Shown: positions 1 to 64,000 of the stretch, piece by piece
How the letters are laid out: the number at the start of each line of letters is the position of its first letter
Position numbering within the stretch: position 1 is the stretch's first letter
DNA from: Halolamina pelagica
GTDB taxonomy: Archaea > Halobacteriota > Halobacteria > Halobacteriales > Haloferacaceae
Assembly (NCBI RefSeq): GCF_900115675.1
Contig: NZ_FOXI01000001.1
Location: forward strand, 310,001 to 374,000
Length of the DNA: 64,000 bases
Reading direction: 5' to 3'
Translations under genes and position numbers: made by a program
The notes under the pieces: model-generated
The model's input: only the letters and a program-made list of their open reading frames with translations
What the model was told of the DNA's origin: nothing
Databases searched by the model: none

Positions 1-398
1 GGGGGAGCTACGAGGGCCCGCACCACCTCGACACCGACCTCGTGGACATGCTGCCGACGCTGTACGAGGCCGACATCTCCGGGCTCAGCGTCGAGCAGGC
101 GAACCCGCGCCACCAGCACGAGTACCGCGCGTTCGCCGAGCACCCGCTGCCCGACGGCTGGACGCTCATCCCGGGCGTCGTCGACGTGAAGACCAACATC
201 ATCGACCACCCCGAGACGATCGCCGACCGCATCGAGCGCGTGGCGAACGTGGTCCCGGACGACACCGAGATCGTCGCCGCGCCGGACTGCGGGTTCGGCA
301 CGCAGGCCGGCCTCGGCATGGTCCACCCCGACATCGCGTGGCCCAAACTCGAAGCGCTCGTCGAGGGCGCGGAGATCGCCTCCGATCGCCTGCGGTAG
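1..398 (+). CDS. metE: Methionine synthase, cobalamin-independent (MetE C-terminal domain), 5'-truncated
   Basis: Partial gene entering from the left edge; the frame is open from base 3. MetE-type enzymes transfer a methyl group from a methyl-folate or related donor to homocysteine to make methionine in the cytoplasm. The visible C-terminal part holds the family signatures: an 'EQANPRHQHEY' segment, 'LIPGVVDVKTN', and 'APDCGFGTQ', whose Cys is the last zinc ligand of the catalytic site. Haloarchaea usually split MetE into separate N- and C-terminal genes, so this is probably the catalytic C-terminal protein. The N-terminus lies outside the window. Confidence 0.93.
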   Translation, partial: GSYEGPHHLDTDLVDMLPTLYEADISGLSVEQANPRHQHEYRAFAEHPLPDGWTLIPGVVDVKTNIIDHPETIADRIERVANVVPDDTEIVAAPDCGFGTQAGLGMVHPDIAWPKLEALVEGAEIASDRLR

Positions 399-414
399 GA
401 CCACAACGCTCTTC

Positions 415-430
415 TTTAGGCTCACCAAAA
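415..430. promoter_or_regulatory. Imperfect TTTAGG-N4-CCAAAA repeat in the promoter of the GMC operon
   Basis: TTTAGG, four bases, then CCAAAA, ending 10 bases before the ATG at 441. It resembles the perfect TTTAGG/CCTAAA repeat at 2642-2657 in sequence and in distance from the start codon. It may simply contain a TATA element (TTTAGG) of a short-leader promoter. Operator function is inference. Confidence 0.35.
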
Positions 431-440
431 TCCTGGGCAG

Positions 441-992
441 ATGCGGCTCACCCGACGGGACGCGCTCGCGGCGCTGTCGGCGGTCGGCGCCGGCGGCGTC
501 GCCGGCTGTTCCGCGCCGAGTGCAGCGCGGGACGACGAGACGACGACGGCGAGCGACGCGAACCCGCCCGAACTCGGCGAGGACGAGTTGGAGACGCTGG
601 TCGCGCTCGCGGCCGTCCTCTACCCAAGCGAGGTCGAGAACGCCGCCGAGTTCGTGGAGGCGTACGTCCGACCGCGCGTGCGCGACCGGCCGGAGCACGG
701 GCGCGGGATGGTCGCCGCGATCGAAACGCTCGACGAGTACGCCGAGAACCTCGAAGGCGAACGCTACGCCGCGCTCGACGCCGCGGCGAGGGAGGAGCTG
801 CTCGCCTACATGGCCGTCGACACGGCCGACCCGGACCCCGACGGCGACGACGACGAGCGCGTGCGCTACTACCTCGTGAACGATCTGCTGTTCGGCCTCT
901 ACGCGTCGCCGACGGGGGCGTCGCTGGCCGGACTCGAGAACCCGCCGGGATATCCGGGTGGGACAGCGAGCTACCAGAAGGGGCCGGAATGA
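441..992 (+). CDS. Gluconate 2-dehydrogenase subunit 3-like Tat lipoprotein
   Basis: 183 aa. The N-terminus has a twin-arginine signal (TRRDAL, residues 4-9), a hydrophobic stretch and a lipobox ending AGC with Cys23, so export by Tat and lipid anchoring outside the cell are likely. The remainder is acidic and helical, matching the small third subunit of membrane-bound GMC-type sugar dehydrogenases. Its stop overlaps the start of the GMC oxidoreductase (ATGA), so the two are co-translated and probably form one complex. As in other such pairs, the small subunit may carry the large one through Tat. The substrate cannot be read from the sequence. Confidence 0.8.
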   Translation: MRLTRRDALAALSAVGAGGVAGCSAPSAARDDETTTASDANPPELGEDELETLVALAAVLYPSEVENAAEFVEAYVRPRVRDRPEHGRGMVAAIETLDEYAENLEGERYAALDAAAREELLAYMAVDTADPDPDGDDDERVRYYLVNDLLFGLYASPTGASLAGLENPPGYPGGTASYQKGPE

Positions 993-2584
993 GTCAACCG
1001 GACCGAACACCCACGGAGAACGCCGACGTGTGCGTCGTCGGTGCCGGGCCCGCGGGCGCGATCGTCGCCGACCGCCTCGCGAGCGCGGGTCACGAGGTGA
1101 TCGTGCTGGAGGCTGGCCCGCGGTTCGACCCCGACGAGCGCGAGGAGCGTATGGAGACCCACCTCCGGCCCGGCGACGACACGCCGATCTGGGGGATGGG
1201 CGGGCCCCGGGACGCCTACACCTCGGGCGGTGAGCGGCTCTACCCCCTCAACGCCGCCCGCGTGAAGGGCGTCGGCGGCTCGACACTCCACTGGCAGGGG
1301 ATGGTGATGCGGATGCACGAGCAGGACTTCCGGGTGGACTCGGAGCTGGGGGTCGCCGAGGACTGGCCCGTCGACTACGACGACCTCCGGCCCTACTACG
1401 CCGCCGCAGAGGAGGCGCTCGCTGTCGCCGGCGCGTCGGACAACCCGTTCGCGCCGCCACGGGAGGAGCCCCACCCGATGCCCGCGTTCCCGCCCTCCTA
1501 CAGCGACTCGCTGTTCGCGGAGGCCTGCGAGGAACTGGGGATCGCCACCCACTCGGTGCCGAACGCACGGAACTCCGAGCCAACCGACGAGGCCAGCGCC
1601 TGCGTGGGCTACGGCACCTGTCGCCCGGTCTGTCCCTCGGGCGCGAAGTACGACGCGACCCGCCACGTCGACAGCGCCCAGGAGGGGGGCGCCAGGGTCG
1701 TCGACGAGGTGCCGGTCCAGCGGCTCGAACACGACGACTCGGGCGAGAAGGTGACTGCTGCTGTCTATGTGACTCCCGAGGGTAAGGAGTACCGACAGGA
1801 GGCCGACGAGTTCGTCCTCGCCGCCGGCGGCGTCGAGACGCCGCGCTTGCTCCTCCTCTCCGAGAGCGAGCAGTACCCCGACGGGCTGGCGAACGGTTCC
1901 GGCGCGGTCGGGCGGTACTTCATGGACCACCTGTTCGCCGGCGTCGGCGGCCGCCTCGACGAGCGCACCCGCCAGAAGCACGTCGGCTTCAACACGACCG
2001 AGAGCCACCAGTTCTACGACCGCGAGGACGACAGCCGGGGGGCGATCAAACTGGAGTTCCTCAACTACGCCGGCCCGGCGCCGGCGGACATCGCGATGGG
2101 CGCCGACAGCTTCGGCGACGACCTGCTCGCGGAGATCCGCGAGGGGTACGGCAACCACGTCGCGATGGGCGCGCTCGTCGAGCAGTTCCCGCGCGCGGAG
2201 AACCGCATCACGCTCGACCGCTCGCGGACCGACGACCACGGCAACCCCGTCCCCGAGGTGATCTGGTCGCTCGACGACCGCACGCGCCGCACCATCGAGC
2301 GCGCCAACGAGATCCAGCGCGCGGTGTTGGAGGAGTTGGGCGCCGACATCGAGTGGGTCGTCGGCCCGGACGCGACCGGCCCGGCGTACCACCACATGGG
2401 CACGACCCGGATGGGGACCGATCCCGACGCGAGCGTCGTCGACGCCGACCTCCGAACCCACGATCTCGCGAACCTCTCCATCGCCGGCAGCTCCGTGTTC
2501 GTCACCGGCGGCGCGATGAACCCGACGCTCACCATCGCCGCGCTGGCGCTGAAAGCCGCGGACGCGATCGACGCCCGGCTCTGA
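989..2584 (+). CDS. GMC family oxidoreductase (FAD, gluconate dehydrogenase large-subunit type)
   Basis: 531 aa. The ATG at 989 overlaps the preceding stop; the frame stays open far upstream, but only this start places the Rossmann fold at the N-terminus (GAGPAG at 18-23, then LEAGP). A Cys-rich segment (CVGYGTCRPVCPSG, about residues 205-220) and the C-terminal HHMGTTRMG (His468/His469) plus Asn511 in GGAMNPT give the GMC active-site pair. The enzyme should oxidise an alcohol or sugar and pass electrons to the membrane. It has no signal of its own, so export by piggyback on the upstream Tat subunit is inferred. Confidence 0.88.
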   Translation: MSQPDRTPTENADVCVVGAGPAGAIVADRLASAGHEVIVLEAGPRFDPDEREERMETHLRPGDDTPIWGMGGPRDAYTSGGERLYPLNAARVKGVGGSTLHWQGMVMRMHEQDFRVDSELGVAEDWPVDYDDLRPYYAAAEEALAVAGASDNPFAPPREEPHPMPAFPPSYSDSLFAEACEELGIATHSVPNARNSEPTDEASACVGYGTCRPVCPSGAKYDATRHVDSAQEGGARVVDEVPVQRLEHDDSGEKVTAAVYVTPEGKEYRQEADEFVLAAGGVETPRLLLLSESEQYPDGLANGSGAVGRYFMDHLFAGVGGRLDERTRQKHVGFNTTESHQFYDREDDSRGAIKLEFLNYAGPAPADIAMGADSFGDDLLAEIREGYGNHVAMGALVEQFPRAENRITLDRSRTDDHGNPVPEVIWSLDDRTRRTIERANEIQRAVLEELGADIEWVVGPDATGPAYHHMGTTRMGTDPDASVVDADLRTHDLANLSIAGSSVFVTGGAMNPTLTIAALALKAADAIDARL

Positions 2585-2641
2585 GTCGGCGTCACTTCAG
2601 CCACGCGACCAATTTTTGGCCGCCCGAAAAATCGGCAGGGT

Positions 2642-2657
2642 TTTAGGACTCCCTAAA
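2642..2657. promoter_or_regulatory. Perfect inverted repeat TTTAGG-ACTC-CCTAAA over the iron-operon promoter
   Basis: Six-base arms with a four-base spacer lie 13 bases before the ATG at 2671. The left arm doubles as the probable TATA element of a short-leader transcript. TTAGG/CCTAA symmetry resembles DtxR/IdeR/SirR-type iron-regulator boxes, and the operon downstream encodes an Fe(III) ABC transporter. A repressor binding here would block TBP or TFB. Regulator identity is inference; no regulator gene is adjacent. Confidence 0.5.
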
Positions 2658-2670
2658 CAACCCGCTGGTA

Positions 2671-3831
2671 ATGAGTGAGCAGGACATCTGCGTGATCGTC
2701 CCGACGATACGGGAGTACGAGTGCATGCGGGAGTACGTCGCGAACGCTCGCGAGTACGGGTTCGACACCGACCGCCTGTTCGTCGTGCTGGTCACGGAGG
2801 ACTTCTGCGACACCGACGAGATGGCGGCGATGCTCGACGACCTCGGCGTCGACGGCGCCGTCTTCGACGGGACCGCACGCGAGGCGTGGTTCGCCGAGCA
2901 GGGCGTCGACGACTACAGCCACTTGATCCCCGAAGCCAGCCACGCCCAGACCTCCTTCGGCCTGCTGTACATGTGGGCGAACGAGCGCTTCGAGTACGGC
3001 GTGTTCATCGACGACGACACGCTGCCCCACGACGAGGACTTCTTCGGCACCCACATGGAGAACCTCGCCTACGAGGGCGAGATCGAGGCCCGCGCTTCCG
3101 ACGAGTCCTGGGTCAACGTGCTGGACGACGCCGACGCCGATCTCTACCCGCGTGGGTACCCCTACGCGGCGATGGACGAGGACCTGGAGCGCGAGCCCAC
3201 CCGCGTCGACGACGTCGTCGCTTCGCAGGGTCTTTGGACGAACGTCCCCGACCTCGACGCAGTGCGAATCCTGATGGACGGCGACCTGCAGGGACAGGCC
3301 CAGAGTCGGACCGCCCGGGCCGACTTCGGCGAGGACTTCGTCGCCGCCGAGGGCCAGTACCTGACGGTCTGCTCGATGAACCTCGCGTTCCGCCGCGAGG
3401 TGATCCCGGCGTTCTACCAGCTGCCGATGGACGACAACCGCTGGGACGTGGGCCGCTTCGACGACATCTGGTCGGGGCTGTTCCTCAAACGGGCCTGTGA
3501 CGTGCTGGGCAAGCAGGTGTACAACGGCGGCCCGCTGTGTGAGCACAACAAGGCCCCGCGCTCGACGTTCGACGACCTGCAGAACGAGGTCGCGGGCCTC
3601 GAACTCAACGAGCACGTCTGGGAAGTGATCGACGACGCCGCCGCCGGCGCGAGCTCCTACCGCGAGGCGTTCGCGTCGATGGCCGACGCGCTCGCCGCCG
3701 GCGACTTCGAGGCGTGGAACAACGGCGAGTTCCTGAACTACTGTGGTGAATACATGAACGACTGGCTCGACTGTCTCGACGCGCTGGAAACGCCCGCCGC
3801 CGACCGTGTGGAGGTGCCCGCCGATGACTGA
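2671..3831 (+). CDS. GT75-like glycosyltransferase (alpha-1,4-glucan-protein synthase / RGP family)
   Basis: 386 aa, cytoplasmic. The N-terminus 'ICVIVPTIREYECM' is the nucleotide-binding start of GT-A folds. 'FIDDDTLPHDEDFF' near residue 112 supplies the DxD metal and nucleotide-sugar motif. 'SMNLAFRREVIPAFYQLPMD' matches the reversibly glycosylated polypeptide/UDP-arabinopyranose mutase family (GT75). Haloarchaeal members are usually labelled alpha-1,4-glucan-protein synthase without biochemical proof. It heads the operon and overlaps the iron-binding protein gene by 8 bases, an odd partner for a metal transporter. It could modify the exported binding protein or a cell-surface glycan; this is speculative. 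Confidence 0.75.
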   Translation: MSEQDICVIVPTIREYECMREYVANAREYGFDTDRLFVVLVTEDFCDTDEMAAMLDDLGVDGAVFDGTAREAWFAEQGVDDYSHLIPEASHAQTSFGLLYMWANERFEYGVFIDDDTLPHDEDFFGTHMENLAYEGEIEARASDESWVNVLDDADADLYPRGYPYAAMDEDLEREPTRVDDVVASQGLWTNVPDLDAVRILMDGDLQGQAQSRTARADFGEDFVAAEGQYLTVCSMNLAFRREVIPAFYQLPMDDNRWDVGRFDDIWSGLFLKRACDVLGKQVYNGGPLCEHNKAPRSTFDDLQNEVAGLELNEHVWEVIDDAAAGASSYREAFASMADALAAGDFEAWNNGEFLNYCGEYMNDWLDCLDALETPAADRVEVPADD

Positions 3832-5005
3832 GGAACCGACCTCCAAGCGCCGGCGCCGCCTGCTCGCGAGCATCGCGAGCGCCGGCCTCGTCGGCGTCGC
3901 CGGCTGTGGCGGCGGCGGCACCGAAACCGACGGCCCCGGGGGCGACGGTACCGACACGCCGACTGGCGGGAACGAAACCATCGGCGACGCCGAGTTCTCC
4001 GAGTTCCGGGGCTCCGGCGCGCTCGCGCAGGGCCGCGAGGAGATCAGCGGGACGCGCATCGAGGACCTCCCGAACCTCGAGGGCGAGCTCACGATCTACC
4101 TCGGCGGCGGGGAGGGCGGCCTCTACCGCGACCTGATCAACAAGCTCGAGGACATCTACCCCGACTTCGAGGCGACGCCGCGGGCCTCCGGCACCGCCGA
4201 CGCCGCGAACACCCTCATCAGCGAGGGGGCGGCCACGCCCGCCGACGTGTTCTGGTCGGTCGACGCCGGGTCGCTGGCGGCCGTCGCCGCCGAGGACCTG
4301 ACGACCGAACTCCCGAGTGACGTGACCGACCCCGTGCCCGACGAGTTCCACCCCAACAGCGAGTGGGTCGGGACTGCGGGCCGCGCTCGCGCGATCCCGT
4401 ACAACACCGACGCGCTCGACGAGAGCGAGATCCCCGACGACGTGATGGACCTGCCCGGCTCGGGCATCGCCGGCGACATGGGTTGGGCGCCGACCTACGG
4501 TGCCTTCCAGGCGTTCATCACCGCGATGCGGATCACCGAGGGCGAGGACGCCACCCGACAGTGGATCCAGGGGATGGTCGACGCCGGCATCACGGAGTAC
4601 GCGAACGAGTTCTTCGTCTCCAACGCCGTCGCAGACGGGGAACTCCGGGCCGGCTTCGCCAACCACTACTACGCGCTCCGCGTGCAGGCCGCGCGGCCGA
4701 GCGCGCCGATCGACCTCGCCTTCACCAGCGGCGACGCGGGCGCGCTGATCAACGTCGCCGGCGCCGCCGTGCTCTCGGCGAGCCCCAAGCAGGAGCTCGC
4801 ACAGAACTTCGTCCGCCACCTGCTCTCGGCCGAAGTCCAAGAGTACTTTGCCACCCGCGCGTACGCTTACCCGATGATTCCGGGCGTGCCGCCCGTCGGT
4901 GGCCTCCCCCGCATCGACGAGCTCAACCCGCCGGAGTTCGACCTGGCGAAGCTCTCGAACATCGGCCCGACAGTGGACCTCATGCGGGAGGTGGGCGTGC
5001 TCTGA
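3824..5005 (+). CDS. Fe(III) ABC transporter substrate-binding lipoprotein (FutA/FbpA type)
   Basis: 393 aa. The ATG at 3824 was chosen because it gives a four-Arg Tat-like leader (KRRRRLLAS) and a lipobox ending AGC at Cys28, followed by a Gly/Asp/Thr linker. The mature part is a type II periplasmic-binding fold: 'LTIYLGGGEGGLYRDLI', 'ADVFWSVDAGSLAA', 'ARAIPYNTDAL'. The last third has 'GAAVLSASPKQELAQNFVRHLLSAE', typical of iron-binding proteins of the Fbp/Fut/Sfu group. It overlaps the permease gene by one base. Fe(III) is the best substrate guess; thiamine and other anion proteins share the fold. Confidence 0.87.
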   Translation: MTEEPTSKRRRRLLASIASAGLVGVAGCGGGGTETDGPGGDGTDTPTGGNETIGDAEFSEFRGSGALAQGREEISGTRIEDLPNLEGELTIYLGGGEGGLYRDLINKLEDIYPDFEATPRASGTADAANTLISEGAATPADVFWSVDAGSLAAVAAEDLTTELPSDVTDPVPDEFHPNSEWVGTAGRARAIPYNTDALDESEIPDDVMDLPGSGIAGDMGWAPTYGAFQAFITAMRITEGEDATRQWIQGMVDAGITEYANEFFVSNAVADGELRAGFANHYYALRVQAARPSAPIDLAFTSGDAGALINVAGAAVLSASPKQELAQNFVRHLLSAEVQEYFATRAYAYPMIPGVPPVGGLPRIDELNPPEFDLAKLSNIGPTVDLMREVGVL

Positions 5006-6669
5006 TGGGCGCCGTCGGCGACGCCGCGGGGGAGTCCGCGGGGGTCCGCCAGCGACTTCGCCGCTTCCTGGGCCTGGACGACGACGGCGTTTCGACGCCG
5101 CTGGTCCTGCTCTCGGGGGCGATCGCCGCCGCGGTCCTGTCGCCGCTGATCTGGCTGTTGCTACGGGCGAGCGAGGTGCCGACCGACGAGGCGCTCTCGC
5201 TGATCGGCTCCTCGGGCGACGTGTTCGCCAACAGCCTCGCGCTCGTCGCCGTCGTCACGACGGCCTCCGTCCTGCTCGGCGTGCCGCTGGCGGTGCTGAC
5301 GGTGCAGACCGACCTGCCGTTCCGCCGGTTCTGGACCGTCGTCATCGCGCTACCGCTGGTGATCCCCAGCTACGTCGGCGCGTTCGCGTACATCTCGGCG
5401 TTCGGCCCCGACGGCGCGCTGGCCGACGCGCTGGCGCCGTTCGGGGTCCAGATCCCCGAGGTGTACGGGCTGGGCGGCACCGCGCTGGTGCTGACGCTGT
5501 TCGTCTACCCCTACGTGTTCCTCACGACTCGGGCGGCGCTGCTCTCCTTCGACGAGACGCAGTTGGAGGCCGCACGCACGCTGAACGTCGGGTACCTCTC
5601 GGCGTTCCGCCGGGTGATCCTGCCGCAGATCCTCCCCGCGGTGACCGCGGGCGGACTGCTGGTCGCGCTGTACGCGCTCTCGGACTTCGGGACGCCGTCG
5701 ATCATGCAGTACGACGTGTTCACGCGGATGATCTACGTCGAACTCAACAGCTTCGGCGACGGCCGCAACAACGCCACGCTGCTGTCGCTCCAGCTGCTCA
5801 CCGTGACGGCCGTCGTCGTCGCGCTGGAGTCGCGGATCGGTAGCGGCGAGGACTCCGGCTACGGCGCGGCGGCGTCGTCGACGGCGATGATCTCGCTGGG
5901 ACGGCTGCGCTGGCCGGCGATGCTGCTGCCGGCGCTGGTCTCGACGTTCACGCTCGCGCTCCCGGTCGGCATCCTGACGATGTGGTTCGTCCGGGCCGAG
6001 GCGCTCGCCTACGAGGTCGGCGGCCGGGCGTTCGAGTGGGGGTTCGCCCTCAACTCGGTCTACGTCGCCGCGCTCGCGGCGGCGGCGACGCTGGCGCTCG
6101 CGATCCCCGTGGCGTACTACTCGGGGCGCTCGCGGGCGCGCTTCGCGTGGCTGGCCGAGCGCGCGACCTACCTCGGCTACGCGATGCCGGGGGTCGTGCT
6201 CGCGCTCGCGCTGGTGTTCTTCAGCAGCAACCAGCTGGCGGCGTGGTTCGGGCCGAGCGTGGCCCGAGCCGTCTACCAGTCGCTCCCGCTGCTGGTGTTC
6301 GCCTACGTGGTTCGATTCCTCCCGCAGGCCGTCGGCGCGTCGCGCTCGTCGGTGCTCGGCGTCGACCCCGCACTGCTCGGCGCGGCGCGCGTGCTGGGTG
6401 AGCCGCCGCGGCGGGTGTTCCGGCGAGTGACGCTGCCGCTGATCGCGCCCGGCGTGCTCGCGGGCGCCGCGCTGGTCTTCCTCACGACGATGAAGGAACT
6501 CGACACGACGTTGATCCTGCACCCGACAGGGTTTACAACGCTGGTGACGTACATCTGGCGAGTTCAGGAGGGCGGCTACTACGGCCGGGCGGCGCTGCCG
6601 GCGCTGGTGCTGGTGGTGGTGTCCGGGCTCTCGATGATCCCCCTCCTCGTTCAGGGACGCGACAAATGA
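5005..6669 (+). CDS. Fe(III) ABC transporter permease, fused double domain (FbpB/FutB)
   Basis: 554 aa, about twelve membrane segments. Two copies of the binding-protein-dependent permease domain are fused. Each has a cytoplasmic EAA-type loop: 'EAARTLNVGYLSAFRRVILP' in the first half and 'GAARVLGEPPRRVFRRVTLP' in the second. The fused two-domain form is normal for the iron(III) Fbp family. The start ATG at 5005 shares an A with the stop of the binding-protein gene, and the end overlaps the ATPase start (ATGA), so the three are tightly coupled. Confidence 0.9.
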   Translation: MGAVGDAAGESAGVRQRLRRFLGLDDDGVSTPLVLLSGAIAAAVLSPLIWLLLRASEVPTDEALSLIGSSGDVFANSLALVAVVTTASVLLGVPLAVLTVQTDLPFRRFWTVVIALPLVIPSYVGAFAYISAFGPDGALADALAPFGVQIPEVYGLGGTALVLTLFVYPYVFLTTRAALLSFDETQLEAARTLNVGYLSAFRRVILPQILPAVTAGGLLVALYALSDFGTPSIMQYDVFTRMIYVELNSFGDGRNNATLLSLQLLTVTAVVVALESRIGSGEDSGYGAAASSTAMISLGRLRWPAMLLPALVSTFTLALPVGILTMWFVRAEALAYEVGGRAFEWGFALNSVYVAALAAAATLALAIPVAYYSGRSRARFAWLAERATYLGYAMPGVVLALALVFFSSNQLAAWFGPSVARAVYQSLPLLVFAYVVRFLPQAVGASRSSVLGVDPALLGAARVLGEPPRRVFRRVTLPLIAPGVLAGAALVFLTTMKELDTTLILHPTGFTTLVTYIWRVQEGGYYGRAALPALVLVVVSGLSMIPLLVQGRDK

Positions 6670-7946
6670 GCAAGCAACCCACATCCACGACCGACGGGCC
6701 GAGGGCGGAGCGAGCAGCCGAGCGCACTGACTCGACGGTCGCCGACGACGCCGACGCGGTGCTGGAACTCACGAACGTCGCGAAGGAGTTCGCGGGCGAA
6801 CGCGCCGTCGACGGCGTCGACCTCACCGTTCGCGAGGGCGAACTGCTCACGCTGCTGGGCCCTTCCGGCTGCGGGAAGACGACGACGCTCCGGGCCATCG
6901 CCGGCCTCGAGTCGCCGACGGAGGGGACCGTCCGCGTCGCCGACGAGATCGTCGCCGGCGACGGTCGGGAGGTCCCCCCGGAGGATCGCGACGTGGGGAT
7001 GGTGTTCCAGGAGTTCGCGCTCTTCCCCCACCTCTCGGTCGCCGAGAACGTCGCCTTCGGCCTCGACGACCCCGACAGCGAGGCCGCCGACCGGCGCGTC
7101 GACGACCTGCTCGACCTGGTCGGCCTCGACGGCTACGGCGACCGCTCGCCCGCCGACCTCTCGGGCGGCCAGCGCCAGCGGGTCGCGCTCGCGCGCTCGC
7201 TCGCCCCCGAACCCGACGTGTTGCTGCTCGACGAACCGTTCTCGAACCTCGACGTGGCGCTCAGGGTCGAGATGCGCGAGGAGGTCGCCCGCATCCTCAA
7301 CGAGGCCGGCGTCACGGCCGTCTCAGTCACCCACGATCAGGAGGAGGCGCTGTCGATCTCAGACCGCGTCGCGGTGATGTCCGAGGGTCAGATCGAACAG
7401 GTCGGTAGCCCGGCGTCGCTGTTCGAACACCCCGAGTCCCGCTTCGTCGCCTCCTTCCTCGGGCAGGCCAGCTTCGTTCCGGGGAAGGTCACCGAGAGCT
7501 CGGTCGACACGGTCATCGGCTCCTACGGCCGCGATCTGCTGGAGGGTGTGACCGACGAGTACGTCGGCGCCGACGTCGACGTGCTGGTCCGGCCGGACGA
7601 CCTCCGGCTCAGCCCCGTCGACGGCGAGGCCGGCCCGATCTCCGCCGAGACCCAACCGGTTCCCACCGCCGACGGCGGGACTGCGTTCGGCGTTGAGGAC
7701 GACGGCCGATCTACGCCGTCGACCTCGACCGACGACGACGGCCGTTCAGCGCCGTCGACCTCCACCGCCGACGGCGAGGTGGTTCAACGGCAGTACACCG
7801 GCCCCTCCTTCGTCTACCACGTACAACTCGACGACGGCCCCGTCGTCCGGTGTCTCCACAACCACGCCGAGGAGGTCGAGATCGGTGAGCGTGTGAGCGT
7901 CCGACTCGTGGCCGACCACACGCTCGCGTGGTACCCCGCGGCGTAG
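6666..7946 (+). CDS. Fe(III) ABC transporter ATP-binding protein with repeat insertion (FbpC/PotA-like)
   Basis: 426 aa. The nucleotide-binding domain is complete: Walker A 'GPSGCGKTT', Q-loop 'MVFQEFALFPHL', signature 'LSGGQRQR', Walker B 'VLLLDEPFSNLD', and the switch His in 'SVTHDQEEAL'. The C-terminal TOBE regulatory domain is interrupted near residues 345-368 by a low-complexity insert made of two 12-residue repeats (DDGRSTPSTSTD, then DDGRSAPSTSTA). An N-terminal tail of about 30 residues precedes the domain. It energises the permease encoded just upstream. TOBE-type ATPases also serve sugar, polyamine and molybdate uptake, but the neighbours favour iron. Confidence 0.88.
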   Translation: MSKQPTSTTDGPRAERAAERTDSTVADDADAVLELTNVAKEFAGERAVDGVDLTVREGELLTLLGPSGCGKTTTLRAIAGLESPTEGTVRVADEIVAGDGREVPPEDRDVGMVFQEFALFPHLSVAENVAFGLDDPDSEAADRRVDDLLDLVGLDGYGDRSPADLSGGQRQRVALARSLAPEPDVLLLDEPFSNLDVALRVEMREEVARILNEAGVTAVSVTHDQEEALSISDRVAVMSEGQIEQVGSPASLFEHPESRFVASFLGQASFVPGKVTESSVDTVIGSYGRDLLEGVTDEYVGADVDVLVRPDDLRLSPVDGEAGPISAETQPVPTADGGTAFGVEDDGRSTPSTSTDDDGRSAPSTSTADGEVVQRQYTGPSFVYHVQLDDGPVVRCLHNHAEEVEIGERVSVRLVADHTLAWYPAA

Positions 7947-10169
7947 ATGTCCGGTCGGTCCCCGTTCCCCGCGTCGCGCTCCGCATCACTCTCGGCCGCC
8001 GTCGACGCCGTCCGTACCCGACTCGACCGCGGTCGGGTCGCGATCCTCCTGCTCGGACTCGTCGCCGCGGTGGTCTCCTTCCTCGTCGCGACCCGGGTGT
8101 TCCCGTACCACTCGCTCAACCACGACGAGGGCGTCTACCTCCAGCAGGCCGAACTGCTGCTCTCGGGGCGGCTGTTCCTCCGCCCGCCCGTCGACGGCCC
8201 GTTCCGGCCGTGGTTCTTCGTCGAGAGCGCCCAGGGACTGTACTCGAAGTACCAACCCGTCCCGGCCGCAGCCTTCGCGCTCGGTCGCGTCCTCGGGGGC
8301 TATCCGATCGCGCTGGCGGGGATCTCCGCGGGGGTCGTGGGCGGTACAGCCGCGCTGGCCCGCGAACTGTACGACTGGCGCGTCGGCGTCGTCGCCGGCG
8401 TCCTCGTGCTCGCGTCGCCGCTCTTTCTCGTCCAGTCGGGGGTGTACCTCCCCTACGCGCTGACGGCGGCGCTGGAACTCTGCTTCGCGGTCGCCTACCT
8501 CCGGGGCGAGCGAACTGAGAGCCGACGGTCGGCGGCGGTCGCCGGCGGGGCGATCGCCCTCGCCTTCTTCGCCCGGCCGTACACCGCCGTGCTGTTCGCG
8601 TCGCCGTTCATCCTCCACGCTGTCGGCACGCTCGCCCGCTCTGGCGCGTGGCGGGCGCCTGTCGCGCAGGTCGGCGAGGCGCGGTTCGGACCGATCGACG
8701 ACGACCAGCGCGCGCTGTTCGGCCGCCGACTCGCGACTGCCGGCCTCGGGATCGCCGGCGTCCTGGCCGCGCTGGGGTACAACGTGCTCGTGACGGGCGA
8801 ACCGCTCGTCTTCCCGTACCAGGCGTTCGCGCCACACGACGGGATCGGCTTCGGCCACCGCGAGATCCTGGGCCACGAGGAGACCTACACGCTCGAACTC
8901 GGGATCGAGTCGAACAGGCGCGTGCTCACTCAGCTGTTCACCGACTGGGTGGCGATGGGCGTCGTGGGCGCCGGGCTCGCGGCCGCGGGCGTGCTGGCGA
9001 CCGCGGGCTCGGCGATCCGCGGACGGGTCCGGGACGCGACCGACCGCGCGTCGACGGCGCTCGTGGCGCGCCGAGCGATCGTCGCCGGCATGTTCGTCTC
9101 GATCGCGGCGGGCAACGTCGCGTTCTGGGGCAACTTCAACATCCTCGGGGCGCTCGGCGTCGAGGACGACGGGCTCATCCACAGCCTCGGGCCGTACTAC
9201 CACTACGACCTGCTCGTCCCGACCGCGGTGTTCGGCGCCGTCGCCGCGGTTTGGGCGGCCGACCGGCTGGGCAGCGTCGCCGAGCCGCGCCTCCCGGATC
9301 GACTGACGGCCGGGCGCATCGCCGTCGCCGTCCTGGTCGTGGCGGCGGGCGTCGCCGCCCCCGTCGCTGTCGCGACCGCGGAACGGCCGCTGGAACACAA
9401 CACGGGAATCAGCGAGGAGCTCGCGGCCGCGTACGAACCGTTCGAGGCGGAAGGCGGGATCTCGGCCGGGAACGCTGCGCTCGGGGGGAACCAGACCGAC
9501 GAGCGGACGCTCACCTTCCTCCCGCCGGTGTACGGGCCGTGGCTGAACCACCCGTTCCAGGCGGTCCGGAACGATCCCGACTTCGACGGGCCGTCGCTGT
9601 ACGCCATCGGCGATTACGACGAACTCGACGTGGCCGCCGCGAACCCCGAGCACGACCTCCGGCGGTACGTGATCCGTGGCCCGTGGAACCCCGTCGACGG
9701 CGAGTCCGTGACCGCCGAACTCCGGCCCGTCGAGCGCGTCTCGGGCGAGTCAGTTCGCCTCGACGCCGCCGTCGGCGTCCCCGAGGCCGCGGAGTCGGTG
9801 TCGATCCGCGTCGGCGGCGACGCCGGGGAGACCTACGCCGCCGCGGACGCTAGTGAGGGGACGCTCGGGGTGATGCTCACCGTGAACGAGAGCACGGCGC
9901 GCCTCGCCGGCGAGGGCATCGACGAGCCGGGAACGTTCGCCGTCGGAGACCGCGACGAACTCACCCTCACGGTGTTCGTCTCCACCGGGCCGAGCACGGG
10001 GTTCAGCTACCAGCTCGTCTTCCCGGTCGACACTAGTGGCGAGGAAGTGCGCGCGCTGTCGCCGACCAAGGAACGCTGCCCCGTACCGGACCGCTGCGTG
10101 CCCGCGGGGCTGGGGCCGTCGCCGCCCGGCCAGTTCGCGAACGCGACAGTCGTGGCCGGTTCCGAGTAG
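7947..10169 (+). CDS. GT-C type membrane glycosyltransferase (GT39/PMT-like)
   Basis: 740 aa, starting at the base after the ATPase stop, so it is the last gene of the iron operon. The first membrane segment is followed by 'HSLNHDEGVYLQQAELLLSG', the outward loop with the acidic pair typical of GT-C enzymes that use polyprenyl-phosphate sugars. Roughly ten to twelve hydrophobic segments run to about residue 480, then a soluble beta-rich C-terminal domain of about 250 residues faces outward. Role: transfer of a sugar from a lipid carrier to a surface protein or lipid. Acceptor and sugar are unknown. Confidence 0.72.
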   Translation: MSGRSPFPASRSASLSAAVDAVRTRLDRGRVAILLLGLVAAVVSFLVATRVFPYHSLNHDEGVYLQQAELLLSGRLFLRPPVDGPFRPWFFVESAQGLYSKYQPVPAAAFALGRVLGGYPIALAGISAGVVGGTAALARELYDWRVGVVAGVLVLASPLFLVQSGVYLPYALTAALELCFAVAYLRGERTESRRSAAVAGGAIALAFFARPYTAVLFASPFILHAVGTLARSGAWRAPVAQVGEARFGPIDDDQRALFGRRLATAGLGIAGVLAALGYNVLVTGEPLVFPYQAFAPHDGIGFGHREILGHEETYTLELGIESNRRVLTQLFTDWVAMGVVGAGLAAAGVLATAGSAIRGRVRDATDRASTALVARRAIVAGMFVSIAAGNVAFWGNFNILGALGVEDDGLIHSLGPYYHYDLLVPTAVFGAVAAVWAADRLGSVAEPRLPDRLTAGRIAVAVLVVAAGVAAPVAVATAERPLEHNTGISEELAAAYEPFEAEGGISAGNAALGGNQTDERTLTFLPPVYGPWLNHPFQAVRNDPDFDGPSLYAIGDYDELDVAAANPEHDLRRYVIRGPWNPVDGESVTAELRPVERVSGESVRLDAAVGVPEAAESVSIRVGGDAGETYAAADASEGTLGVMLTVNESTARLAGEGIDEPGTFAVGDRDELTLTVFVSTGPSTGFSYQLVFPVDTSGEEVRALSPTKERCPVPDRCVPAGLGPSPPGQFANATVVAGSE

Positions 10170-10180
10170 CGAAGTGGGTA

Positions 10181-10411
10181 CTACTGCCGGTCGGCGTCGG
10201 GGTGAACACGTTCTCGGATCGGTTCCCACCACCAACGCCACTTCCGGACGAACAGCACGCCGCCGAGCCACAGCGAGGCCCACAGGACCCCGATATCGCC
10301 GGTGTAGAGGCCGTATAGCGGAAGGACAGCTAGGAGGGCGACGAACAGGAGGAGCGGACTGGAGATGAACCGGGTGCGGGACCCGCCCGATCGTTGTCGC
10401 GATCGACGCAA
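10181..10411 (-). CDS. Small two-segment membrane protein, unknown function
   Basis: 76 aa with an Arg-rich N-terminus, two hydrophobic segments (FISSPLLLFVALLAVLPLYG and IGVLWASLWLGGVLFV) and a Trp/Arg-rich 'RKWRWWWEPIRERV' tail. It begins 24 bases after the GT2 gene on the same strand and ends 11 bases from the stop of the GT-C gene. It is probably co-transcribed with the GT2 gene. No family is recognised. A run of five T lies just upstream on this strand and could partly terminate the GT2 transcript. Confidence 0.6.
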   Translation of the reverse strand: MRRSRQRSGGSRTRFISSPLLLFVALLAVLPLYGLYTGDIGVLWASLWLGGVLFVRKWRWWWEPIRERVHPDADRQ

Positions 10412-10435
10412 AAAGTCTGCCTCGGGGGACGAACG

Positions 10436-11137
10436 TCAGAAGAAACTCGTTACCTGCCGCCTGCGCTCCTGTGCACAGACCCGGAGGATCGAGCCGGCGA
10501 TCTCCGCGCCGCCCGAGAACGGGTCGAGTTTGGTCTCGCCGAGACGCTCGTCGTAGGCGATCGGTTCCTCGCGCACCTCGTAGCCCCGCATCGTCGGCCG
10601 GATGAGCAGTTCCGCCGAGAGCCCGGTGTTCTCGGTCCAGGTGATCTCCTCGATCACGTCCTCGCGGTAGGCGCGCATCCCCGTCGTCACGTCGTGGAGG
10701 TACTCGCCGGCGAGCACGCTCGACAGTCCGGCGAACGCGTAGTTGCCGAAGCGGTTCATCGTCGGCATCGTGTCGGCGCCGTGGTAGAGCCGGTCGCCGC
10801 TGACCACGTCGTACCCCTCGTTGATCAGGTCGAGGAAGTCCGGGATGCGCTCCATCGGGTAGGTGCCGTCGCAGTCGGTCGTGATCCGCACGGGGTTCGT
10901 CGCGGAGAGTAGCGCCTCACAGACCGCGTAGCCGTACCCCTGTGGCTCCTGATCAATCACGGTCGCGCCGTGATCGCGGGCGATCTCGGCGGTGCCGTCG
11001 GTGGAACTGTCGACGACGACCACTTCGGCCTGCCCGTCCGTCGCTGCCTCGATGTCCTCGAGTACGGGGCCGATCGCCTCGGCCTCGTTGTAACTGCCCA
11101 TCACGACGCTCACGTCGTCGAGCTCGTAGTCGCTCAT
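10436..11137 (-). CDS. GT2 family glycosyltransferase (dolichol-phosphate mannosyltransferase-like)
   Basis: 233 aa, cytoplasmic, no membrane tail. 'VSVVMGSYNEAEAIGPVLEDI' is the GT2 N-terminus, 'VVVDSSTDGTAEIA' the nucleotide loop, and 'ITTDCDGTYP' the DxD motif. 'TGLSAELLIRPTMRGYEVREEPIAY' matches DPM1/GtrB-type enzymes that load a sugar onto a polyprenyl phosphate. Such a lipid-linked sugar is the donor used by GT-C enzymes like the one encoded convergently at 7947, so the two may act in sequence. This link is inferred from position only. Confidence 0.82.
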   Translation of the reverse strand: MSDYELDDVSVVMGSYNEAEAIGPVLEDIEAATDGQAEVVVVDSSTDGTAEIARDHGATVIDQEPQGYGYAVCEALLSATNPVRITTDCDGTYPMERIPDFLDLINEGYDVVSGDRLYHGADTMPTMNRFGNYAFAGLSSVLAGEYLHDVTTGMRAYREDVIEEITWTENTGLSAELLIRPTMRGYEVREEPIAYDERLGETKLDPFSGGAEIAGSILRVCAQERRRQVTSFF

Positions 11138-11216
11138 GGATACGGCGTCGTGCCGGACTGGTTTAGGCTTGCCGAAAACGCTTCCAGAACCCCCCCGACG
11201 TTTCCGGAGCGAATCG

Positions 11217-11223
11217 GCTTTAA
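11217..11223 (+). promoter_or_regulatory. TATA-type promoter of the SDR gene
   Basis: CTTTAAG preceded by CGAAT (BRE-like), 25-31 bases before the ATG at 11248. This spacing implies a leaderless transcript, normal in haloarchaea. Confidence 0.55.
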
Positions 11224-11247
11224 GGGTCTACGGAGCAACGTTCGGGT

Positions 11248-12039
11248 ATGGATCTGGAACTCGACGGCACGAGTGCGCTAGTGACGGCATCGAGCAGCGG
11301 CCTCGGCAAGGCGTCGGCGACGGCGCTGGCCCGCGAGGGCGCGAACGTGGTCGTCAACGGCCGGGACGAGGGGCGACTCGCCGAGGCCGTCGACGAGATC
11401 GACGCCGTCGGCGACGGCGAGGTCGTCGGCGTGCAGGGCGACCTGACCGAGAAGGCGGACATCGAGCATCTCGTCGAGCGGACCGTCGATGAGTTCGGCG
11501 GCATTGACACGCTGGTCACGAGCGCCGGCGGCCCGCCCAGCGGCGCGTTCATGGACACCGACGACGAGGACTGGTACGAGGCGTTCGACCTGCTGGTGAT
11601 GAGCGCGGTCCGGACCGTTCGTGAGGCGGCACCCCACCTGAAGGAGTCCGATCAGGGGACGATGACGTTCGTCACCTCCCGCTCGGTGAAGGAGGCCATC
11701 GACTCGCTGGTGCTCTCGAACTCCGTCCGGATGGCCGTGATCGGCCTCGAGAAGACGCTCTCGCAGGAACTCGCGCCCGAGGTCCGCTCGAACGCGGTGC
11801 TGCCGGGCCCCCACGAGACCTCCCGGATCGAGGACCTGGTGGAGCAGGCCGTCGACCGCGGCGACTACGACGACTACGAGGAGGGGCTGGCCGACTGGGG
11901 CGACGGCATCCCGCTCGAGCGCATCGGCGACCCGATGGAGCTCGGCGAGACCGTGGCGTTCCTCTCCTCGCCGAAGTCCTCCTACATCAACGGCGTCGCG
12001 CTCCCCATCGAGGGCGGTGCCGGCGCGAGCAACCTCTGA
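11248..12039 (+). CDS. SDR family protein without the YxxxK catalytic pair
   Basis: 263 aa. The Rossmann fold is typical: 'ALVTASSSGLGKASATALA' for dinucleotide binding, 'VVNGRD' (NADP preference likely), 'LVTSAGGPPSG' for the NNAG-like segment, and Ser in 'FVTSRSVKEA'. At the active site the YxxxK motif is replaced by Ser157-x3-Arg161 (LVLSNSVRMAVIGL). The C-terminal 'VAFLSSPKSSYINGVALPIEGG' is canonical. This matches a known subgroup of archaeal and bacterial SDRs labelled 3-oxoacyl-ACP reductase-like, in which the Tyr is absent. Chemistry may differ from ketoreduction. It is a single gene with its own leaderless promoter. Confidence 0.85.
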   Translation: MDLELDGTSALVTASSSGLGKASATALAREGANVVVNGRDEGRLAEAVDEIDAVGDGEVVGVQGDLTEKADIEHLVERTVDEFGGIDTLVTSAGGPPSGAFMDTDDEDWYEAFDLLVMSAVRTVREAAPHLKESDQGTMTFVTSRSVKEAIDSLVLSNSVRMAVIGLEKTLSQELAPEVRSNAVLPGPHETSRIEDLVEQAVDRGDYDDYEEGLADWGDGIPLERIGDPMELGETVAFLSSPKSSYINGVALPIEGGAGASNL

Positions 12040-12047
12040 ATCAGCAG

Positions 12048-12350
12048 CTACGGCTCCATCCGGAGCGCGTAGATGATGCAGAGCAGCCCCGCGATCTCGA
12101 GCGTCTGGATGAGCGCCTGAACCAAGGGTTCGGAAAGTGACGGGAACAGCAAGGTTATCACCACTATCGGAACCGGCAGGCCGAGGATGATGCCGAAGCC
12201 GATGGCCAGATACAGCATCGGCCGACTGTCGTTGCGCCGATACCCGCGGTAGGCGAGGTAGGCGATGAACAGGCCTAGCGCCGCACCGACCATCTCGTAG
12301 GCCTGGAGGAACGGGCGGATTGCTTCGCCGATCTGGAGTACTCCGAGCAT
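12048..12350 (-). CDS. Three-segment membrane protein paired with a winged-helix regulator (DUF7521-like)
   Basis: 100 aa with three hydrophobic segments (about residues 18-36, 46-69 and 80-96). It starts one base after the stop of the regulator gene, so both are on one transcript. Haloarchaeal genomes often place such a small three-segment protein directly after an ArsR-like winged-helix gene, and I assign it to that class. A membrane sensor or anchor for the regulator is possible but unproven. Confidence 0.65.
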   Translation of the reverse strand: MLGVLQIGEAIRPFLQAYEMVGAALGLFIAYLAYRGYRRNDSRPMLYLAIGFGIILGLPVPIVVITLLFPSLSEPLVQALIQTLEIAGLLCIIYALRMEP

Positions 12351-12351
12351 C

Positions 12352-12693
12352 TCAGATGTTCTCGATCAGGCGGGTGAACCGGTCGGACATGTCCTCCCGG
12401 CGGTCGATCTCGAGGCGGAGTTCGCCGTCGACGAGTTCGACGGTCACGCGCCGGAGGTTCGGCGCGTACACCTGTTTGTGGTGGCCACTCTCCGGATCCG
12501 GCCGGGTCTGTTCCTCGATCAAGTCACGCTCGCGGAGCTGTTCGAGCCGGCGGTAGATCGTCGGTCCCGACGCGTCACACCGCTGTTTGAGTTCGCTTGC
12601 GGACATAGGTTCTCGACTCGTCTGAGTGAGGATAGCCCGGGCTGTCTCGTCCTCCAGCAGCCCTGCGACGGCCTCGATCTTCGCCTCACTCAC
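12352..12693 (-). CDS. Winged-helix (ArsR-like) transcriptional regulator
   Basis: 113 aa from a GTG at 12693. A longer open frame exists upstream, but it crosses the promoter and lacks halophile-like protein sequence. 'LLEDETARAILTQTSREPMS' and 'ELKQRCDASGPTIYRRLEQL' form the HTH, and 'RDLIEEQTRPDPESGHHKQVY' the wing. The C-terminal part (RRVTVELVDGELRLEID) may dimerise. A TTTAGGTACTTTT element lies about 30 bases upstream. It is divergent from the CPBP protease gene, with an inverted repeat between them, suggesting control of that gene and of itself. Confidence 0.8.
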   Translation of the reverse strand: MSEAKIEAVAGLLEDETARAILTQTSREPMSASELKQRCDASGPTIYRRLEQLRERDLIEEQTRPDPESGHHKQVYAPNLRRVTVELVDGELRLEIDRREDMSDRFTRLIENI

Positions 12694-12735
12694 TGTGGCC
12701 CAGTTGTTGGCAAAAGTACCTAAAGAGCTACCGAA

Positions 12736-12754
12736 CGCTTCAGCAGCTGAAGCG
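12736..12754. promoter_or_regulatory. Inverted repeat CGCTTCAG-CAG-CTGAAGCG between divergent genes
   Basis: Perfect eight-base arms with a three-base centre, midway between the winged-helix gene (start 12693, minus) and the CPBP gene (start 12800, plus). The position and symmetry fit an operator for the adjacent dimeric regulator. Confidence 0.5.
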
Positions 12755-12799
12755 CTGCCTCCCGCTCTATCGGGTGCCCTCTCGAAGTCGGGTGTACAG

Positions 12800-13672
12800 A
12801 TGGCTGCTCCCCTACTCGACGCAGTCGACCGATACCCCGCTGCAACGTACTTCACACTTACCCTGGCCCTCTCGTGGGGCACGTGGTTTCCAGTCCTCTC
12901 GGCCGTCGACGGACCGATGGTCAAGGTCGCCGCCATCCCCGGCGCGTTCGGCCCGCTTGCGGCTGCCGCTCTCGTTACCCGCTTGCGTGGCGAGTCCGTC
13001 CGCGGCTGGCTCGGGTCGACGCTCGACTGGCGCCGCGCGCCGCGGTGGTACGCCGCCGCGTTTGCGGTCCCCATCGGCGTCAGCATCGCGATGGGCGTCG
13101 TGATGGTCGCGTTGGCTGGCGGCATCGACGAGTCGGCCGTTCCCCCCGCACTCGGGGGGTTCGCGATCAACATGGTGTTCGCCACGCTGCTCGGCGGTGG
13201 CCAGGAGGAGTTCGGCTGGCGCGGGTTCGCGCTTCCGCATCTGCAGAGCCGCTACGGCGCGCTGACTGCGAGCGTCGTCGTCGGTGCCGTCTGGGCGTTG
13301 TGGCACGCGCCGATGTTCGCCTTCGGCGTATACGAGACGGTGCCCGCGGGGTACGCAGCGTTCGTCGTCGTCGCCTCCGTCGTGTTCACGTGGCTGTACA
13401 ACAGCTCTCGGGCCTGTGTGCCCGCAGCGATCCTCATGCACGGGACGCTCAACGCGAGCGTGAACGTCCCGCTGCAGTTCGTGGGCGGCCCGTCGGCGCT
13501 TCCTGTTCCGTTCACGACGCTACTGGTCGGCGGGTTCGGGCTGCTGGCACTGGCACTGGTGGCACGCTACGGGCCACAGAGACTCGCCGCCGGGGAGGCA
13601 CAGACGCCGACGTGGGCAAATGAGCGACCTGAACGTCGATCCGCGGCCGACGCGTCGGAGGTGGACGCATGA
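12800..13672 (+). CDS. CPBP family intramembrane glutamic endopeptidase (CAAX/bacteriocin-processing type)
   Basis: 290 aa, about eight membrane segments. The ATG at 12800 was chosen because upstream codons run into the regulator gene and are not hydrophobic. Motif 1 'GGGQEEFGWRGFALP' carries the EExxxR pair, motif 2 is 'WALWHAPMF' with the FxxxH-type His, and 'ILMHGTLNAS' supplies the HxxxN/S motif. CPBP proteases cleave prenylated proteins or peptides within the membrane; targets in archaea are mostly unknown. It overlaps the next gene by four bases and is divergent from the winged-helix regulator. Confidence 0.85.
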   Translation: MAAPLLDAVDRYPAATYFTLTLALSWGTWFPVLSAVDGPMVKVAAIPGAFGPLAAAALVTRLRGESVRGWLGSTLDWRRAPRWYAAAFAVPIGVSIAMGVVMVALAGGIDESAVPPALGGFAINMVFATLLGGGQEEFGWRGFALPHLQSRYGALTASVVVGAVWALWHAPMFAFGVYETVPAGYAAFVVVASVVFTWLYNSSRACVPAAILMHGTLNASVNVPLQFVGGPSALPVPFTTLLVGGFGLLALALVARYGPQRLAAGEAQTPTWANERPERRSAADASEVDA

Positions 13673-14010
13673 GACTCGCACGCCGCGCACTCCCGGAACT
13701 CTCCTCGTTCGCCCTGGTCGTCGCGACTGTCGCCGCCGGCGTCGTCGTCGCGCCCGCGCTCCCCGAGTGGATGATTGTCGGCTGGCACGTCGGACTCGAC
13801 GGGGAGGCCACGGTCACGCGCGGCCCGCGCCTGGTCGGACTGGTCGCCGTCCCCGCGGTAACGGCCACGCTGTACGTCGTGCTGCGTGTCACGCGCCTCG
13901 CCCTCGACGAGGGGTACGGCGTCGACACGCGTCCGTTCGAGGCACTGGCTCACCTCGTGCTCGCGGCGCTGGCGTTCGGGCAGGGGTGGCTGCTCGCGGT
14001 GAACCTCTGA
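13669..14010 (+). CDS. Small membrane protein, DUF1648-like
   Basis: 113 aa, three hydrophobic segments. Its ATG overlaps the stop of the CPBP protease (ATGA). 'LPEWMIVGWHVGLDGEATVTRG' resembles the DUF1648 segment of SdpI-like membrane proteins (P-x-H-x-G). In bacteria DUF1648 proteins sit in immunity or signalling loci for secreted peptides, and CPBP proteases process such peptides, so the pairing is suggestive. Function here is unknown. Confidence 0.6.
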   Translation: MRLARRALPELSSFALVVATVAAGVVVAPALPEWMIVGWHVGLDGEATVTRGPRLVGLVAVPAVTATLYVVLRVTRLALDEGYGVDTRPFEALAHLVLAALAFGQGWLLAVNL

Positions 14011-14095
14011 GTCGGGAACACCATCGCTGTGGCTGGTTGGCGAGACAACGACTCCGAGAACGAGGTACTGCTGTCGCTCAGTGTGTTGAGCGGAC

Positions 14096-14119
14096 GGGGT
14101 AGGTCAGTCAGCCTACCCC
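14096..14119. other. Hairpin GGGGTAGG-N8-CCTACCCC in an intergenic region
   Basis: Perfect eight-base arms around the loop TCAGTCAG. It lies in 14011-14254, which has no convincing gene: the frames here do not look like halophile protein. It could be a terminator stem for the CPBP operon, part of a small RNA, or the remnant of an insertion-sequence end. Confidence 0.4.
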
Positions 14120-14254
14120 AACGTGCAGAGCACGCGGGGCGAAAGGGACTGCTGACCGTGCCGTCCACCTCTCCCTCCCCGCTATCGCTACAAAACCCCT
14201 CCGATACATCGACCCGACGTGGACCGATGCGTTCGTTCGACCGTCAGAACCGAC

Positions 14255-14362
14255 CTACCCCGTTGGCAGGGACGCCCCGCACTCGGGGCACTCCTCGTCG
14301 ACGACGGTCACCTGGAGGTCACACTCGGGGCAGTAGTCGCGGTAGCACGCGTCGTCACCCAT
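14255..14362 (-). CDS. 35-residue zinc-ribbon micro-protein
   Basis: Short frame from ATG to TAG containing two CPEC knuckles (residues 11-14 and 25-28) separated by an acidic beta-like stretch, plus Cys6. The layout is that of a minimal zinc ribbon or rubredoxin-like fold that binds one zinc. Haloarchaea encode many such proteins, often as adaptors of unknown function. It lies 93 bases beyond the stop side of the flavoprotein gene on the same strand. Composition and the twin CPEC motifs make it a real gene despite its size. Confidence 0.72.
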   Translation of the reverse strand: MGDDACYRDYCPECDLQVTVVDEECPECGASLPTG

Positions 14363-14467
14363 GGCCGGGGACACGTACCGGAGGCGGATAGTCGTTTTCG
14401 GCGCCGCGTCGTCGATACGCGTTCAGACTCGGCGAGGAGGGAGATCGAGAGAGTATCCGGCCCGTGC

Positions 14468-15055
14468 TTACGCCTCGTCGACCATGCCGCCGAACGTCGA
14501 CTCGGCGTCGGCCGGGACGTCGAAGTCGTGGTAGTGTTCGCCCTTCTCCTTGCTCAGGATGTTGAGCGCGGCGGCGGCGCCGTCGCCGGCGGAGATCACG
14601 GCCTGCCACTCCTCGGCGCGGACCATCGCACCCGTCGCGTAGGCGTCCGCGACGCTGGTCTCCATCGTCACGTCGGCGTCGACGACGCCCTCGTCGGTGA
14701 GTTCACAGCCCAGACCTTCCGCGAGGTCGCGGTTCGCCCCGGTAGCGAGCACGACGTAGGACGCCTCGTGCTCGGCCTCCTCCGTCGTGACGCTGAAGCC
14801 GTCGCCGCTCTCGGCCACGGCGGTCACCTCCTCGCCCTGCTTGCGTTCGACGCCGAAGCTGTCGACCTGCTTGCGGAGCGTGTCAATGAACGCCGAGCCG
14901 TCCTGCGAGCCGACGCCGGGGTAGTTGAACAGGTGGGCCTTGTGCATCCACGTCCCGTCGGTGTCGAACACCGTAGTCTCGAGCCCGTTCTTCTGGGTGA
15001 ACAGTGCCGCACTCAGGCCGGCGGGGCCGCCGCCGACGACGATTACGTCAGTCAC
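14468..15055 (-). CDS. Short thioredoxin-reductase-like FAD protein
   Basis: 195 aa from a GTG at 15055; the longer frame upstream is Thr/Gly-rich filler. 'DVIVVGGGPAGLSAALFTQ' binds FAD, 'YVVLATGANRD' is the second FAD contact, and 'VADAYATGAMVRAEEWQAVISAGDGAAAALNI' is the C-terminal FAD motif. The NADPH-binding domain and the CxxC redox centre of true thioredoxin reductases (about 310 aa) are absent, so the FAD domain is continuous. Haloarchaea have several such short proteins; their electron partners are unknown. Confidence 0.78.
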   Translation of the reverse strand: MTDVIVVGGGPAGLSAALFTQKNGLETTVFDTDGTWMHKAHLFNYPGVGSQDGSAFIDTLRKQVDSFGVERKQGEEVTAVAESGDGFSVTTEEAEHEASYVVLATGANRDLAEGLGCELTDEGVVDADVTMETSVADAYATGAMVRAEEWQAVISAGDGAAAALNILSKEKGEHYHDFDVPADAESTFGGMVDEA

Positions 15056-15263
15056 AGGCCTCAGTTCGGCCGCTCTCCCCCTAACTCTTTGCACGGTGGC
15101 AGGCCCGAACCCCGGGCCCTCAGTGGTCCCCAGGTCGGTATCCTCCGTGTCCGGCGTCCATCCTGGGTGCCCGCCCGCGTCGGTATCGAAAGTCAATCCG
15201 AGTTTTCACGAGCGATAACCCCCACAAAAGATTTAACAGTAGTTGGATCATCTGCCCGAGTGA

Positions 15264-15608
15264 ATGCTGGAGCGTAGCTACTCGCGAATGGGTGTGACGG
15301 GCGAGTTACTGCTCGTCGCGTCGGTCCTCACCCTGGTGCCGTCGTGGGTCGGGGGCGCCGAGTTGCTCTCGTCCGTCGGGATGGGGAACCTCCCGGCAGT
15401 CCTCGTCGGCGGCGCCGTGGCGTGGGGACGCGGCGCCCTCTCGGCGGCGATCCTGCTGCGCCGCTGGCGCCGCGGATCGCTGATCCTGAACGAGCGGTGG
15501 TTCCGCGACGCACTGGAGACGGCGGCCGGTCGGAGCCGGCTGGCCGAGTACCCGACGCCGGCGCCCGGTCCCGTCTCGTTGTCTGCCGGCGGCGCGGGCT
15601 CGGTCTGA
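15264..15608 (+). CDS. Hypothetical membrane protein
   Basis: 114 aa with two hydrophobic segments (TGELLLVASVLTLVPSWVGG and a Gly/Ala-rich one near residues 45-65) and a polar C-terminus rich in Pro, Gly and Ser. An AT-rich patch with AAAAGATTTAAC lies about 30-40 bases upstream and is a likely promoter. No family is recognised. It precedes the ABC exporter genes by 54 bases and may be co-transcribed with them. Confidence 0.55.
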   Translation: MLERSYSRMGVTGELLLVASVLTLVPSWVGGAELLSSVGMGNLPAVLVGGAVAWGRGALSAAILLRRWRRGSLILNERWFRDALETAAGRSRLAEYPTPAPGPVSLSAGGAGSV

Positions 15609-15662
15609 TCACGTGCCCGCCGAGAACGAACGCTTTACCCGCCGCCGTTGCCCACCTCGACT

Positions 15663-16628
15663 ATGGACGCGGCAGTCGTCGCTGAGAACGTGACGAAGCG
15701 GTACGGCGACACCGTCGCCGTCGACGACGTCTCGGTGTCGGTGCCGGCCGGGACGGTGTTCGGCCTGATCGGCCCCAACGGCGCCGGCAAGACCTCGCTC
15801 GTGCGCTGTCTCACCGGAACGACCGCCTACGACGGCGACGTGTCGTTGCTGGGTTCGGCACCGGAACAGGTCGAGCGCGCCCGGATCGGCCTCCTCCCGC
15901 AGTCGTTCTCGCCGCCGGAGCGCCTAACGGTTCGGGAACTGTTCGGCTACTACGCGAACCTCTACGACGAGGCCCGGGAGGTGGATTCGGTCGTCTCCGA
16001 GGTCGGCCTCGAGGACGCGGCGGACACGTGGTACGAGGAGCTCTCGGGCGGGCAACAGCGCCGTGCCTGCGTCGGGATCACGCTGGTCAACGACCCGGAC
16101 GTGCTGTTCCTCGACGAACCGACGACGGGGATCGACCCCACGGGGCGGCGTGACCTCTGGACGCTGATCGAACAGCTCGCGGCCGAGGGGACCACCGTGT
16201 TCCTCACCAGCCACTCGATGGACGAGGTCGAGCGACTCGCCGACCAGGTGGCGATGCTCGCCGACGGGCGGATGATCGCCGAGGGGACGCCGAGCGCGCT
16301 CGTCGCCGAACACGGCGGCGACTCGCGGCTGGTCGTCCGGACGGAGGCGAACGCGGACCCGCTCGCCGATGCCGGGTTCCGAGTCGAAGCCTCGGCGGGT
16401 CGACTCACCCTCCACGGCGTCGACGCGACGCGGATCGACGACGCCGTCGACGCGCTCGCGGCCGCGGGGATCGACTACGAGTCGTTCACGTGGACGCAAC
16501 CGACGCTCGAGGACGTGTACCTCGAACTCACTGGGCGTTCGTTCCGGGGTGAAGGAGTGACCGCGGCGGCCACCGAGCAGGAGTCGACCGCGCCGGGTGA
16601 CGCCGGGACCGCGGAGGTGGAGCGATGA
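15663..16628 (+). CDS. ABC exporter ATP-binding protein (DrrA-like)
   Basis: 321 aa. Start at the ATG 15663; an in-frame start 15 bases earlier is less likely. Walker A is 'GPNGAGKTS', signature 'LSGGQQRRA', Walker B 'VLFLDEPTTGID', switch 'FLTSHSMDEVE'. The C-terminal 'FTWTQPTLEDVYLELTGRSF' is typical of multidrug or antibiotic exporters of the DrrA/CcmA group. The gene ends in an ATGA overlap with the permease. Substrate is unknown. Confidence 0.9.
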   Translation: MDAAVVAENVTKRYGDTVAVDDVSVSVPAGTVFGLIGPNGAGKTSLVRCLTGTTAYDGDVSLLGSAPEQVERARIGLLPQSFSPPERLTVRELFGYYANLYDEAREVDSVVSEVGLEDAADTWYEELSGGQQRRACVGITLVNDPDVLFLDEPTTGIDPTGRRDLWTLIEQLAAEGTTVFLTSHSMDEVERLADQVAMLADGRMIAEGTPSALVAEHGGDSRLVVRTEANADPLADAGFRVEASAGRLTLHGVDATRIDDAVDALAAAGIDYESFTWTQPTLEDVYLELTGRSFRGEGVTAAATEQESTAPGDAGTAEVER

Positions 16629-17416
16629 GCCGACTCGGACGGATCGCCAGCGAGTCCCGGGCGGGCGCGAAGGCGTTCCTGCGCCGCCGCACGGCGGTCT
16701 TCTTCACGTTCTTCTTCCCGGTGATCATCGTCCTCATCTTCGGCGTGCTCGTCGGCACCCAGCCCACCGGCGGCGGCCTGTTCGCGGAGCCGCCGGGCTA
16801 CTACCTCCCCGGTTACCTCGCCGTCGTCGTGCTGTTCACGCCGCTGTCGCGGGTGGGGAGCGAGTTCGCTCGCCACCGCGAGGGGAGCCGGTTCGAGAAG
16901 CTGGCGACCACGCCGCTGCGGCGCTGGGAGTGGCTGTTCGCGCACACGCTGGTGAACGTGCTGGTCATCGGCGCCGCCTCGCTGCTGATCTTCGGGCTCG
17001 TGGTCGCGCTGGTCGACGCCCAGATCGCCGTCGGCGCGCACCTGCTCCTGTTGATCCCGTTCGTCGCGCTGGGGGTGGCACTGTTCTGCGGGCTCGGGGC
17101 GATCCTCGGCCGGCTCGCGGACTCCCAGGACGGCGTCATCGCCGCGAGCAACTCCGTGGCGCTCCCCCTGCTCTTCCTCTCGGAGACGTTCGTCACGCCC
17201 GAGCTGCTCCCGGCGTGGTTCCGGCCGATCACCGACCTCTCGCCGCTCACCTACTTCGCCCGCGGCGTGCGCTACCTGACCTACGAGCGGGTCTCCATCC
17301 CGGTCGTCGGCGCCGCGGACCCGACGACGCTCGCGCTGGTCCAGCTGGGCGTGCTCGCGGTACTCTCGCTCGTGTTCTTCGTCGTCGGCGCGTACGCCGT
17401 GCCGCGGACGGACTGA
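16625..17416 (+). CDS. ABC-2 type exporter permease (DrrB-like)
   Basis: 263 aa with six hydrophobic segments. 'AFLRRRTAVFFTFFFPVIIVLIFG' is the first segment of ABC-2 permeases, and 'LPLLFLSETFVTPELLPAWFRPITDLSPLTYFARG' is the conserved ABC-2 loop before the last segment. It is translationally coupled to the ATPase; two copies of each would make the exporter. Confidence 0.9.
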   Translation: MSRLGRIASESRAGAKAFLRRRTAVFFTFFFPVIIVLIFGVLVGTQPTGGGLFAEPPGYYLPGYLAVVVLFTPLSRVGSEFARHREGSRFEKLATTPLRRWEWLFAHTLVNVLVIGAASLLIFGLVVALVDAQIAVGAHLLLLIPFVALGVALFCGLGAILGRLADSQDGVIAASNSVALPLLFLSETFVTPELLPAWFRPITDLSPLTYFARGVRYLTYERVSIPVVGAADPTTLALVQLGVLAVLSLVFFVVGAYAVPRTD

Positions 17417-17464
17417 ACTCGCAACTCCGGCTCGCCACCCGCGGCGACGCCCGGAAGCGCCGAG

Positions 17465-17471
17465 ATTTATA
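17465..17471 (+). promoter_or_regulatory. TATA element of the VOC gene
   Basis: ATTTATA, 24-30 bases before the ATG at 17495, implying a leaderless transcript. It supports the ATG at 17495 over the GTG at 17489. Confidence 0.6.
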
Positions 17472-17494
17472 CGCCATCCGCGAGCAGCGTGGGT

Positions 17495-17857
17495 ATGGCC
17501 GACCCAGATCGCCCGCCCGAGGCCGCCGGGGGGATCGTCTTCTTCCGAACCGAGCACCGCGAGCAGGTGGTCGCCTGGTACCGCGAAACCGTCGGCGCGG
17601 AGACGTGGCTCGAACAGCCGGGCTGTACGATCCTCGATTTCGAGGGGTTCCGGTTCGGCTTCTGTGACGCCGAGTACACGGAGAGCGAGGGGATCCTGAC
17701 GTTCGTCTACGACGACGCCGCGGCCGTCGACGCGATGCACGAGCGCGTCGGTGACGCGGCCGACGAGGCGCCACACGAGAACGGGACGTACGACATCTAC
17801 CAGTTCTTCGCGGCCGACCCGGACGGCCGGACGGCGGAGTTCCAGACGTTCCGCTAG
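17495..17857 (+). CDS. VOC (glyoxalase/dioxygenase fold) protein
   Basis: 120 aa, one vicinal-oxygen-chelate domain. 'GIVFFRTEHREQVVAWYRETVGAE' opens the first beta-alpha-beta unit and 'YDIYQFFAADPDGRTAEFQTF' closes the second, with the Glu that usually binds metal. Substrate is not predictable: the fold covers glyoxalase I, resistance proteins and dioxygenases. The stop TAG shares bases of the tetranucleotide CTAG with the stop of the convergent aminotransferase gene. Confidence 0.8.
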   Translation: MADPDRPPEAAGGIVFFRTEHREQVVAWYRETVGAETWLEQPGCTILDFEGFRFGFCDAEYTESEGILTFVYDDAAAVDAMHERVGDAADEAPHENGTYDIYQFFAADPDGRTAEFQTFR

Positions 17858-18960
17858 CCGTCGACTGCCGACAGGAGTTCGTCGACCTCCGCCTCGGTGT
17901 TGAACACGTGCACCGACGCCCGGACCGCGTCGGGATCGGGGAGCGTCCGCACGTAGATGTCCGCCTCGGCGAGTCGTTCGACCGTGGCCTCGGGGTCGTC
18001 GACGGCGAAGGTGACCAGCCCGGACTCGTACGCCTCGGGCGAGATGAGTCGGTCACCCAGCCCCGCTTTCAGTCGGTTCGAGAGGCGCTCGATCTCGGAC
18101 TGGATCGTGTCGAACCCGAGCTCTTGGACGATCTCGATCGCGGCCTCCGCGCCGACGTAGGGCGCGGGACTCGTGGTGCCGACCTCGAACCGCATCGCGC
18201 CGGGTTTGAACGCCGGGTCGTCGGCGCCCGGTGACTCGACGGAACGGTAGCCGACCTGCGCCGGGCGGAGCGTCTCGGCCACCTCGCGGTCGACGTAGAG
18301 CACGCCCGCACCCCACGGGCCGAGCAGCCACTTGTGACAGGCGCCGACGACGAAGTCGGCGCCCCACTCGCGAACGTCGAGCGGCCGTTGCCCGAACGTC
18401 TGGACGGCGTCGACGAGCACGAGACAGTCGTGCTCGTGGGCGATCTCGACGATCTCCGCGATCGGGAGCCGGGTGCCGTAGTTCCACGTGATCGAACTCA
18501 GACAGAGCAGCCGCGCGTCCTCGACCGCCGCGGCCAAGGCGTCCAGATCGACGCGCCCGCCGTCGGTCTCGAGGACGCGAACGTCCACGCCCCGGTCCCG
18601 AAGGTTCCACCACGGGAGGATCCCGGCGCTGTGTTCCAGGTCCGTCCGAACGACCGTGTCGCCGGGCTCCCAGTCGATCGCCGCGGCGGCCCGGGCGATG
18701 CCGTCCGAGGTGCTCTCGGTGAGCGCGATCTCCTCGGGATCGGCGTTGAGGAAGTCGGCGAACGTCTCGCGGGCGCCGTCCAGCGCGCCGAAGGCGGCGG
18801 GGTAGGCGCCCTCGGTCACGGGCGCCTCAGTCTCGTGGTAGGCGACGAACTCGCCGACGGCATCGACGACTGTCTGGCTCGCGGGCCCTGACGCGCCCGT
18901 GTTGAGGTAGGTGCCCTCCTCGCAGACGGGAACGTCGGCTCGCAGGTCCTCCGGAGTCAT
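17854..18960 (-). CDS. Class V aminotransferase-fold PLP enzyme (cysteine desulfurase/isopenicillin epimerase-like)
   Basis: 368 aa. The ATG at 18960 was chosen because the 13 residues before it are not conserved-looking. 'YLNTGASGPASQTVVDAV' is the N-terminal signature of this group, 'ESTSDGIARAAAAIDW' contacts the phosphate, 'VLVDAVQTFGQRPLDV' holds the PLP-pairing Asp, and Lys210 in 'VGACHKWLLGPWGAGVLY' is the Schiff-base Lys. No conserved Cys loop for desulfurase chemistry is apparent, so it is more likely a racemase, epimerase, lyase or transaminase. It follows the DUF2071 gene by 42 bases on the same strand. Confidence 0.82.
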   Translation of the reverse strand: MTPEDLRADVPVCEEGTYLNTGASGPASQTVVDAVGEFVAYHETEAPVTEGAYPAAFGALDGARETFADFLNADPEEIALTESTSDGIARAAAAIDWEPGDTVVRTDLEHSAGILPWWNLRDRGVDVRVLETDGGRVDLDALAAAVEDARLLCLSSITWNYGTRLPIAEIVEIAHEHDCLVLVDAVQTFGQRPLDVREWGADFVVGACHKWLLGPWGAGVLYVDREVAETLRPAQVGYRSVESPGADDPAFKPGAMRFEVGTTSPAPYVGAEAAIEIVQELGFDTIQSEIERLSNRLKAGLGDRLISPEAYESGLVTFAVDDPEATVERLAEADIYVRTLPDPDAVRASVHVFNTEAEVDELLSAVDG

Positions 18961-19002
18961 AGTTTCGCTCGCGTCCGAAGCGACGTGAATCTGCCGCAAC
19001 GG

Positions 19003-19752
19003 TCAGTCGACGCGCCGGACGCGGTCGGCATCGACGGCGACCCCGGGCGAGTAGTGCGCCAGCGGGTCGGTGTCGGGACGCTCGAACCCGTTGACTTCGA
19101 ACAGGTTCGTCGAGCGAAGGTCGAGATCGGCCTCGTACACGCCCCAGGGGAGGTGTTCCACGTCGCCGTAGAACAGGCCGGAATCGGTCGCGTTGCCGGC
19201 CACGTCACCCTCCGCGAGGTAGAACCGGTAGTTCTCCACGAGGAAGCGTTCGAGCGACCCCGTCTCGGGGAGGGACCGATCCCCGTCGGGGCCGTAGCCC
19301 GCGTCGAAGTACGCGTCCGGTTCGCCGGCGTGTGCGCGGTGACTGACGAAGTCGACGCGGCGCTCGTGGGGACCGGTCTCGCCGGGGTACGCGCCGTGGC
19401 GGTCGATCTCCATGTGGGCGCGGTAGTACGGGAGCCGGTAGAACTGGCGCGCGATCCGGACGCTGATCCGGTCGGCCGCGTCGAGGTTGAAGAAGTAGAT
19501 CCCCTCGCCGCCGTCGGGTCCCTCGACGTACGTCCGGAGGTTCACTTCGCCGAAGGTGAACCCCAGCGCCCCCGGAACGCCCCGTGGCCGGATGTCCTCC
19601 ATCACGAAGGCGACGATGCCCAGCCACGCGCTGTCGTCGTGGGTGCGGACTGTGAGTCCCGGCGGCAGTCGGTCCTCGACGACGGCGGCGTCGACGGGCC
19701 AGTGGGCGAACAGCGCGTCCCGCCAGGCCATCGAGACGTAGCGGCGTTCCAT
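19003..19752 (-). CDS. DUF2071 (YqjF-like) protein
   Basis: 249 aa. The ATG at 19752 is preferred because upstream codons are unlike haloarchaeal protein. 'MAWRDALFAHWPVDAAVVEDRLPPGL' is the hallmark opening of DUF2071, and 'EVNLRTYVEGPDGGEGIYFFNLDA' continues it. 'DLDLRSTNLFEVNGFERPDTDPLAHYSPG' ends the family domain. The fold is related to acetoacetate decarboxylase, but no activity is known. It is followed by the PLP-enzyme gene on the same transcript. Confidence 0.85.
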   Translation of the reverse strand: MERRYVSMAWRDALFAHWPVDAAVVEDRLPPGLTVRTHDDSAWLGIVAFVMEDIRPRGVPGALGFTFGEVNLRTYVEGPDGGEGIYFFNLDAADRISVRIARQFYRLPYYRAHMEIDRHGAYPGETGPHERRVDFVSHRAHAGEPDAYFDAGYGPDGDRSLPETGSLERFLVENYRFYLAEGDVAGNATDSGLFYGDVEHLPWGVYEADLDLRSTNLFEVNGFERPDTDPLAHYSPGVAVDADRVRRVD

Positions 19753-19856
19753 ACCGGTCGTACGGCCGTCGTCCCTTTGCCGGTGTCGGTGGGATGAGTC
19801 AAACGGTTCTTTGTGGCTAGCCAACCCTTTAGCGGGTCCCCCACACAGAGGTCGGT

Positions 19857-20804
19857 ATGCAACGGAACCGTGCACTCGCCGCGGTCGCGTTGGCCTGCCT
19901 GCTCGTGCTCGCGGGCTGTACGGGCGCCGGCAACGGCGGCGACGGCGCCACGCAGGCGGCGCTCGGCGGCGACGAACCCGACTACGAACAGGCGACCGGA
20001 ACGCCGGTCGAGGAGGACTCGGCGGCGTCGGCGAGCGACCGGATGCGGATCTACACCGCCCGGCTCACCGTCCGCGTCGAGGCGTTCGACGCGAGCCGGT
20101 CGAACCTCTCGGCGGCCGTCGACGCACAGGGCGGCTACGTCGGGAGCTCCCAGATCTCCACTAGCGAGCGCGGTGACGAGACCTACCGCGACGGGCGGTT
20201 CACCTACCGCGTCCCCGCGGAGAACTACTCCGCGTTCCTCGACGCCGCCCGCGCGGAGGGGACGGTCGTCCACGAGGAGGAGAACGTCCAGGACGTGACC
20301 GGGCAGCACGCCGACCTCGAAGCCCGACTGGCGAACCTCCGCGCGGAGCGCGACCGACTGCGCGAACTATACGAGCAGGCAAACGACACCGAGGACGTGC
20401 TGGCGGTCCAGCGCGAACTCTCGGACGTGCAGGGCGAGATCGAGTCGACCGAGGCCCGCCTCGAGGCGCTGGAGAACCGCGTCGCCTACGCGACCGTGAC
20501 CGTCGAACTCCGCGAGGAGCGTCCGGACGTCGACTACGACACCGACAACTGGTACGACACCGGCGTCGTCGCCGCCTTCCTCGAGTCGGTCGACGGCGCG
20601 ATCGTCGCGCTCCGGGCGCTGGTGGTCGGGATCGCGTACGCCCTCCCCTACCTGATCGCCTTCGGCGTGCCGCTGTTCGCGCTCGGGATCGTGTTCAAGC
20701 GGTTCGTCGTCGGCGGGCGGCCTTCGATCCGCGGCGGCGACGCGGGCGACGAGGACGAGCCATCCAGCGAGGCGGAGCCGCCGAGCGACGACGAGTCCGA
20801 GTAG
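19857..20804 (+). CDS. DUF4349 lipoprotein with coiled coil and C-terminal membrane segment
   Basis: 315 aa. A Sec-type lipoprotein signal ends in LAGC (Cys21). A DUF4349 domain (about residues 60-245) contains 'RLTVRVEAFDASRSNLSAAV', 'FTYRVPAENYSAFLDAA' and a heptad-rich coiled coil from about 150 to 205 (LEARLANLRAERDRLRELYE). A hydrophobic segment near residues 255-285 and a very acidic tail follow. Both ends are therefore membrane-tethered with the coiled coil outside. Function unknown. Single gene. Confidence 0.85.
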   Translation: MQRNRALAAVALACLLVLAGCTGAGNGGDGATQAALGGDEPDYEQATGTPVEEDSAASASDRMRIYTARLTVRVEAFDASRSNLSAAVDAQGGYVGSSQISTSERGDETYRDGRFTYRVPAENYSAFLDAARAEGTVVHEEENVQDVTGQHADLEARLANLRAERDRLRELYEQANDTEDVLAVQRELSDVQGEIESTEARLEALENRVAYATVTVELREERPDVDYDTDNWYDTGVVAAFLESVDGAIVALRALVVGIAYALPYLIAFGVPLFALGIVFKRFVVGGRPSIRGGDAGDEDEPSSEAEPPSDDESE

Positions 20805-20860
20805 CGCCCCCGCTTCCGCTTGCCGAACCCTTTTCGCGGTGCCGGCTAACCTCGCGGGTG

Positions 20861-22999
20861 ATGAGCGAACTCCTACTCGACGCGTACTACGACCTCACGC
20901 AGGTCGGCGAGGTCGCCGTCTCCCCGGACGGGGAGCGGGCAGCCTTCACGACCACCGAGTACGACCCCGACGCGGACGAGTCCGTCGCGTCGCTGTTCGT
21001 CGCTCCCACCGACGGCAGCCGCGACCCCCACCGACTCACTCGCGTCTCCGGCGCCTCCAGCCCGACGTGGTCGCCGGACGGTGACCGCCTCGCCTTCCTT
21101 GCGTCCCGCGACGAGGACAACGACCTCCGGGTCGGCCGGGAGGCCGAAGACGAAGAGGACGAGGAGGAAGAGGAGGAAGAAGCGGACGCGAACGGCGGCA
21201 ACGGCGACGAGGAGCCGAAGTCGCAGGTCTGGGCGTTCGACCTCGCGCTGGGGGGCGACGCCGCCCAGATCACGGACTTCGAGGAGGGCGTCCGCGAGTT
21301 CGACTGGGCACCCGACGGCGAGCGACTGGTCGTCACCGCCCGCGATCCGACCGACGCCGAGTCGGAATACCTCGAAGAGCGCCGCGACGGCGGCCCGGTC
21401 GAGACCGAGCGCGTCCAGCACAAGCTCGACGGCGTCGGCTACCTCGACACCGTCACCAGCTACCTGTTCGTGGTGGGCGAGGACGCCGTGCTCGGCGACG
21501 ACGCGGCCGACGCCGACTCGGCCCGCAAGCTCGAGGACGCCTACGGCCGCGGCGCGTTCGAGGGGCTGAGCGGCCTCCAGCCAGACTGGGGCGCCGGCGG
21601 CGAGATCGCCTTCGTCTCCTACCGCGGCGACGACCCCGACAGCACGCTCGTCACCGACGTGTTCACGGTCCCGCCCGAGGGCGGCGACGCGACGGCGATC
21701 ACCGACGGCGACCTGACCTGCAACACGCCGACGTGGTCGCCCGACGGCGAGCGGCTCGCGTTCTCGGCGGGCGACGACACGAACTGGTGCATCCCGACGG
21801 AGGCCCGCGTCTGGGACGGCGATGAGCACGTCCCGGTCACGGGCGACCTCGACCGGACGCTCGCGCGGGGCTCGTCGTTCGAGTGGGTCGACGACGGGAC
21901 GTTCTACACGCTGGTCGGCGACGAGGCCCGGACCCGGATCCTCGAGTGCGACGCGGCCGCGGCCGACTGGGAGCGGACGTTCGAGGCCCAGGGCGACGAC
22001 CGCGCGGTCTCGGGGCTCTCCATCGACGGCGACACCGCGGCGCTCGGGCTCTCTCACCCGAGCGAGGGGCACGACCCCTACGCGCTGCCAGTCGACGACC
22101 TCGCGGCCGACGAGGAGCCCGACTCCCTGACGCGGCTCGCCGAACTCAACGACGACCTCACCGACGAGTACGAGATGCCCGAGGTCCGGCGGGTCACCTT
22201 CGAGAACGACGGCTGGGAGCTTTCCGGCGTGCTCTACAACCCGCCCGACTACGAACCGGGCGAGTCCGACCCGGCGCCGACGGTGTGTGCGATCCACGGC
22301 GGCCCCGTCTCCTACGACGAGCCGGTGTTCGACTTCACCCACGCCGCCTTCACCTCGCGTGGCTACCTCGTCTTCCGCCCGAACTACCGCGGCGGCTCCT
22401 CGTTCGGCCGGAAGTTCTGCGAGACGCTCCACGGCCAGTGGGGGACCGTCGAGGCAAGCGACATCGCCGCCGGCGTCGAGGACCTCGTCGACCGCGGCTG
22501 GACCGACCCCGACCGCGTGTTCGGCCACGGCTTCTCCTACGGCGGCATCGCGCAGGGCTACCTGGTCACGCAGTACCCCGACCTGTTCACCGCCGCGGCG
22601 CCGGAGCACGGGATCTACGACCTGCGCTCGGCCTACGGCACCGACGACTCCCACATCTGGATGGAGAACGAGTACGGCTACCCGTGGGAGAACCAGGACG
22701 CGATCGACGCCTCCTCCGCGATTAACGATATCGGGAACGTGGAGACGCCGCTTCTGGTCGCCGCCGGCGGGGAGGACTGGCGCTGTCCGCCTTCCCAGTC
22801 CGAGCAGCTCTACGTCGCCGCCCAGCAGGCCGGCGCGGAGTGTCGGCTCGTGGTCTACGGCGACGAGCACCACAACGTCGGCGACCCGGACCGCGCGATC
22901 CACCGGCTGGAGGAGATCACGTCGTGGTACCGCCGCCACGACCCCGAAGTGACGGATCCGGACGCCGAGGACCCCCACGGCCGCGAGTCCGAGGAGTAG
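20861..22999 (+). CDS. S9 family serine peptidase (acylaminoacyl-peptidase-like)
   Basis: 712 aa, no signal peptide, cytoplasmic. The N-terminal beta-propeller has repeated 'SPDGERAAF', 'SPDGDRLAF' and 'APDGERLVV' blades. The C-terminal alpha/beta-hydrolase has the catalytic triad Ser559 (GFSYGG), Asp639 (GGEDWRCP) and His671 (DEHHNVG). A Glu-rich acidic loop of about 25 residues interrupts the propeller near residues 95-115. It should release acylated or dipeptidyl N-terminal residues from short peptides, fitting the peptide importers in this window. The ATG at 20861 was chosen over an adjacent GTG. Confidence 0.9.
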   Translation: MSELLLDAYYDLTQVGEVAVSPDGERAAFTTTEYDPDADESVASLFVAPTDGSRDPHRLTRVSGASSPTWSPDGDRLAFLASRDEDNDLRVGREAEDEEDEEEEEEEADANGGNGDEEPKSQVWAFDLALGGDAAQITDFEEGVREFDWAPDGERLVVTARDPTDAESEYLEERRDGGPVETERVQHKLDGVGYLDTVTSYLFVVGEDAVLGDDAADADSARKLEDAYGRGAFEGLSGLQPDWGAGGEIAFVSYRGDDPDSTLVTDVFTVPPEGGDATAITDGDLTCNTPTWSPDGERLAFSAGDDTNWCIPTEARVWDGDEHVPVTGDLDRTLARGSSFEWVDDGTFYTLVGDEARTRILECDAAAADWERTFEAQGDDRAVSGLSIDGDTAALGLSHPSEGHDPYALPVDDLAADEEPDSLTRLAELNDDLTDEYEMPEVRRVTFENDGWELSGVLYNPPDYEPGESDPAPTVCAIHGGPVSYDEPVFDFTHAAFTSRGYLVFRPNYRGGSSFGRKFCETLHGQWGTVEASDIAAGVEDLVDRGWTDPDRVFGHGFSYGGIAQGYLVTQYPDLFTAAAPEHGIYDLRSAYGTDDSHIWMENEYGYPWENQDAIDASSAINDIGNVETPLLVAAGGEDWRCPPSQSEQLYVAAQQAGAECRLVVYGDEHHNVGDPDRAIHRLEEITSWYRRHDPEVTDPDAEDPHGRESEE

Positions 23000-23455
23000 T
23001 CACTCCTGCTGCCACTCTCTGCGAGCCTGTTCGAGCTCGTCGGCCCCACGCTGACCGTGAAGCGTGGGTGCGCCGAACCCCGCCAGCACGGCGACGAACG
23101 CGAGGACGGCGAGCACCGAGAGCAGCGGCGTCGGCTGCCCGAGCAGCGTCGCGCCCACCCCCGAAAGCCAGAGCAGGAACGCGTAGATACCGGCCAGAAG
23201 AAGGGAAATCAGCACGCCTAACCCGTCGAACGCCCGGACCGCGTAGCCGAGCGTCGCCGCCACGAAGACGAACGGTAGCGGCGCGAACGCCCGCAGCGCG
23301 AACCCCTCACCGACGGCGAAAGCGACCGCGACGAACAGCACGGCGAGCAGCGGCACCAGCCGGAGGAGTGCCGCCCAGAACGACCAGTACGTCACCGGCC
23401 GACCGACGGTCAGCCAGCGGTTGAGTCGCTCCGGGAGCCACGAGACGCTGGTCAT
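23000..23455 (-). CDS. Hypothetical multi-pass membrane protein
   Basis: 151 aa with four to five hydrophobic segments (from about residue 28 to 125) and a polar tail ending EQARREWQQE. The stop directly abuts the stop of the S9 peptidase gene on the other strand. No family is recognised. The ATG at 23455 was chosen, four codons inside the longest frame, because it starts right after the hpt-side intergenic region and has a normal haloarchaeal N-terminus. Confidence 0.65.
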   Translation of the reverse strand: MTSVSWLPERLNRWLTVGRPVTYWSFWAALLRLVPLLAVLFVAVAFAVGEGFALRAFAPLPFVFVAATLGYAVRAFDGLGVLISLLLAGIYAFLLWLSGVGATLLGQPTPLLSVLAVLAFVAVLAGFGAPTLHGQRGADELEQARREWQQE

Positions 23456-23498
23456 GGCGCTTCCCACGGGTGGAGGGACCTAAAACGTGTTCGTTGGA

Positions 23499-24062
23499 TT
23501 ACCCGTCGCCGTTCTCGTCGACGATCACGACCTCGCCGTCCTCGACGCGGACGTTGATGAGGGACTTGTAGTCGACCTCGCCGTCGAGTTCGTTCTCGCC
23601 GGCCTTCTTGATCACCGTGAGCACGTCGGTCACGTCGGCGCCGATCCCGTCGAGCGCCTCACATATCGCCGAGAGCGTGCCGCCCGTCGAGAGCACGTCG
23701 TCGATCACCAGCACTCGGTCGCCCGCCTGGACGTCGTTGATGTACATCTCCGACTCCGAGTAGCCGGTCTGCTGGGAGAGCGAGACTTCGCCCTCGAGGC
23801 CGTACTGTCGCTTGCGGATCACGACGATGGGCACGTCGCTCATCAGCGAGAGCGCGGTGGAGATGTGGATGCCCATCGCCGCCGGGGTGACGATCTTGTC
23901 GACGTCCTCGAGTTCGACCTTGCGGCAGATCTTGATGACGATCTCCCGGAGGAGACTCGGCTGCAGCGTCGGCACCCCGTCGCTGATGGGGTGGACGAAG
24001 TACTCGTACTCGCCTTTCTCGATGATCGGCGCTTCGAGGAGCGACCGACGGAGTTGATCCAT
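23499..24062 (-). CDS. hpt: Hypoxanthine/adenine phosphoribosyltransferase-like protein
   Basis: 187 aa. The ATG at 24062 gives the family start '[21 protein letters not shown]'. The PRPP loop '[13 protein letters not shown]' is at residues 117-129 and the flexible-loop '[19 protein letters not shown]' at 83-101. The family adds a purine base to PRPP to make the nucleotide monophosphate in purine salvage. Haloarchaea carry more than one paralogue, some of unproven activity, so the base preference is uncertain. Gene order with the flavoprotein upstream on the same strand leaves a 61-base gap. Confidence 0.85.
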
Positions 24063-24123
24063 GTCGCTCGTTCCGGAGGTGAGGGGTAAAACGTGGCGGT
24101 CTGCGACGGTGAGCCGACCGGCG

Positions 24124-24924
24124 TTACGACTCCTCCACCCGTCCCTGTTCGTCGTCGACGAGGCTCGGGTGGGTGCGCTGGCGCTCCCCGTGCGCCTCGG
24201 CGAAGTACTCCCGCATCGCCGCGCTGGACTCGGCCTCGCGGGCCGCTCGCTCGGTGTCGTCGATCTCCTCACAGCCCGGCGGCACCTCCCGCCCGCGGTC
24301 GGTGAAGTACCCCTCCGGGACGACCCAGTCGTGGTAGAACGGCGTCTCGGAGTCGTGGATCAGCGTGATCGCGGTCCGCGCTCCGTCCCCGGCCGCGACG
24401 GTCGCCTGGTGGTACCGCTCCGCGAGCCGGCCGGCGGCGTAGAGGCCGTCGACGCTCGTGCGCCCGTCCTCGTCGTCCTCGAGGAACGCCTTACTCCCCG
24501 CGGCGCGGATCTCCAGTCCCACCGGGTCGAGGTAGTCGGTGTCGGCCCACGAGGCGGCGATCACGCGGTCGGCGTAGGTTTCCGTGCCGTCCTCGGCGAT
24601 CGCGAGAAAGCCCGGCGCATCGTCGATCTCGGCCCGCTGGAGTTCGACGATCCGGCCGTCGACGAGATCGGCGCCGTTTCGAGTCGCCTGCGCGTGGAGC
24701 ATGTCCGCGAACAGCCGCGGGTTGACGCCCGCGGGAAAGCCCGGGAAGTTCTCCAGGTGGGCGTTCCGGCGCAGGATCGACTCGCCGCCGTCGTACACCA
24801 GCGTGTCGAGGCCGGCGCGGGCGGTGTAGACCGCCGCCGTCAGGCCGGCGACCCCGCCGCCGACGATCAGGACCTCGCGGTGTAGTGGCTCGTCGTTGTG
24901 TCGGGTTCCGGTTGGGTCGGACAT
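24124..24924 (-). CDS. Thioredoxin-reductase-like FAD-dependent oxidoreductase without CxxC
   Basis: 266 aa from the ATG at 24924. '[22 protein letters not shown]' binds FAD and '[28 protein letters not shown]' is the second FAD motif. The NADPH domain and the redox-active CxxC of TrxR are missing; the only part between the FAD halves is '[17 protein letters not shown]' and a short linker. A hydrophilic tail of about 60 residues is added at the C-terminus. It is a longer relative of the 195-residue protein at 14468. Physiological partner unknown. Confidence 0.78.
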
Positions 24925-24949
24925 GGCCGTCGAGAGAACGGGTGCCGGG

Positions 24950-25240
24950 TTAGGAACTTCGGAGTTCCGGGAAGCCGTTGCGCCCGACCCACAGCACGAC
25001 GTTCGCGCCAACCAGCGCGTAGACGAGGTAGCCGTCGCTCAGGATCCCGGCGCAGACTACTGCCCCGGCCAGCAGCACCGGCGGCGCCGAGAGGCTGCCG
25101 TCGCGGTCGTGCGTGACGGCGGCCCAGACCACCGTGCCCGCCGCGACGCAGCCGAGCAACGCGTTCCCGAGGACGAACACGCTCGGCAGAAAGACGGCGA
25201 GCGCCCCGACCGCGACCAGCCACTTGGTCGTCGTCTCCAC
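24950..25240 (-). CDS. Hypothetical membrane protein
   Basis: 96 aa, three hydrophobic segments (VAVGALAVFLPSVFVLG; LLGCVAAGTVVWAAVT; LLAGAVVCAGILSDGYLVYALVGANVVL). It precedes the FAD protein by 25 bases on the same strand and is probably co-transcribed. No family is recognised. Confidence 0.62.
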   Translation of the reverse strand: METTTKWLVAVGALAVFLPSVFVLGNALLGCVAAGTVVWAAVTHDRDGSLSAPPVLLAGAVVCAGILSDGYLVYALVGANVVLWVGRNGFPELRSS

Positions 25241-25283
25241 TGTCCCGACGTTCCGGGTTCGCGGGGGTAAGAGTTCCTACTGA

Positions 25284-25354
25284 CCCCCCGCTGGCGAACA
25301 GGGGGTGCTTTCCGTCCCGGAGCGACACACCCCACGATCGCTCCCCGCTCCGGG
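25284..25354. other. Structured intergenic segment with two stem-loops
   Basis: CCCCC/GGGGG arms (25285-25289 and 25301-25305) are followed by perfect eight-base arms CCCGGAGC (25316-25323) and GCTCCGGG (25347-25354). The segment lies in the 194-base gap between the ABC exporter end and the small membrane gene start. It could terminate the exporter transcript or act in the leader of the downstream genes. Confidence 0.35.
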
Positions 25355-25434
25355 TCGCTCTCAGACCACGGTGCGGGTGGTCGCCCCATCGTAGTTGAAA
25401 GATAGGCCGCAGGGAGTTTGCAGGTTTCGCCGGA

Positions 25435-27390
25435 TCAGTCGTCGTCCGCGTCGGCGTCTTCGAGCATGTCCGTCCGTTCGGCCGCCCGTTCGCGGGCCCG
25501 CTGAACGAACTCGTCGGGGAGGTCGTCGATCTCGCCGGCCTGGACGCCCCAGAGCTTGGCGTAGAGCCCGTCGGTCTCGATGAGTTCGTCGTGGTCGCCC
25601 CGTTCGACGATCTCGCCGTCCTCCAGCACGAGGATCTGGTCGGCGTCCCGAACCGTCGAGAGCCGGTGGGCGATCACGAACGTCGTGCGGTCCTCGCTCA
25701 GCCGGTCGAGGCTGCGCTGGATCAGCATCTCGGTCTCGGTGTCAACCGCGCTGGTTGCCTCGTCGAGCACGAGGATCTCGGGGTCCTGCAGGATCGTTCG
25801 CGCGATCGAGAGCCGTTGCTGCTGGCCGCCGGAGAGCTTCACGCCGCGCTCGCCGATCCGGGTGTCGTAGCCCTGCGGGAGCGACTCGATGAACTCGTGT
25901 GCCTCAGCGGCTTTCGCGGCGTCGACGACCGCCTCGCGGTCGGCGTCGAAGCGGCCGTAACGGATGTTCTCGGCGACGGTGCCGTCGAACAGGAACGTCG
26001 ACTGCGAGACGTAGCCGATCGTCGAGCGCAGGCTCTCCAGCGACAGGTTCCGCACGTCGTGGCCGTCGATGCGGACCTCGCCGTCGACGGGATCGTAGAG
26101 CCGCATCAGCAGTTTGAGGAGCGTCGACTTCCCGGCCCCCGTGGGCCCGACGAAGGCGACGGTCTCGCCGGGTTCGGCCTCGAAGTTCACGTCCTCCAGC
26201 ACCATCTCCTCGGGCTCGTCGTCCTCGACGCCCATGTAGCCGAAGTCGACGTGGTCGTACTCGACGCGTCCCTCGGGGTCGTCGAGGGCGACTGGGTCCT
26301 CGGCCTCGGTGATCATCGACGGGATGTCCATCAGCCCGAAGATGCGCTCGCTGGAGGCCTTGGCGTTCTCGTACTGGTCGACGATGTTCGACACCTGCGA
26401 CAGCGGCGTGACGAACCGCTGGGTCATGAAGAGGAACGTGACGAACTCCCCGGTGTCGAGATCGCCGGTGAGCATCCACGGCGCCTCGCCCTGGAAGATC
26501 CAGAGGCCGCCGACGATGAACGTCACCGCGAAGGAGAGCCCGGCCAGCATCTCCATCCCCGGGCGGTAGACGTAGTTGAGCCGCAGCACCGCCATCGTGT
26601 CCCGGAAGTAGCGCCAGGAGGCGCCCTCGACGCGCTCGGTCTCGTAGGACTCGGTGCCGCTAGTTTTGACCAGTTCGACGCCCGAGAGCGCGTTCTCCAG
26701 GCGCGTGTTGAGGTTGCCGACGCTGGCCCGCCGATCGACGTAGCGAGGCTCGACGGCCTTCATGAACCAGACCGTCAGTCCGAACAGCGCGGGCACCGCC
26801 ACGAGCGTCACGAGCGCGAGCTGCCAGTTGAGCGAGAACAGGATGAACGCGATCCCGAGGATCATCACCGAGAGCCGCACCGAGTTCTGGAGCCCGTTGT
26901 CGAGGAAGTTCTCCAGGTTGTTGGCGTCGTTGTTCAGCACCGACATGACCTCGCCGGTCTGCTTGTCGTCGAAGAAGGTCATGTCCAGCCGCTGCATCGT
27001 GGAGAAGCTGTCCGTCCGGACGGCGTGCATCACGCGATGGGCGAAGTTGTTGGCGGCGACGCCGTAGACCCACGTGAACAGGCCGGTCACGACGAACGCG
27101 ACGACGATCACCTGCACCGAGAACCAGAACTGGACGCCGTCGGCGGTCGGGAGCCACGCGTTCGGCACCAGCGGGAGCGTGTACGGCGAGTCGCCGTCGA
27201 TCACGCTGTCGATCGCCACCCCCAGCACGAGCGGCGGGAGCAGGCTCGCACCCCGGCCGATGACGTTCGCGATCATCCCGACGACCATCCACTTCAGTCG
27301 CCCGGGGCCGTACTCCATGAACAGCCGATAGAGCGGTCGCTCGACGCGCTCGCGGTAGACGTCGAACACACTCCCCTCTTCCGCACTCAT
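25435..27390 (-). CDS. ABC exporter, fused permease and ATPase (MsbA/multidrug type)
   Basis: 651 aa. The ATG at 27390 was chosen; the longest frame adds 45 non-conserved residues. The first 350 residues hold six membrane segments with type I exporter features, such as 'MSVLNNDANNLENFLDNGLQ'. The ATPase has Walker A 'GPTGAGKST', 'YVSQSTFLFDGTVAENIRYG', signature 'LSGGQQQRLSIARTIL', Walker B 'ILVLDEATSAVD' and 'VIAHRLSTV'. It works as a homodimer exporting lipids, drugs or peptides. The acidic C-terminal tail is a halophile trait. Confidence 0.9.
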   Translation of the reverse strand: MSAEEGSVFDVYRERVERPLYRLFMEYGPGRLKWMVVGMIANVIGRGASLLPPLVLGVAIDSVIDGDSPYTLPLVPNAWLPTADGVQFWFSVQVIVVAFVVTGLFTWVYGVAANNFAHRVMHAVRTDSFSTMQRLDMTFFDDKQTGEVMSVLNNDANNLENFLDNGLQNSVRLSVMILGIAFILFSLNWQLALVTLVAVPALFGLTVWFMKAVEPRYVDRRASVGNLNTRLENALSGVELVKTSGTESYETERVEGASWRYFRDTMAVLRLNYVYRPGMEMLAGLSFAVTFIVGGLWIFQGEAPWMLTGDLDTGEFVTFLFMTQRFVTPLSQVSNIVDQYENAKASSERIFGLMDIPSMITEAEDPVALDDPEGRVEYDHVDFGYMGVEDDEPEEMVLEDVNFEAEPGETVAFVGPTGAGKSTLLKLLMRLYDPVDGEVRIDGHDVRNLSLESLRSTIGYVSQSTFLFDGTVAENIRYGRFDADREAVVDAAKAAEAHEFIESLPQGYDTRIGERGVKLSGGQQQRLSIARTILQDPEILVLDEATSAVDTETEMLIQRSLDRLSEDRTTFVIAHRLSTVRDADQILVLEDGEIVERGDHDELIETDGLYAKLWGVQAGEIDDLPDEFVQRARERAAERTDMLEDADADDD

Positions 27391-27511
27391 TACGAAGCGA
27401 AACCCATCGGCCCCAAAAGAACCCATCGAAGCCGGACCTCGGACGGCGGTCGTCGGCGCCGCCGTCGTTCGAACCCACGACGCTAAGACCCTCGCGCTGC
27501 GTGGCTGGGGC

Positions 27512-28081
27512 ATGGAGCGTCTCACCGTGGGGACGGTGGTCTATCGCCCCGCCGAGGAGGTGTACGAGTTCCTCAGGGAGTTCCCGGGGTACGCGAACTA
27601 CTCCGAGTACCTCGACCGGGTCGACGAGCTCGATCCCGCCTCCGGCGAGCGCGCCCGCTACGCGCTGCGGTTCGCGTGGTGGAAACTCGAGTACACCGCG
27701 CGGTCGGCGGTCACCGAACTGGTCGAGAACGAACGAATCGAGTGGGAGCTACTGGGTGATTTCGACGCCGGCGGCCGCTGGCTGGTCGCCGAGTGCGACC
27801 TCCCCGAGGACGCCCCCGAGTGGGCGGAGACGGCGACGGCGGTTCGGTTCGAGGTGGAGTACGCCCCGGAGACCGCTCACTCCGGGCTCGTCGACCTCCC
27901 GCGACTGGTGTCGCTCGACCGGGTGATCGAGAAGGTGAAGCCGCTGATCGAGCGGGAGGCCGAGACCGTCGTCGAGCGTGCGGTCGCCGACCTCGAGGGC
28001 GAGCGGCGATCGGTCGAGTTGACCGTCGAGACGGGCGACGGCGCGGAACACGCGCCGTTCCCTCCCGAAGAGAAAGGGTGA
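27512..28081 (+). CDS. SRPBCC/COQ10-type lipid-binding protein
   Basis: 189 aa. 'VGTVVYRPAEEVYEFLREFPGYANYSEYLDRV' opens the START-like fold of the COQ10/RatA group, which bind polyprenyl quinones or other hydrophobic ligands in a deep cavity. The last 30 residues are a charged tail. It lies 39 bases before trkA and may share its transcript. In haloarchaea a role in menaquinone handling would be a guess. Confidence 0.75.
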   Translation: MERLTVGTVVYRPAEEVYEFLREFPGYANYSEYLDRVDELDPASGERARYALRFAWWKLEYTARSAVTELVENERIEWELLGDFDAGGRWLVAECDLPEDAPEWAETATAVRFEVEYAPETAHSGLVDLPRLVSLDRVIEKVKPLIEREAETVVERAVADLEGERRSVELTVETGDGAEHAPFPPEEKG

Positions 28082-28120
28082 TACGGTGTCGGTTTGTGGT
28101 TTCGAGCGAGTGAGTAATCC

Positions 28121-29455
28121 GTGCGCGTGATCATCGTCGGCGCCGGTCAGGTGGGAGAGAGCATCGCTGCCGACCTGAGCGACGCCCACGACGTGGTGAT
28201 CGTCGAGCAGGACCCGGACCGCGTCGAGGAGCTCAACTACAGCCTCGACGTGCTCGCGGTGGAGGGTGACGGGACGAACGTCACGACGCTCGACGAGGTC
28301 GACGTAGCGGACGCGGACATGGTGATCGCCTCGACCGACGACGACGAGACGAACATCGTCATCTGTTCGACGGTGAAAGCCGTCTCGGACGCGTTCACCA
28401 TCGCCCGCGTGAAGAACACCGAGTACCTCCGGACCTGGCGGCGGTCGACGACCGCCTTCGGGATCGACTTCATGGTCTGTACGTACCTGCTGGCCGCGGA
28501 GTCGATCGTGCGCGTCGTCGGCCTGCCCGCGGCGCGCGACGCGGACACGTTCGCCGACGGGCGCGTCGAGATGGCGGAGTTCGACGTCGACTCGGGATCG
28601 CCGGTAGCCGGGCAGACCGTGGCGGAGGCCGACACCTACGACTCCCTGACGTTCGCCGCGGTGGTCCGCGACGAGGAGATGCTGATCCCCACCGGGGGCA
28701 CCGACATCCGGGCCGGCGATCGGCTGGTGGTCATCGGCACCCCGCGAAGCGTCCGCTCGTTCGCCGGGGACGTGGCGCCCGAGGAGGACGCCCTCTCCGG
28801 CGACGTGGTGATCATCGGCGGCAGCGAGATCGGCTACCACGTCGCGCGGATGCTCTCGGATCGGGGCATCTCCGCGCGCCTGATCGAGCAGGACACCGAG
28901 CGCGCGCGGTGGTTGGCCGAGAAGCTCCCCGACACGATGGTGATGGAGACCGACGCCACCGACATCGAGTTCCTCGAACGCGAACACGTCGGTGACGCCG
29001 AGGTCGTCGTCGCCGCGCTGGACTCCGACGAGAAGAACTTGCTCGCGTCGCTACTGGCCCAGCGGGTCGGCGCCGAACGCAGCGTCGCCGTGATCGACCA
29101 GGCTGACTACGTCGACCTGTTCGAGGCCGTCGGGATCGACGTGGGGATCAACCCCCGCGAGGTCGTCGCCGAGGAGATCACGAGGTTCACCCGCGACGGT
29201 GGGGCCGAGAACATCGCGCTGATCGAGAACGGGCGGGCGGAGGTCCTGGAGATCGAGATCACGTCCGACAGTCCGCTGGTGGGCGAGCCCATCCGCGAGT
29301 CGGTCCAGTCGCTCCCGGCCGACGTGGTCATCGGCGCCATCACCCGCCAGGGGGAGTACGTCGTCCCGCGGGGCGAGACGGTGATCGAGTCCGGCGACCA
29401 CGTCGTGCTGTTCGTCGACAGCGAGCACGCGGACGACGTGTCGTCCCGCCTATAG
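28121..29455 (+). CDS. trkA: Trk potassium uptake regulatory subunit TrkA
   Basis: 444 aa from a GTG. Two tandem RCK units: 'VIIVGAGQVGESIAADLSD' (residues 3-21) and 'VVIIGGSEIGYHVARMLSD' (about 228-246) are the NAD(H)/nucleotide-binding Rossmann folds. Each is followed by a TrkA_C domain (for example 'SPLVGEPIRESVQSLPADVVIGAI'). It forms a cytoplasmic gating ring under the TrkH channel encoded 53 bases downstream. Potassium uptake is central for the salt-in strategy of haloarchaea. Confidence 0.93.
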   Translation: MRVIIVGAGQVGESIAADLSDAHDVVIVEQDPDRVEELNYSLDVLAVEGDGTNVTTLDEVDVADADMVIASTDDDETNIVICSTVKAVSDAFTIARVKNTEYLRTWRRSTTAFGIDFMVCTYLLAAESIVRVVGLPAARDADTFADGRVEMAEFDVDSGSPVAGQTVAEADTYDSLTFAAVVRDEEMLIPTGGTDIRAGDRLVVIGTPRSVRSFAGDVAPEEDALSGDVVIIGGSEIGYHVARMLSDRGISARLIEQDTERARWLAEKLPDTMVMETDATDIEFLEREHVGDAEVVVAALDSDEKNLLASLLAQRVGAERSVAVIDQADYVDLFEAVGIDVGINPREVVAEEITRFTRDGGAENIALIENGRAEVLEIEITSDSPLVGEPIRESVQSLPADVVIGAITRQGEYVVPRGETVIESGDHVVLFVDSEHADDVSSRL

Positions 29456-29508
29456 CCGTCGTCGAAACAGTAGTTTGAAGCGTCGTAGGGGTTTTCCTCC
29501 GGGCAACC

Positions 29509-31113
29509 GTGTCGATACGCGTCGACTATCGTGCCAGTCTGAGCCTCGTCGGGACGGTGCTGAAGTACCTCTCCGTCCCGCTACTCGTCCCAGTAGTCGT
29601 CGCGCTCGTGTACGGCGAGACGCTCGCACCCTTCCTGCCGACGATGGCCGTGACGTTCCTGGTCGGTACCGGGCTCGAACGGCTCCGTCCCGATCCGGAC
29701 ATCCGGGCCCGTGAGGGGTTCCTGATGGTCGCGACGACGTGGATCGCCGTCGCGCTGGTCGGGACGCTCCCGTACCTCATCGAGGCCCACGGGATCCCCC
29801 TGCTGGTGGAGCCGATCCACCCCGGATCGACGCTCGGCAACCCCGCGAACGCCCTGTTCGAGGCGATGTCCGGGTTCACCACGACCGGCGCAACCGTGCT
29901 GGGGAGCATCAACGTCACCGATCACACCCGGGGCGTGATGATCTGGCGCCAGCTCACCCAGTGGCTGGGCGGGATGGGGATCGTCGTGCTCGCGGTCGCG
30001 ATCCTCCCCGAACTCTCCGTCGGCGGCGCGCAGTTGATGGACGCCGAAGCCCCCGGCCCCGGCATCGAGAAGCTGACGCCGAAGATCGCCGAGACCGCCC
30101 GCGTGCTCTGGGGCGCGTACTTCGTGATCACCGTCGTCGAGATCCTGCTGCTGTCCGGGCTGGACCTGGCCGGGATGGCCGGCCCGAACATGGACGCCTA
30201 CAACGCCGTCGCCCACGGGCTGACGACGATGCCCACCGGCGGGTTCTCGCCGCAGGCCCGCTCGATCGAGGCGTTCTCCGCCGCCGTCCAGTGGGTGATC
30301 ATCCCCTTCATGGTGATCGCGGGCACCAACTTCGCGCTCGTCTGGCACGCGGTCTCGGGGTCGCCGGGGAAGGTCTGGCGGGACACGGAGTTCCGCGGGT
30401 TCCTGGGGGCGATGGCGGTGCTGACGGCGATCATCACCGGCCTGCTGTTCACGGGCGGCTTCGCTGCCGGCGTTCCCGAGGGCGCGACGTTCGACGCCGC
30501 TTACCTGCAGGAGTACGCGACGACGCTCACGGGGACCCTCGAACCGTCGCTGCGCCACGCGCTGTTCCAGGCGGTGTCGATCGTGACGACGACGGGGTAC
30601 GCCAGCATGGACTTCGACGTGTGGGGCGCGCCGGCGCAGTACGCCCTGCTGTTCGCCATGTTCGTCGGCGGCTCGGCGGGATCGACCGGCGGGAGCGTGA
30701 AGGTCATCAGGTGGATCGTCGTGGCGAAAGTGATCCGCCGCGAACTGTTCACCAGCGCCCACCCCGAGGCGGTCCGACCCGTCCGGCTGGGCGGGAACAC
30801 CCTCGACGACCGTGCGATCCGTGGCATCCTCTCGTTCACGCTGTTCTACATCACGATCTTCTTCCTCGCGTCGTTCGTCCTGTTCCTCGACACGACGCGT
30901 GCCGGCGTCGACTTCACCGTACTGGAGGTGATCTCCGGCACCGCGTCGACGCTGGGCAACGTCGGGCCGGCGTTCTACCGCCTCGGCCCGATGGGGAGCT
31001 ACCTCGGGTTCCCGGACAGTTCGAAGCTGTTCATGGTGGTGCTGATGTGGGCCGGGCGACTCGAGATCCTGCCGCTGCTGGTCTGTCTCACGCCGGAGTA
31101 CTGGCGGCGATAA
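29509..31113 (+). CDS. trkH: Trk potassium uptake membrane subunit TrkH
   Basis: 534 aa from a GTG. About ten to twelve membrane segments with four pore-loop repeats: 'AMSGFTTTGATVL', 'GLTTMPTGGFSP', 'SIVTTTGYASMDF' and 'GTASTLGNVGPAFY' carry the filter glycines. 'GGSAGSTGGSVKVIR' is the intramembrane gating loop typical of TrkH. It moves K+ inward, gated by TrkA. Confidence 0.93.
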   Translation: MSIRVDYRASLSLVGTVLKYLSVPLLVPVVVALVYGETLAPFLPTMAVTFLVGTGLERLRPDPDIRAREGFLMVATTWIAVALVGTLPYLIEAHGIPLLVEPIHPGSTLGNPANALFEAMSGFTTTGATVLGSINVTDHTRGVMIWRQLTQWLGGMGIVVLAVAILPELSVGGAQLMDAEAPGPGIEKLTPKIAETARVLWGAYFVITVVEILLLSGLDLAGMAGPNMDAYNAVAHGLTTMPTGGFSPQARSIEAFSAAVQWVIIPFMVIAGTNFALVWHAVSGSPGKVWRDTEFRGFLGAMAVLTAIITGLLFTGGFAAGVPEGATFDAAYLQEYATTLTGTLEPSLRHALFQAVSIVTTTGYASMDFDVWGAPAQYALLFAMFVGGSAGSTGGSVKVIRWIVVAKVIRRELFTSAHPEAVRPVRLGGNTLDDRAIRGILSFTLFYITIFFLASFVLFLDTTRAGVDFTVLEVISGTASTLGNVGPAFYRLGPMGSYLGFPDSSKLFMVVLMWAGRLEILPLLVCLTPEYWRR

Positions 31114-31133
31114 GGCTGCGGCCCCCGGCCGGG

Positions 31134-32756
31134 CTACGCCGCCTCGGGCTCCTCGTCGAGGTCTTCGATCTCCGAACCCGGCGCGTTCAGCTTGAACCGG
31201 TCGACGGCGTTCTCGGCTTTGGACTTCCCCGCGTAGCCCTCGCTGCCGGTGGCGACGATCTGGCCGTTGCGGTGGCGGAGCCGCCAGCGGAACTCGCCCG
31301 CGTTGTCCTCGTACACCTCGAACGCCGCGGGGCCGATGTCAAGCACGTCGGCCTCGGGGGCGTACTCCCGCACGCGCTCGACGGCGTCTTCGACGCCAGA
31401 CTTCCGGCTGTACCCCTCGCCGCCGTCGGCGACGATCTGCCCGTTGGCGGCCTTGAGTCGCCAGCGGTGTTCCCCCGCACTGTCCTCGTAGGTCTCGAAC
31501 GTCAGCTCGTCGATCCCCTCGCGGATGCGGTCGACCGCACGGCGGGCGTCGCGGCGGCGGGTGTACCCCTCGCCGCCGTCGGCGAGCACGTTCCCGTTCC
31601 GGTGGACGAGCCGCCAGCGCCACTCGTCGGCGGCGTCCCGGTAGATCTCGAACCCGGTCGGGTCGACCCGGAGGTAGTCCGCGGGACCGGCGTGGGCCTG
31701 GACGCGCTCGATCGCGTCGCGGGCGTCCCGGCGACGGGTGTACCCTTCGCCGGCGTCGGCGACGATGTTACCGTTGTCGTGGCGGAGCCGCCAGCGGAAC
31801 TCGCCCGCGTTGTCCTCGTACAGCTCGAACGTCGTCTGGGGCTCGGTCTCGTCGGGCAGTTCGAACGTCTCGCCGGCGTCGGCGAGTTCGGCCTCGGACT
31901 CGATGCGGAGCACCGTCGCCCCCAGCGCGTTGTTCCGGACGCTCTTGATCCCGTTCTGGGCGTTGTGTCGCTGCGTGTACCCCTCCCCGCTCGTCGCGAT
32001 GATCTGGCCGTTGCGGTGGCGGAGCCGCCAGCGGTGTTCGCCCGCCTTGTCCTCGAAGAGTTCGAACCGCGCCTGACTCGTCTGGTGTTCCCAGAGCCGT
32101 TCGATCAGTTCGTCCCGCTCGCTCTCGGTGTCGGCGAGGTCCTCCGAGAGCGCCGTCACGGCACCGCCCAGCGTGGCGACGGCGTCGTCGGACTTCGACA
32201 ACGCCCGCCTGAGTTCGGCGATCTCTGCCGCGAGGTCGGCCTCGTCGGCGGCCGTGTCCTCGAGCACGTCGTCGAGCGCCGCGAGTTCGCGCCTGAGCTC
32301 GCCCTGTTCGGTTGCGGGGGCGGGTTCGTCCAGGAGGGGCACGAACACGCCACCGGCGCCGACGACGAGCAGGCCGAGCCCGTAGATGCCGATCACCGCA
32401 GCGTTCCCGTTCCGGAGTGACCAGCCGCCGGGGAACACGACGACGAAGTAGATGACGCCGATGGCCGCGATCGTCGCGCCGACGTAGACGAGCGTCGTCG
32501 CCCGGGATCGGAGCGGCAGTCGGATGATCGGGCCGACCTGCAGCAGGATCAGTCCGACCCCGACCGCGACGATCGACAGCTGTCTGACCCCTCCCTGTGG
32601 TTCGCTCGCCAGGAACAGCAGGAGGCCGGCCACCCCGAGGACGACACCGACGACGAACAGCCAGTACCCCTGGACTTCGTCGTCGGTCTCGGGGTCGCCG
32701 ACGTGGGTTCGATACAGCGACTGGAGCGTGTTCTCGTCGGATTCGTTGGTCGTCAT
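31134..32756 (-). CDS. Membrane protein with five tandem DUF1508 (YegP/UPF0339) repeats
   Basis: 540 aa. The first 160 residues hold four or five hydrophobic segments. A short coiled coil (about 165-240; AEIAELRRALSKSDDAVATL, ESERDELIERLWEHQ) follows, then five repeats of about 55 residues to the C-terminus. Each repeat reads F-E-x-Y/F-E/R-D-x-A-x-E-x-R-W-R-L-x-x-x-N-G-x-I/V, then E-G-Y-x-x-x-x-x-x-x-x-I/V. This is the Pfam DUF1508 motif, which in bacteria usually occurs singly or as a pair. The repeats should face the cytoplasm or exterior depending on segment count. It is convergent with trkH. Function unknown. Confidence 0.85.
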   Translation of the reverse strand: MTTNESDENTLQSLYRTHVGDPETDDEVQGYWLFVVGVVLGVAGLLLFLASEPQGGVRQLSIVAVGVGLILLQVGPIIRLPLRSRATTLVYVGATIAAIGVIYFVVVFPGGWSLRNGNAAVIGIYGLGLLVVGAGGVFVPLLDEPAPATEQGELRRELAALDDVLEDTAADEADLAAEIAELRRALSKSDDAVATLGGAVTALSEDLADTESERDELIERLWEHQTSQARFELFEDKAGEHRWRLRHRNGQIIATSGEGYTQRHNAQNGIKSVRNNALGATVLRIESEAELADAGETFELPDETEPQTTFELYEDNAGEFRWRLRHDNGNIVADAGEGYTRRRDARDAIERVQAHAGPADYLRVDPTGFEIYRDAADEWRWRLVHRNGNVLADGGEGYTRRRDARRAVDRIREGIDELTFETYEDSAGEHRWRLKAANGQIVADGGEGYSRKSGVEDAVERVREYAPEADVLDIGPAAFEVYEDNAGEFRWRLRHRNGQIVATGSEGYAGKSKAENAVDRFKLNAPGSEIEDLDEEPEAA

Positions 32757-32917
32757 CGTGTCTCACGGACCTGTTGGTTCTCGGAGGGCTTATAGTTCGC
32801 CCCGGGCTCCGGCGTATCGGTTTAAAGGTGAAATATCACGATTGATCATAACGGTCTCCGGCGGGTCAGGCGCCCGAATCTCGCTGGAGGGTTGCGGTTC
32901 GAAACACGAAACGGCCA

Positions 32918-32932
32918 GCGAAACCTTCATAC
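32918..32932 (+). promoter_or_regulatory. BRE/TATA promoter of the first peptide ABC operon
   Basis: GCGAAACC (BRE) followed by TTCATAC (TATA), 28-34 bases before the ATG at 32960, so a leaderless transcript is expected. The 203-base gap 32757-32959 also holds an AT-rich patch (32821-32854) and a likely TATA box for the minus-strand DUF1508 gene near 32793-32800. Confidence 0.6.
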
Positions 32933-32959
32933 GGTCCGGACTCCGCGTCTCTACCACAC

Positions 32960-34678
32960 ATGCGATCAGATGACACGGAACGGCACTTTAGTCTCAACCG
33001 ACGTAGTTTGGTGAAGTCCCTCGGGGTCGCAGGGGTCGCGGGGCTCGCCGGCTGTCTGGGCGGCGACGGCACGGAGACGGAGGAGGGGACGCCCGCCCGT
33101 CCCGGCGGTACGACGACGCCTGCCGATCCGGAGAACGCACAGGAGGGCGGCGAACTGATCGCCTCCTTCGGCGCCGACGTGGCGCAGTTCGACCCGGCGA
33201 AGGCCGCCGACACCACCTCGGTGAAGGCGTTCGGCCTGACCTACGAGACGCTGCTCACCGTCGGCTTCGACGGCAGCATCAACAACGCGCTCGCCCACAC
33301 CTTCGAGGAGGTCGACGACGGCGTCTTCCGTGCGGAGCTGCGTGAGGGCGTGACCTTCCACAACGGGACCGAACTCACGGCGGAGGACGTTCAGGTCACC
33401 TTCGAGCGCTACGAGGGGAAGGTCAACGCGACCGACGTGTACTCGTGGTACGAGTCCTCGGAGATCATCGACGACTACACCATCGAGTTCACGCTCAAGG
33501 GCGACTACGCCCCGCTCAAGTTCGACATCTCGGCCATTCCGATCATTCCGGCCGAGGTCGAGACCGGCGACCTCGACATCACGGAGAACCCGGTCGGGAC
33601 CGGCCCCTACGAGTTCGTCGAGCACCAGCCCGACAACCTGTTCCGCATCACGCGGTACGACGACTACTGGTTCGAGGGCGACGACAGCGTGCCGGCGACG
33701 CCGCCGATCGAGGAGATCACCTACCGCGTCATCACCGAGCAGTCCGCACAGCAGGCGGCGCTCGAGGGCGGCGACATCCACCTCGCCAACACCCCGCCGG
33801 CGGCGAGCCTCGACGACTTCGCGGAGAACGAGGACTTCACGGTCAACCGCCGACTCGCCGGCGGCTACGACCTGATGTACTTCCCGACGGAAGTCGATCC
33901 CTACGGGAACGCGAAAGTCCGCCGCGGGATCTCCCGGCTGGTGCCGCGTGAGGAGATCGTCGACGCGGTGTACGAGGGACTGGGCGTCCCGGCGTACATG
34001 GCCATCTCCCAGATCTCCGCGGTGTTCGAGACCGAGGAGTGGCAGGACCTCAACGACCGACTGGGCGAGGAGTACCTCGGCTACGACCAGGAGCAGGCGA
34101 ACACGCTCCTCGAGGAGGGGTTCAACGAGGCCGGCGTCGAGCCGCCGTTCGAGACCACCATCATCGTGAACCAGAACCCCCAGCGCGTCCAGTGGGTGCA
34201 GCTGATCGCCGAGAGCCTGAACAGCACCGACTACTTCGAGGTCTCGGTCGACCAGTACGAGTGGAACACGTACGTCGGCAAGATCGCCGGCGAGTCCTCG
34301 GCCAGCAACAACGAGATCATCGCGGTCGGCTGGTCCGGCGGCTGGGACCCCGACGCGTACGTCGGTGACCTCGTCGACAGCGAGCAGTTCACGCCGAACG
34401 GGTTCAACATGGGCCACTACAAGAACGAGGAAGTGGACCAGCTGCTCGAGGAAGGGACGAGCACCTACGACCTGGACGAGCGCAACCAGATCTACAAGGA
34501 CCTCGTCGAGATCCTCGCCGAGGACGCGCCGATGACGTACATCCGGTTCGGTGAGGAGACCGACGTGTACGACAACAGCGTCGTGAAGGGCTTCCGGACC
34601 TACCCGATCAACGGCGGCGAGTTCAAGGGGATCTACTCGCCGGCGGACGGCGCGTTCACCTACCTCTCGCAGGAATAG
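32960..34678 (+). CDS. Peptide ABC transporter substrate-binding Tat lipoprotein (DppA/OppA type)
   Basis: 572 aa. Twin-arginine signal 'NRRSLVKSLGVAG' with a lipobox ending AGC at Cys32, then an acidic Thr/Gly linker. The binding fold is family 5: 'FDPAKAADTTSVKAFGLTYETL', 'LREGVTFHNGTELTAEDV', 'ENPVGTGPYEFVEH' and 'YFPTEVDPYGNAKVRRGISR'. It captures peptides (or possibly other solutes of the family, such as nickel or glycosides) outside the cell. First of five genes dppA-B-C-D-F in order. Confidence 0.92.
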   Translation: MRSDDTERHFSLNRRSLVKSLGVAGVAGLAGCLGGDGTETEEGTPARPGGTTTPADPENAQEGGELIASFGADVAQFDPAKAADTTSVKAFGLTYETLLTVGFDGSINNALAHTFEEVDDGVFRAELREGVTFHNGTELTAEDVQVTFERYEGKVNATDVYSWYESSEIIDDYTIEFTLKGDYAPLKFDISAIPIIPAEVETGDLDITENPVGTGPYEFVEHQPDNLFRITRYDDYWFEGDDSVPATPPIEEITYRVITEQSAQQAALEGGDIHLANTPPAASLDDFAENEDFTVNRRLAGGYDLMYFPTEVDPYGNAKVRRGISRLVPREEIVDAVYEGLGVPAYMAISQISAVFETEEWQDLNDRLGEEYLGYDQEQANTLLEEGFNEAGVEPPFETTIIVNQNPQRVQWVQLIAESLNSTDYFEVSVDQYEWNTYVGKIAGESSASNNEIIAVGWSGGWDPDAYVGDLVDSEQFTPNGFNMGHYKNEEVDQLLEEGTSTYDLDERNQIYKDLVEILAEDAPMTYIRFGEETDVYDNSVVKGFRTYPINGGEFKGIYSPADGAFTYLSQE

Positions 34679-34693
34679 CGACCTCCCCCCTCC

Positions 34694-35641
34694 ATGTCTC
34701 TTCAACGATACCTAATCAAGCGGCTGCTGGTGATGATCCCAGTACTGCTTGGTGTAACTATACTGACGTTTTCGCTCACGAAGATGCTGCCCGGGTCGCC
34801 GGTGGACTACATCCTGCAGTTCCAGGAGACGACCCCCGGGTTGCGTGAACAGCTCCGCGCACAGTACAACCTGAACGAGCCGATATACATCCAGTACTGG
34901 CTCTGGCTTCGGGACGCGATGATGCTCGACTTCGGCGACTCGCTGATCTCCGACCGTAGCGTCTCCGGGGCGATCCTCAACCGGCTCCCGAACACGCTGC
35001 TGCTGGGCGCCATGGGCTTCGGGATCGCGATCGCGATCGGGATCCCGCTCGGCGTGGTCGCAGCCATCAACAACGGTAACACGGTCGACGAGGCCAGCCG
35101 CGTCGCGGCCCTCATCGGGATCGCGACCCCGAACTTCTGGCTCGGCCTGATGCTCCTGCTGGTGTTCAGTGTCCAACTCGGCCTGTTCCGGGTCATCCCG
35201 CCCGACAAGGCGGTGCTGAGTCCGGCGATGTTGAAGTTCGTGATCCTACCGGCGATCACCCTCGGAACGGCGTCGTCGGCGCTGATCATGCGACTGACCC
35301 GCTCCTCGATGGTCGAAGAGCTGAACAAGGACTACGTCCGCACCGCGAAGGCCAAGGGGCTCTCCGAGCGCACCGTCATCGTGAAGCACGTGCTGCGCAA
35401 CTCGATGGTGTCGGTCGTGACCGTGGCGGCGATCCAGGTCGCGTTCATCGTCAACGGCTCGGTCGTCGTCGAGCAGGTGTTCTCCTGGCCCGGCGTGGGT
35501 CGACTGCTCATCGACGCGATCACCCAGCGAGACCTGCCGGTACTGCAGGCGATCGTCCTGATGATCGCCGTCACTATCGTGTTCGTCAACCTGGTTGCGG
35601 ACCTCCTCTACTCGTGGCTCGATCCACGTATCCGATACTGA
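34694..35641 (+). CDS. dppB: Peptide ABC transporter permease (DppB type)
   Basis: 315 aa, six membrane segments. N-terminus 'YLIKRLLVMIPVLLGVTILTF' and the soluble loop with 'LNEPIYIQYWLWL' are diagnostic of DppB. The EAA loop is 'DYVRTAKAKGLSERTVIVKHVLRNS'. Starts 15 bases after the binding-protein stop. Confidence 0.93.
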   Translation: MSLQRYLIKRLLVMIPVLLGVTILTFSLTKMLPGSPVDYILQFQETTPGLREQLRAQYNLNEPIYIQYWLWLRDAMMLDFGDSLISDRSVSGAILNRLPNTLLLGAMGFGIAIAIGIPLGVVAAINNGNTVDEASRVAALIGIATPNFWLGLMLLLVFSVQLGLFRVIPPDKAVLSPAMLKFVILPAITLGTASSALIMRLTRSSMVEELNKDYVRTAKAKGLSERTVIVKHVLRNSMVSVVTVAAIQVAFIVNGSVVVEQVFSWPGVGRLLIDAITQRDLPVLQAIVLMIAVTIVFVNLVADLLYSWLDPRIRY

Positions 35642-35644
35642 CAC

Positions 35645-36676
35645 ATGTCTCACGAATCACAGCGAACGACGACGACTGAACGCGGGCGGATCCGGGTGAC
35701 CGGGTTCGACACCTCCGTGTTCGAGGACCGCGACGAGCGATTCGAGTGGCAACAGGACGAGAGCACGGTGTCTCGCGACCGCATGACGCGTGCGTGGGAA
35801 CGGTTCAAGCGCAACCGCACCGCGCTGGTGGGGCTGGCGATCATCGCCGTGATGCTGTTCACGACGATCTTCGCACGCCCGATCGCCATCGAGGGGATCA
35901 CGATCCAGCCGTTCTCGCTGGCGCCGTTCGATCCGACGAACTCCAACTTCGGCGCGCTCAACCAGGGGCCGTCGGCCGCCCACCCCTTCGGGACCGACTG
36001 GTCCGGGAAGGACATCCTCTCGCGAGTGATGTACGGCGGTCGCTACAGCCTCACGATCGGCGTGATCACCGTCGGCATCGCGCTCTCGGTCGGCGTCCCG
36101 CTCGGCGCCCTCGCGGGCTACTACGGCGGGTGGATCGACGAGGTCATCATGCGCCTGGTCGACATCCTCTACGCGTTCCCGTTCCTCGTGCTCGCCATCG
36201 CGCTGATCGCGGTGCTGGGCCAGGGGTTCTGGAACATGATCACGGCGCTGGTCCTCGTGGTCTGGATCAGCTACGCCCGCCTGTTGCGGGGCGAGGTGCT
36301 CTCGGTCAAGGAGAACGAGTACGTCACCGCCGCGAAGGCGCTCGGCGCACGCGACCGCTCGATCATCTTCCGCCACGTCGTGCCCAACGCGATGGCGCCG
36401 GTGATCGTGCAGGCGACGCTCGGGATCGGGACCGTCGTGCTCAACGCCGCGGCGCTGGGCTTCCTCGGGCTCGGGCTCGAGCCGGGCTCCCCCGAGTGGG
36501 GCAGCATGCTCGCCCGCGGCCGGAGCAGCCTGATCCAGGGCCAGTGGTGGATCACGGTGTTCCCCGGACTGGCCATCTTCCTGTTCGTGCTCTCGATCAA
36601 CCTCGTGGGTGACGGCGTCCGGGACGCCGTCGATCCGCAGGGTGACACAAGCGGCGGTGCGGGGGTGCGAGAATGA
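35645..36676 (+). CDS. dppC: Peptide ABC transporter permease (DppC type)
   Basis: 343 aa. After a polar N-terminal tail of about 55 residues come six segments: 'HPFGTDWSGKDILSRVMYGGR' is the DppC signature and 'EYVTAAKALGARDRSIIFRHVVPN' the EAA loop. 'LGLGLEPGSPEWGSMLARG' closes the family domain. Partner of the upstream DppB; overlaps the ATPase gene by four bases. Confidence 0.93.
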   Translation: MSHESQRTTTTERGRIRVTGFDTSVFEDRDERFEWQQDESTVSRDRMTRAWERFKRNRTALVGLAIIAVMLFTTIFARPIAIEGITIQPFSLAPFDPTNSNFGALNQGPSAAHPFGTDWSGKDILSRVMYGGRYSLTIGVITVGIALSVGVPLGALAGYYGGWIDEVIMRLVDILYAFPFLVLAIALIAVLGQGFWNMITALVLVVWISYARLLRGEVLSVKENEYVTAAKALGARDRSIIFRHVVPNAMAPVIVQATLGIGTVVLNAAALGFLGLGLEPGSPEWGSMLARGRSSLIQGQWWITVFPGLAIFLFVLSINLVGDGVRDAVDPQGDTSGGAGVRE

Positions 36677-37950
36677 GCGCGAACGACAAACCGCTGCTCT
36701 CGGTCGACGGCCTCCAGACCAGCTTCTACACCGAGGAGGGCGAGGTCAAGGCCGTCAACGACGTCTCCTACCAGATCGACAGGGGCGAACGGTTCGCCGT
36801 CGTCGGCGAGTCCGGCGCGGGCAAATCCGTCACCAGCCTCTCGCTGATGCGGCTGATCGACGACCCCGGCCGGATCAAGGGCGGCGACGTGACGTTCCGC
36901 TCGCCCAGCGCGGTCGCCACGCTCGCCCGGAAGTTCCCGGAGGGCGTCGCGACCGAGAACAGTTCCGGCTACATCCACGTCGCCGAACTCCGCGCGGAGT
37001 CCGGGAGCGTGGGCGACGATCCGGGCGCGACCGTCCGCGACCGGCCCAAGGAGGTCGCGACCGAGCTCGACGACGGTAGCCTCCACGTGGAGGCCGGCCA
37101 CGTCGACGTGCTTGACGCGCCCGCCGAGGCGATGCAGGAGCTGCGCGGGGCCGAGATCGCGATGATCTTCCAGGACCCGCACACCGCGCTCAACCCGGTC
37201 TACACCGTCGGCGAACAGATCGCGGAGGCGATCCGGAAACACCTCGACATGGGCGAGAAGGCCGCCCGCGAGCGGGCAATCGACATGCTCGATCGGGTCG
37301 GGATTCCGGACCCCGCGGAGCGGTACTCGGACTACCCCCACGAGTTCTCCGGCGGGATGCAACAGCGCGCGGTGATCGCCATCGCGCTCTCCTGTGACCC
37401 GTCGCTCATCGTGGCCGACGAGCCGACGACGGCGCTGGACGTGACGATCGAGGCGCAGATCCTCGACCTGCTGAAGGATCTCTCCGACGACGAGGACGTG
37501 GCCATCCAGCTGATCACCCACGACCTGGGCGTCGTCGCCGAACTGTGTGACAGCGTGATGGTGATGTACGCCGGCAAGCCCGTCGAGCGGAGCTCCGTCG
37601 AGGAGCTGTACTACGATCCCAAACACCCCTACACGGTGGGGCTGATGAGCTCGATCCCGCGGATCGGCGACGACCGCGACCGGCTCGAAACCGTCCCGGG
37701 GACGATGCCGGACCTCGTCCAGCTCCCCTCGGGCTGTAGCTTCCACCCGCGGTGTCCGTACGCTGAGGACGCCTGCATCCAACACGAACCGCCGCTGGTC
37801 GACACGGAGACCGGCGAACCGATCGAGGAACCCGACTCCGACATCCACACCGCCGCCTGTCTGGAGTACACCGGCGACCTGCAGGACGGCGTCGACTTCG
37901 ACGTGCAGATCCGTGAGGACGCCGCGGCCGACGGAGGTGAATCAGTATGA
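36673..37950 (+). CDS. dppD: Peptide ABC transporter ATP-binding protein with a long insertion (DppD type)
   Basis: 425 aa; usual DppD length is near 330. Walker A 'GESGAGKSV', Q-loop '[18 protein letters not shown]', signature '[15 protein letters not shown]', Walker B '[12 protein letters not shown]', switch 'LITHDLGVV', and the C-terminal Cys-rich 'PSGCSFHPRCPYAEDAC' of oligopeptide ATPases are all present. Between Walker A and the Q-loop about 70 extra acidic residues are inserted (about residues 75-145). The reading frame is intact, so this is a real insertion rather than an error. Confidence 0.9.
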   Translation: MSANDKPLLSVDGLQTSFYTEEGEVKAVNDVSYQIDRGERFAVVGESGAGKSVTSLSLMRLIDDPGRIKGGDVTFRSPSAVATLARKFPEGVATENSSGYIHVAELRAESGSVGDDPGATVRDRPKEVATELDDGSLHVEAGHVDVLDAPAEAMQELRGAEIAMIFQDPHTALNPVYTVGEQIAEAIRKHLDMGEKAARERAIDMLDRVGIPDPAERYSDYPHEFSGGMQQRAVIAIALSCDPSLIVADEPTTALDVTIEAQILDLLKDLSDDEDVAIQLITHDLGVVAELCDSVMVMYAGKPVERSSVEELYYDPKHPYTVGLMSSIPRIGDDRDRLETVPGTMPDLVQLPSGCSFHPRCPYAEDACIQHEPPLVDTETGEPIEEPDSDIHTAACLEYTGDLQDGVDFDVQIREDAAADGGESV

Positions 37951-38999
37951 GTGCCGACGAGGAGCCACTGATCGAGATCGACGGGCTGAAGAAGCACTAC
38001 TCGACCGACGAGGGGCTGCTCGACCGGATCCTCGGCGACGCCGAGACGGTGAAAGCGGTCGACGGCGTCGACCTGGAGATCGCCGAGGGGGAGACCCTCG
38101 GCCTGGTCGGCGAGTCCGGCTGCGGGAAGTCCTCGCTCGGCCGAACGATGCTCGGGCTGGAGGAGCCGACCGAGGGCTCCGTCTACTACGACGGCGAGGA
38201 CCTAACCGAGCTGTCCTCGGCCGAACTCCGGGACTACCGGAAGGACCTCCAGTTCGTGTTCCAGAACCCCTTCGCGTCGCTGAACCCGCGCCTGACGGTG
38301 AGCGACATCGTCGGCGAGGCGCTCGACGTGCACGGCCTCGCCGCCGGCGAGGAGCGCGCCGAGCGCGTCGAGGAACTGCTCGAGACCGTCGGGCTCCAGG
38401 CCAGCCACGCCTCGCGCTACCCCCACGAGTTCTCGGGGGGCCAGCGCCAGCGTATCGGGATCGCCCGCGCGCTCGCGGTCGACCCCGAGTTCATCGTCTG
38501 CGACGAGCCGGTGTCGGCGCTCGACGTGAGCGTCCAGGCCCAGATCCTGAACCTGCTCGAGGACCTGCAGGAGGACTTCGGCCTCTCCTACCTGTTCATC
38601 GCCCACGACCTGAGCGTGGTCGAACACATCGCCGACCGCATCGCGGTGATGTACCTCGGCGAGATCGTGGAAGTCGGGAAAACGGAGGAGATCTTCTCCC
38701 CGCCGTACCACCCCTACACGCGCTCGCTGCTGTCGGCGATCCCCGAACCCGACCCCCTCTGGGAGGGCGACCGGATCATCCTCGAGGGGACGGTCCCCTC
38801 GCCGATCAACCCGCCGTCGGGCTGTAAGTTCCACACGCGGTGTCCGATCGCACACGACGAGTGTTCGGAGTGGGACGAACACCCGGACCTGGAGGAAGTG
38901 AGTTCGACTCACGGGATCGGCTGCCCGTTCCACGAGGAGATCCAGGACGAGGTCGGCTCGTCGGCCGACTCGACCGGCGCCGAGTCGACGGCCGACTGA
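37947..38999 (+). CDS. dppF: Peptide ABC transporter ATP-binding protein (DppF type)
   Basis: 350 aa, normal length. Walker A 'GESGCGKSS', Q-loop '[17 protein letters not shown]', signature '[15 protein letters not shown]', Walker B '[12 protein letters not shown]', and C-terminal '[17 protein letters not shown]'. It pairs with the DppD-type ATPase overlapping by four bases upstream. Last gene of the operon. Confidence 0.93.
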
Positions 39000-39036
39000 C
39001 GGCCCCGGTCACGGGACCTTTTTCCGCGTCGACCGC

Positions 39037-39570
39037 ATGCGACAGCGTATGCGTCGGGTCTACGACTCGGAGGCGCTGCGCCGGGACGACGAGGACCCGT
39101 TCTCGCCCGTCGAGGACGACGAGAGCACCAGCCGGAACCACGTCAACTGGACCAACGTCAGCCACGCGCTCGTGCCGCAGTTCCTGCGCTCGCGGGCGAT
39201 CGCCGTCGACGTGGAGACCGACAAGGACCGCTACGAGTCCGGCGAGGAGATCCACTTCGGCGTCACCTTCTACAACCGGTTCCCGCTCCCTGTCACCATC
39301 GTTACCGAGACGCCCAAACCGTGGGAGTGGTCGGTCGACGGCAACGTCGAGGGCTCGGAGCTGCCCGCGGACCACCCCGAGGAGCGGAGCCTCTTCCGGT
39401 TCGACCGCAGCGAGCGCAAGCGCTTCCGTCGCACGTGGTCCGGCCGCGTCCGCGTCGACGAGCGCGAGTGGCGCACCGCCGACCGGGGTGAACACACGCT
39501 CAGCGTGAGCATCGACGCCGTCCACGGCACCGAGAACCTCCGCGCGGAGACGACGTTCCGCATCGAGTAA
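39037..39570 (+). CDS. Hypothetical haloarchaeal protein with a beta-sandwich-like domain
   Basis: 177 aa. The first 55 residues are charged and probably unstructured; the rest is beta-rich: 'AVDVETDKDRYESGEEIHFG', 'VTFYNRFPLPVTIVTETP' and 'HTLSVSIDAVHGTENLRAET'. The pattern recalls Ig-like proteinase-inhibitor (BsuPI) folds. No signal peptide or membrane segment, so cytoplasmic. An ATG 12 bases downstream (39049) is an equally good start. It sits between the peptide transporter and the oligopeptidase; a link to peptide metabolism is only positional. Confidence 0.6.
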   Translation: MRQRMRRVYDSEALRRDDEDPFSPVEDDESTSRNHVNWTNVSHALVPQFLRSRAIAVDVETDKDRYESGEEIHFGVTFYNRFPLPVTIVTETPKPWEWSVDGNVEGSELPADHPEERSLFRFDRSERKRFRRTWSGRVRVDEREWRTADRGEHTLSVSIDAVHGTENLRAETTFRIE

Positions 39571-39601
39571 CCGCCGGCGTCGGTCCTGCCGCTTGCCACT
39601 C

Positions 39602-39608
39602 CTTTAAG
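39602..39608 (+). promoter_or_regulatory. TATA element of the oligopeptidase gene
   Basis: CTTTAAG, 24-30 bases before the ATG at 39632, which indicates a leaderless transcript. Confidence 0.55.
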
Positions 39609-39631
39609 CCCGCCGCGCGGCCCGTTCCCGT

Positions 39632-41680
39632 ATGCGCGACAGCCCCCCTGACACCGAGCGACGGCCCGTCACCGAGGAGCACCACGGCGAGGAGATCGTG
39701 GACCCCTACCGCTGGCTGGAAGAGAGCAGCGAGGAGGTCGAAACGTGGGTCGCGGCCCAGAACGAGTACGCCGACACCGTGCTCGACACCGACACCCGCG
39801 ACGCCCTGCGCCCGCAGTTCGAGCGCGTGGCCCGGGTCACCGACTACGGCGCCGTGACCGCCGCCGGCGGGCGCTACTTCCAGACGATCGAGGAGCCCGA
39901 CGAGGACCACGGCGTCCTGTACGTCCGTGACTCGTTCGACGAAGAACCGCGGTCGCTGGTCGACCCCAACGCGTTCGACGGCGAGGCGGCGTCGATGAAC
40001 TGGTTCACCGTGGGCCCGGACGGCGAACGCGTCGCCTACGGCTACGACGAGGGCGGCCAGGAGCAGTACGACGTGCGCGTCGTGGACACCGACACGGGCG
40101 AACTCCGCGACGAGGTGCCCGACGCCGGCCGCGTCAACCCCGGCGGGTTCGCGTGGACCGACGACGGCTTCTACTCGATCCGCACGGGCGGCCCCGGCGA
40201 CGGCGAGCAGCTCCAGAAGGCGCTGTACGGCCACCGCCACGACGCGGATCCCGACGAGGACGAACTGCTCACCGACGCCTTCAGCGAGCACGCGTGGCCC
40301 GAACTGGCCTACGACACGGAGACCGACACCCTCCTCGCCGCGGTCCACGAGGGGACGACCCACACCGACCTCTACCGGGTCGACCCCGACGCCGAGGAGC
40401 CGCTCACGCCGCTACTGACCGACTACGACGCCACGTTCGCCCCCCACGTCGCCTCCGATGCGGGCGAGGTCCACTTCCTCACCAACTACGAGGCCGACTT
40501 CTCGCGGGTACTCACCGCGGACGTCGGGACGGTCGCGGCGGGCGCGGACCTCGACCCCGACGAGTTCGCGGTGTCGATCCCCGAGACGGACGCAGTTCTG
40601 CAGGACGTGACCGTCGCCGGCGAGTCGCTCGTCGCGAACCACCTCCGGGACGCCTCCTCGGGGCTCTCGGTCTGGGCCGGGGGCGAGACCGTCGAGACGC
40701 TCCCCAGCCCCGAGTTCTGCACCATCGACGGCGTCGATTCGGACGACGACGGCGAGGAACTGTTCTACGTCGTCCACGACTTCGAGGCGCCCGACCGCGT
40801 CACGCGCTATCGACTCGACGGTGCCGACGCCTCCCCCGAGACGGTCGGACGGGCCGATATCGAACTCGGCGTCGACGTGAGTGTCAGCCAGGAGTTCTTC
40901 GAGTCCGCGGACGGGACCGAGGTGCCCGCGTTCGTCGTCCACCGTGAGGGGCTCGATCCCGCGGGCGAGGCGCCGACGGTGCTGTACGGCTACGGCGGCT
41001 TCCGGATCCCGCAGACGCCGAGTTTCTGGCGGTTCGCCGGCCCGTTCCTCGACGCCGGCGGGGTCTTCGTCGTCGCCAACCTCCGCGGGGGGACCGAGTA
41101 CGGTGAACCCTGGCACGAGGCCGGGATGCGCGAGCACAAACAGAACGTGTTCGACGACTTCCACGCCGTCGCCGAGGGACTGATCGACGCGGGCTACACG
41201 GATACGGACCACCTCGGCGCCTACGGCGGCTCCAACGGCGGCCTACTCACCGGTGCAGCGCTGACCCAGCGCCCCGACCTGTGGGCCGGGATCCTGTGTA
41301 CGGTGCCGCTGCTCGACATGCTCCGGTTCCACCGCTTCCTGCTCGGCGAGTCCTGGACCGTCGAGTACGGCTCCCCCGAGGACCCCGAGGCGTTCGAGTA
41401 CATCCGCGAGTACTCGCCGTACCACAACGTCGAGCAGCGGGACTACCCGGCGACGATGTTCAAGACCGCCGCGGGCGACACGCGCGTCCACCCGAGTCAC
41501 GCCCGGAAGATGACCGCGCTGGTGCAGGCCCACCAGACCGGCGAGGAGCCGATCGTGCTCCGCACCGAGACCGACACGGGCCACGGCGTCGGCAAGTCGA
41601 CCGAGATGATCGTCGAGGAGCAGGTCGACCAGTGGACGTGGCTGTGTGATCGGCTCGGCGCGGACGTGAGCAAGGAGTGA
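39632..41680 (+). CDS. Prolyl oligopeptidase family serine peptidase (S9A)
   Basis: 682 aa, no signal peptide. 'DPYRWLEESSEEVETWVAAQNEYAD' is the conserved prolyl-oligopeptidase N-terminus. A beta-propeller follows, then the hydrolase domain with Ser534 (YGGSNGG), Asp616 (AAGDTRVHP) and His651 (TGHGVG). It should cut peptides under about 30 residues after proline in the cytoplasm. Together with two peptide importers and the S9 peptidase at 20861 it completes a peptide-use set. Confidence 0.92.
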   Translation: MRDSPPDTERRPVTEEHHGEEIVDPYRWLEESSEEVETWVAAQNEYADTVLDTDTRDALRPQFERVARVTDYGAVTAAGGRYFQTIEEPDEDHGVLYVRDSFDEEPRSLVDPNAFDGEAASMNWFTVGPDGERVAYGYDEGGQEQYDVRVVDTDTGELRDEVPDAGRVNPGGFAWTDDGFYSIRTGGPGDGEQLQKALYGHRHDADPDEDELLTDAFSEHAWPELAYDTETDTLLAAVHEGTTHTDLYRVDPDAEEPLTPLLTDYDATFAPHVASDAGEVHFLTNYEADFSRVLTADVGTVAAGADLDPDEFAVSIPETDAVLQDVTVAGESLVANHLRDASSGLSVWAGGETVETLPSPEFCTIDGVDSDDDGEELFYVVHDFEAPDRVTRYRLDGADASPETVGRADIELGVDVSVSQEFFESADGTEVPAFVVHREGLDPAGEAPTVLYGYGGFRIPQTPSFWRFAGPFLDAGGVFVVANLRGGTEYGEPWHEAGMREHKQNVFDDFHAVAEGLIDAGYTDTDHLGAYGGSNGGLLTGAALTQRPDLWAGILCTVPLLDMLRFHRFLLGESWTVEYGSPEDPEAFEYIREYSPYHNVEQRDYPATMFKTAAGDTRVHPSHARKMTALVQAHQTGEEPIVLRTETDTGHGVGKSTEMIVEEQVDQWTWLCDRLGADVSKE

Positions 41681-41691
41681 GGCTGCCGGGT

Positions 41692-42126
41692 CTACGGACT
41701 CGGCGTCCGGACCGTCGAGAGGTAGGCCGTGAGGTCCGAGGTGGTGATCATCCCGATGACTTCCTCGTCGTCGAGAACGGGCATGTGGTGGATGCTGGCT
41801 TCGATCATCCGGTCGGCGACATCGCGGATCGAGTCGCCGCCTTTCGCGGTTAGTACGTCCGTCGTCATGTACTCCGAGACGGGGGTCTGGTCCTTGGGTT
41901 CCTGCCCGGAGACGATGGCGACGAAGTCCGTGCGGGTGAGGATCCCGGAGAGTCCGCCGTCGTCGTCGACGACCACGACCGACCCGATCTCGTGTTCGAG
42001 CATCAGGTCGGCGGCCGCCTCGACCAGCGTCTCGGGGGTCACGGTCTTGACGTCGGTGGTCATCAGGCTCGCCACGAAGAGATCGTCGATGTCGTCCATG
42101 TCAACATAGAGCACGACCCCGGCCAT
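41692..42126 (-). CDS. CBS-domain pair protein
   Basis: 144 aa, two CBS motifs. 'LFVASLMTTDVKTVTPETLVEAAADLM' and 'PVSEYMTTDVLTAKGGDSIRDVADRMI' start the two halves, and 'GMITTSDLTAYLSTV' ends the second. CBS pairs bind AMP, ATP or SAM and act as energy sensors. A start at 42099 (MDDIDDLFV) is also plausible and gives 135 residues. No enzyme domain is attached. Confidence 0.85.
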   Translation of the reverse strand: MAGVVLYVDMDDIDDLFVASLMTTDVKTVTPETLVEAAADLMLEHEIGSVVVVDDDGGLSGILTRTDFVAIVSGQEPKDQTPVSEYMTTDVLTAKGGDSIRDVADRMIEASIHHMPVLDDEEVIGMITTSDLTAYLSTVRTPSP

Positions 42127-42215
42127 AACGCTTCCCCTCTCGGTGTGACCACCGAGGTACAGGTCGTCGATTTCGAGTGGGCACGCTTTTCAGCGGGCCG
42201 GAACAGGGGCCGAGT

Positions 42216-42572
42216 ATGGAGACGGGGAACGCGGAGGGCGACGTTTCGGAGTCCGTGTCGATCTCGCTGCTGATCGCGGTGGTCGCGACCGGGCTGGTCT
42301 ACCTCGAACTCTGGGGCGGATCGGTGCCGGCCTTCGACGCCGGCGGGATCGCGCTGGGCGTCGGCCTCGGCCTCGTGGCCGGCGCGGCGTTCTACTACCG
42401 GGGGACGCGCTCGACGCGTCTCGACGACGTGCCGCCGCTGGCGATCTTCCTCGCCCTGGCGCTGATCGTCTACGTGCTCTTCCCCCAGGGACTCCCGCCG
42501 GTCGTCGAGCTGGCCATCGTCGTCGGCGTCTGGAGCGATACGGCGCTGCGGGCGGCCGCGAAAGCGACCTGA
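42216..42572 (+). CDS. Hypothetical membrane protein
   Basis: 118 aa with three to four hydrophobic segments after an acidic 15-residue N-terminus. The ATG at 42216 is favoured because a CTTTT promoter-like element lies about 28 bases upstream, inside the longer frame. No family recognised. Confidence 0.6.
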   Translation: METGNAEGDVSESVSISLLIAVVATGLVYLELWGGSVPAFDAGGIALGVGLGLVAGAAFYYRGTRSTRLDDVPPLAIFLALALIVYVLFPQGLPPVVELAIVVGVWSDTALRAAAKAT

Positions 42573-42609
42573 GAAGTGAGTTCTCGCCGCGGGGGGACGG
42601 CCGCAGCGA

Positions 42610-43575
42610 TCAGGACTCGTCGACCAGCGGGAACTGGGCCAGCCGGATCGCGGCCATGTCGGTCAACCCCTTCCCGGTGTCGGAGTCCTGGTGGCGCTCG
42701 TAGTGGCCGAGCATCATCCCCTCGTGGTCAACGACGGGGATCAGCCGGACCTCGGTGCCGTCGGGGCCAACGTCGAAGACGAGGTAGGACTGCGGGAACG
42801 AACACGTCGTCGGCGACATGATCTCGCGGACGCCCCGCTCTTTCGTCGCGGAGGGGAGGTGGAGGTGGCCGGTGACCATCAGCGGCGCGTCGTGTTCGGC
42901 GAGCACGTCGAGGAACGCTTCGGGCTCCCGCATCGTCGGCGGGATCGCCATCTCGGGCTCGTTGTTGTCGCGGTGCTGGACCAGTTGGTCGGACATCGTG
43001 GGGAGGTTGTGGTGGACCGCGACGAGCGGGCTCTCGAGCTCGGGCAGGGTCCCGTCGAGCCACTCGAGCTGCTCGTCGGTGACGAGCCCGTCGTGGGAGT
43101 CGGTGAGCCAGTCGTCGCCGCCCGAACTGTTGAGGCCGACCACGTCGACGCCGCCGACGCGCTCGTGGAACGGGAGCCCGTCGGGGGTGTAGCGCTCCTC
43201 GAACTCGGCGAGGGGGAGGTTCTCGTGGTCGTACCCCTCCTTCTCCACGTCGTGGTTGCCGGGGATCGCCCGGAACGGCGTCTCGAGGTCGGCGAGGATC
43301 GCGTCGGCGGCGTCGTAGTTCCAGCGCTCGCCGTCCTTGGTGACGTCGCCGACACAGAGCGTGTAGTCGACATCGCGGTCGTTGATGTCCGCCACCGCGT
43401 TCCGGAGGTGGGTCTCGGTGTGTTCGAACAGTTTCGAGGTACCCTCCTCGCGGGTTGAGACGTGCGGGTCCGCGACGACGGCGATGCGGGTCGGCTCGTC
43501 GCTTCGGGGGCGCGCCAGCCGCGCCATCACGTTCCCCGGCGTTGTACCACTGTGGTCGACGGGTCCGTCAGCCAT
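42610..43575 (-). CDS. Calcineurin-like metallophosphoesterase
   Basis: 321 aa from the ATG at 43575, which has a TTCATAAAC promoter element 22-30 bases upstream. All metal-binding motifs are visible: 'VVADPHVS' (DxH), 'CVGDVTKDGE' (GDxxxD/E), 'IPGNHDVEK' (GNHD), 'VAVHHNLP' and 'VTGHLHLP' (GHxH). A small C-terminal beta part (ESYL-like: SYLVFDVGPDGTEVRLIPVV) follows. Substrate could be a phosphodiester or cyclic nucleotide; the sequence does not decide. Confidence 0.87.
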   Translation of the reverse strand: MADGPVDHSGTTPGNVMARLARPRSDEPTRIAVVADPHVSTREEGTSKLFEHTETHLRNAVADINDRDVDYTLCVGDVTKDGERWNYDAADAILADLETPFRAIPGNHDVEKEGYDHENLPLAEFEERYTPDGLPFHERVGGVDVVGLNSSGGDDWLTDSHDGLVTDEQLEWLDGTLPELESPLVAVHHNLPTMSDQLVQHRDNNEPEMAIPPTMREPEAFLDVLAEHDAPLMVTGHLHLPSATKERGVREIMSPTTCSFPQSYLVFDVGPDGTEVRLIPVVDHEGMMLGHYERHQDSDTGKGLTDMAAIRLAQFPLVDES

Positions 43576-43596
43576 ACCGGGACTGAGCCGACGCCG

Positions 43597-43605
43597 TTCA
43601 TAAAC
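43597..43605 (-). promoter_or_regulatory. TATA element of the metallophosphoesterase gene
   Basis: GTTTATGAA on the minus strand, 22-30 bases before the start at 43575. A second, stronger AT element (CATATATATCC near 43636-43646) lies further out and is not assigned. Confidence 0.5.
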
Positions 43606-43746
43606 CTGTGGAGCTTCGCCCGTCCGGTGGTTCGCCATATATATCCACACGTATCGCTACCGAAACCTCCGTTTTGACCGGGATATACTGCCACGGACCA
43701 ACACAGAGGACAAACTATTTGCATCGCCGGAAATCCTGTTGGAGTG

Positions 43747-45645
43747 ATGCCCGAGGAGAAAACTCGGCGGTCGTTCTTGGCGGCGGCAGGTACCGGCGTT
43801 GCGGCGGCACTCGCCGGCTGTGGCGGTAACGCACCCGACGAAACAGCGACGGAATCGCCCACCGACGAGCCGGCGGGCGGCTCCGACGACACCGACACGG
43901 AGCCGGGGACGCCGATGGCCGGCGGCACCCTCCAGATGATGGCGACCGGCGCGATCCAGACCCTCGACCCGATCAACGCGAAGGGGTCCGGCGCCGGCTA
44001 CAACCAGTACAACCAGCAGCTGATGGAGTTCCCGGACGGGGAGTACCCGCCGGAGGCCGCGCTGGCGAAGGACTACGAACTGTCCGACGACGGCCTCACG
44101 TACACGTTCACGCTGCGTGAGGACGCGACGTTCCACAACGGCGAGGACGTGACCGCACAGGACGTGGTCTACTCCTACCGACGGCTCGCGGAGTCCGAGA
44201 ACTCCCGGAACAAGGACGACATCATCGGCGAGACGATGACGATCGCCCACGAGAAGGACCAGACCCTCGCGCCCCCCGAGGACGAGACGACCCTCGAGGA
44301 CGTGGTCCCCGGCTCGCTGGCGGTCGAGGCCGTCGACGACTACACGTTCGAGATGACGCTCCAGAGCGCGTTCTCGTGGACGCTGTTCCAGATCGCGGGC
44401 GGCACGTTCGCGATCCTGCCGGAGAACTCCGTCGGCGACGTCGAGGGGTACGACGGCGAGTACGCCTACAACGAGTTCTTCAGCACGCAGGGCGACGGCC
44501 CCACCTTCGCCGGCGCGGGCGCCTTCGAGGTCGACTCCTGGAGCAAGGGCGACGCGATCACGCTGTCGGAGTACGACGACTACTACGGCACCGAGCCCCA
44601 GGTCGACGAGATCGTCTTCACGGTCGTCCCCGACGGCAACGCCCGACTCAACCGGTTCGAGAACGGCAACGCCGACATCCTCGAGGGGATGCCGACCGCC
44701 TCGTTCTCGCCGAGCAACGTCTCGATCGAGGAGCAGGACGGCGCCAAGCAGATCGGGACGTACGACCTGGGCGGCCAGACGGTCAACTACGGTCAGATCC
44801 CGGCGCTGACGACCGAGTACCTGGTGTTCAACACCCTCGAAGTCCCGATCCCGGTCCGGAAGGCGTTCGCCTACGCGCTGAACCAGCACGACGTCGCCGA
44901 GAGCGTCTTCAAGGGGACCGCGACGCCGGCCTACCACATCGTGCCGCCGGCGGCGTACCCGCAGTTCGAGGAGGACGTCAGCGCGAGCGAGACGTACACC
45001 CGCCACGCCGAGGAGGGGTACCAGTCCAACCTCGAGGGGGCCGCCGACGGCTACCCGTACGGCTACGCCGAGACGGATCTCGATTCCGCGAAGCAGGTGA
45101 TGGAGGACGCCGGCTACGGCCCCGACAACACCTTCGAAATCACGGCGACCACCATCTCCGGCAACAGCGCCTACCAGCGGGTCTTCACCCGCCTGCAGTC
45201 CAAGCTCCGGCAGGCCCACATCGAGATGGACGTGACCGAGGCGCAGTTCGGGACGATCATCAGCCAGGCCATCAGCGGCAGCATGGAGGTCTTCGCGCTG
45301 GGTGACGGGATGGAGTACCCCGGCCCGGAGAACTTCCTGCGCTTCCTCTGGGGCGGCAGCCCGTCGACGCAGTTCACCCGATGGGGCGCCGAGGGGAGCT
45401 ACCACGACGAGGAGCTCCGCCAGACCACCATCGACGCGTGGCAGGAGAACTACGCCGCCGAGGACGCCACGTCGGAGTCCGAGGCCGAGGCGTTCCAGAC
45501 CATCGAGGAGGGCAACTGGCTCTCCATGCAGGAGCTGCCGATCGTCAACCCCGCGAGCCAGCGCTTCTGGCACACCAACGTCGACGTGGAGATGTACGGC
45601 GTGATGGAGAACCAGATGTTCACCGACCTGACGCTCAGCCGGTAG
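43747..45645 (+). CDS. Peptide ABC transporter substrate-binding Tat lipoprotein, second operon
   Basis: 632 aa. Tat signal 'TRRSFLAAAGTGVAAALAGC' with Cys25 as the lipid site and an acidic linker. Family 5 features: 'LREDATFHNGEDVTAQDVVYSY', 'TQGDGPTFAGAGAFEVDSW', 'TEYLVFNTLEVPIPVRKAFAYAL'. It is larger than and clearly diverged from the binding protein at 32960, so a different peptide range is likely. An AT-rich element (AAACTATTTGCAT) lies about 25-35 bases upstream. The longest frame adds one GTG codon. Confidence 0.9.
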   Translation: MPEEKTRRSFLAAAGTGVAAALAGCGGNAPDETATESPTDEPAGGSDDTDTEPGTPMAGGTLQMMATGAIQTLDPINAKGSGAGYNQYNQQLMEFPDGEYPPEAALAKDYELSDDGLTYTFTLREDATFHNGEDVTAQDVVYSYRRLAESENSRNKDDIIGETMTIAHEKDQTLAPPEDETTLEDVVPGSLAVEAVDDYTFEMTLQSAFSWTLFQIAGGTFAILPENSVGDVEGYDGEYAYNEFFSTQGDGPTFAGAGAFEVDSWSKGDAITLSEYDDYYGTEPQVDEIVFTVVPDGNARLNRFENGNADILEGMPTASFSPSNVSIEEQDGAKQIGTYDLGGQTVNYGQIPALTTEYLVFNTLEVPIPVRKAFAYALNQHDVAESVFKGTATPAYHIVPPAAYPQFEEDVSASETYTRHAEEGYQSNLEGAADGYPYGYAETDLDSAKQVMEDAGYGPDNTFEITATTISGNSAYQRVFTRLQSKLRQAHIEMDVTEAQFGTIISQAISGSMEVFALGDGMEYPGPENFLRFLWGGSPSTQFTRWGAEGSYHDEELRQTTIDAWQENYAAEDATSESEAEAFQTIEEGNWLSMQELPIVNPASQRFWHTNVDVEMYGVMENQMFTDLTLSR

Positions 45646-45771
45646 AACGGTAATCGGCCGGCTTTTCAACACCCCCTTCCTACGCCCGTCCGAACGCACA
45701 CGAATGCACCCAACACGCCGTCTCGACCTCCGGTACGGACGAACTGAACAGCCGACCGACGGAGGCCAGAC

Positions 45772-46818
45772 GTGAGCAGAGCACGCTACCTCGGGAAGCG
45801 GCTGCTCATGGCGATCCCGGTCATCTGGCTGGGAACGTCGATGACGTGGTACATCATCTTCATGGGGCCGATCGACCCCGCGACGCGGCTGCTGAGCGAG
45901 GGGCAGGTCCGGAACCCCGCCGCGTACGAAGCCGCACAGACGCAGTTGGGGCTGAACCAACCGCCGCTCCAGCACTACGTCGACTGGCTGAGCAGCCTCA
46001 TCGTCTTCGACCTCGGCCGGACCTGGCTGCTCTACCAGGGATCGAGCGTGAACGCGCTCATCATGGACTTCCTCCCCCGGACGCTCTGGTTGGGGTTCTG
46101 GTCGGTACTGATCGCGATCTTCATCGGCGTCCCGCTGGGGTTCTACGCGGGGATGCGGTCGAACACGGTCGCCGACTACGTCGCGTCGATGGGCGGGATC
46201 GTCTGGCGGGCGATGCCCAACTTCTGGCTCGGGATCATGCTGCTGGCGGTCCTCGGGAGCTCACAGGCGATCTTCGGGTTCAGTTGGGAGGCGATCGGAC
46301 CGAACCTCACCTCCGGCATCTCCGGCAACCCGGACCTCAGCTACATGGCCGGCAACCCGATCGCCTTCTTCACGAACCCGAACGCGACCCTGCAGGCGAT
46401 CAAGAAGGTGGCCCCCGCCGCCATCGTGCTCGGGTCGGCGTCGATGGGGAACGAGATGCGTATCGGTCGAACGGCCGTGCTGGAAGTGAAGAACCAGGAT
46501 TACGTCGAACTCGCGAAAGTCAAGGGCGTCTCCGACCGGGCGCTCGTCTACAAACACATCCTCCGGAACGCGCTGGTGCCGTTGGTCCCGATCATCACCA
46601 GCGAGGCGTTCCTCCTCATCGGCGGCAGCGTGCTCGTCGAGTCCGTCTTCGGGATCAACGGGATCGGCTACCTGTTCTTCCAGGCGGCCATCCAGGGCGA
46701 CCTCCCGCTGGTCGGGACGCTGATGTACGTGTTCATCCTCATGATCGTCGGAATCAATCTGATACAGGACGTGCTCTACACGCTGATCGACCCGCGCGTC
46801 GGGTTGGAGGGCGAGTGA
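45772..46818 (+). CDS. Peptide ABC transporter permease (DppB type), second operon
   Basis: 348 aa from a GTG. 'RYLGKRLLMAIPVIWLGTSMTWY' is the first segment, and the EAA loop is 'DYVELAKVKGVSDRALVYKHILRN'. 'GGSVLVESVFGINGIGYLFFQ' is typical of DppB. A 126-base gap separates it from the binding-protein gene; I see no gene in that gap. Confidence 0.92.
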   Translation: MSRARYLGKRLLMAIPVIWLGTSMTWYIIFMGPIDPATRLLSEGQVRNPAAYEAAQTQLGLNQPPLQHYVDWLSSLIVFDLGRTWLLYQGSSVNALIMDFLPRTLWLGFWSVLIAIFIGVPLGFYAGMRSNTVADYVASMGGIVWRAMPNFWLGIMLLAVLGSSQAIFGFSWEAIGPNLTSGISGNPDLSYMAGNPIAFFTNPNATLQAIKKVAPAAIVLGSASMGNEMRIGRTAVLEVKNQDYVELAKVKGVSDRALVYKHILRNALVPLVPIITSEAFLLIGGSVLVESVFGINGIGYLFFQAAIQGDLPLVGTLMYVFILMIVGINLIQDVLYTLIDPRVGLEGE

Positions 46819-46819
46819 G

Positions 46820-48244
46820 ATGTCGGTGAACGGTTCCCGCGTCGCGGACGCCTTCACCGACGGGCGAACGGCGCTGTGGGCGCTCGTGGGATTGTTCCTC
46901 TTCCTCCTCGAAGCCGGCGCCGTTCTGAACTTCGTCGTCAGCCTGACCATCGACGGGCTCCTCGCGATCCCGGGCGTCGACGCCGTCGGCTTCCTGACCG
47001 CCGTCGAGAACGCGGTCCGGGAGATCCCAACGCTGCTCTCCCGCGAGACGATCCCCAACCAGGGGTACTTCGACGGCAGCGGGTACGAGGGGACGTTCCT
47101 CGGCCTCTCGCCCGCCATGGCGTGGGCGTTCCGTGCGACGCTGGTCTACCTCTACGCGTTCGCGGCCTTCGGCTGGGGGGTCTGGGGCTACCGGATCTAC
47201 CGCCGTGAGTACCGCGCCGCCGACTGGACCCCCCGCGACGACGTGTTCGACCGCTTCCGCGGGCACAAGTGGGGGATCTTCGGGCTCGTCATCGTGTTCA
47301 TGTTCGTCACGATGGCCGTGTTCGCGCCCGCGCTCGGGCCGACCACCGTCGACCAGAACATGCGCAACTCCTACGGCCACGAGATCGACTACTGGGACAG
47401 CGACTCCGGCTCCGTCGAGACGATCCTGGTCGGCGACGCGAACCTCGACTCCCTGTCCCAGGGGAACGACCAGAACGTCGAGCCGTGGACCTACGACGAC
47501 TACGGGCGGTTCCACCCGTTCGGGACGATGCAGGACGGGAGTGACCTGTTCACCTTCCTCGTGGTGGGGTCGCGCATCTCCCTGGTGATCGGCGTGCTCT
47601 CCGTGGCGCTGAGCGCCTCGATCGCCGCCACGCTCGCGTTAACGTCGGCCTACTACAAGGGCCGGGTCGACCTCAGCATGGTACTGGTCTCTGACGCCGT
47701 GATGGCGATGCCACAGCTCCTCCTCCTGATCATGCTCACCACCGTGCTCAGGGAGTCGTGGATCAACGAGGTGTACAGCGGCGGCTTCCTGCTCGCGCTC
47801 ATCTTCGCGTTCACCGGCTGGACCTACATGTGGCGGTCGATCCGTGGGCCGGCACTCCAGATCTCCGAACGCGAGTGGATCGACGCCGCCCGGAGTTTCG
47901 GCCAGCGACCGACGACGATCATGCGCAAACACATGCTTCCCTACGTCACCGGCTATCTGCTCATCTACGGCTCGATGACCCTCGGCGGCGCGATCATCTC
48001 CATCGCGGGGCTCTCCTACCTCGGGCTGGGCGTCGCGCCGCCGACCCCCGAGTGGGGCCGTGCGGTCAACCTCGGACAGGACTACGTCAGAACCGGCTCG
48101 TGGCACATCTCGCTCATCCCCGGCATCCTGATCACGCTGGTCGTGACCGGGTTCAACGCGCTGGGTGACGGGATCCGCGACGCGATCGACCCGCAGTCCG
48201 ACAGCGCCGGCGGCGAGACCGCCGGGGCGGGGGGTGGCGCGTGA
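46820..48244 (+). CDS. Peptide ABC transporter permease with N-terminal membrane extension (DppC type)
   Basis: 474 aa, against about 300 for usual DppC. The first 130 residues add two hydrophobic segments (ALWALVGLFLFLLEAGAVL; AFRATLVYLYAFAAFGWGVW) and a loop of about 60 residues. Then comes a normal DppC domain with a long first periplasmic loop: 'HPFGTMQDGSDLFTFLVVGSR' and EAA loop 'EWIDAARSFGQRPTTIMRKHMLP'. It ends with an acidic Gly-rich tail and overlaps the ATPase gene by four bases. Confidence 0.9.
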   Translation: MSVNGSRVADAFTDGRTALWALVGLFLFLLEAGAVLNFVVSLTIDGLLAIPGVDAVGFLTAVENAVREIPTLLSRETIPNQGYFDGSGYEGTFLGLSPAMAWAFRATLVYLYAFAAFGWGVWGYRIYRREYRAADWTPRDDVFDRFRGHKWGIFGLVIVFMFVTMAVFAPALGPTTVDQNMRNSYGHEIDYWDSDSGSVETILVGDANLDSLSQGNDQNVEPWTYDDYGRFHPFGTMQDGSDLFTFLVVGSRISLVIGVLSVALSASIAATLALTSAYYKGRVDLSMVLVSDAVMAMPQLLLLIMLTTVLRESWINEVYSGGFLLALIFAFTGWTYMWRSIRGPALQISEREWIDAARSFGQRPTTIMRKHMLPYVTGYLLIYGSMTLGGAIISIAGLSYLGLGVAPPTPEWGRAVNLGQDYVRTGSWHISLIPGILITLVVTGFNALGDGIRDAIDPQSDSAGGETAGAGGGA

Positions 48245-49263
48245 GCGACACCCTGCTCGAAGTCGAGAACCTCCGGACGGTGTTCCACACCGACAAGGAG
48301 ACCATCCACGCCGTCGACGGCGTGAGCTTCGACGTCCAGCGTGGCGAGACTGTCGGCCTCGTCGGCGAGTCCGGCTCGGGCAAGTCTGTCACCGCCCGCT
48401 CCGTGCTCGGACTCGTCGAGGAGCCCGGCGTGATCGAGGAGGGGTCGATCGAGTTCTGCGGCGACGAACTCGTCGGCGGCAACTGGGACGAACACCGCGG
48501 CGACATCGCTATCGTGTTCCAGGACCCGATGAACTCGCTCAACCCCGTCTACACGGTCGGTAACCAGATCAAGGAGGCGCTGCGCATCCACCAGGGGCTC
48601 CGCGGGCAAGCGGCGACCGACGCCGCGATCGAACTGCTGGAGGACGTGGGGATCCCCGACGCCGCCCGGCGCGTCTCGGAGTACCCCCACCAGTTCTCCG
48701 GCGGGATGCGCCAGCGTGCGGTGATCGCGATCGCGCTGGCCTGCGACCCGGACCTGCTGGTCTGTGACGAGCCGACGACGGCGCTCGACGTGACGATCCA
48801 GGCCCAGATCCTCGAACTGCTGGACGAGCTCCAGCGCGAGGAGGATCTGGGCGTCCTGTTCATCACCCACGACATGGGCGTGATCGAGGAGACGACCGAC
48901 CGCGTGAACGTGATGTACGCCGGCGAGTTCGTCGAGAGCGCGCCGGTCGAGGAGCTGTTCGACGACCCCAAACACCCCTACACGAAGGGGCTGCTCGCGA
49001 GCATCCCCGGCCGGACCGCCGGCGGGGACCGGCTCCCGACGATCGAGGGCGAGGTGCCGACCTCGACCAGCGAGCCCACCGAGTGCCGGTTCGCCCCGCG
49101 GTGCCCGCACGCGTTCGACGCCTGCGACGAGGTTCACCCCGAGCGGATCGCCGTGGGTGACCCCGACGCCGACCACGAGACGGCCTGTCTCCTCTACGAC
49201 GACGAGTTCGAGGAGTCGCCGCCCGAGGACGGCGTCGTGGCCGACGGAGGTGAGACCGCATGA
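48241..49263 (+). CDS. Peptide ABC transporter ATP-binding protein (DppD type), second operon
   Basis: 340 aa from a GTG. Walker A 'GESGSGKSV', Q-loop '[18 protein letters not shown]', signature '[15 protein letters not shown]', Walker B '[12 protein letters not shown]', and C-terminal '[17 protein letters not shown]'. Normal length, unlike the DppD-type protein of the first operon. Overlaps both neighbours by four bases. Confidence 0.92.
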
Positions 49264-50774
49264 GCGAGGCCGAGCCGTTCCTCGAAGTGCGCGACCTGAA
49301 GAAGTACTACGACGACGGCGGCCTGCTCGGCGGCGACCCCGTGAAGGCCGTCGACGGCGTCAGCTTCGACATCCGTGAGGGCGAGACGCTCGGCCTCGTC
49401 GGCGAGTCCGGCTGCGGGAAGACCACCCTCGGGCGGACGATCCTGAACCTGGAGACCGCGACCGACGGCGAGGTACTCGCCGACGACACCGACGTGACCA
49501 GCATCTCCGGCCGGGAGCTCCGCCGGTGGCAGAGTCACGCCCAGATGGTGTTCCAGGACCCCGACGCTAGCCTCAACGACCGGATGACCGTCGGCGAGAT
49601 CATCCGCGAGCCGCTGGACGCCCACGACTGGCCGAACCTCGCGGTGTCGGTCGCCGACGACCGCGAGGTGGCCGGCAAGCGCGTCCACCGCGCCGAGGGC
49701 GACGAACGCCGTGACGTGACGATCGACGCCGACGGCGGCGTCACCGTCCGCGAGGGCGCGCCGCTGACCCGCGAGGACCTGACCGTCGACGCCGACGGCG
49801 AGGGGGTCGACGTGACCCTCCACAAGCACGCATCCGAGATGCGCGAGGACCGCGTCCGGAGCCTGCTCGAACAGGTCGGCCTGCGGGAGGAGCACTTCTA
49901 CCGCTACCCCCACCAGTTCTCCGGCGGGCAGAGCCAGCGCGTCGGCATCGCCCGCGCGCTCGCGCTCGAACCGCGGTTCCTGGTGCTCGACGAGCCCGTC
50001 TCCGCGCTGGACGTGAGCGTCCAGGCCCGGATCATCAACCTGCTCGAGGACCTGCAGGACGAGCTCGGGCTCACCTTCCTGTTCATCGCCCACGACCTGA
50101 GCGTCGTCCGCCACATCGCCGACCGCGTGGCGGTGATGTACCTGGGTGAGGTGATGGAACTCGGACCGACCGAGCAGGTGTTCACCGATCCGGCCCACCC
50201 CTACACCGAGTCGCTGCTCTCGGCGATCCCCGGCTCGATGGTCGAGACGGGCGAGCGCATCACGCTGCGGGGCACCCCGCCCAGCCCGCGTGACCCGCCC
50301 AGCGGCTGCCGGTTCTCCTCGCGCTGTCCGGCGAAGATCCGCCCCGACGCGTACAGCGTCACCGGCGAGCACTGGGAGGCGCTCGACCAGCTCCACTCGG
50401 TGTTCCGCGCCCGGTCGAACGCCGAGAAGGGGATCGTCGACGTGGTCAAGGAGCGGCTGGGGGTCCAGGACGTCTCCACCGTCGACGAACTGCTGCTCGA
50501 ACTGTTCGACGCCGAGCGCGACGGCGACGGCGGGATCACGCTCGACATGGCCGCCGACGCCGCAGCCGTCGTCTACGAGGCCGCCGAGCTGGCCCGCGCC
50601 GGCGACGAGGAGGGCGCCGCCGAGCGCCTCGACGACGCGTTCGGCAGCGTCTGCTCGGAGGAGCACCCCGACGCCAACGACGTGGGCGCGGGACGGACCA
50701 GCCGGTGTCTCCGCCACCGCGAGGAGTACGCCGACCCCGACACCGTCATCGAACAGCGCTACCGCAGCGACTGA
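49260..50774 (+). CDS. Peptide ABC transporter ATP-binding protein with two insertions (DppF type)
   Basis: 504 aa; usual DppF length is 320-350. Walker A 'GESGCGKTT', Q-loop '[17 protein letters not shown]', signature '[15 protein letters not shown]' and Walker B '[12 protein letters not shown]' are intact. An acidic insert of about 70 residues follows '[10 protein letters not shown]' (about residues 125-190) and reads like a small beta domain. A second insert of about 100 residues splits the C-terminal Cys motif between '[13 protein letters not shown]' and '[10 protein letters not shown]' and is helical. The frame is open throughout. Confidence 0.9.
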
Positions 50775-50834
50775 CGCCCACCCCTTTCGGTCGGGAACCG
50801 ACAGGGCTTACGCCACGGGCCCCAACGGTCGACC

Positions 50835-53204
50835 GTGTCCGGTTCGCCCGCTTGCGAGCTCTGTGACGACCCGATCCCCGAGCACCGCGAGGGCCGCTTC
50901 TGTTCGGACGGCTGCCGATCGGTCGCCGAGACGCTCCCGGCCGACGCCCCCGAGTCGGCAGCCGAGGACGCCGCCGCCGACGGGACCGCATCGGCCTTCT
51001 TCGCGGTCGAGGGGATGCACTCAGCGACCTGCGAGGCGTACCTGGAAGCCGTCGCCCGCGGGGTCGACGGCGTCGTCGACGCCGACGCGAGCTACGTCAC
51101 CGAGTCAGTCCGCGTCGACTGCGAGGGCGACCCGCCGATCGACCGCCTGACCGAGGCGCTCTCCGGCCTCGGCTACGACGCCACGCCGCGCGAGGAGCGC
51201 ACGCCCGAGGAGCGAGAGGCCGCCGACAGCGTGGTCGAGGGCGCGCTCGGCTACCGCTACGCCGCTGGCGTCGTGTTCGCCTCGTTCCTCCTGATTCCGT
51301 ACACGGTCGTGTTCTACCCCTCCCACCTCGCCTCCCTGTTGGGTGCCACCGACCCGCTGGCGGGCGAGGGGAACGTCGCGATGGTGCTGCCGGTGTTCCT
51401 GGTGCTGACGCTGGTGGTCATCTTCGTCACCGGCGCGCCCGTGCTCCGGGACGCCTACATCGCGCTGAAGCTCCGGACGCCCAACACGGGCCTGTTGGTC
51501 ACGCTGACCGCCTTCGCGGCGTACTTCTACGCGACGGCGGCCTTCTTCGCGGGCGGCACCCACGCCTACTACGACCTCGCGGTCGTGGCCGTCGCGACCG
51601 TCACCGGCGCGACGTTCTACGAGTCACTCGCCAAACGGAAGGCTGCGGGCGCGCTGACGGACCTGACCGTCTCCCGCGTCGCGGAGGCGGCCCGCGAGAC
51701 CGCCGACGGCACCGAGACGGTCCCCGTCTCCGAACTCGCGCCGGGCGAGCGCGTGCTCGTCCCCGAGGGCGAGCGCGTGCCCGTCGACGGGACGCTGGCC
51801 GAGGGCGAGTGCACCGTCGCCGAGGCGGTCGTCACCGGCGAGTCGACGCCGGTCCGCAAACGCGCGGGCGACGAGCTGGTCGGCGGCGCCGTCGTGACCG
51901 CCGGCGCGGCGGTCGTCTCGGTTGGCGAGGACGTACAGAGCAGCGTCGACCGCCTCGCGTCCTCGGTCTGGGGGTTCCAGAGCGCGACCCACGGCGACCA
52001 GCGCCGCGCCAACCGTATCGCCGAGCGCGTGACGCTGCCGCTGCTCGCGCTGTCGCTTCTCGCCGGCGTCGGCGCGCTCGCGCTCGGCGGGGGCGCCGCG
52101 GGCGCCGTCGTCGCGGCGCTCACGGTGCCGCTCGCGGCGTCGCCGTGGGCGCTGGGGGTCTCGACGCCGCTGTCGGCCGGCTCCAGCGTCGATCGCGCGC
52201 TCGGCCGCGGCGTCGCGGTGTTCGACGAGACGGTGTTCGAGCGCTTACGCGGCGTCGAGACGGTCGTGTTCGACAAGACCGGGACGCTCACCACCGGCCG
52301 GATGGAGGCGCTCTCCGCGGACGTGCCCGACGACCTGCTCGCCGCGGCCGCCGAACTGGAGCGCCGGGCGTCCCACCCCGCGGCGGCGGCGATCGTCGAC
52401 GCGTTCGGCGACGCCGACGTCCCGGCCGTCGAGGCGTTCACCAGCCACGCCACCGGCGTCGAGGGCGTCGTCGGCGACCGGCGCGTGCTCGTCGGCAACC
52501 CGGACCTGTTCGCCGAGCGCGGGTGGGAGATCCCCGAGGCGGTCCGCGAGCGCGCCGTCGACGTTCGCGAGTCCGGCCACCTGCCGGTGCTTGTCGGTGA
52601 GACTGCCGCCGGTGACGGGACGGTCGACGAGACGGACGACGGCCCCGGCGAGGCGGCGGGCGTCGTCGCCGTCGGCGACGAGTCCCGGGTCGACTGGGAA
52701 GCGACGCTCGAACGGCTCGGCGAGCGCGGGCTGGACGTGGTCGTCCTCACGGGCGACGACGAGTCCGCGGCCGCCGAGTTCGCGGCGAGCCCCCACGTCG
52801 ATCACGTGTTCGCCGAGGTGCCCCCGGCCGGGAAGGCCGAGGCGGTCCGGCGACTCCGGGCGTCCGGTCCGGTCGCGATGGTCGGCGACGGCACCAACGA
52901 CGCGCCGGCGCTTGCGGCCGCGGATCTCGGCGTCTCGCTGGGGAGCGGGACCGCGCTCGCGGCCGAGGCGTCGGACCTGGCGGTCGTCGACGACGACCTC
53001 GGCGGCGTGGCGGCGGCGTTCGACCTCTCGGCGGAGAGTTACCGGCGGCGCCGGTGGAACGACCGCGCGGCGCTGCTGTACAACGGTCTCGCGATCCCGC
53101 TGGCGCTGGCGGGGCTGTTGAACCCGCTGTTCACGATGGCCGCGGCGGTGGTGTGCTGTAGCCTCGTGGCGGCCAACGCGTTCCGAGAGTCGGGCGTCGC
53201 CTGA
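50835..53204 (+). CDS. P1B-type heavy-metal ATPase with altered metal-binding motifs
   Basis: 789 aa from a GTG. Domains in order: a Cys4 zinc-ribbon-like N-terminus (Cys7, Cys10, Cys23, Cys27), an HMA domain (about 55-115) in which the CxxC is Ser63-x2-Cys66 (MHSATCE), and eight expected membrane segments. The actuator TGES is at 334-337, the phosphorylation site DKTGT begins at Asp480, HP is at 514-515 and GDGTND at 684-689. The membrane CPC motif is replaced by Ser436-Pro437-Trp438. All catalytic motifs for phosphorylation are intact, so it is likely an active pump, but with no Cys in the transmembrane site. Haloarchaeal Cu+ pumps normally keep CPC. Ion specificity is open. Confidence 0.9.
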   Translation: MSGSPACELCDDPIPEHREGRFCSDGCRSVAETLPADAPESAAEDAAADGTASAFFAVEGMHSATCEAYLEAVARGVDGVVDADASYVTESVRVDCEGDPPIDRLTEALSGLGYDATPREERTPEEREAADSVVEGALGYRYAAGVVFASFLLIPYTVVFYPSHLASLLGATDPLAGEGNVAMVLPVFLVLTLVVIFVTGAPVLRDAYIALKLRTPNTGLLVTLTAFAAYFYATAAFFAGGTHAYYDLAVVAVATVTGATFYESLAKRKAAGALTDLTVSRVAEAARETADGTETVPVSELAPGERVLVPEGERVPVDGTLAEGECTVAEAVVTGESTPVRKRAGDELVGGAVVTAGAAVVSVGEDVQSSVDRLASSVWGFQSATHGDQRRANRIAERVTLPLLALSLLAGVGALALGGGAAGAVVAALTVPLAASPWALGVSTPLSAGSSVDRALGRGVAVFDETVFERLRGVETVVFDKTGTLTTGRMEALSADVPDDLLAAAAELERRASHPAAAAIVDAFGDADVPAVEAFTSHATGVEGVVGDRRVLVGNPDLFAERGWEIPEAVRERAVDVRESGHLPVLVGETAAGDGTVDETDDGPGEAAGVVAVGDESRVDWEATLERLGERGLDVVVLTGDDESAAAEFAASPHVDHVFAEVPPAGKAEAVRRLRASGPVAMVGDGTNDAPALAAADLGVSLGSGTALAAEASDLAVVDDDLGGVAAAFDLSAESYRRRRWNDRAALLYNGLAIPLALAGLLNPLFTMAAAVVCCSLVAANAFRESGVA

Positions 53205-53387
53205 TCACTCGGGGAGTTCGAACTCCCCGAGCACGAAGAAGCCCAGCGCGAACCCGGCGACGATCAACGCACCGGCGAGGAGCTGCGAGCGCGGTTGGCT
53301 GGGGAGGTACCCCGTCGCGAGCGTGCCGGCGACGACGAGCAGCGCGGCCCCGCCCAGTCCGACCGCCGTCCGCGTGCGTTCGTCCAT
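53205..53387 (-). CDS. 60-residue two-segment membrane protein
   Basis: Two hydrophobic stretches (VGLGGAALLVVAGTLATGYL; QLLAGALIVAGFALGFFVLG) with a charged MDERTRT start. The stop abuts the stop of the P-type ATPase gene. The longer frame upstream on this strand is the shadow of the LEA14-like gene. Unknown function; tail-to-tail arrangement is the only link to the ATPase. Confidence 0.6.
   Translation of the reverse strand: MDERTRTAVGLGGAALLVVAGTLATGYLPSQPRSQLLAGALIVAGFALGFFVLGEFELPE
53208..53231. terminator. Perfect 24-base palindrome at the junction of convergent genes
   Basis: Twelve-base arms CTCGGGGAGTTC/GAACTCCCCGAG with no loop, starting four bases after the P-type ATPase stop and lying within the last codons of the small membrane gene. 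It can fold in transcripts of either strand and may act as a bidirectional 3' end or protect mRNA ends. It has no T-tract, so classical archaeal termination is not shown. Confidence 0.4.
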
Positions 53388-53480
53388 GTCCCAGGTTCGC
53401 GCGCGAGGCGCCTTGAGCCATGCGCTTCCGGGTGACGGTACATCCGATGATTGAAGACCTCGCGCAGTCCATGCCGGGGT

Positions 53481-54644
53481 ATGGTGGGTGGGAAGCTCGT
53501 CGCCGCGTCGACGCTCAAAGCGGCCGTCGCAGTGATCGGTGTCGTGACGCTCTCGCTCGGCGGCGCGTGGGCCGTCGGGATCATCGGCGCCCCCTCCGTC
53601 GCGGGCGTCGACAACGCCTTCGGCCCAGTGAACGAGTCGACGACGACGATCGAGTCCGAGATCGTCGTCAACAACCCCAACCCGTTCGGGGTTCGGCTGG
53701 GCGGGCTGACGATCGACTACGCCATCGAGATGAACGACGTGCGGATGGCCACCGGCGGGCGCGAGGGGCTCGGGGTGAACGCGAGCGGCAACACCTCGAT
53801 CCCGCTCACGACGCGGATGAACAACGACCGCATCCCGCCGTGGTGGATCAGCCACGTCGAGAACGGCGAGAACACCACGCTCACCGTCGACGCGTCGATC
53901 CACTCCGACCTGCTGGGCCGTGAGTTCAACCCGCAGATCGAGCGTTCGGTCCAGACTAACCTCATCGGCGGGTTCAACAGCGACGAGGACCGGCCGATCG
54001 ACGTCGACGAGCCCGTGGCGCCGGACCCCGTGCTCTGGCTCAACAGCACCAGCGGCGCGTGGGGAGACGTGAGCAACGAGACCACCGAGATCGACACCGC
54101 GTTCGAGCTGTACAACCCCAACCCGACGCCGGTGGCGATCTCCGAGATCGGCTACGAGATCCGGATGAACAACGTCACGATGGGCGAGGGCGCGACCGAG
54201 GAGGGCGTCGCGATCGCGCCGGGCGAGACCGAGACCGTCCGGGCGACGACCGCGATCCGGAACCAGAACCTCGACGAGTGGTGGGTCACCCACCTGCAGA
54301 ACGAGCAGACCACCCGGCTCGAGGTGACGTTCTACGCCCGGGTCGACCTCTCGGCGTTCGGCGGCGACACCGTCCGGGTCCGGCTGGACACCATCGAGCG
54401 CACCATCGACACGGACATCTTCGGCAACGAGGACGGGACGAACGACGGCAACGAGCCCGAGGGCACGGCGACGCCGGCGGGCACCGCGACGCCGAGCGAC
54501 GGCGAGGGAACGTCGATGCCCGGGGACGCCACCCCGACGCCGGGCGACGGGACAGCCACGCCCGACGAGGAGACGCCGACCCCCACGCCGACACCGACGC
54601 CCACCGACGACGGGATCCTCTCGATCGGCGCCCCCGGGGTGTGA
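53481..54644 (+). CDS. LEA14-like (WHy domain) surface protein
   Basis: 387 aa from the ATG at 53481. One hydrophobic segment near the N-terminus (AAVAVIGVVTLSLGGAWAVG) anchors two LEA14/WHy-type beta domains: 'TIESEIVVNNPNPFGVRLGG' and 'IDTAFELYNPNPTPVAISEI' mark them, with matching 'IPPWWISHVENGE' and 'LDEWWVTHLQNEQ' ends. A Thr/Pro/Gly-rich tail from about 330 to 380 looks like a glycosylated stalk. Known LEA14 proteins protect against desiccation; a surface role in salt stress is plausible. Confidence 0.82.
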   Translation: MVGGKLVAASTLKAAVAVIGVVTLSLGGAWAVGIIGAPSVAGVDNAFGPVNESTTTIESEIVVNNPNPFGVRLGGLTIDYAIEMNDVRMATGGREGLGVNASGNTSIPLTTRMNNDRIPPWWISHVENGENTTLTVDASIHSDLLGREFNPQIERSVQTNLIGGFNSDEDRPIDVDEPVAPDPVLWLNSTSGAWGDVSNETTEIDTAFELYNPNPTPVAISEIGYEIRMNNVTMGEGATEEGVAIAPGETETVRATTAIRNQNLDEWWVTHLQNEQTTRLEVTFYARVDLSAFGGDTVRVRLDTIERTIDTDIFGNEDGTNDGNEPEGTATPAGTATPSDGEGTSMPGDATPTPGDGTATPDEETPTPTPTPTPTDDGILSIGAPGV

Positions 54645-54700
54645 GAACGGTTCACTGACTGCCGACACGTTCTTCGCGGCTCCCGCCCCCATCCCGAGTA

Positions 54701-55156
54701 TGCGGAGTCACCACCCTCCTGATCGCGTTCTCCGCCGGCGACGGGTCGCCGGTCACCGTCGAGCGTGACGGGGAGACGGTCCGGCTGATTGTCGACGACG
54801 GGACGTACCGGCTGAGCCGCGAGCAGGCGCTCGCGCTGCGAACCGCCGTCGGCGACGCGCTGGAGCGCCGCGTCGAGTACTTCCGAACGGCGGGTCGCTA
54901 CCGACGGGACGGTAGCTACGCCGTCGCCCGGCGGGGCGCCGACACGCCCGGGAACGAGCAGGTGTTCGACTCCTTCGGGGCGCTGCGGGCGCTGTTCGAG
55001 TCGCTCCCGGCCGAGTTCGGCGCCGAACCGGTCGGCAACGAGGGGATCACCGACTCGCGGCGGCACCTTATCGTCCGGCACCTGGCCGAGCACCCGGCGT
55101 TCGACTGTGGGCTCGTGAGTGAGCAACCGCTGCGAGCCGAGAAGGCCGGGGACTGA
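54701..55156 (+). pseudogene. Apparently frameshifted haloarchaeal gene (DUF7528-like)
   Basis: This frame is open for 151 codons and encodes a coherent acidic protein (VTVERDGETVRLIVDDGTYR; DSFGALRALFESLPAEFGAE; RRHLIVRHLAEHPAFDC). It has no start before GTG 54962, which would remove half of it. An ATG at 54700 sits in the wrong frame and runs to a stop after 22 codons. Removing one base after that ATG would give MGVTTLLIAF and join the frames. So it is a start-proximal frameshift, either a real lesion or a sequencing error. A functional GTG-started fragment of 64 residues is less likely. Confidence 0.6.
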
Positions 55157-55237
55157 GGGACTCGCGGACGCGACCCGAGTCAGTTCCCGTCGCCCGCAGT
55201 CGGTAGGCATACGGCGGCGTCGGCCCCAGCCGGACGC

Positions 55238-56257
55238 ATGCCCGACCGCGGCAAGATCGACCCCGCCTTCTTCGCCGAGCGGATCGCCCCCCGACTCGGC
55301 GCCGAGCGCAACGACGTGGCGCTGGGGCCGACAGCCGGCGTCGACTTCGGCCTGCTGAATCTCGACGGGACGGGGTTGGCAGTCGCGACCGACCCGATCT
55401 CGGTGCTCCCGGAACTGGGGTTCGAGCGCGCCGGCCGGTTCGCGCTCCACGTCGCGCTCTCGGACGTGGCGGTCGCGGGCGTCGCCCCCAGCCACCTCGC
55501 GATCTCCTTCTCGCTTCCGGAGTCGGTGGGCGACGACGAGTTCGACGCGCTCTGGACCGGGATCCACGAGGAGTGCGAGGCGCTGGGGACGAGCATCGTC
55601 ACGGGCCACACCGCGCGCTACCCCGGCGCCGAGTTCCCGTGGGTCGGCGCCGCGACGGCGATGGGCGTCTGTGACCCCGAGACGGTCGTACGCCCGGACG
55701 GCGCGCGCCCGGGCGATCGTCTGCTGGTGACCCGCGGCCCGGCCGTCGAGACTGCGGGCCTGTTCGCGTCGCTGTACCCCGAGCAGTTAGGCGAGCGCGG
55801 GCTCGCCCCCGAGACGGTCGCCGACGCCGCCGACGGACTGGACGAGGCGCGACTCGTCCGCGACGCGGTGGCGGCCGCCGAGGCGGGCGACGTGTCGGCG
55901 ATGCACGACGCGACCGAGGGCGGTCTGCTCGGCGCGTGCTGCGAGATGGCCGCGAGCGCCGGCGTCCGGTTCGAGATCGACGCCGCGGCGGCGCCGACGC
56001 GCTCGGGGGTCGCCGCCGTCTGTGACGTGCTCGGAATCGATCCGTGGACGGTGACCAGTTCGGGGACGTTGGTGCTCGCGGTCCCGCCCGCCGACGCGGC
56101 GGCCGTTCGACGCGCCATCGACGCCCGCGGGACGCCCGTGGCCGAGGTGGGGCGCGTCGTCGAGGGTTCGGGCGTACGGTTCCGCGACGAGGAGTGGACC
56201 GAGCCGCCGCGGGACGAGTCGTGGGACGCCTACGCCGAGTTAGCCGGCACGGAGTAG
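55238..56257 (+). CDS. AIR synthase-related protein (HypE/ThiL/PurM superfamily)
   Basis: 339 aa. 'LAVATDPISVLPELGFERAGRFALHVALSDVAVAGVAPSH' holds the superfamily Asp and the N-terminal dimer segment, and 'MHDATEGGLLGACCEMAASAGV' is the C-terminal signature shared with HypE. No hydrogenase genes are near, so HypE itself is unlikely. Haloarchaea carry such stand-alone paralogues; they may phosphorylate or dehydrate an amide with ATP. Single gene. Confidence 0.82.
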   Translation: MPDRGKIDPAFFAERIAPRLGAERNDVALGPTAGVDFGLLNLDGTGLAVATDPISVLPELGFERAGRFALHVALSDVAVAGVAPSHLAISFSLPESVGDDEFDALWTGIHEECEALGTSIVTGHTARYPGAEFPWVGAATAMGVCDPETVVRPDGARPGDRLLVTRGPAVETAGLFASLYPEQLGERGLAPETVADAADGLDEARLVRDAVAAAEAGDVSAMHDATEGGLLGACCEMAASAGVRFEIDAAAAPTRSGVAAVCDVLGIDPWTVTSSGTLVLAVPPADAAAVRRAIDARGTPVAEVGRVVEGSGVRFRDEEWTEPPRDESWDAYAELAGTE

Positions 56258-56330
56258 TTCCCCCAGCGCGGTCGGCGGCCACGGCGGCCGGTGTGACAAC
56301 GCCTTTGTCGGCTCCGCCGGAGTATCGTCT

Positions 56331-57671
56331 ATGAGCAGCCCCTTCTCCGTCTCCCGCGAGGACGCCGCCGCGCGGGACGCCGACGACCCGCTGGCTTCGT
56401 TCCGCGACCGGTTCGACCTGTCGAGCGATCTCTACATGGACGGCAACTCGCTCGGCCCGATCTCCGACGACGCCGAGCGCACGCTCGACCGTGTGGTCGG
56501 CGAGTGGCGCGAGCGCGGCATCGAGGGCTGGACCGAGGGCGAACAGCCGTGGTGGGAGTACGCCGGGTACCTCGGCGAGCGGCTCGCGCCCTACGTCGGC
56601 GCCGACGCCGACGAGGTGGTGGTCGCCAACTCCACGACCGTCAACATCCACACGCTGATCGGGACGTTCCTCGACCGCGTGGCCGACGTGCCGGCACGGG
56701 ACCTCGAGGCGGCCGAGACGGTCGACGACGCGGCCGTCGACGCCTCGGGCGACGTCGTCGTCGCCAACGAACTCGACTTCCCGACCGACCACTACGCGAT
56801 CCGCGCGCAGTTCCGCCAGCGCGGGCTGGACCCCGACGAGCACCTCCGGCTGGTCGAGAGCCGGGACGGTCGAACCATCGAACAGGAGGACATCGCCGAA
56901 GCGATGGACGACGACGTGGGCATCCTGTTCATGCCGACTGCGCTCTACCGCTCCGGTCAGCTGTTCGACGTGGCGGCGCTGACCGAACTGGCCCACGACC
57001 ACGGCGCCCTCGCGGGGTTCGACGCCGCCCACACGGTCGGTGCGGTGCCCCACGAGTTCGCCGCGGCGGACGTGGACTTCGCGGTCTGGTGTTCCTACAA
57101 GTACCTCAACGCCGGCCCCGGCTCCATCGCGGGGCTGTACGTGAACCAGCGCTACCACGGGCTCGCGCCCGCGCTCCCGGGCTGGTGGGGCAACGAGAAG
57201 GAGAGCCAGTTCGACCTCGAACTCACGTACACCCCCGAGGAGTCGGCGGGCGCGTGGCAGATCGGCACCGTGCCGATGCTGTCGGCGGCGCCGCTTGAGG
57301 GCTCGCTCGACCTGCTCGACGAGGCGGGGATCGATCACGTCCGCGAGAAGTCGCTCGAACTGACGGACCTGCTCGCGACGCTGGTCGAGGACCTCGCCGA
57401 CGCGGGCTACGAGTACGCGGTCGGGACGCCACGGGAGGGGGAGCGCCGCGGCGGCCACGTCGCCGTCGAGCACCCCGACGCCGACCGCGTGAGCCAGGGG
57501 CTGCGCGAGCGCGGCGTGGTCGTCGACTACCGGCCGCCGAACGTGGTCCGGATCTGTCCGGCGCCGCTGTACGTCGGTTTCGAGGACGTGTTCGCGGTCG
57601 CCGAGCAGCTTCGGGACGTGATCGAGTCGGGCGACCACGAGCAGTTCGCGGCGAGCGAGGGCGTGTCGTAG
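56331..57671 (+). CDS. kynU: Kynureninase
   Basis: 446 aa. 'LYMDGNSLGPISDDA' is the kynureninase N-terminal signature, 'WWEYAGYLGERLAPYVGA' and 'NSTTVNIHTLIGTFL' follow, and Lys257 in 'WCSYKYLNAGPGSIAG' is the PLP Lys. The enzyme cleaves kynurenine (or 3-hydroxykynurenine) to anthranilate (or 3-hydroxyanthranilate) and alanine. No tryptophan 2,3-dioxygenase or formamidase gene lies in the window, so the pathway is incomplete here. It precedes NDH-2 by 69 bases. Confidence 0.9.
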   Translation: MSSPFSVSREDAAARDADDPLASFRDRFDLSSDLYMDGNSLGPISDDAERTLDRVVGEWRERGIEGWTEGEQPWWEYAGYLGERLAPYVGADADEVVVANSTTVNIHTLIGTFLDRVADVPARDLEAAETVDDAAVDASGDVVVANELDFPTDHYAIRAQFRQRGLDPDEHLRLVESRDGRTIEQEDIAEAMDDDVGILFMPTALYRSGQLFDVAALTELAHDHGALAGFDAAHTVGAVPHEFAAADVDFAVWCSYKYLNAGPGSIAGLYVNQRYHGLAPALPGWWGNEKESQFDLELTYTPEESAGAWQIGTVPMLSAAPLEGSLDLLDEAGIDHVREKSLELTDLLATLVEDLADAGYEYAVGTPREGERRGGHVAVEHPDADRVSQGLRERGVVVDYRPPNVVRICPAPLYVGFEDVFAVAEQLRDVIESGDHEQFAASEGVS

Positions 57672-57740
57672 CGGCCCGTCACCGGCGCAGGCGTCTACCG
57701 CGGCAAACACCGTTTTGTTCTCGGGCCCCGCATACCCGGT

Positions 57741-58931
57741 ATGGACGTTCTCGTTCTCGGCGGCGGCTACGCAGGGCTCCTCGTGACGCGGAAGCTGGAG
57801 CGACGGCTCCCGGAGTCGGCGACGCTCACGCTCGTCGACGAGACCGGAACGCACTTGGTCCAGCACGAACTCCACCGGGCGATCCGGGACCCGGAGTACG
57901 TCGACGACATCGACGTCCCCCTCGGGGAGATCCTCGACCGCGCGTCGCTCCGGGAGGCCCGGGTGACCGACGTGGATCGGGCCACCCGGACCGTCTCGCT
58001 CGCCGACGGCGACGAACTCGACTACGACTACTGCGTCGTCGCGCTGGGCGTCGAGACCGAGTTCTACGGCATCCCGGGCGTCGAGGAGCACGCGACGCCG
58101 CTGAAGCGACTGGAACACGCCGCCGAGATCCGCCGGGAGTTCGAGGCGGTCATCGACCAGCAGGGCCACGAGGACCCGACCACCCCGGCCGAGAGCACGG
58201 GCACCGTCGTCGTCGGCGGCGCCGGCCTCTCCGGCGTGCAGGTCGCGGGCGAGTTGGCGGCGATGGCCCGCGAGCGCGAGGTCGCCGACGACATCGAGGT
58301 CGTCCTGCTCGAACAGCTGGAGACTGTGGCACCCGGGTTCCCCGAGCGGTTCCAGGAGGCGACCCACGAACGACTCGAGGCACAGGGCGTCGACGTGCGC
58401 CCCGGGACGACCGTGACCGCGGCCGACGAGTCGGAGATCACGACCGAGGGGGGGACGATCGACTACGACCAGTTCGTCTGGACCGGCGGGATCCGCGGGA
58501 ACGAGGCGATGGGTGGCGATCGCCCGCAGGTGCGGGGTGACCTCCGGCTCGACGGCCGGACGTTCGCGCTGGGCGACGCGGTGCGCATCGTCGACGCCGA
58601 CGGCGAGCCCGTGCCCGCGAGCGCTTCCGCGGCAGTGCGGGCGTCGGAGACGGTCGCACGGAACGTCGTCGCCGCGGCGACGGCCGACGGCGGGTTCGTC
58701 GACCTGGCGCAGTGGCGCTGGGAGAGCCCCGGCTGGCTGATCTCGATCGGCGACGACGCGGTGGCCCAGGTCGGGCCGACGGTGCTGACCGGCGCGCCCG
58801 CAAACGCGCTCAAGTCGGCAGTCGGGATCACCTACCTCGCGGAGCACGGCTCGTTCCGGCGCGCGCTGGACGTGCTCCGGAAGGAGGCCGACGACACGGG
58901 GAGTTTCGCGGGGCTACTCGAACAGCTCTGA
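57741..58931 (+). CDS. Type II NADH:quinone oxidoreductase (NDH-2-like)
   Basis: 396 aa. GGGYAG (7-12) binds FAD and 'VVVGGAGLSGVQVAGEL' near residue 160 binds NAD(H). 'DYDYCVVALGVETEFYGIPGV' and 'GRTFALGDAVRIVDADGEP' are typical. The C-terminal 'LAEHGSFRRALDVLRKE' could be the membrane-associated helix. It passes electrons from NADH to menaquinone without pumping. Sulfide:quinone reductases share the fold, but the redox Cys pair of SQR is not evident. Confidence 0.85.
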   Translation: MDVLVLGGGYAGLLVTRKLERRLPESATLTLVDETGTHLVQHELHRAIRDPEYVDDIDVPLGEILDRASLREARVTDVDRATRTVSLADGDELDYDYCVVALGVETEFYGIPGVEEHATPLKRLEHAAEIRREFEAVIDQQGHEDPTTPAESTGTVVVGGAGLSGVQVAGELAAMAREREVADDIEVVLLEQLETVAPGFPERFQEATHERLEAQGVDVRPGTTVTAADESEITTEGGTIDYDQFVWTGGIRGNEAMGGDRPQVRGDLRLDGRTFALGDAVRIVDADGEPVPASASAAVRASETVARNVVAAATADGGFVDLAQWRWESPGWLISIGDDAVAQVGPTVLTGAPANALKSAVGITYLAEHGSFRRALDVLRKEADDTGSFAGLLEQL

Positions 58932-58991
58932 GCCGGCGCTGACCGATCGTTCGCTCGAGAAGGGCGGCAAGCGGCGGCGGCGATCACGGCG

Positions 58992-59168
58992 CTACTCGTC
59001 GTCGTCGCGCATCTCGTCGAGCTTGCCGACCAGTTCGTCGGTCGACTCGGACGACTCGAAGGAGAGATCGCCCTCCTCGCCACCGTCGATGTCGACGCCC
59101 TCGGCCTGGTCGTCGGTGTCCTGGTTCTGGTTTTCCTGCTCAGACTCGTCGTACGATCCGAATCCCAT
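58992..59168 (-). CDS. Small acidic halophile protein (DUF5786)
   Basis: 58 aa: 'MGFGSYDESEQENQ' at the start and 'TDELVGKLDEMRDDDE' at the end, with a Glu/Asp/Gln-rich centre. It matches the short DUF5786 proteins that occur widely in haloarchaea. Likely a disordered cytoplasmic protein with a short C-terminal helix; function unknown. Confidence 0.8.
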   Translation of the reverse strand: MGFGSYDESEQENQNQDTDDQAEGVDIDGGEEGDLSFESSESTDELVGKLDEMRDDDE

Positions 59169-59292
59169 GTTCGGGGGGACGTGGTGGAGCGCAAAAACCT
59201 TGTGGGCCTGTCGTCGCCGTGCGGGCGGTTGCCGTACTGTCGCGGCCGTTCGGACCGACAGGGCTTACGGGCGTCGGAACGAGGGTGGAGAC

Positions 59293-59517
59293 ATGAGCAA
59301 CCGCGTCGTGCAGGGGCGGATGGTGACGCCCGAATCGCTGGCCGAACAGGTGGAAGGCGACTCCGTGCTGGAGGCCGAACCGATCGAGGACGCCGACCGC
59401 GACTGCCCGGAGTGTGGCGGCGACGTGATCAGCGTCGGCTACATGCCCAGCGTGACGGAGTTCGTCACCGCGTACAAGTGCCAGGAGTGTGACTGGGCCG
59501 AGGTCGACCGGGACTGA
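59293..59517 (+). CDS. Small zinc-ribbon protein (DUF5795)
   Basis: 74 aa from the ATG at 59293; the longer frame crosses the DUF5786 promoter. Two Cys pairs (CPECGG at about residues 38-43, KCQEC about 62-66) form a zinc ribbon, following an 'RVVQGRMVTPESLAEQV' helix. It matches the conserved haloarchaeal DUF5795 family of unknown function. It is divergent from DUF5786 and lies just before the tRNA-Trp promoter. Confidence 0.82.
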   Translation: MSNRVVQGRMVTPESLAEQVEGDSVLEAEPIEDADRDCPECGGDVISVGYMPSVTEFVTAYKCQECDWAEVDRD

Positions 59518-59524
59518 ATCGGAT

Positions 59525-59538
59525 CGAAATCCCTTTAC
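59525..59538 (+). promoter_or_regulatory. BRE/TATA promoter of tRNA-Trp
   Basis: CGAAAT (BRE, 59525-59530) followed by CTTTAC (TATA, 59533-59538), 28-33 bases before the mature 5' end at 59566. Spacing predicts transcription starting a few bases before the tRNA. Confidence 0.7.
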
Positions 59539-59565
59539 GCCGAACGGATGTAGCGGAAAGTGCAA

Positions 59566-59741
59566 GGGGACGTGGCCAAGCCCGGGATGGCGACTGACTC
59601 CAGAGGCCACGCGCCCGGTGACGAACTCCAGACTGATATACCGAGTCGGCGACTGATCATCGCCGGCGACGACGACCCTCTGGAGGACCGAGGCGCACCG
59701 GAGATATCAGTCGATCGGGGGTTCAAATCCCTCCGTCCCCA
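59566..59741 (+). tRNA. tRNA-Trp (CCA) with 102-base intron
   Basis: Acceptor GGGGACG pairs with CGTCCCC (59734-59740), discriminator A at 59741. D arm GCCA/TGGC, anticodon stem ACTGA (59593-59597) with TCAGT (59707-59711), anticodon CCA at 59600-59602, and T arm GGGGG-TTCAAAT-CCCTC. The intron lies after position 37 (59604-59705). The 3' CCA is not encoded. A large intron in tRNA-Trp is a known haloarchaeal trait; it is cut by the splicing endonuclease at a bulge-helix-bulge. Confidence 0.93.
59604..59705 (+). ncRNA. Box C/D guide RNA inside the tRNA-Trp intron
   Basis: Known haloarchaeal tRNA-Trp introns act as box C/D RNAs guiding 2'-O-methylation of C34 and U39 of the same tRNA. Here a box-C-like GTGACGA is at 59618-59624, a CTGA at 59633-59636, and a D-like CCGA at 59688-59691. 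TCTGGAG (59679-59685) is complementary to the anticodon loop CTCCAGA, and the base five upstream of CCGA pairs with C34, as the rule requires. CGACTGAT (59650-59657) is complementary to the ATCAGTCG around U39, but no clear D' box follows it. Confidence 0.75.
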
Positions 59742-59965
59742 TTTCAGATTTAATGGTTTCGAAAGAAAGGTCGTTAGCGACTTCTGCAGCCGCTAAAAGG
59801 TACCCTTACTTCTAGCTCCCTCGAGACTCCTGACTGACGCCGCCACCGGTCGGAACACCGGTCGGAACCCGTACAACCTGCTCCCCTCCCGCGATCACGT
59901 CCCGGCCGGAACCGTTCGGAACCGGCCGGCCGACACTCATGGCGCTGGTGTCGGAAGGGGGAGGT

Positions 59966-60658
59966 ATGGCTCCCACCACCGACGCGCAGTCGCTCACGAT
60001 CCCCGAACTCCCGTCGGTCGAGGCGGGCATCACGCTGCTCGAGGCCGACGGCGACCCCCGGCTGCCGCTGCAGACGCTGCTGGTCGACCACCTCCTGCTG
60101 GCTGGCGGGCGGGGCGTCTGGGTCGGGACCGGCCGGTACTGCAGCACCGACACGCTCGCGCAGGTCGCGCCCGATCGGCGCGTGCTCGAGCGCGTCGACG
60201 TGGCCCGCGGATTCACGCCCTACCAGCACGCGGCGCTGCTCGACGGCCTCGCGGCCCACGTCGACGAGGAGACCGCCGTGATCGCCCTGCCCGAGATCGA
60301 CGCCCAGTACCGCGGCGACGACCTCCAGGGCAACGACGGGCGGACGATGCTCGTCCGAGCGCTGGCGCGGGTGGCCGCCGTCGCCCGCGAGAAGGAGATC
60401 CCGGTCCTCTGTACGCGCTCCCGGGCCGACGAGTTCAGCGAACCGCTCGCGGCTGCGTCGTCGTCGACGCTGACGGTGCGGGACACGCCGATGGGCCCGC
60501 GGTTCGTCGGCGAGGTGTTCGAGACGCTGGGCTATGAGCTCGACGGCGGCTGGGTCCAGACGACGATCGCCTTCTGGGAGCGGGTGCTCGAGGCCCGGCA
60601 GCCGCTCCACGACACCGCGACGATCTCCGGGGAGGTGTTCGCCCGTGGGACGGTCTAA
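59966..60658 (+). CDS. Degenerate RecA/RadA-like protein of the PolB2 cassette
   Basis: 230 aa. GGAGGT lies directly before the ATG at 59966; an ATG at 59939 is an alternative. 'LPLQTLLVDHLLLAGGRGVWVGTG' sits where the RecA-fold P-loop would be but lacks the GxxxxGK[ST] Walker A. 'VARGFTPYQHAALLDGLAAHV', 'ALPEIDAQYRGDDLQGNDG' and 'IPVLCTRSR' follow the RadA core order. So it is probably an ATPase-dead RadA/ImuA-like partner. It overlaps the small helical gene by 14 bases and is followed by PolB2, an arrangement seen in other archaea. The 224 bases before it hold a hairpin (59774-59796) and no gene. Confidence 0.72.
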   Translation: MAPTTDAQSLTIPELPSVEAGITLLEADGDPRLPLQTLLVDHLLLAGGRGVWVGTGRYCSTDTLAQVAPDRRVLERVDVARGFTPYQHAALLDGLAAHVDEETAVIALPEIDAQYRGDDLQGNDGRTMLVRALARVAAVAREKEIPVLCTRSRADEFSEPLAAASSSTLTVRDTPMGPRFVGEVFETLGYELDGGWVQTTIAFWERVLEARQPLHDTATISGEVFARGTV

Positions 60659-60896
60659 CCCCACCCACCGCGACAGCCTGCGGCGCCTGGAGGAGCGCTG
60701 GGGTGACTACCGGCGGGCGCTCCGCCGGCGCGATCAGGCCCACTTCGACCGGCTCTGGGAGCACGCCGCCGCCTACGCCGACGCGGCGGGCTACCAGAAC
60801 GCCGAGCGCCCCCTCGATCTCGCGCTCGTGTCGATCGTGCTCGCCCAGGAGCGCCGAATCGCCGCGCTCGAAGCGGAGTTGGAGGCGCGACCGTGA
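60645..60896 (+). CDS. Small helical protein of the PolB2 cassette
   Basis: 83 aa from the GTG at 60645. All-helical and charged: 'DSLRRLEERWGDYRRALRRRDQAHFDRLWEHAAAYADAAGYQN' and a C-terminal heptad helix 'LALVSIVLAQERRIAALEAELE'. It is embedded between the RadA-like gene (14-base overlap) and PolB2 (4-base overlap), so translation is tightly coupled. A bridging or adaptor role in a three-protein complex is inferred. Confidence 0.75.
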   Translation: MGRSNPTHRDSLRRLEERWGDYRRALRRRDQAHFDRLWEHAAAYADAAGYQNAERPLDLALVSIVLAQERRIAALEAELEARP

Positions 60897-63022
60897 CCTA
60901 CTGCGTCGACTTCCCCGAGCCGGGGACGGCCGTCGAGTGGTCGCTGACCGAGTCGGGCGCCGAGCGCGAGCCCGTCCCCTACCGCCCGCGGTTCTACGTC
61001 CGCGCGACCGGGGACGGCTCGCTCGCGGAGGTCGCCGAGGCGGTCCGCCCGCATCCCGCGGTGACGGCGGTCGAGACCGAACGCCACCGCCCCGGCTGGC
61101 GCCACGACCCGACGCCGATGCTCGCGGTCGAGGTGACGACGCCCGACGCCGTCACGCGGCTGGCGTCGACGATCACGAGCGCCGGGCGTCCCGGCGAGTA
61201 CCGCTGTTTCAACGTCGATCTCTCCCGGCAGTTCCGCTACTGCGTCGAGACCGACGTGGATCCGACACCCGCGCGACCGCCGCGCGTGCTGCGCCTCGAC
61301 GCGCCGCCGATCGCCGAGAGCGGACTCGAGTCGGTGACGGCGACGACGGCGGCGGACGGGACACACTGTTTCGACGGCGATCCCGCCACGATCGCCCGCG
61401 GGGTCGAGGCACTGATCCGTGAGACGGAGCCGGACGTGTTGCGGCTCTCCTCGGCCCGGCTCGTCCCGGCACTGTTCGACGCCGTCGACGGGCCGCTCCG
61501 GCTGGGTCGCGAGCCGGGGTACACCCAGCTCGCGGCCGCGAGCAGCTACGAGAGCTACGGGCAGGTCGGCCACTCGCCGGCGCGGTACGCGGTGCCCGGC
61601 CGGGTCATCGTCGACGCCGCCAACTCCTTCTTCCTGCGGGAGACCTCCATCGAGGGGATCCTGGACCTGGTCGAACGCTCCCACAAGCCGCTGCAGGAGG
61701 CGGCGTGGGCCTCGATCGGCAACGTGTTCACCGCCATTCAGATCCGCGAAGCGCTGGCCCGCGACGTGCTCGTGCCGTGGCGATCGTGGCGGGCCGAGCA
61801 GTTCAAGACCGCCAGCACGCTCGCGGCGGCCGATCGCGGCGGCTTCACGTTCTCCCCGGACGTGGGCGTCCACGAGGACGTCCACGAGCTCGACTTCTCG
61901 AGCCTCTATCCGAACATCATGTGTACCCGGAACGTCTCGCCCGAGACCGTCTGCTGTGACTGCCACCCCGACCGCGAGGACGTGCCCGGGCTGGGGTACG
62001 GCATCTGCCCCGAGCCGGGCTACCTCCCCGACGTACTGCAGCCCCTGATCGACGACCGCGACGAGTTCAAGCGCCAACTCAGCGCCGGCGAGGGCGACAC
62101 CGAGGCGCTCGAAGGCGCGGCGTCGGCGATCAAGTGGATCCTCGTCTCCTGTTTCGGCTACCAGGGGTTCTCGAACGCGAAGTTCGGCCGGATCGAGTGC
62201 CACGAGGCGATCAACGCGTTCGCCCGGGAGATCCTCCTCGACGCGAAGGCGACGCTCGAGCGCCACGGCTGGCGCGTCGTCCACGGGATCGTCGACTCGC
62301 TGTGGGTGACGCCGATGCCCGACCGCGAGCAGACCGACCTCGACGCCGTCGCCGCCGAGATCACGGACGACGCCGGGATCAGGCTGGAGTACGAGGCGGC
62401 CTACGACTGGATCGCGTTCTGCCCGCGCCGGAACGACGACGCCGGCGCGCTCACGCGCTACTTCGGGAAGCGGGCCGGCGAGCCCGTCGACGAGACGGTG
62501 AGCTACAAGCGCCGCGGGATCGAGGCCCGACAGCGGTCGACGCCGCCGTTCATCGTCGACGCTCAACTGGCGCTGATCCGCGAGTTCGGCCGGACCCGCT
62601 CGCCGGCGGCAGTCTGTGAGCGCCTCCGGACGTTCGTCGAGCGGCTGCAGGCCGGCGACGTGGACCCGTCGCGGTTGGCGATCACCAACCGCGTCTCGAA
62701 GCGCCTCGAGGAGTACACCCAGTCGACGACCAACGTCGCCGCGCTGGAGCGGGCGGCCGACCGCGGCTTGGAGAAACAGCCCGGCCAGAACGTCGCGTAC
62801 GTCGTCGTCGACGACGGGAAGAAGGGTCGGGCGCGGGTCGCACTCCCGTCCGAGGAGCCGGCGACGTACGACGCCGACTACTACCGGGATCGGCTCTGCC
62901 GGGCCGCGGCGTCGGTGCTGGCGCCGGCCGGCGTCCGCCGCGAGGGGATCGAGGCGCAGTTGGCCGACCGGGTGGACGGCTCGCTCTCGGCGTTCGTCAC
63001 TGGGAAGGGTTCGGACGAGTGA
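60893..63022 (+). CDS. polB2: PolB2 family B DNA polymerase with altered motifs B and C
   Basis: 709 aa from a GTG. The N-terminal third has no recognisable ExoI DxE motif (VLRLDAPPIAE is in its place), so proofreading is probably absent. Motif A is canonical (DFSSLYPNIM, Asp334). Motif B is Lys414-WILVSCFGY, replacing the usual KxxxNSxYG Asn and Tyr. Motif C is HGIVDSLWV: the first Asp of the DTD pair is Ile466 and only Asp468 remains. This pattern defines archaeal PolB2, long thought inactive; crenarchaeal Dpo2 has since been linked to damage-induced synthesis. It should act as a specialised, error-prone or translesion polymerase. Confidence 0.88.
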   Translation: MTYCVDFPEPGTAVEWSLTESGAEREPVPYRPRFYVRATGDGSLAEVAEAVRPHPAVTAVETERHRPGWRHDPTPMLAVEVTTPDAVTRLASTITSAGRPGEYRCFNVDLSRQFRYCVETDVDPTPARPPRVLRLDAPPIAESGLESVTATTAADGTHCFDGDPATIARGVEALIRETEPDVLRLSSARLVPALFDAVDGPLRLGREPGYTQLAAASSYESYGQVGHSPARYAVPGRVIVDAANSFFLRETSIEGILDLVERSHKPLQEAAWASIGNVFTAIQIREALARDVLVPWRSWRAEQFKTASTLAAADRGGFTFSPDVGVHEDVHELDFSSLYPNIMCTRNVSPETVCCDCHPDREDVPGLGYGICPEPGYLPDVLQPLIDDRDEFKRQLSAGEGDTEALEGAASAIKWILVSCFGYQGFSNAKFGRIECHEAINAFAREILLDAKATLERHGWRVVHGIVDSLWVTPMPDREQTDLDAVAAEITDDAGIRLEYEAAYDWIAFCPRRNDDAGALTRYFGKRAGEPVDETVSYKRRGIEARQRSTPPFIVDAQLALIREFGRTRSPAAVCERLRTFVERLQAGDVDPSRLAITNRVSKRLEEYTQSTTNVAALERAADRGLEKQPGQNVAYVVVDDGKKGRARVALPSEEPATYDADYYRDRLCRAAASVLAPAGVRREGIEAQLADRVDGSLSAFVTGKGSDE

Positions 63023-63026
63023 CTGT

Positions 63027-63461
63027 TCACACCTTCTCGACGCCCGCACCGCCGACGATCAGCGTCGGGATCTCGGTCAACCGAACCACTCGCTCCGTCG
63101 TGCTGCCGGCGGTAGCGATCCGCGAGAACCCGGTTCGGCCCTGTGTCCCCATCACGATCAGGTCGACCCCGTAGTCGGCGGCGGCATCGACGATCTCCTC
63201 GGCTGGCGTCCCCCGGCGGAGGTGACGCTCCAGGACGACGCCGCGCTCGTCGGCCATCGCGGCCACGGCGTCCAGCGCCCGCTCGCCGGCCGCCTCCTGC
63301 TTCTCGACCTCGAAGTCCCAGTGGCCGCTGGGGCCCGCCTCCTCGACGACGAACAGCGCGTCGACGGCCCCGCCGAACCGGTCGGCGAGATCCATCGCGT
63401 GTTCGGCGGCCAGCTGACCGTGGTCGCTCCCGTCGGTCGGAACGAGGATCCTCGCGTACAT
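63027..63461 (-). CDS. Universal stress protein (UspA family)
   Basis: 144 aa, one Usp domain. 'RILVPTDGSDHGQLAAEHAM' starts the fold and 'GVDLIVMGTQGRTGFSRIATAGSTTERVVRLTEIPTLIV' carries the G-2x-G-9x-G-S/T ATP-binding motif, so it is of the nucleotide-binding class. It is convergent with polB2. A TATA element lies at 63485-63492 on this strand. Confidence 0.9.
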   Translation of the reverse strand: MYARILVPTDGSDHGQLAAEHAMDLADRFGGAVDALFVVEEAGPSGHWDFEVEKQEAAGERALDAVAAMADERGVVLERHLRRGTPAEEIVDAAADYGVDLIVMGTQGRTGFSRIATAGSTTERVVRLTEIPTLIVGGAGVEKV

Positions 63462-63484
63462 ACCGTCTGCAGCGTGCTGAACGC

Positions 63485-63492
63485 GAATAAAT
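63485..63492 (-). promoter_or_regulatory. TATA element of the UspA gene
   Basis: GATTTATTC on the minus strand, 24-32 bases before the start at 63461, implying a leaderless or very short-leader transcript. Confidence 0.6.
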
Positions 63493-63564
63493 CTCGGGGG
63501 CTGCCAGTCTCACCCGAACCGGTTCGGCACAACGTTCCCCCCGTCTCTGGCCGTAACCCCGACC

Positions 63565-63837
63565 ATGTCGCCCGAACAGCAGCCCGAGATCGACGACCGG
63601 TTCGACGACGCGCCCGCCGCTCGCCCGCTCGCCCACCTGGACGCGCGGGACCTGCCCCCGCCCGAACCGCTCCGACGGACGCTCGAACGGCTCGCGGAAC
63701 TCGACGCCGACACCGCGCTCGTCCAGACGAACGACCGAGCGCCCCAGCACCTCTACCCGCGACTGGAGGAGCGCGGGTACGCCTACGAGACCGTCGAGAG
63801 CGACGACGCCGTCCTCACCGCGATCTGGGAGGCGTGA
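63565..63837 (+). CDS. DUF2249 (SirA/TusA-like fold) protein
   Basis: 90 aa. 'LAHLDARDLPPPEPLRRTLERLAELDADTALVQTNDRAPQHLYPRLEERGY' is the full DUF2249 core. The domain occurs beside nitrite/NO-related and molybdenum enzymes in many haloarchaea. It is tail-to-tail with a second DUF2249 gene at the window edge. No catalytic Cys is visible. Confidence 0.85.
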   Translation: MSPEQQPEIDDRFDDAPAARPLAHLDARDLPPPEPLRRTLERLAELDADTALVQTNDRAPQHLYPRLEERGYAYETVESDDAVLTAIWEA

Positions 63838-63840
63838 GGC

Positions 63841-64000
63841 TCAGGCGTGGTGGATCTCGACGCGCCACTCCTCCTCGGCGACCCGTTCGGTCTCGTGGTC
63901 GAACCCGCGCTGGTCGAGCACGGCGTACAGCGGTTCGGGCTCGAAGCTGTTGATCAACACGAGCGTCTCCGTCTCCGGCAGCGTCTCCAGTTCGTCGACG
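63841..64000 (-). CDS. DUF2249-like protein, N-terminus outside window
   Basis: Partial: 53 codons up to the stop at 63841. 'VDELETLPETETLVLINSFE', 'PLYAVLDQRGFDHETERVAE' and 'WRVEIHHA' match the C-terminal half of DUF2249, so two diverged paralogues face each other. The His-Ala end may be functional (metal contact) but this is not shown. The gene enters from beyond the right edge. Confidence 0.75.
   Translation of the reverse strand, partial: VDELETLPETETLVLINSFEPEPLYAVLDQRGFDHETERVAEEEWRVEIHHA

Follow-up and report, generated by a model that had tools for sequence, protein, structure and literature searches.

The closest known counterpart of the locus analysed here is the archaeal PolB2 mutasome, a system for which Makarova et al. 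2014 (PMC4104785) gave the description and Timinskas et al. 2025 (PMC11791011) the models. In the published models PPB2 is predicted to form a trimer, the MGRT arm docks between PolB2 and iRadA, and the result is a 1:1:3 heteropentamer that exists as models only; the PolB2 segment preceding a D(K/R) motif acts as a mimic of the Rad51 oligomerisation motif, to which iRadA binds (PMC11791011). In Sulfolobus islandicus, no polymerase other than Dpo2 is damage-inducible, and targeted mutagenesis stems from it (PMC7390963); Orc1-2 binds an ANTTTC motif on its own promoter that is also found on several damage-response promoters (PMC9738581). Orc genes near PolB2 were noted earlier (PMC4104785, PMC11791011 and PMC1906834). 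In Halobacterium, the UV-B-induced genes radA1, top6B, vng17 and vng280 have TTTCACTTTCA in common (PMC2556686).

The iRadA-PPB2-PolB2 genes of Halolamina pelagica

The window, i.e. the whole 64,000-nt stretch of H. pelagica DNA that was analysed (contig NZ_FOXI01000001.1, positions 310,001 to 374,000), contains the gene triad of the PolB2 mutasome:

59966-60658, + strand: iRadA, 230 aa, ATG at 59966; RadA/Rad51 fold without N-terminal domain and without Walker A
60645-60896, + strand: PPB2 (arCOG07300-type), 83 aa, GTG start; helical, N-terminal arm MGRSNPT
60893-63022, + strand: PolB2, family B DNA polymerase, 709 aa, GTG start; exonuclease motifs absent

Gene content and order, the 83-aa helical partner with its MGR[TS] arm, the Walker-less RadA fold, the D(K/R) motif and the replacement of the first motif C Asp by Ile (IID in S. 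islandicus) are all as in the PolB2 mutasome, and no structural difference was found with respect to the accessible parts of its descriptions. Judged by its sequence, the locus is a haloarchaeal member of the published iRadA-PPB2-PolB2 mutasome. The haloarchaeal version has a conserved PIP-like PolB2 tail and a CGGAA promoter element; neither was found for the published mutasome in the accessible portions of PMC4104785 and PMC11791011. The CGGAA element is the new part of the finding, while the cassette adds one more case of the PolB2 mutasome. Both E. coli Pol V (UmuC-UmuD'2-RecA) and ImuA-ImuB-DnaE2 similarly combine an error-prone polymerase with a RecA/Rad51-fold partner and small subunits, but the polymerase families are unrelated; the architecture is alike and there is no common membership. 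The parallel with ImuA-ImuB-DnaE2 drawn in the original prediction therefore holds as an analogy of organisation, not as membership, this polymerase being of family B, and the published parallel is Pol V.

Reading the DNA bore out the predicted overlaps of 14 nt (iRadA/PPB2) and 4 nt (PPB2/PolB2), the first of which is also seen in many other haloarchaeal genera. The claim that the three proteins must be made together was slightly too strong, since in plasmid lineages PolB2 lies 0.7-4.9 kb away from iRadA-PPB2 and has its own promoter element. A second in-frame ATG for iRadA, at 59939, is likewise open; the ATG at 59966 is favoured because the element at 59907 sits 59 nt upstream of it, a spacing as in relatives. 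The nearest named relatives of PolB2 are those of Halolamina rubra (93% identity) and H. pelagica (90%), and relatives with 45-82% identity were found in most of 60 genomes of the family. Pairwise comparison with four Halolamina orthologs gave dN/dS values of 0.17-0.31 for each of iRadA, PPB2 and PolB2, so that all three are under purifying selection and none is decaying. A tRNA gene interrupted by a long intron, probably that of tRNA-Trp (anticodon by eye), lies just upstream of the cassette both here (59566-59741, + strand) and in H. rubra; it was found by Rfam RF00005 and missed by ARAGORN.

PolB2 and its predicted partners

PolB2 scored 952.5 bits against NCBIfam NF004418 (cut-off 692), an entry that does not carry the PolB2 name, the PolB2 group being assigned from motif C and the gene triad. 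It also matched Pfam PF00136 (E 8.6e-22), and its profile found archaeal family B polymerase structures in the PDB (E 3e-69). Pfam gave no exonuclease-domain match at E≤1, in agreement with the predicted loss of the exonuclease motif, and an alignment of 43 haloarchaeal PolB2s confirmed the predicted motif numbering (motif A Asp334, motif C Ile466 and Asp468, motif B Asn and Tyr lost). The features of the polymerase are:

61802..61813, + strand: residues 304-307, FKTA, candidate Rad51-type FxxA docking segment for iRadA, by analogy with PMC11791011
61832..61837, + strand: D314-R315, D(K/R) motif, predicted contact of the PPB2 arm; DRGG invariant, role taken from PMC11791011
61892..61894, + strand: motif A metal-binding Asp334, kept in 43/43 haloarchaeal PolB2s
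62132..62158, + strand: motif B KWILVSCFG (Asn to Val418, Tyr to Phe421), with Val418 and Phe421 in 43/43
62282..62299, + strand: motif C HGIVDS (Asp to Ile466; Asp468 kept), identical in 43/43
62975..62995, + strand: C-terminal DGSLSAF, PIP-like tail, matching in position QTGLGQW of the own-genome PolB3

Motif B reads KWILV[SA]CFGYQG across the 43 sequences, with two single exceptions (I416V and C420S). In motif C the first Asp is replaced and the second kept within HxxxD, the form given for PolB2 in PMC8764526. The altered catalytic motifs of the original prediction are thus real, but HGIVDS being identical in all 43 sequences, the motif C change is a signature of PolB2 and not decay. Nor do the alterations imply a dead polymerase, since Sulfolobus PolB2 (Dpo2) shares the motif C change and is an efficient polymerase, active as an extender in lesion bypass (PMC8764526). 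This result, together with the invariance of the metal-binding D334 and D468 and of the palm core among the haloarchaeal PolB2s, makes it unlikely that PolB2 is inactive and the complex structural or regulatory, for example at stalled forks or origins, even though the first motif C Asp, the motif B Asn/Tyr and the exonuclease motifs are all missing, Orc-like genes are linked to the cassette, and older literature regarded PolB2 as inactivated and proposed a role in repair or origin regulation (PMC4104785). Downstream of motif A (window 61955-62008), C355, C357 and C372 are invariant and H358 nearly so, a possible metal site.

The pattern [LIVM]xx[FYW] lies close to the PolB2 C-terminus in 42/43 sequences, and LxxF/Y was present in the tail of 37/43, compared with 9.2 in shuffles (which ignore relatedness). 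This conservation, and a location comparable to QTGLGQW of the own-genome PolB3, suggest that the tail is a degenerate PIP box. QTTIAFW in iRadA was weighed as a further PIP box but is not claimed, its spacing misfitting QxxLxxFF.

The iRadA sequence alone gave weak RadB/Rad51 matches. Its profile matched RadA/Rad51 structures in the PDB with E 1.3e-11, and its predicted structure (mean pLDDT 80.7) matched RadA/Dmc1 in Foldseek (E 3e-10, TM ~0.6). No Walker A was found in iRadA across the aligned orthologs. The predicted RadA-like partner without a Walker A was therefore upheld, and the protein combines a RadA fold with the loss of both the N-terminal domain and the ATPase site, as in the mutasome. 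PPB2 showed no significant match in Pfam or NCBIfam. Its predicted structure (pLDDT 86) has a non-helical arm (residues 1-7) followed by four helices, as expected of the helical protein proposed earlier; the arm is kept in 31 orthologs, and with a length near 90 aa, a helical body and an arm of the MGRT type (MGRSNPT) PPB2 has the traits of its mutasome namesake. The role of the 83-residue protein, and the function of the cassette in haloarchaea, had been called poorly described, and a 1:1:1 complex had been put forward for structure prediction; in PMC11791011, PPB2 is already described with a modelled role in the complex, and the models give 1:1:3. The PolB2 segment corresponding to the one modelled there is EQFKTASTLAAADRGG (302-317), in which F/Y304, K305, L310 and DRGG are conserved among the 43 PolB2s. 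Within residues 304-307, F/Y304 is present in 41/43, K305 in 43/43 and A or M at 307 in 38/43; residue 307 is Ala in 11 and Met in 27 of the 43, so that about one quarter have a strict FxxA. Overall, the first interpretation was partly supported: the identity of the cassette stood, and the readings of its motifs and novelty were corrected.

A tandem CGGAA element and its distribution

A promoter element at 59851-59943, missed in the original prediction, precedes the cassette in two copies:

59851..59868, + strand: upstream tandem copy 1, CGGAAC-N6-CGGAAC, kept in Halolamina orthologs while the flanking DNA is not
59905..59943, + strand: copy 2, CGGAACCGTTCGGAAC (59907-59922) then a CTCAT box, 59 nt before ATG 59966

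In the upstream alignment of the Halolamina orthologs the CGGAAC repeats are conserved amid poorly conserved DNA; one ortholog of five (L047) is without them. Across genera the element takes the form CGGAA-N3-5-CGGAA followed by CTTAT, ~60 nt upstream of the start codon of iRadA; in the window cassette the TATA-like box, CTCAT, is a poor one. The strict repeat was present on the coding strand in 17 of 30 non-redundant iRadA promoters, compared with 2 on the other strand and an average of 0.09 in dinucleotide shuffles; non-redundancy was set by an 80% identity filter, and these enrichment counts correct for shared ancestry only that far.

A sequence-only model, R1, was built from 20 iRadA promoters, with no PolB2, Orc-like or exonuclease promoters in the training set, and run over the 60 family genomes. 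It gave 44 hits at E≤0.001, which by our own classification comprise 29 iRadA (some decayed), 4 PolB2, 6 Orc1/Cdc6-like and 1 DEDD exonuclease gene (40/44 preceding these four gene types) and 4 others (G007:C6:94575, G042:C7:299344, G018:C5:464472 and G056:C11:43683), at which no recognisable gene was found. In the own genome only two sites reached E<0.05, those of the window cassette (copy 2, E 2.0e-4, its sequence being among the 20 used to build R1) and of a second cassette on contig C13. Of 23 non-redundant Orc1/Cdc6-like promoters, 16 contained the strict repeat, compared with 0.03 in shuffles; an inverted TTCCG usually adjoins the TATA-like box there. In split plasmid cassettes, where insertions part PPB2 from PolB2, a separate element stood directly before PolB2 in 8/9 cases, compared with 0/27 intact cassettes. 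A DEDD exonuclease gene (PF13482) had its own element in G049, a genome in which PolB2 was not found. The Orc-like promoters, the PolB2 genes of split cassettes and the exonuclease gene provide three independent checks that support a function for the element. The bare pattern CGGAACN{3,7}CGGAAC was rejected as a definition of the element, being non-specific: it matched at 19 places in the own genome (1 in the control), one of the 19 preceding a tRNA-like sequence, and most of the matches fall within or next to unrelated reading frames. The accessible literature, which lacked many subscription papers, gave no earlier account of the CGGAA element.

Further copies and associated genes were located as follows:

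L035 7150-10456, own contig C13: second complete iRadA-PPB2-PolB2 cassette, plasmid type, PolB2 56% identical to that of the window
L038 5136-5598 (-), L039 492-1130 (+), L040 952-1414 (+), L106 (-), L154 3980-4457 (+): stand-alone DEDD-type exonuclease genes (PF13482)

Upstream of the C13 cassette is an Orc-like gene (4376), and a second Orc gene lies on its downstream side. Own contig C34 has decayed remnants of one more PolB2 copy (L036 4240-4551), and many family genomes have such fragments. The stand-alone exonuclease genes directly follow PPB2 in several plasmid cassettes or have their own CGGAA element; their products are possible in-trans proofreaders for the exonuclease-less PolB2. 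A phage search gave distant matches only, the best in Leptospira phages (31% identity). The view that the cassette serves plasmid maintenance, chiefly as cargo of plasmids or mobile elements, with the chromosomal copy a captured relic, draws on 89 plasmid records matching over at least 80% of PolB2, on the several copies and many decayed fragments per genome, and on the 102-kb contig bearing the second copy here; it is nevertheless quite improbable, given that the chromosomal copy is kept in several Halolamina genomes, with the dN/dS values above and a conserved promoter element.

The element resembles the Halobacterium UV-B motif in being a short tandem repeat, the latter lying ~50 nt before the starts of damage-induced genes (PMC2556686), but the sequences differ, and the window cassette has CGGAA repeats instead. 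Exact TTTCACTTTCA is present in the own radA promoter (L145, about 812) and replaces CGGAA in the Orc-like promoter of one relative (L058), and the PolB2 cassettes of L023 and L043 have similar repeats, that of L043 within one mismatch.

An Orc1/Cdc6-like protein as candidate regulator

The Orc1/Cdc6-like AAA+ gene that has the element encodes 334 aa with AAA and Cdc6-lid domains. In the own genome the chromosomal-type gene (C11:79773) has CGGAACTGATCGGAAC at -60, which matches the copy at -59 of the window iRadA, and the element was absent before the Orc paralogs on C30, C31 and C22 (3/3 examined; the C24 paralog was left out). As in the Sulfolobus Dpo2/Orc1-2 regulon, an exonuclease-less PolB2 is found and one element is common to an Orc1/Cdc6-like gene and the target genes. 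In contrast, the element is a CGGAA tandem repeat and not ANTTTC, and the likeness is one of element sharing. Since the same element precedes its own gene, the Orc-like protein most likely binds it and, by analogy with Orc1-2, would control both itself and the mutasome, switching the latter on after DNA damage; the co-occurrence points to a dedicated damage-response switch. That the element is instead an origin recognition box or plasmid-copy control site is unlikely: its GGAAAC core resembles haloarchaeal ORB elements (PMC3528665 prints TAACAGCGGAAACAGTGGGG...) and an Orc-like gene also has it, but it is oriented, sits together with a TATA-like box ~60 nt ahead of start codons, precedes PolB2 where the operon is split, shows no G-string or inverted ORB pair and is absent before three own Orc paralogs.

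The best explanation, which we hold to be probable, is that the PolB2 mutasome extends past lesions and is induced through the CGGAA promoter by the Orc-like protein. A damage-tolerance role, as first proposed, would be the best reading of the cassette, by analogy with Sulfolobus. PolB2, its two metal-binding Asp kept, would extend DNA at low fidelity beyond lesions or mismatched ends, with a mutagenic outcome. The dead RadA fold of iRadA would dock on it around FKTA (304-307), where a RadA protomer would bind its neighbour, a PPB2 trimer would put its MGRS arm between PolB2, iRadA and DNA, and the SLSAF tail may serve as a degenerate PIP box that links the complex to PCNA. Transcription would start from the tandem-CGGAA promoter, ~60 nt before iRadA, and binding of the Orc-like protein to the element would turn the mutasome on after damage, in the manner of Orc1-2 in Sulfolobus. 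Several points count against this explanation: Halobacterium can do without polB2 (PMC1906834) and deletion of the gene is reported to be possible in Haloferax (PMC7776575, unpublished there), the element is unlike both the Sulfolobus ANTTTC box and the Halobacterium UV motif, the window cassette has a poor TATA-like box, and strict FxxA is confined to a minority of PolB2s. The PolB2 locus of Halobacterium NRC-1 pNRC200 (L113 4571-9149) looks broken, with a truncated PPB2, exonuclease pieces and an IS200/IS605 insertion; no iRadA was found within its 16-kb stretch, and its PolB2 retains an element of its own at -60. Deletion tests in that strain may therefore say little about the full complex.

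Taken further, the data could describe an SOS-like haloarchaeal regulon in which the Orc1/Cdc6-like protein autoregulates through tandem CGGAA and induces the PolB2 mutasome and the stand-alone DEDD exonuclease in response to DNA damage, a proposal whose chances we regard as evenly balanced. If true, the regulon would be the euryarchaeal equivalent of Orc1-2/Dpo2 control in Sulfolobus, acting through another DNA element. How mutagenic damage tolerance is switched on outside the Sulfolobales is poorly known. The common promoter element offers a candidate regulator, with its putative binding site, for immediate testing in tractable haloarchaea, and confirmation would mean that damage regulators of the Orc family occur in both major branches of the archaea.
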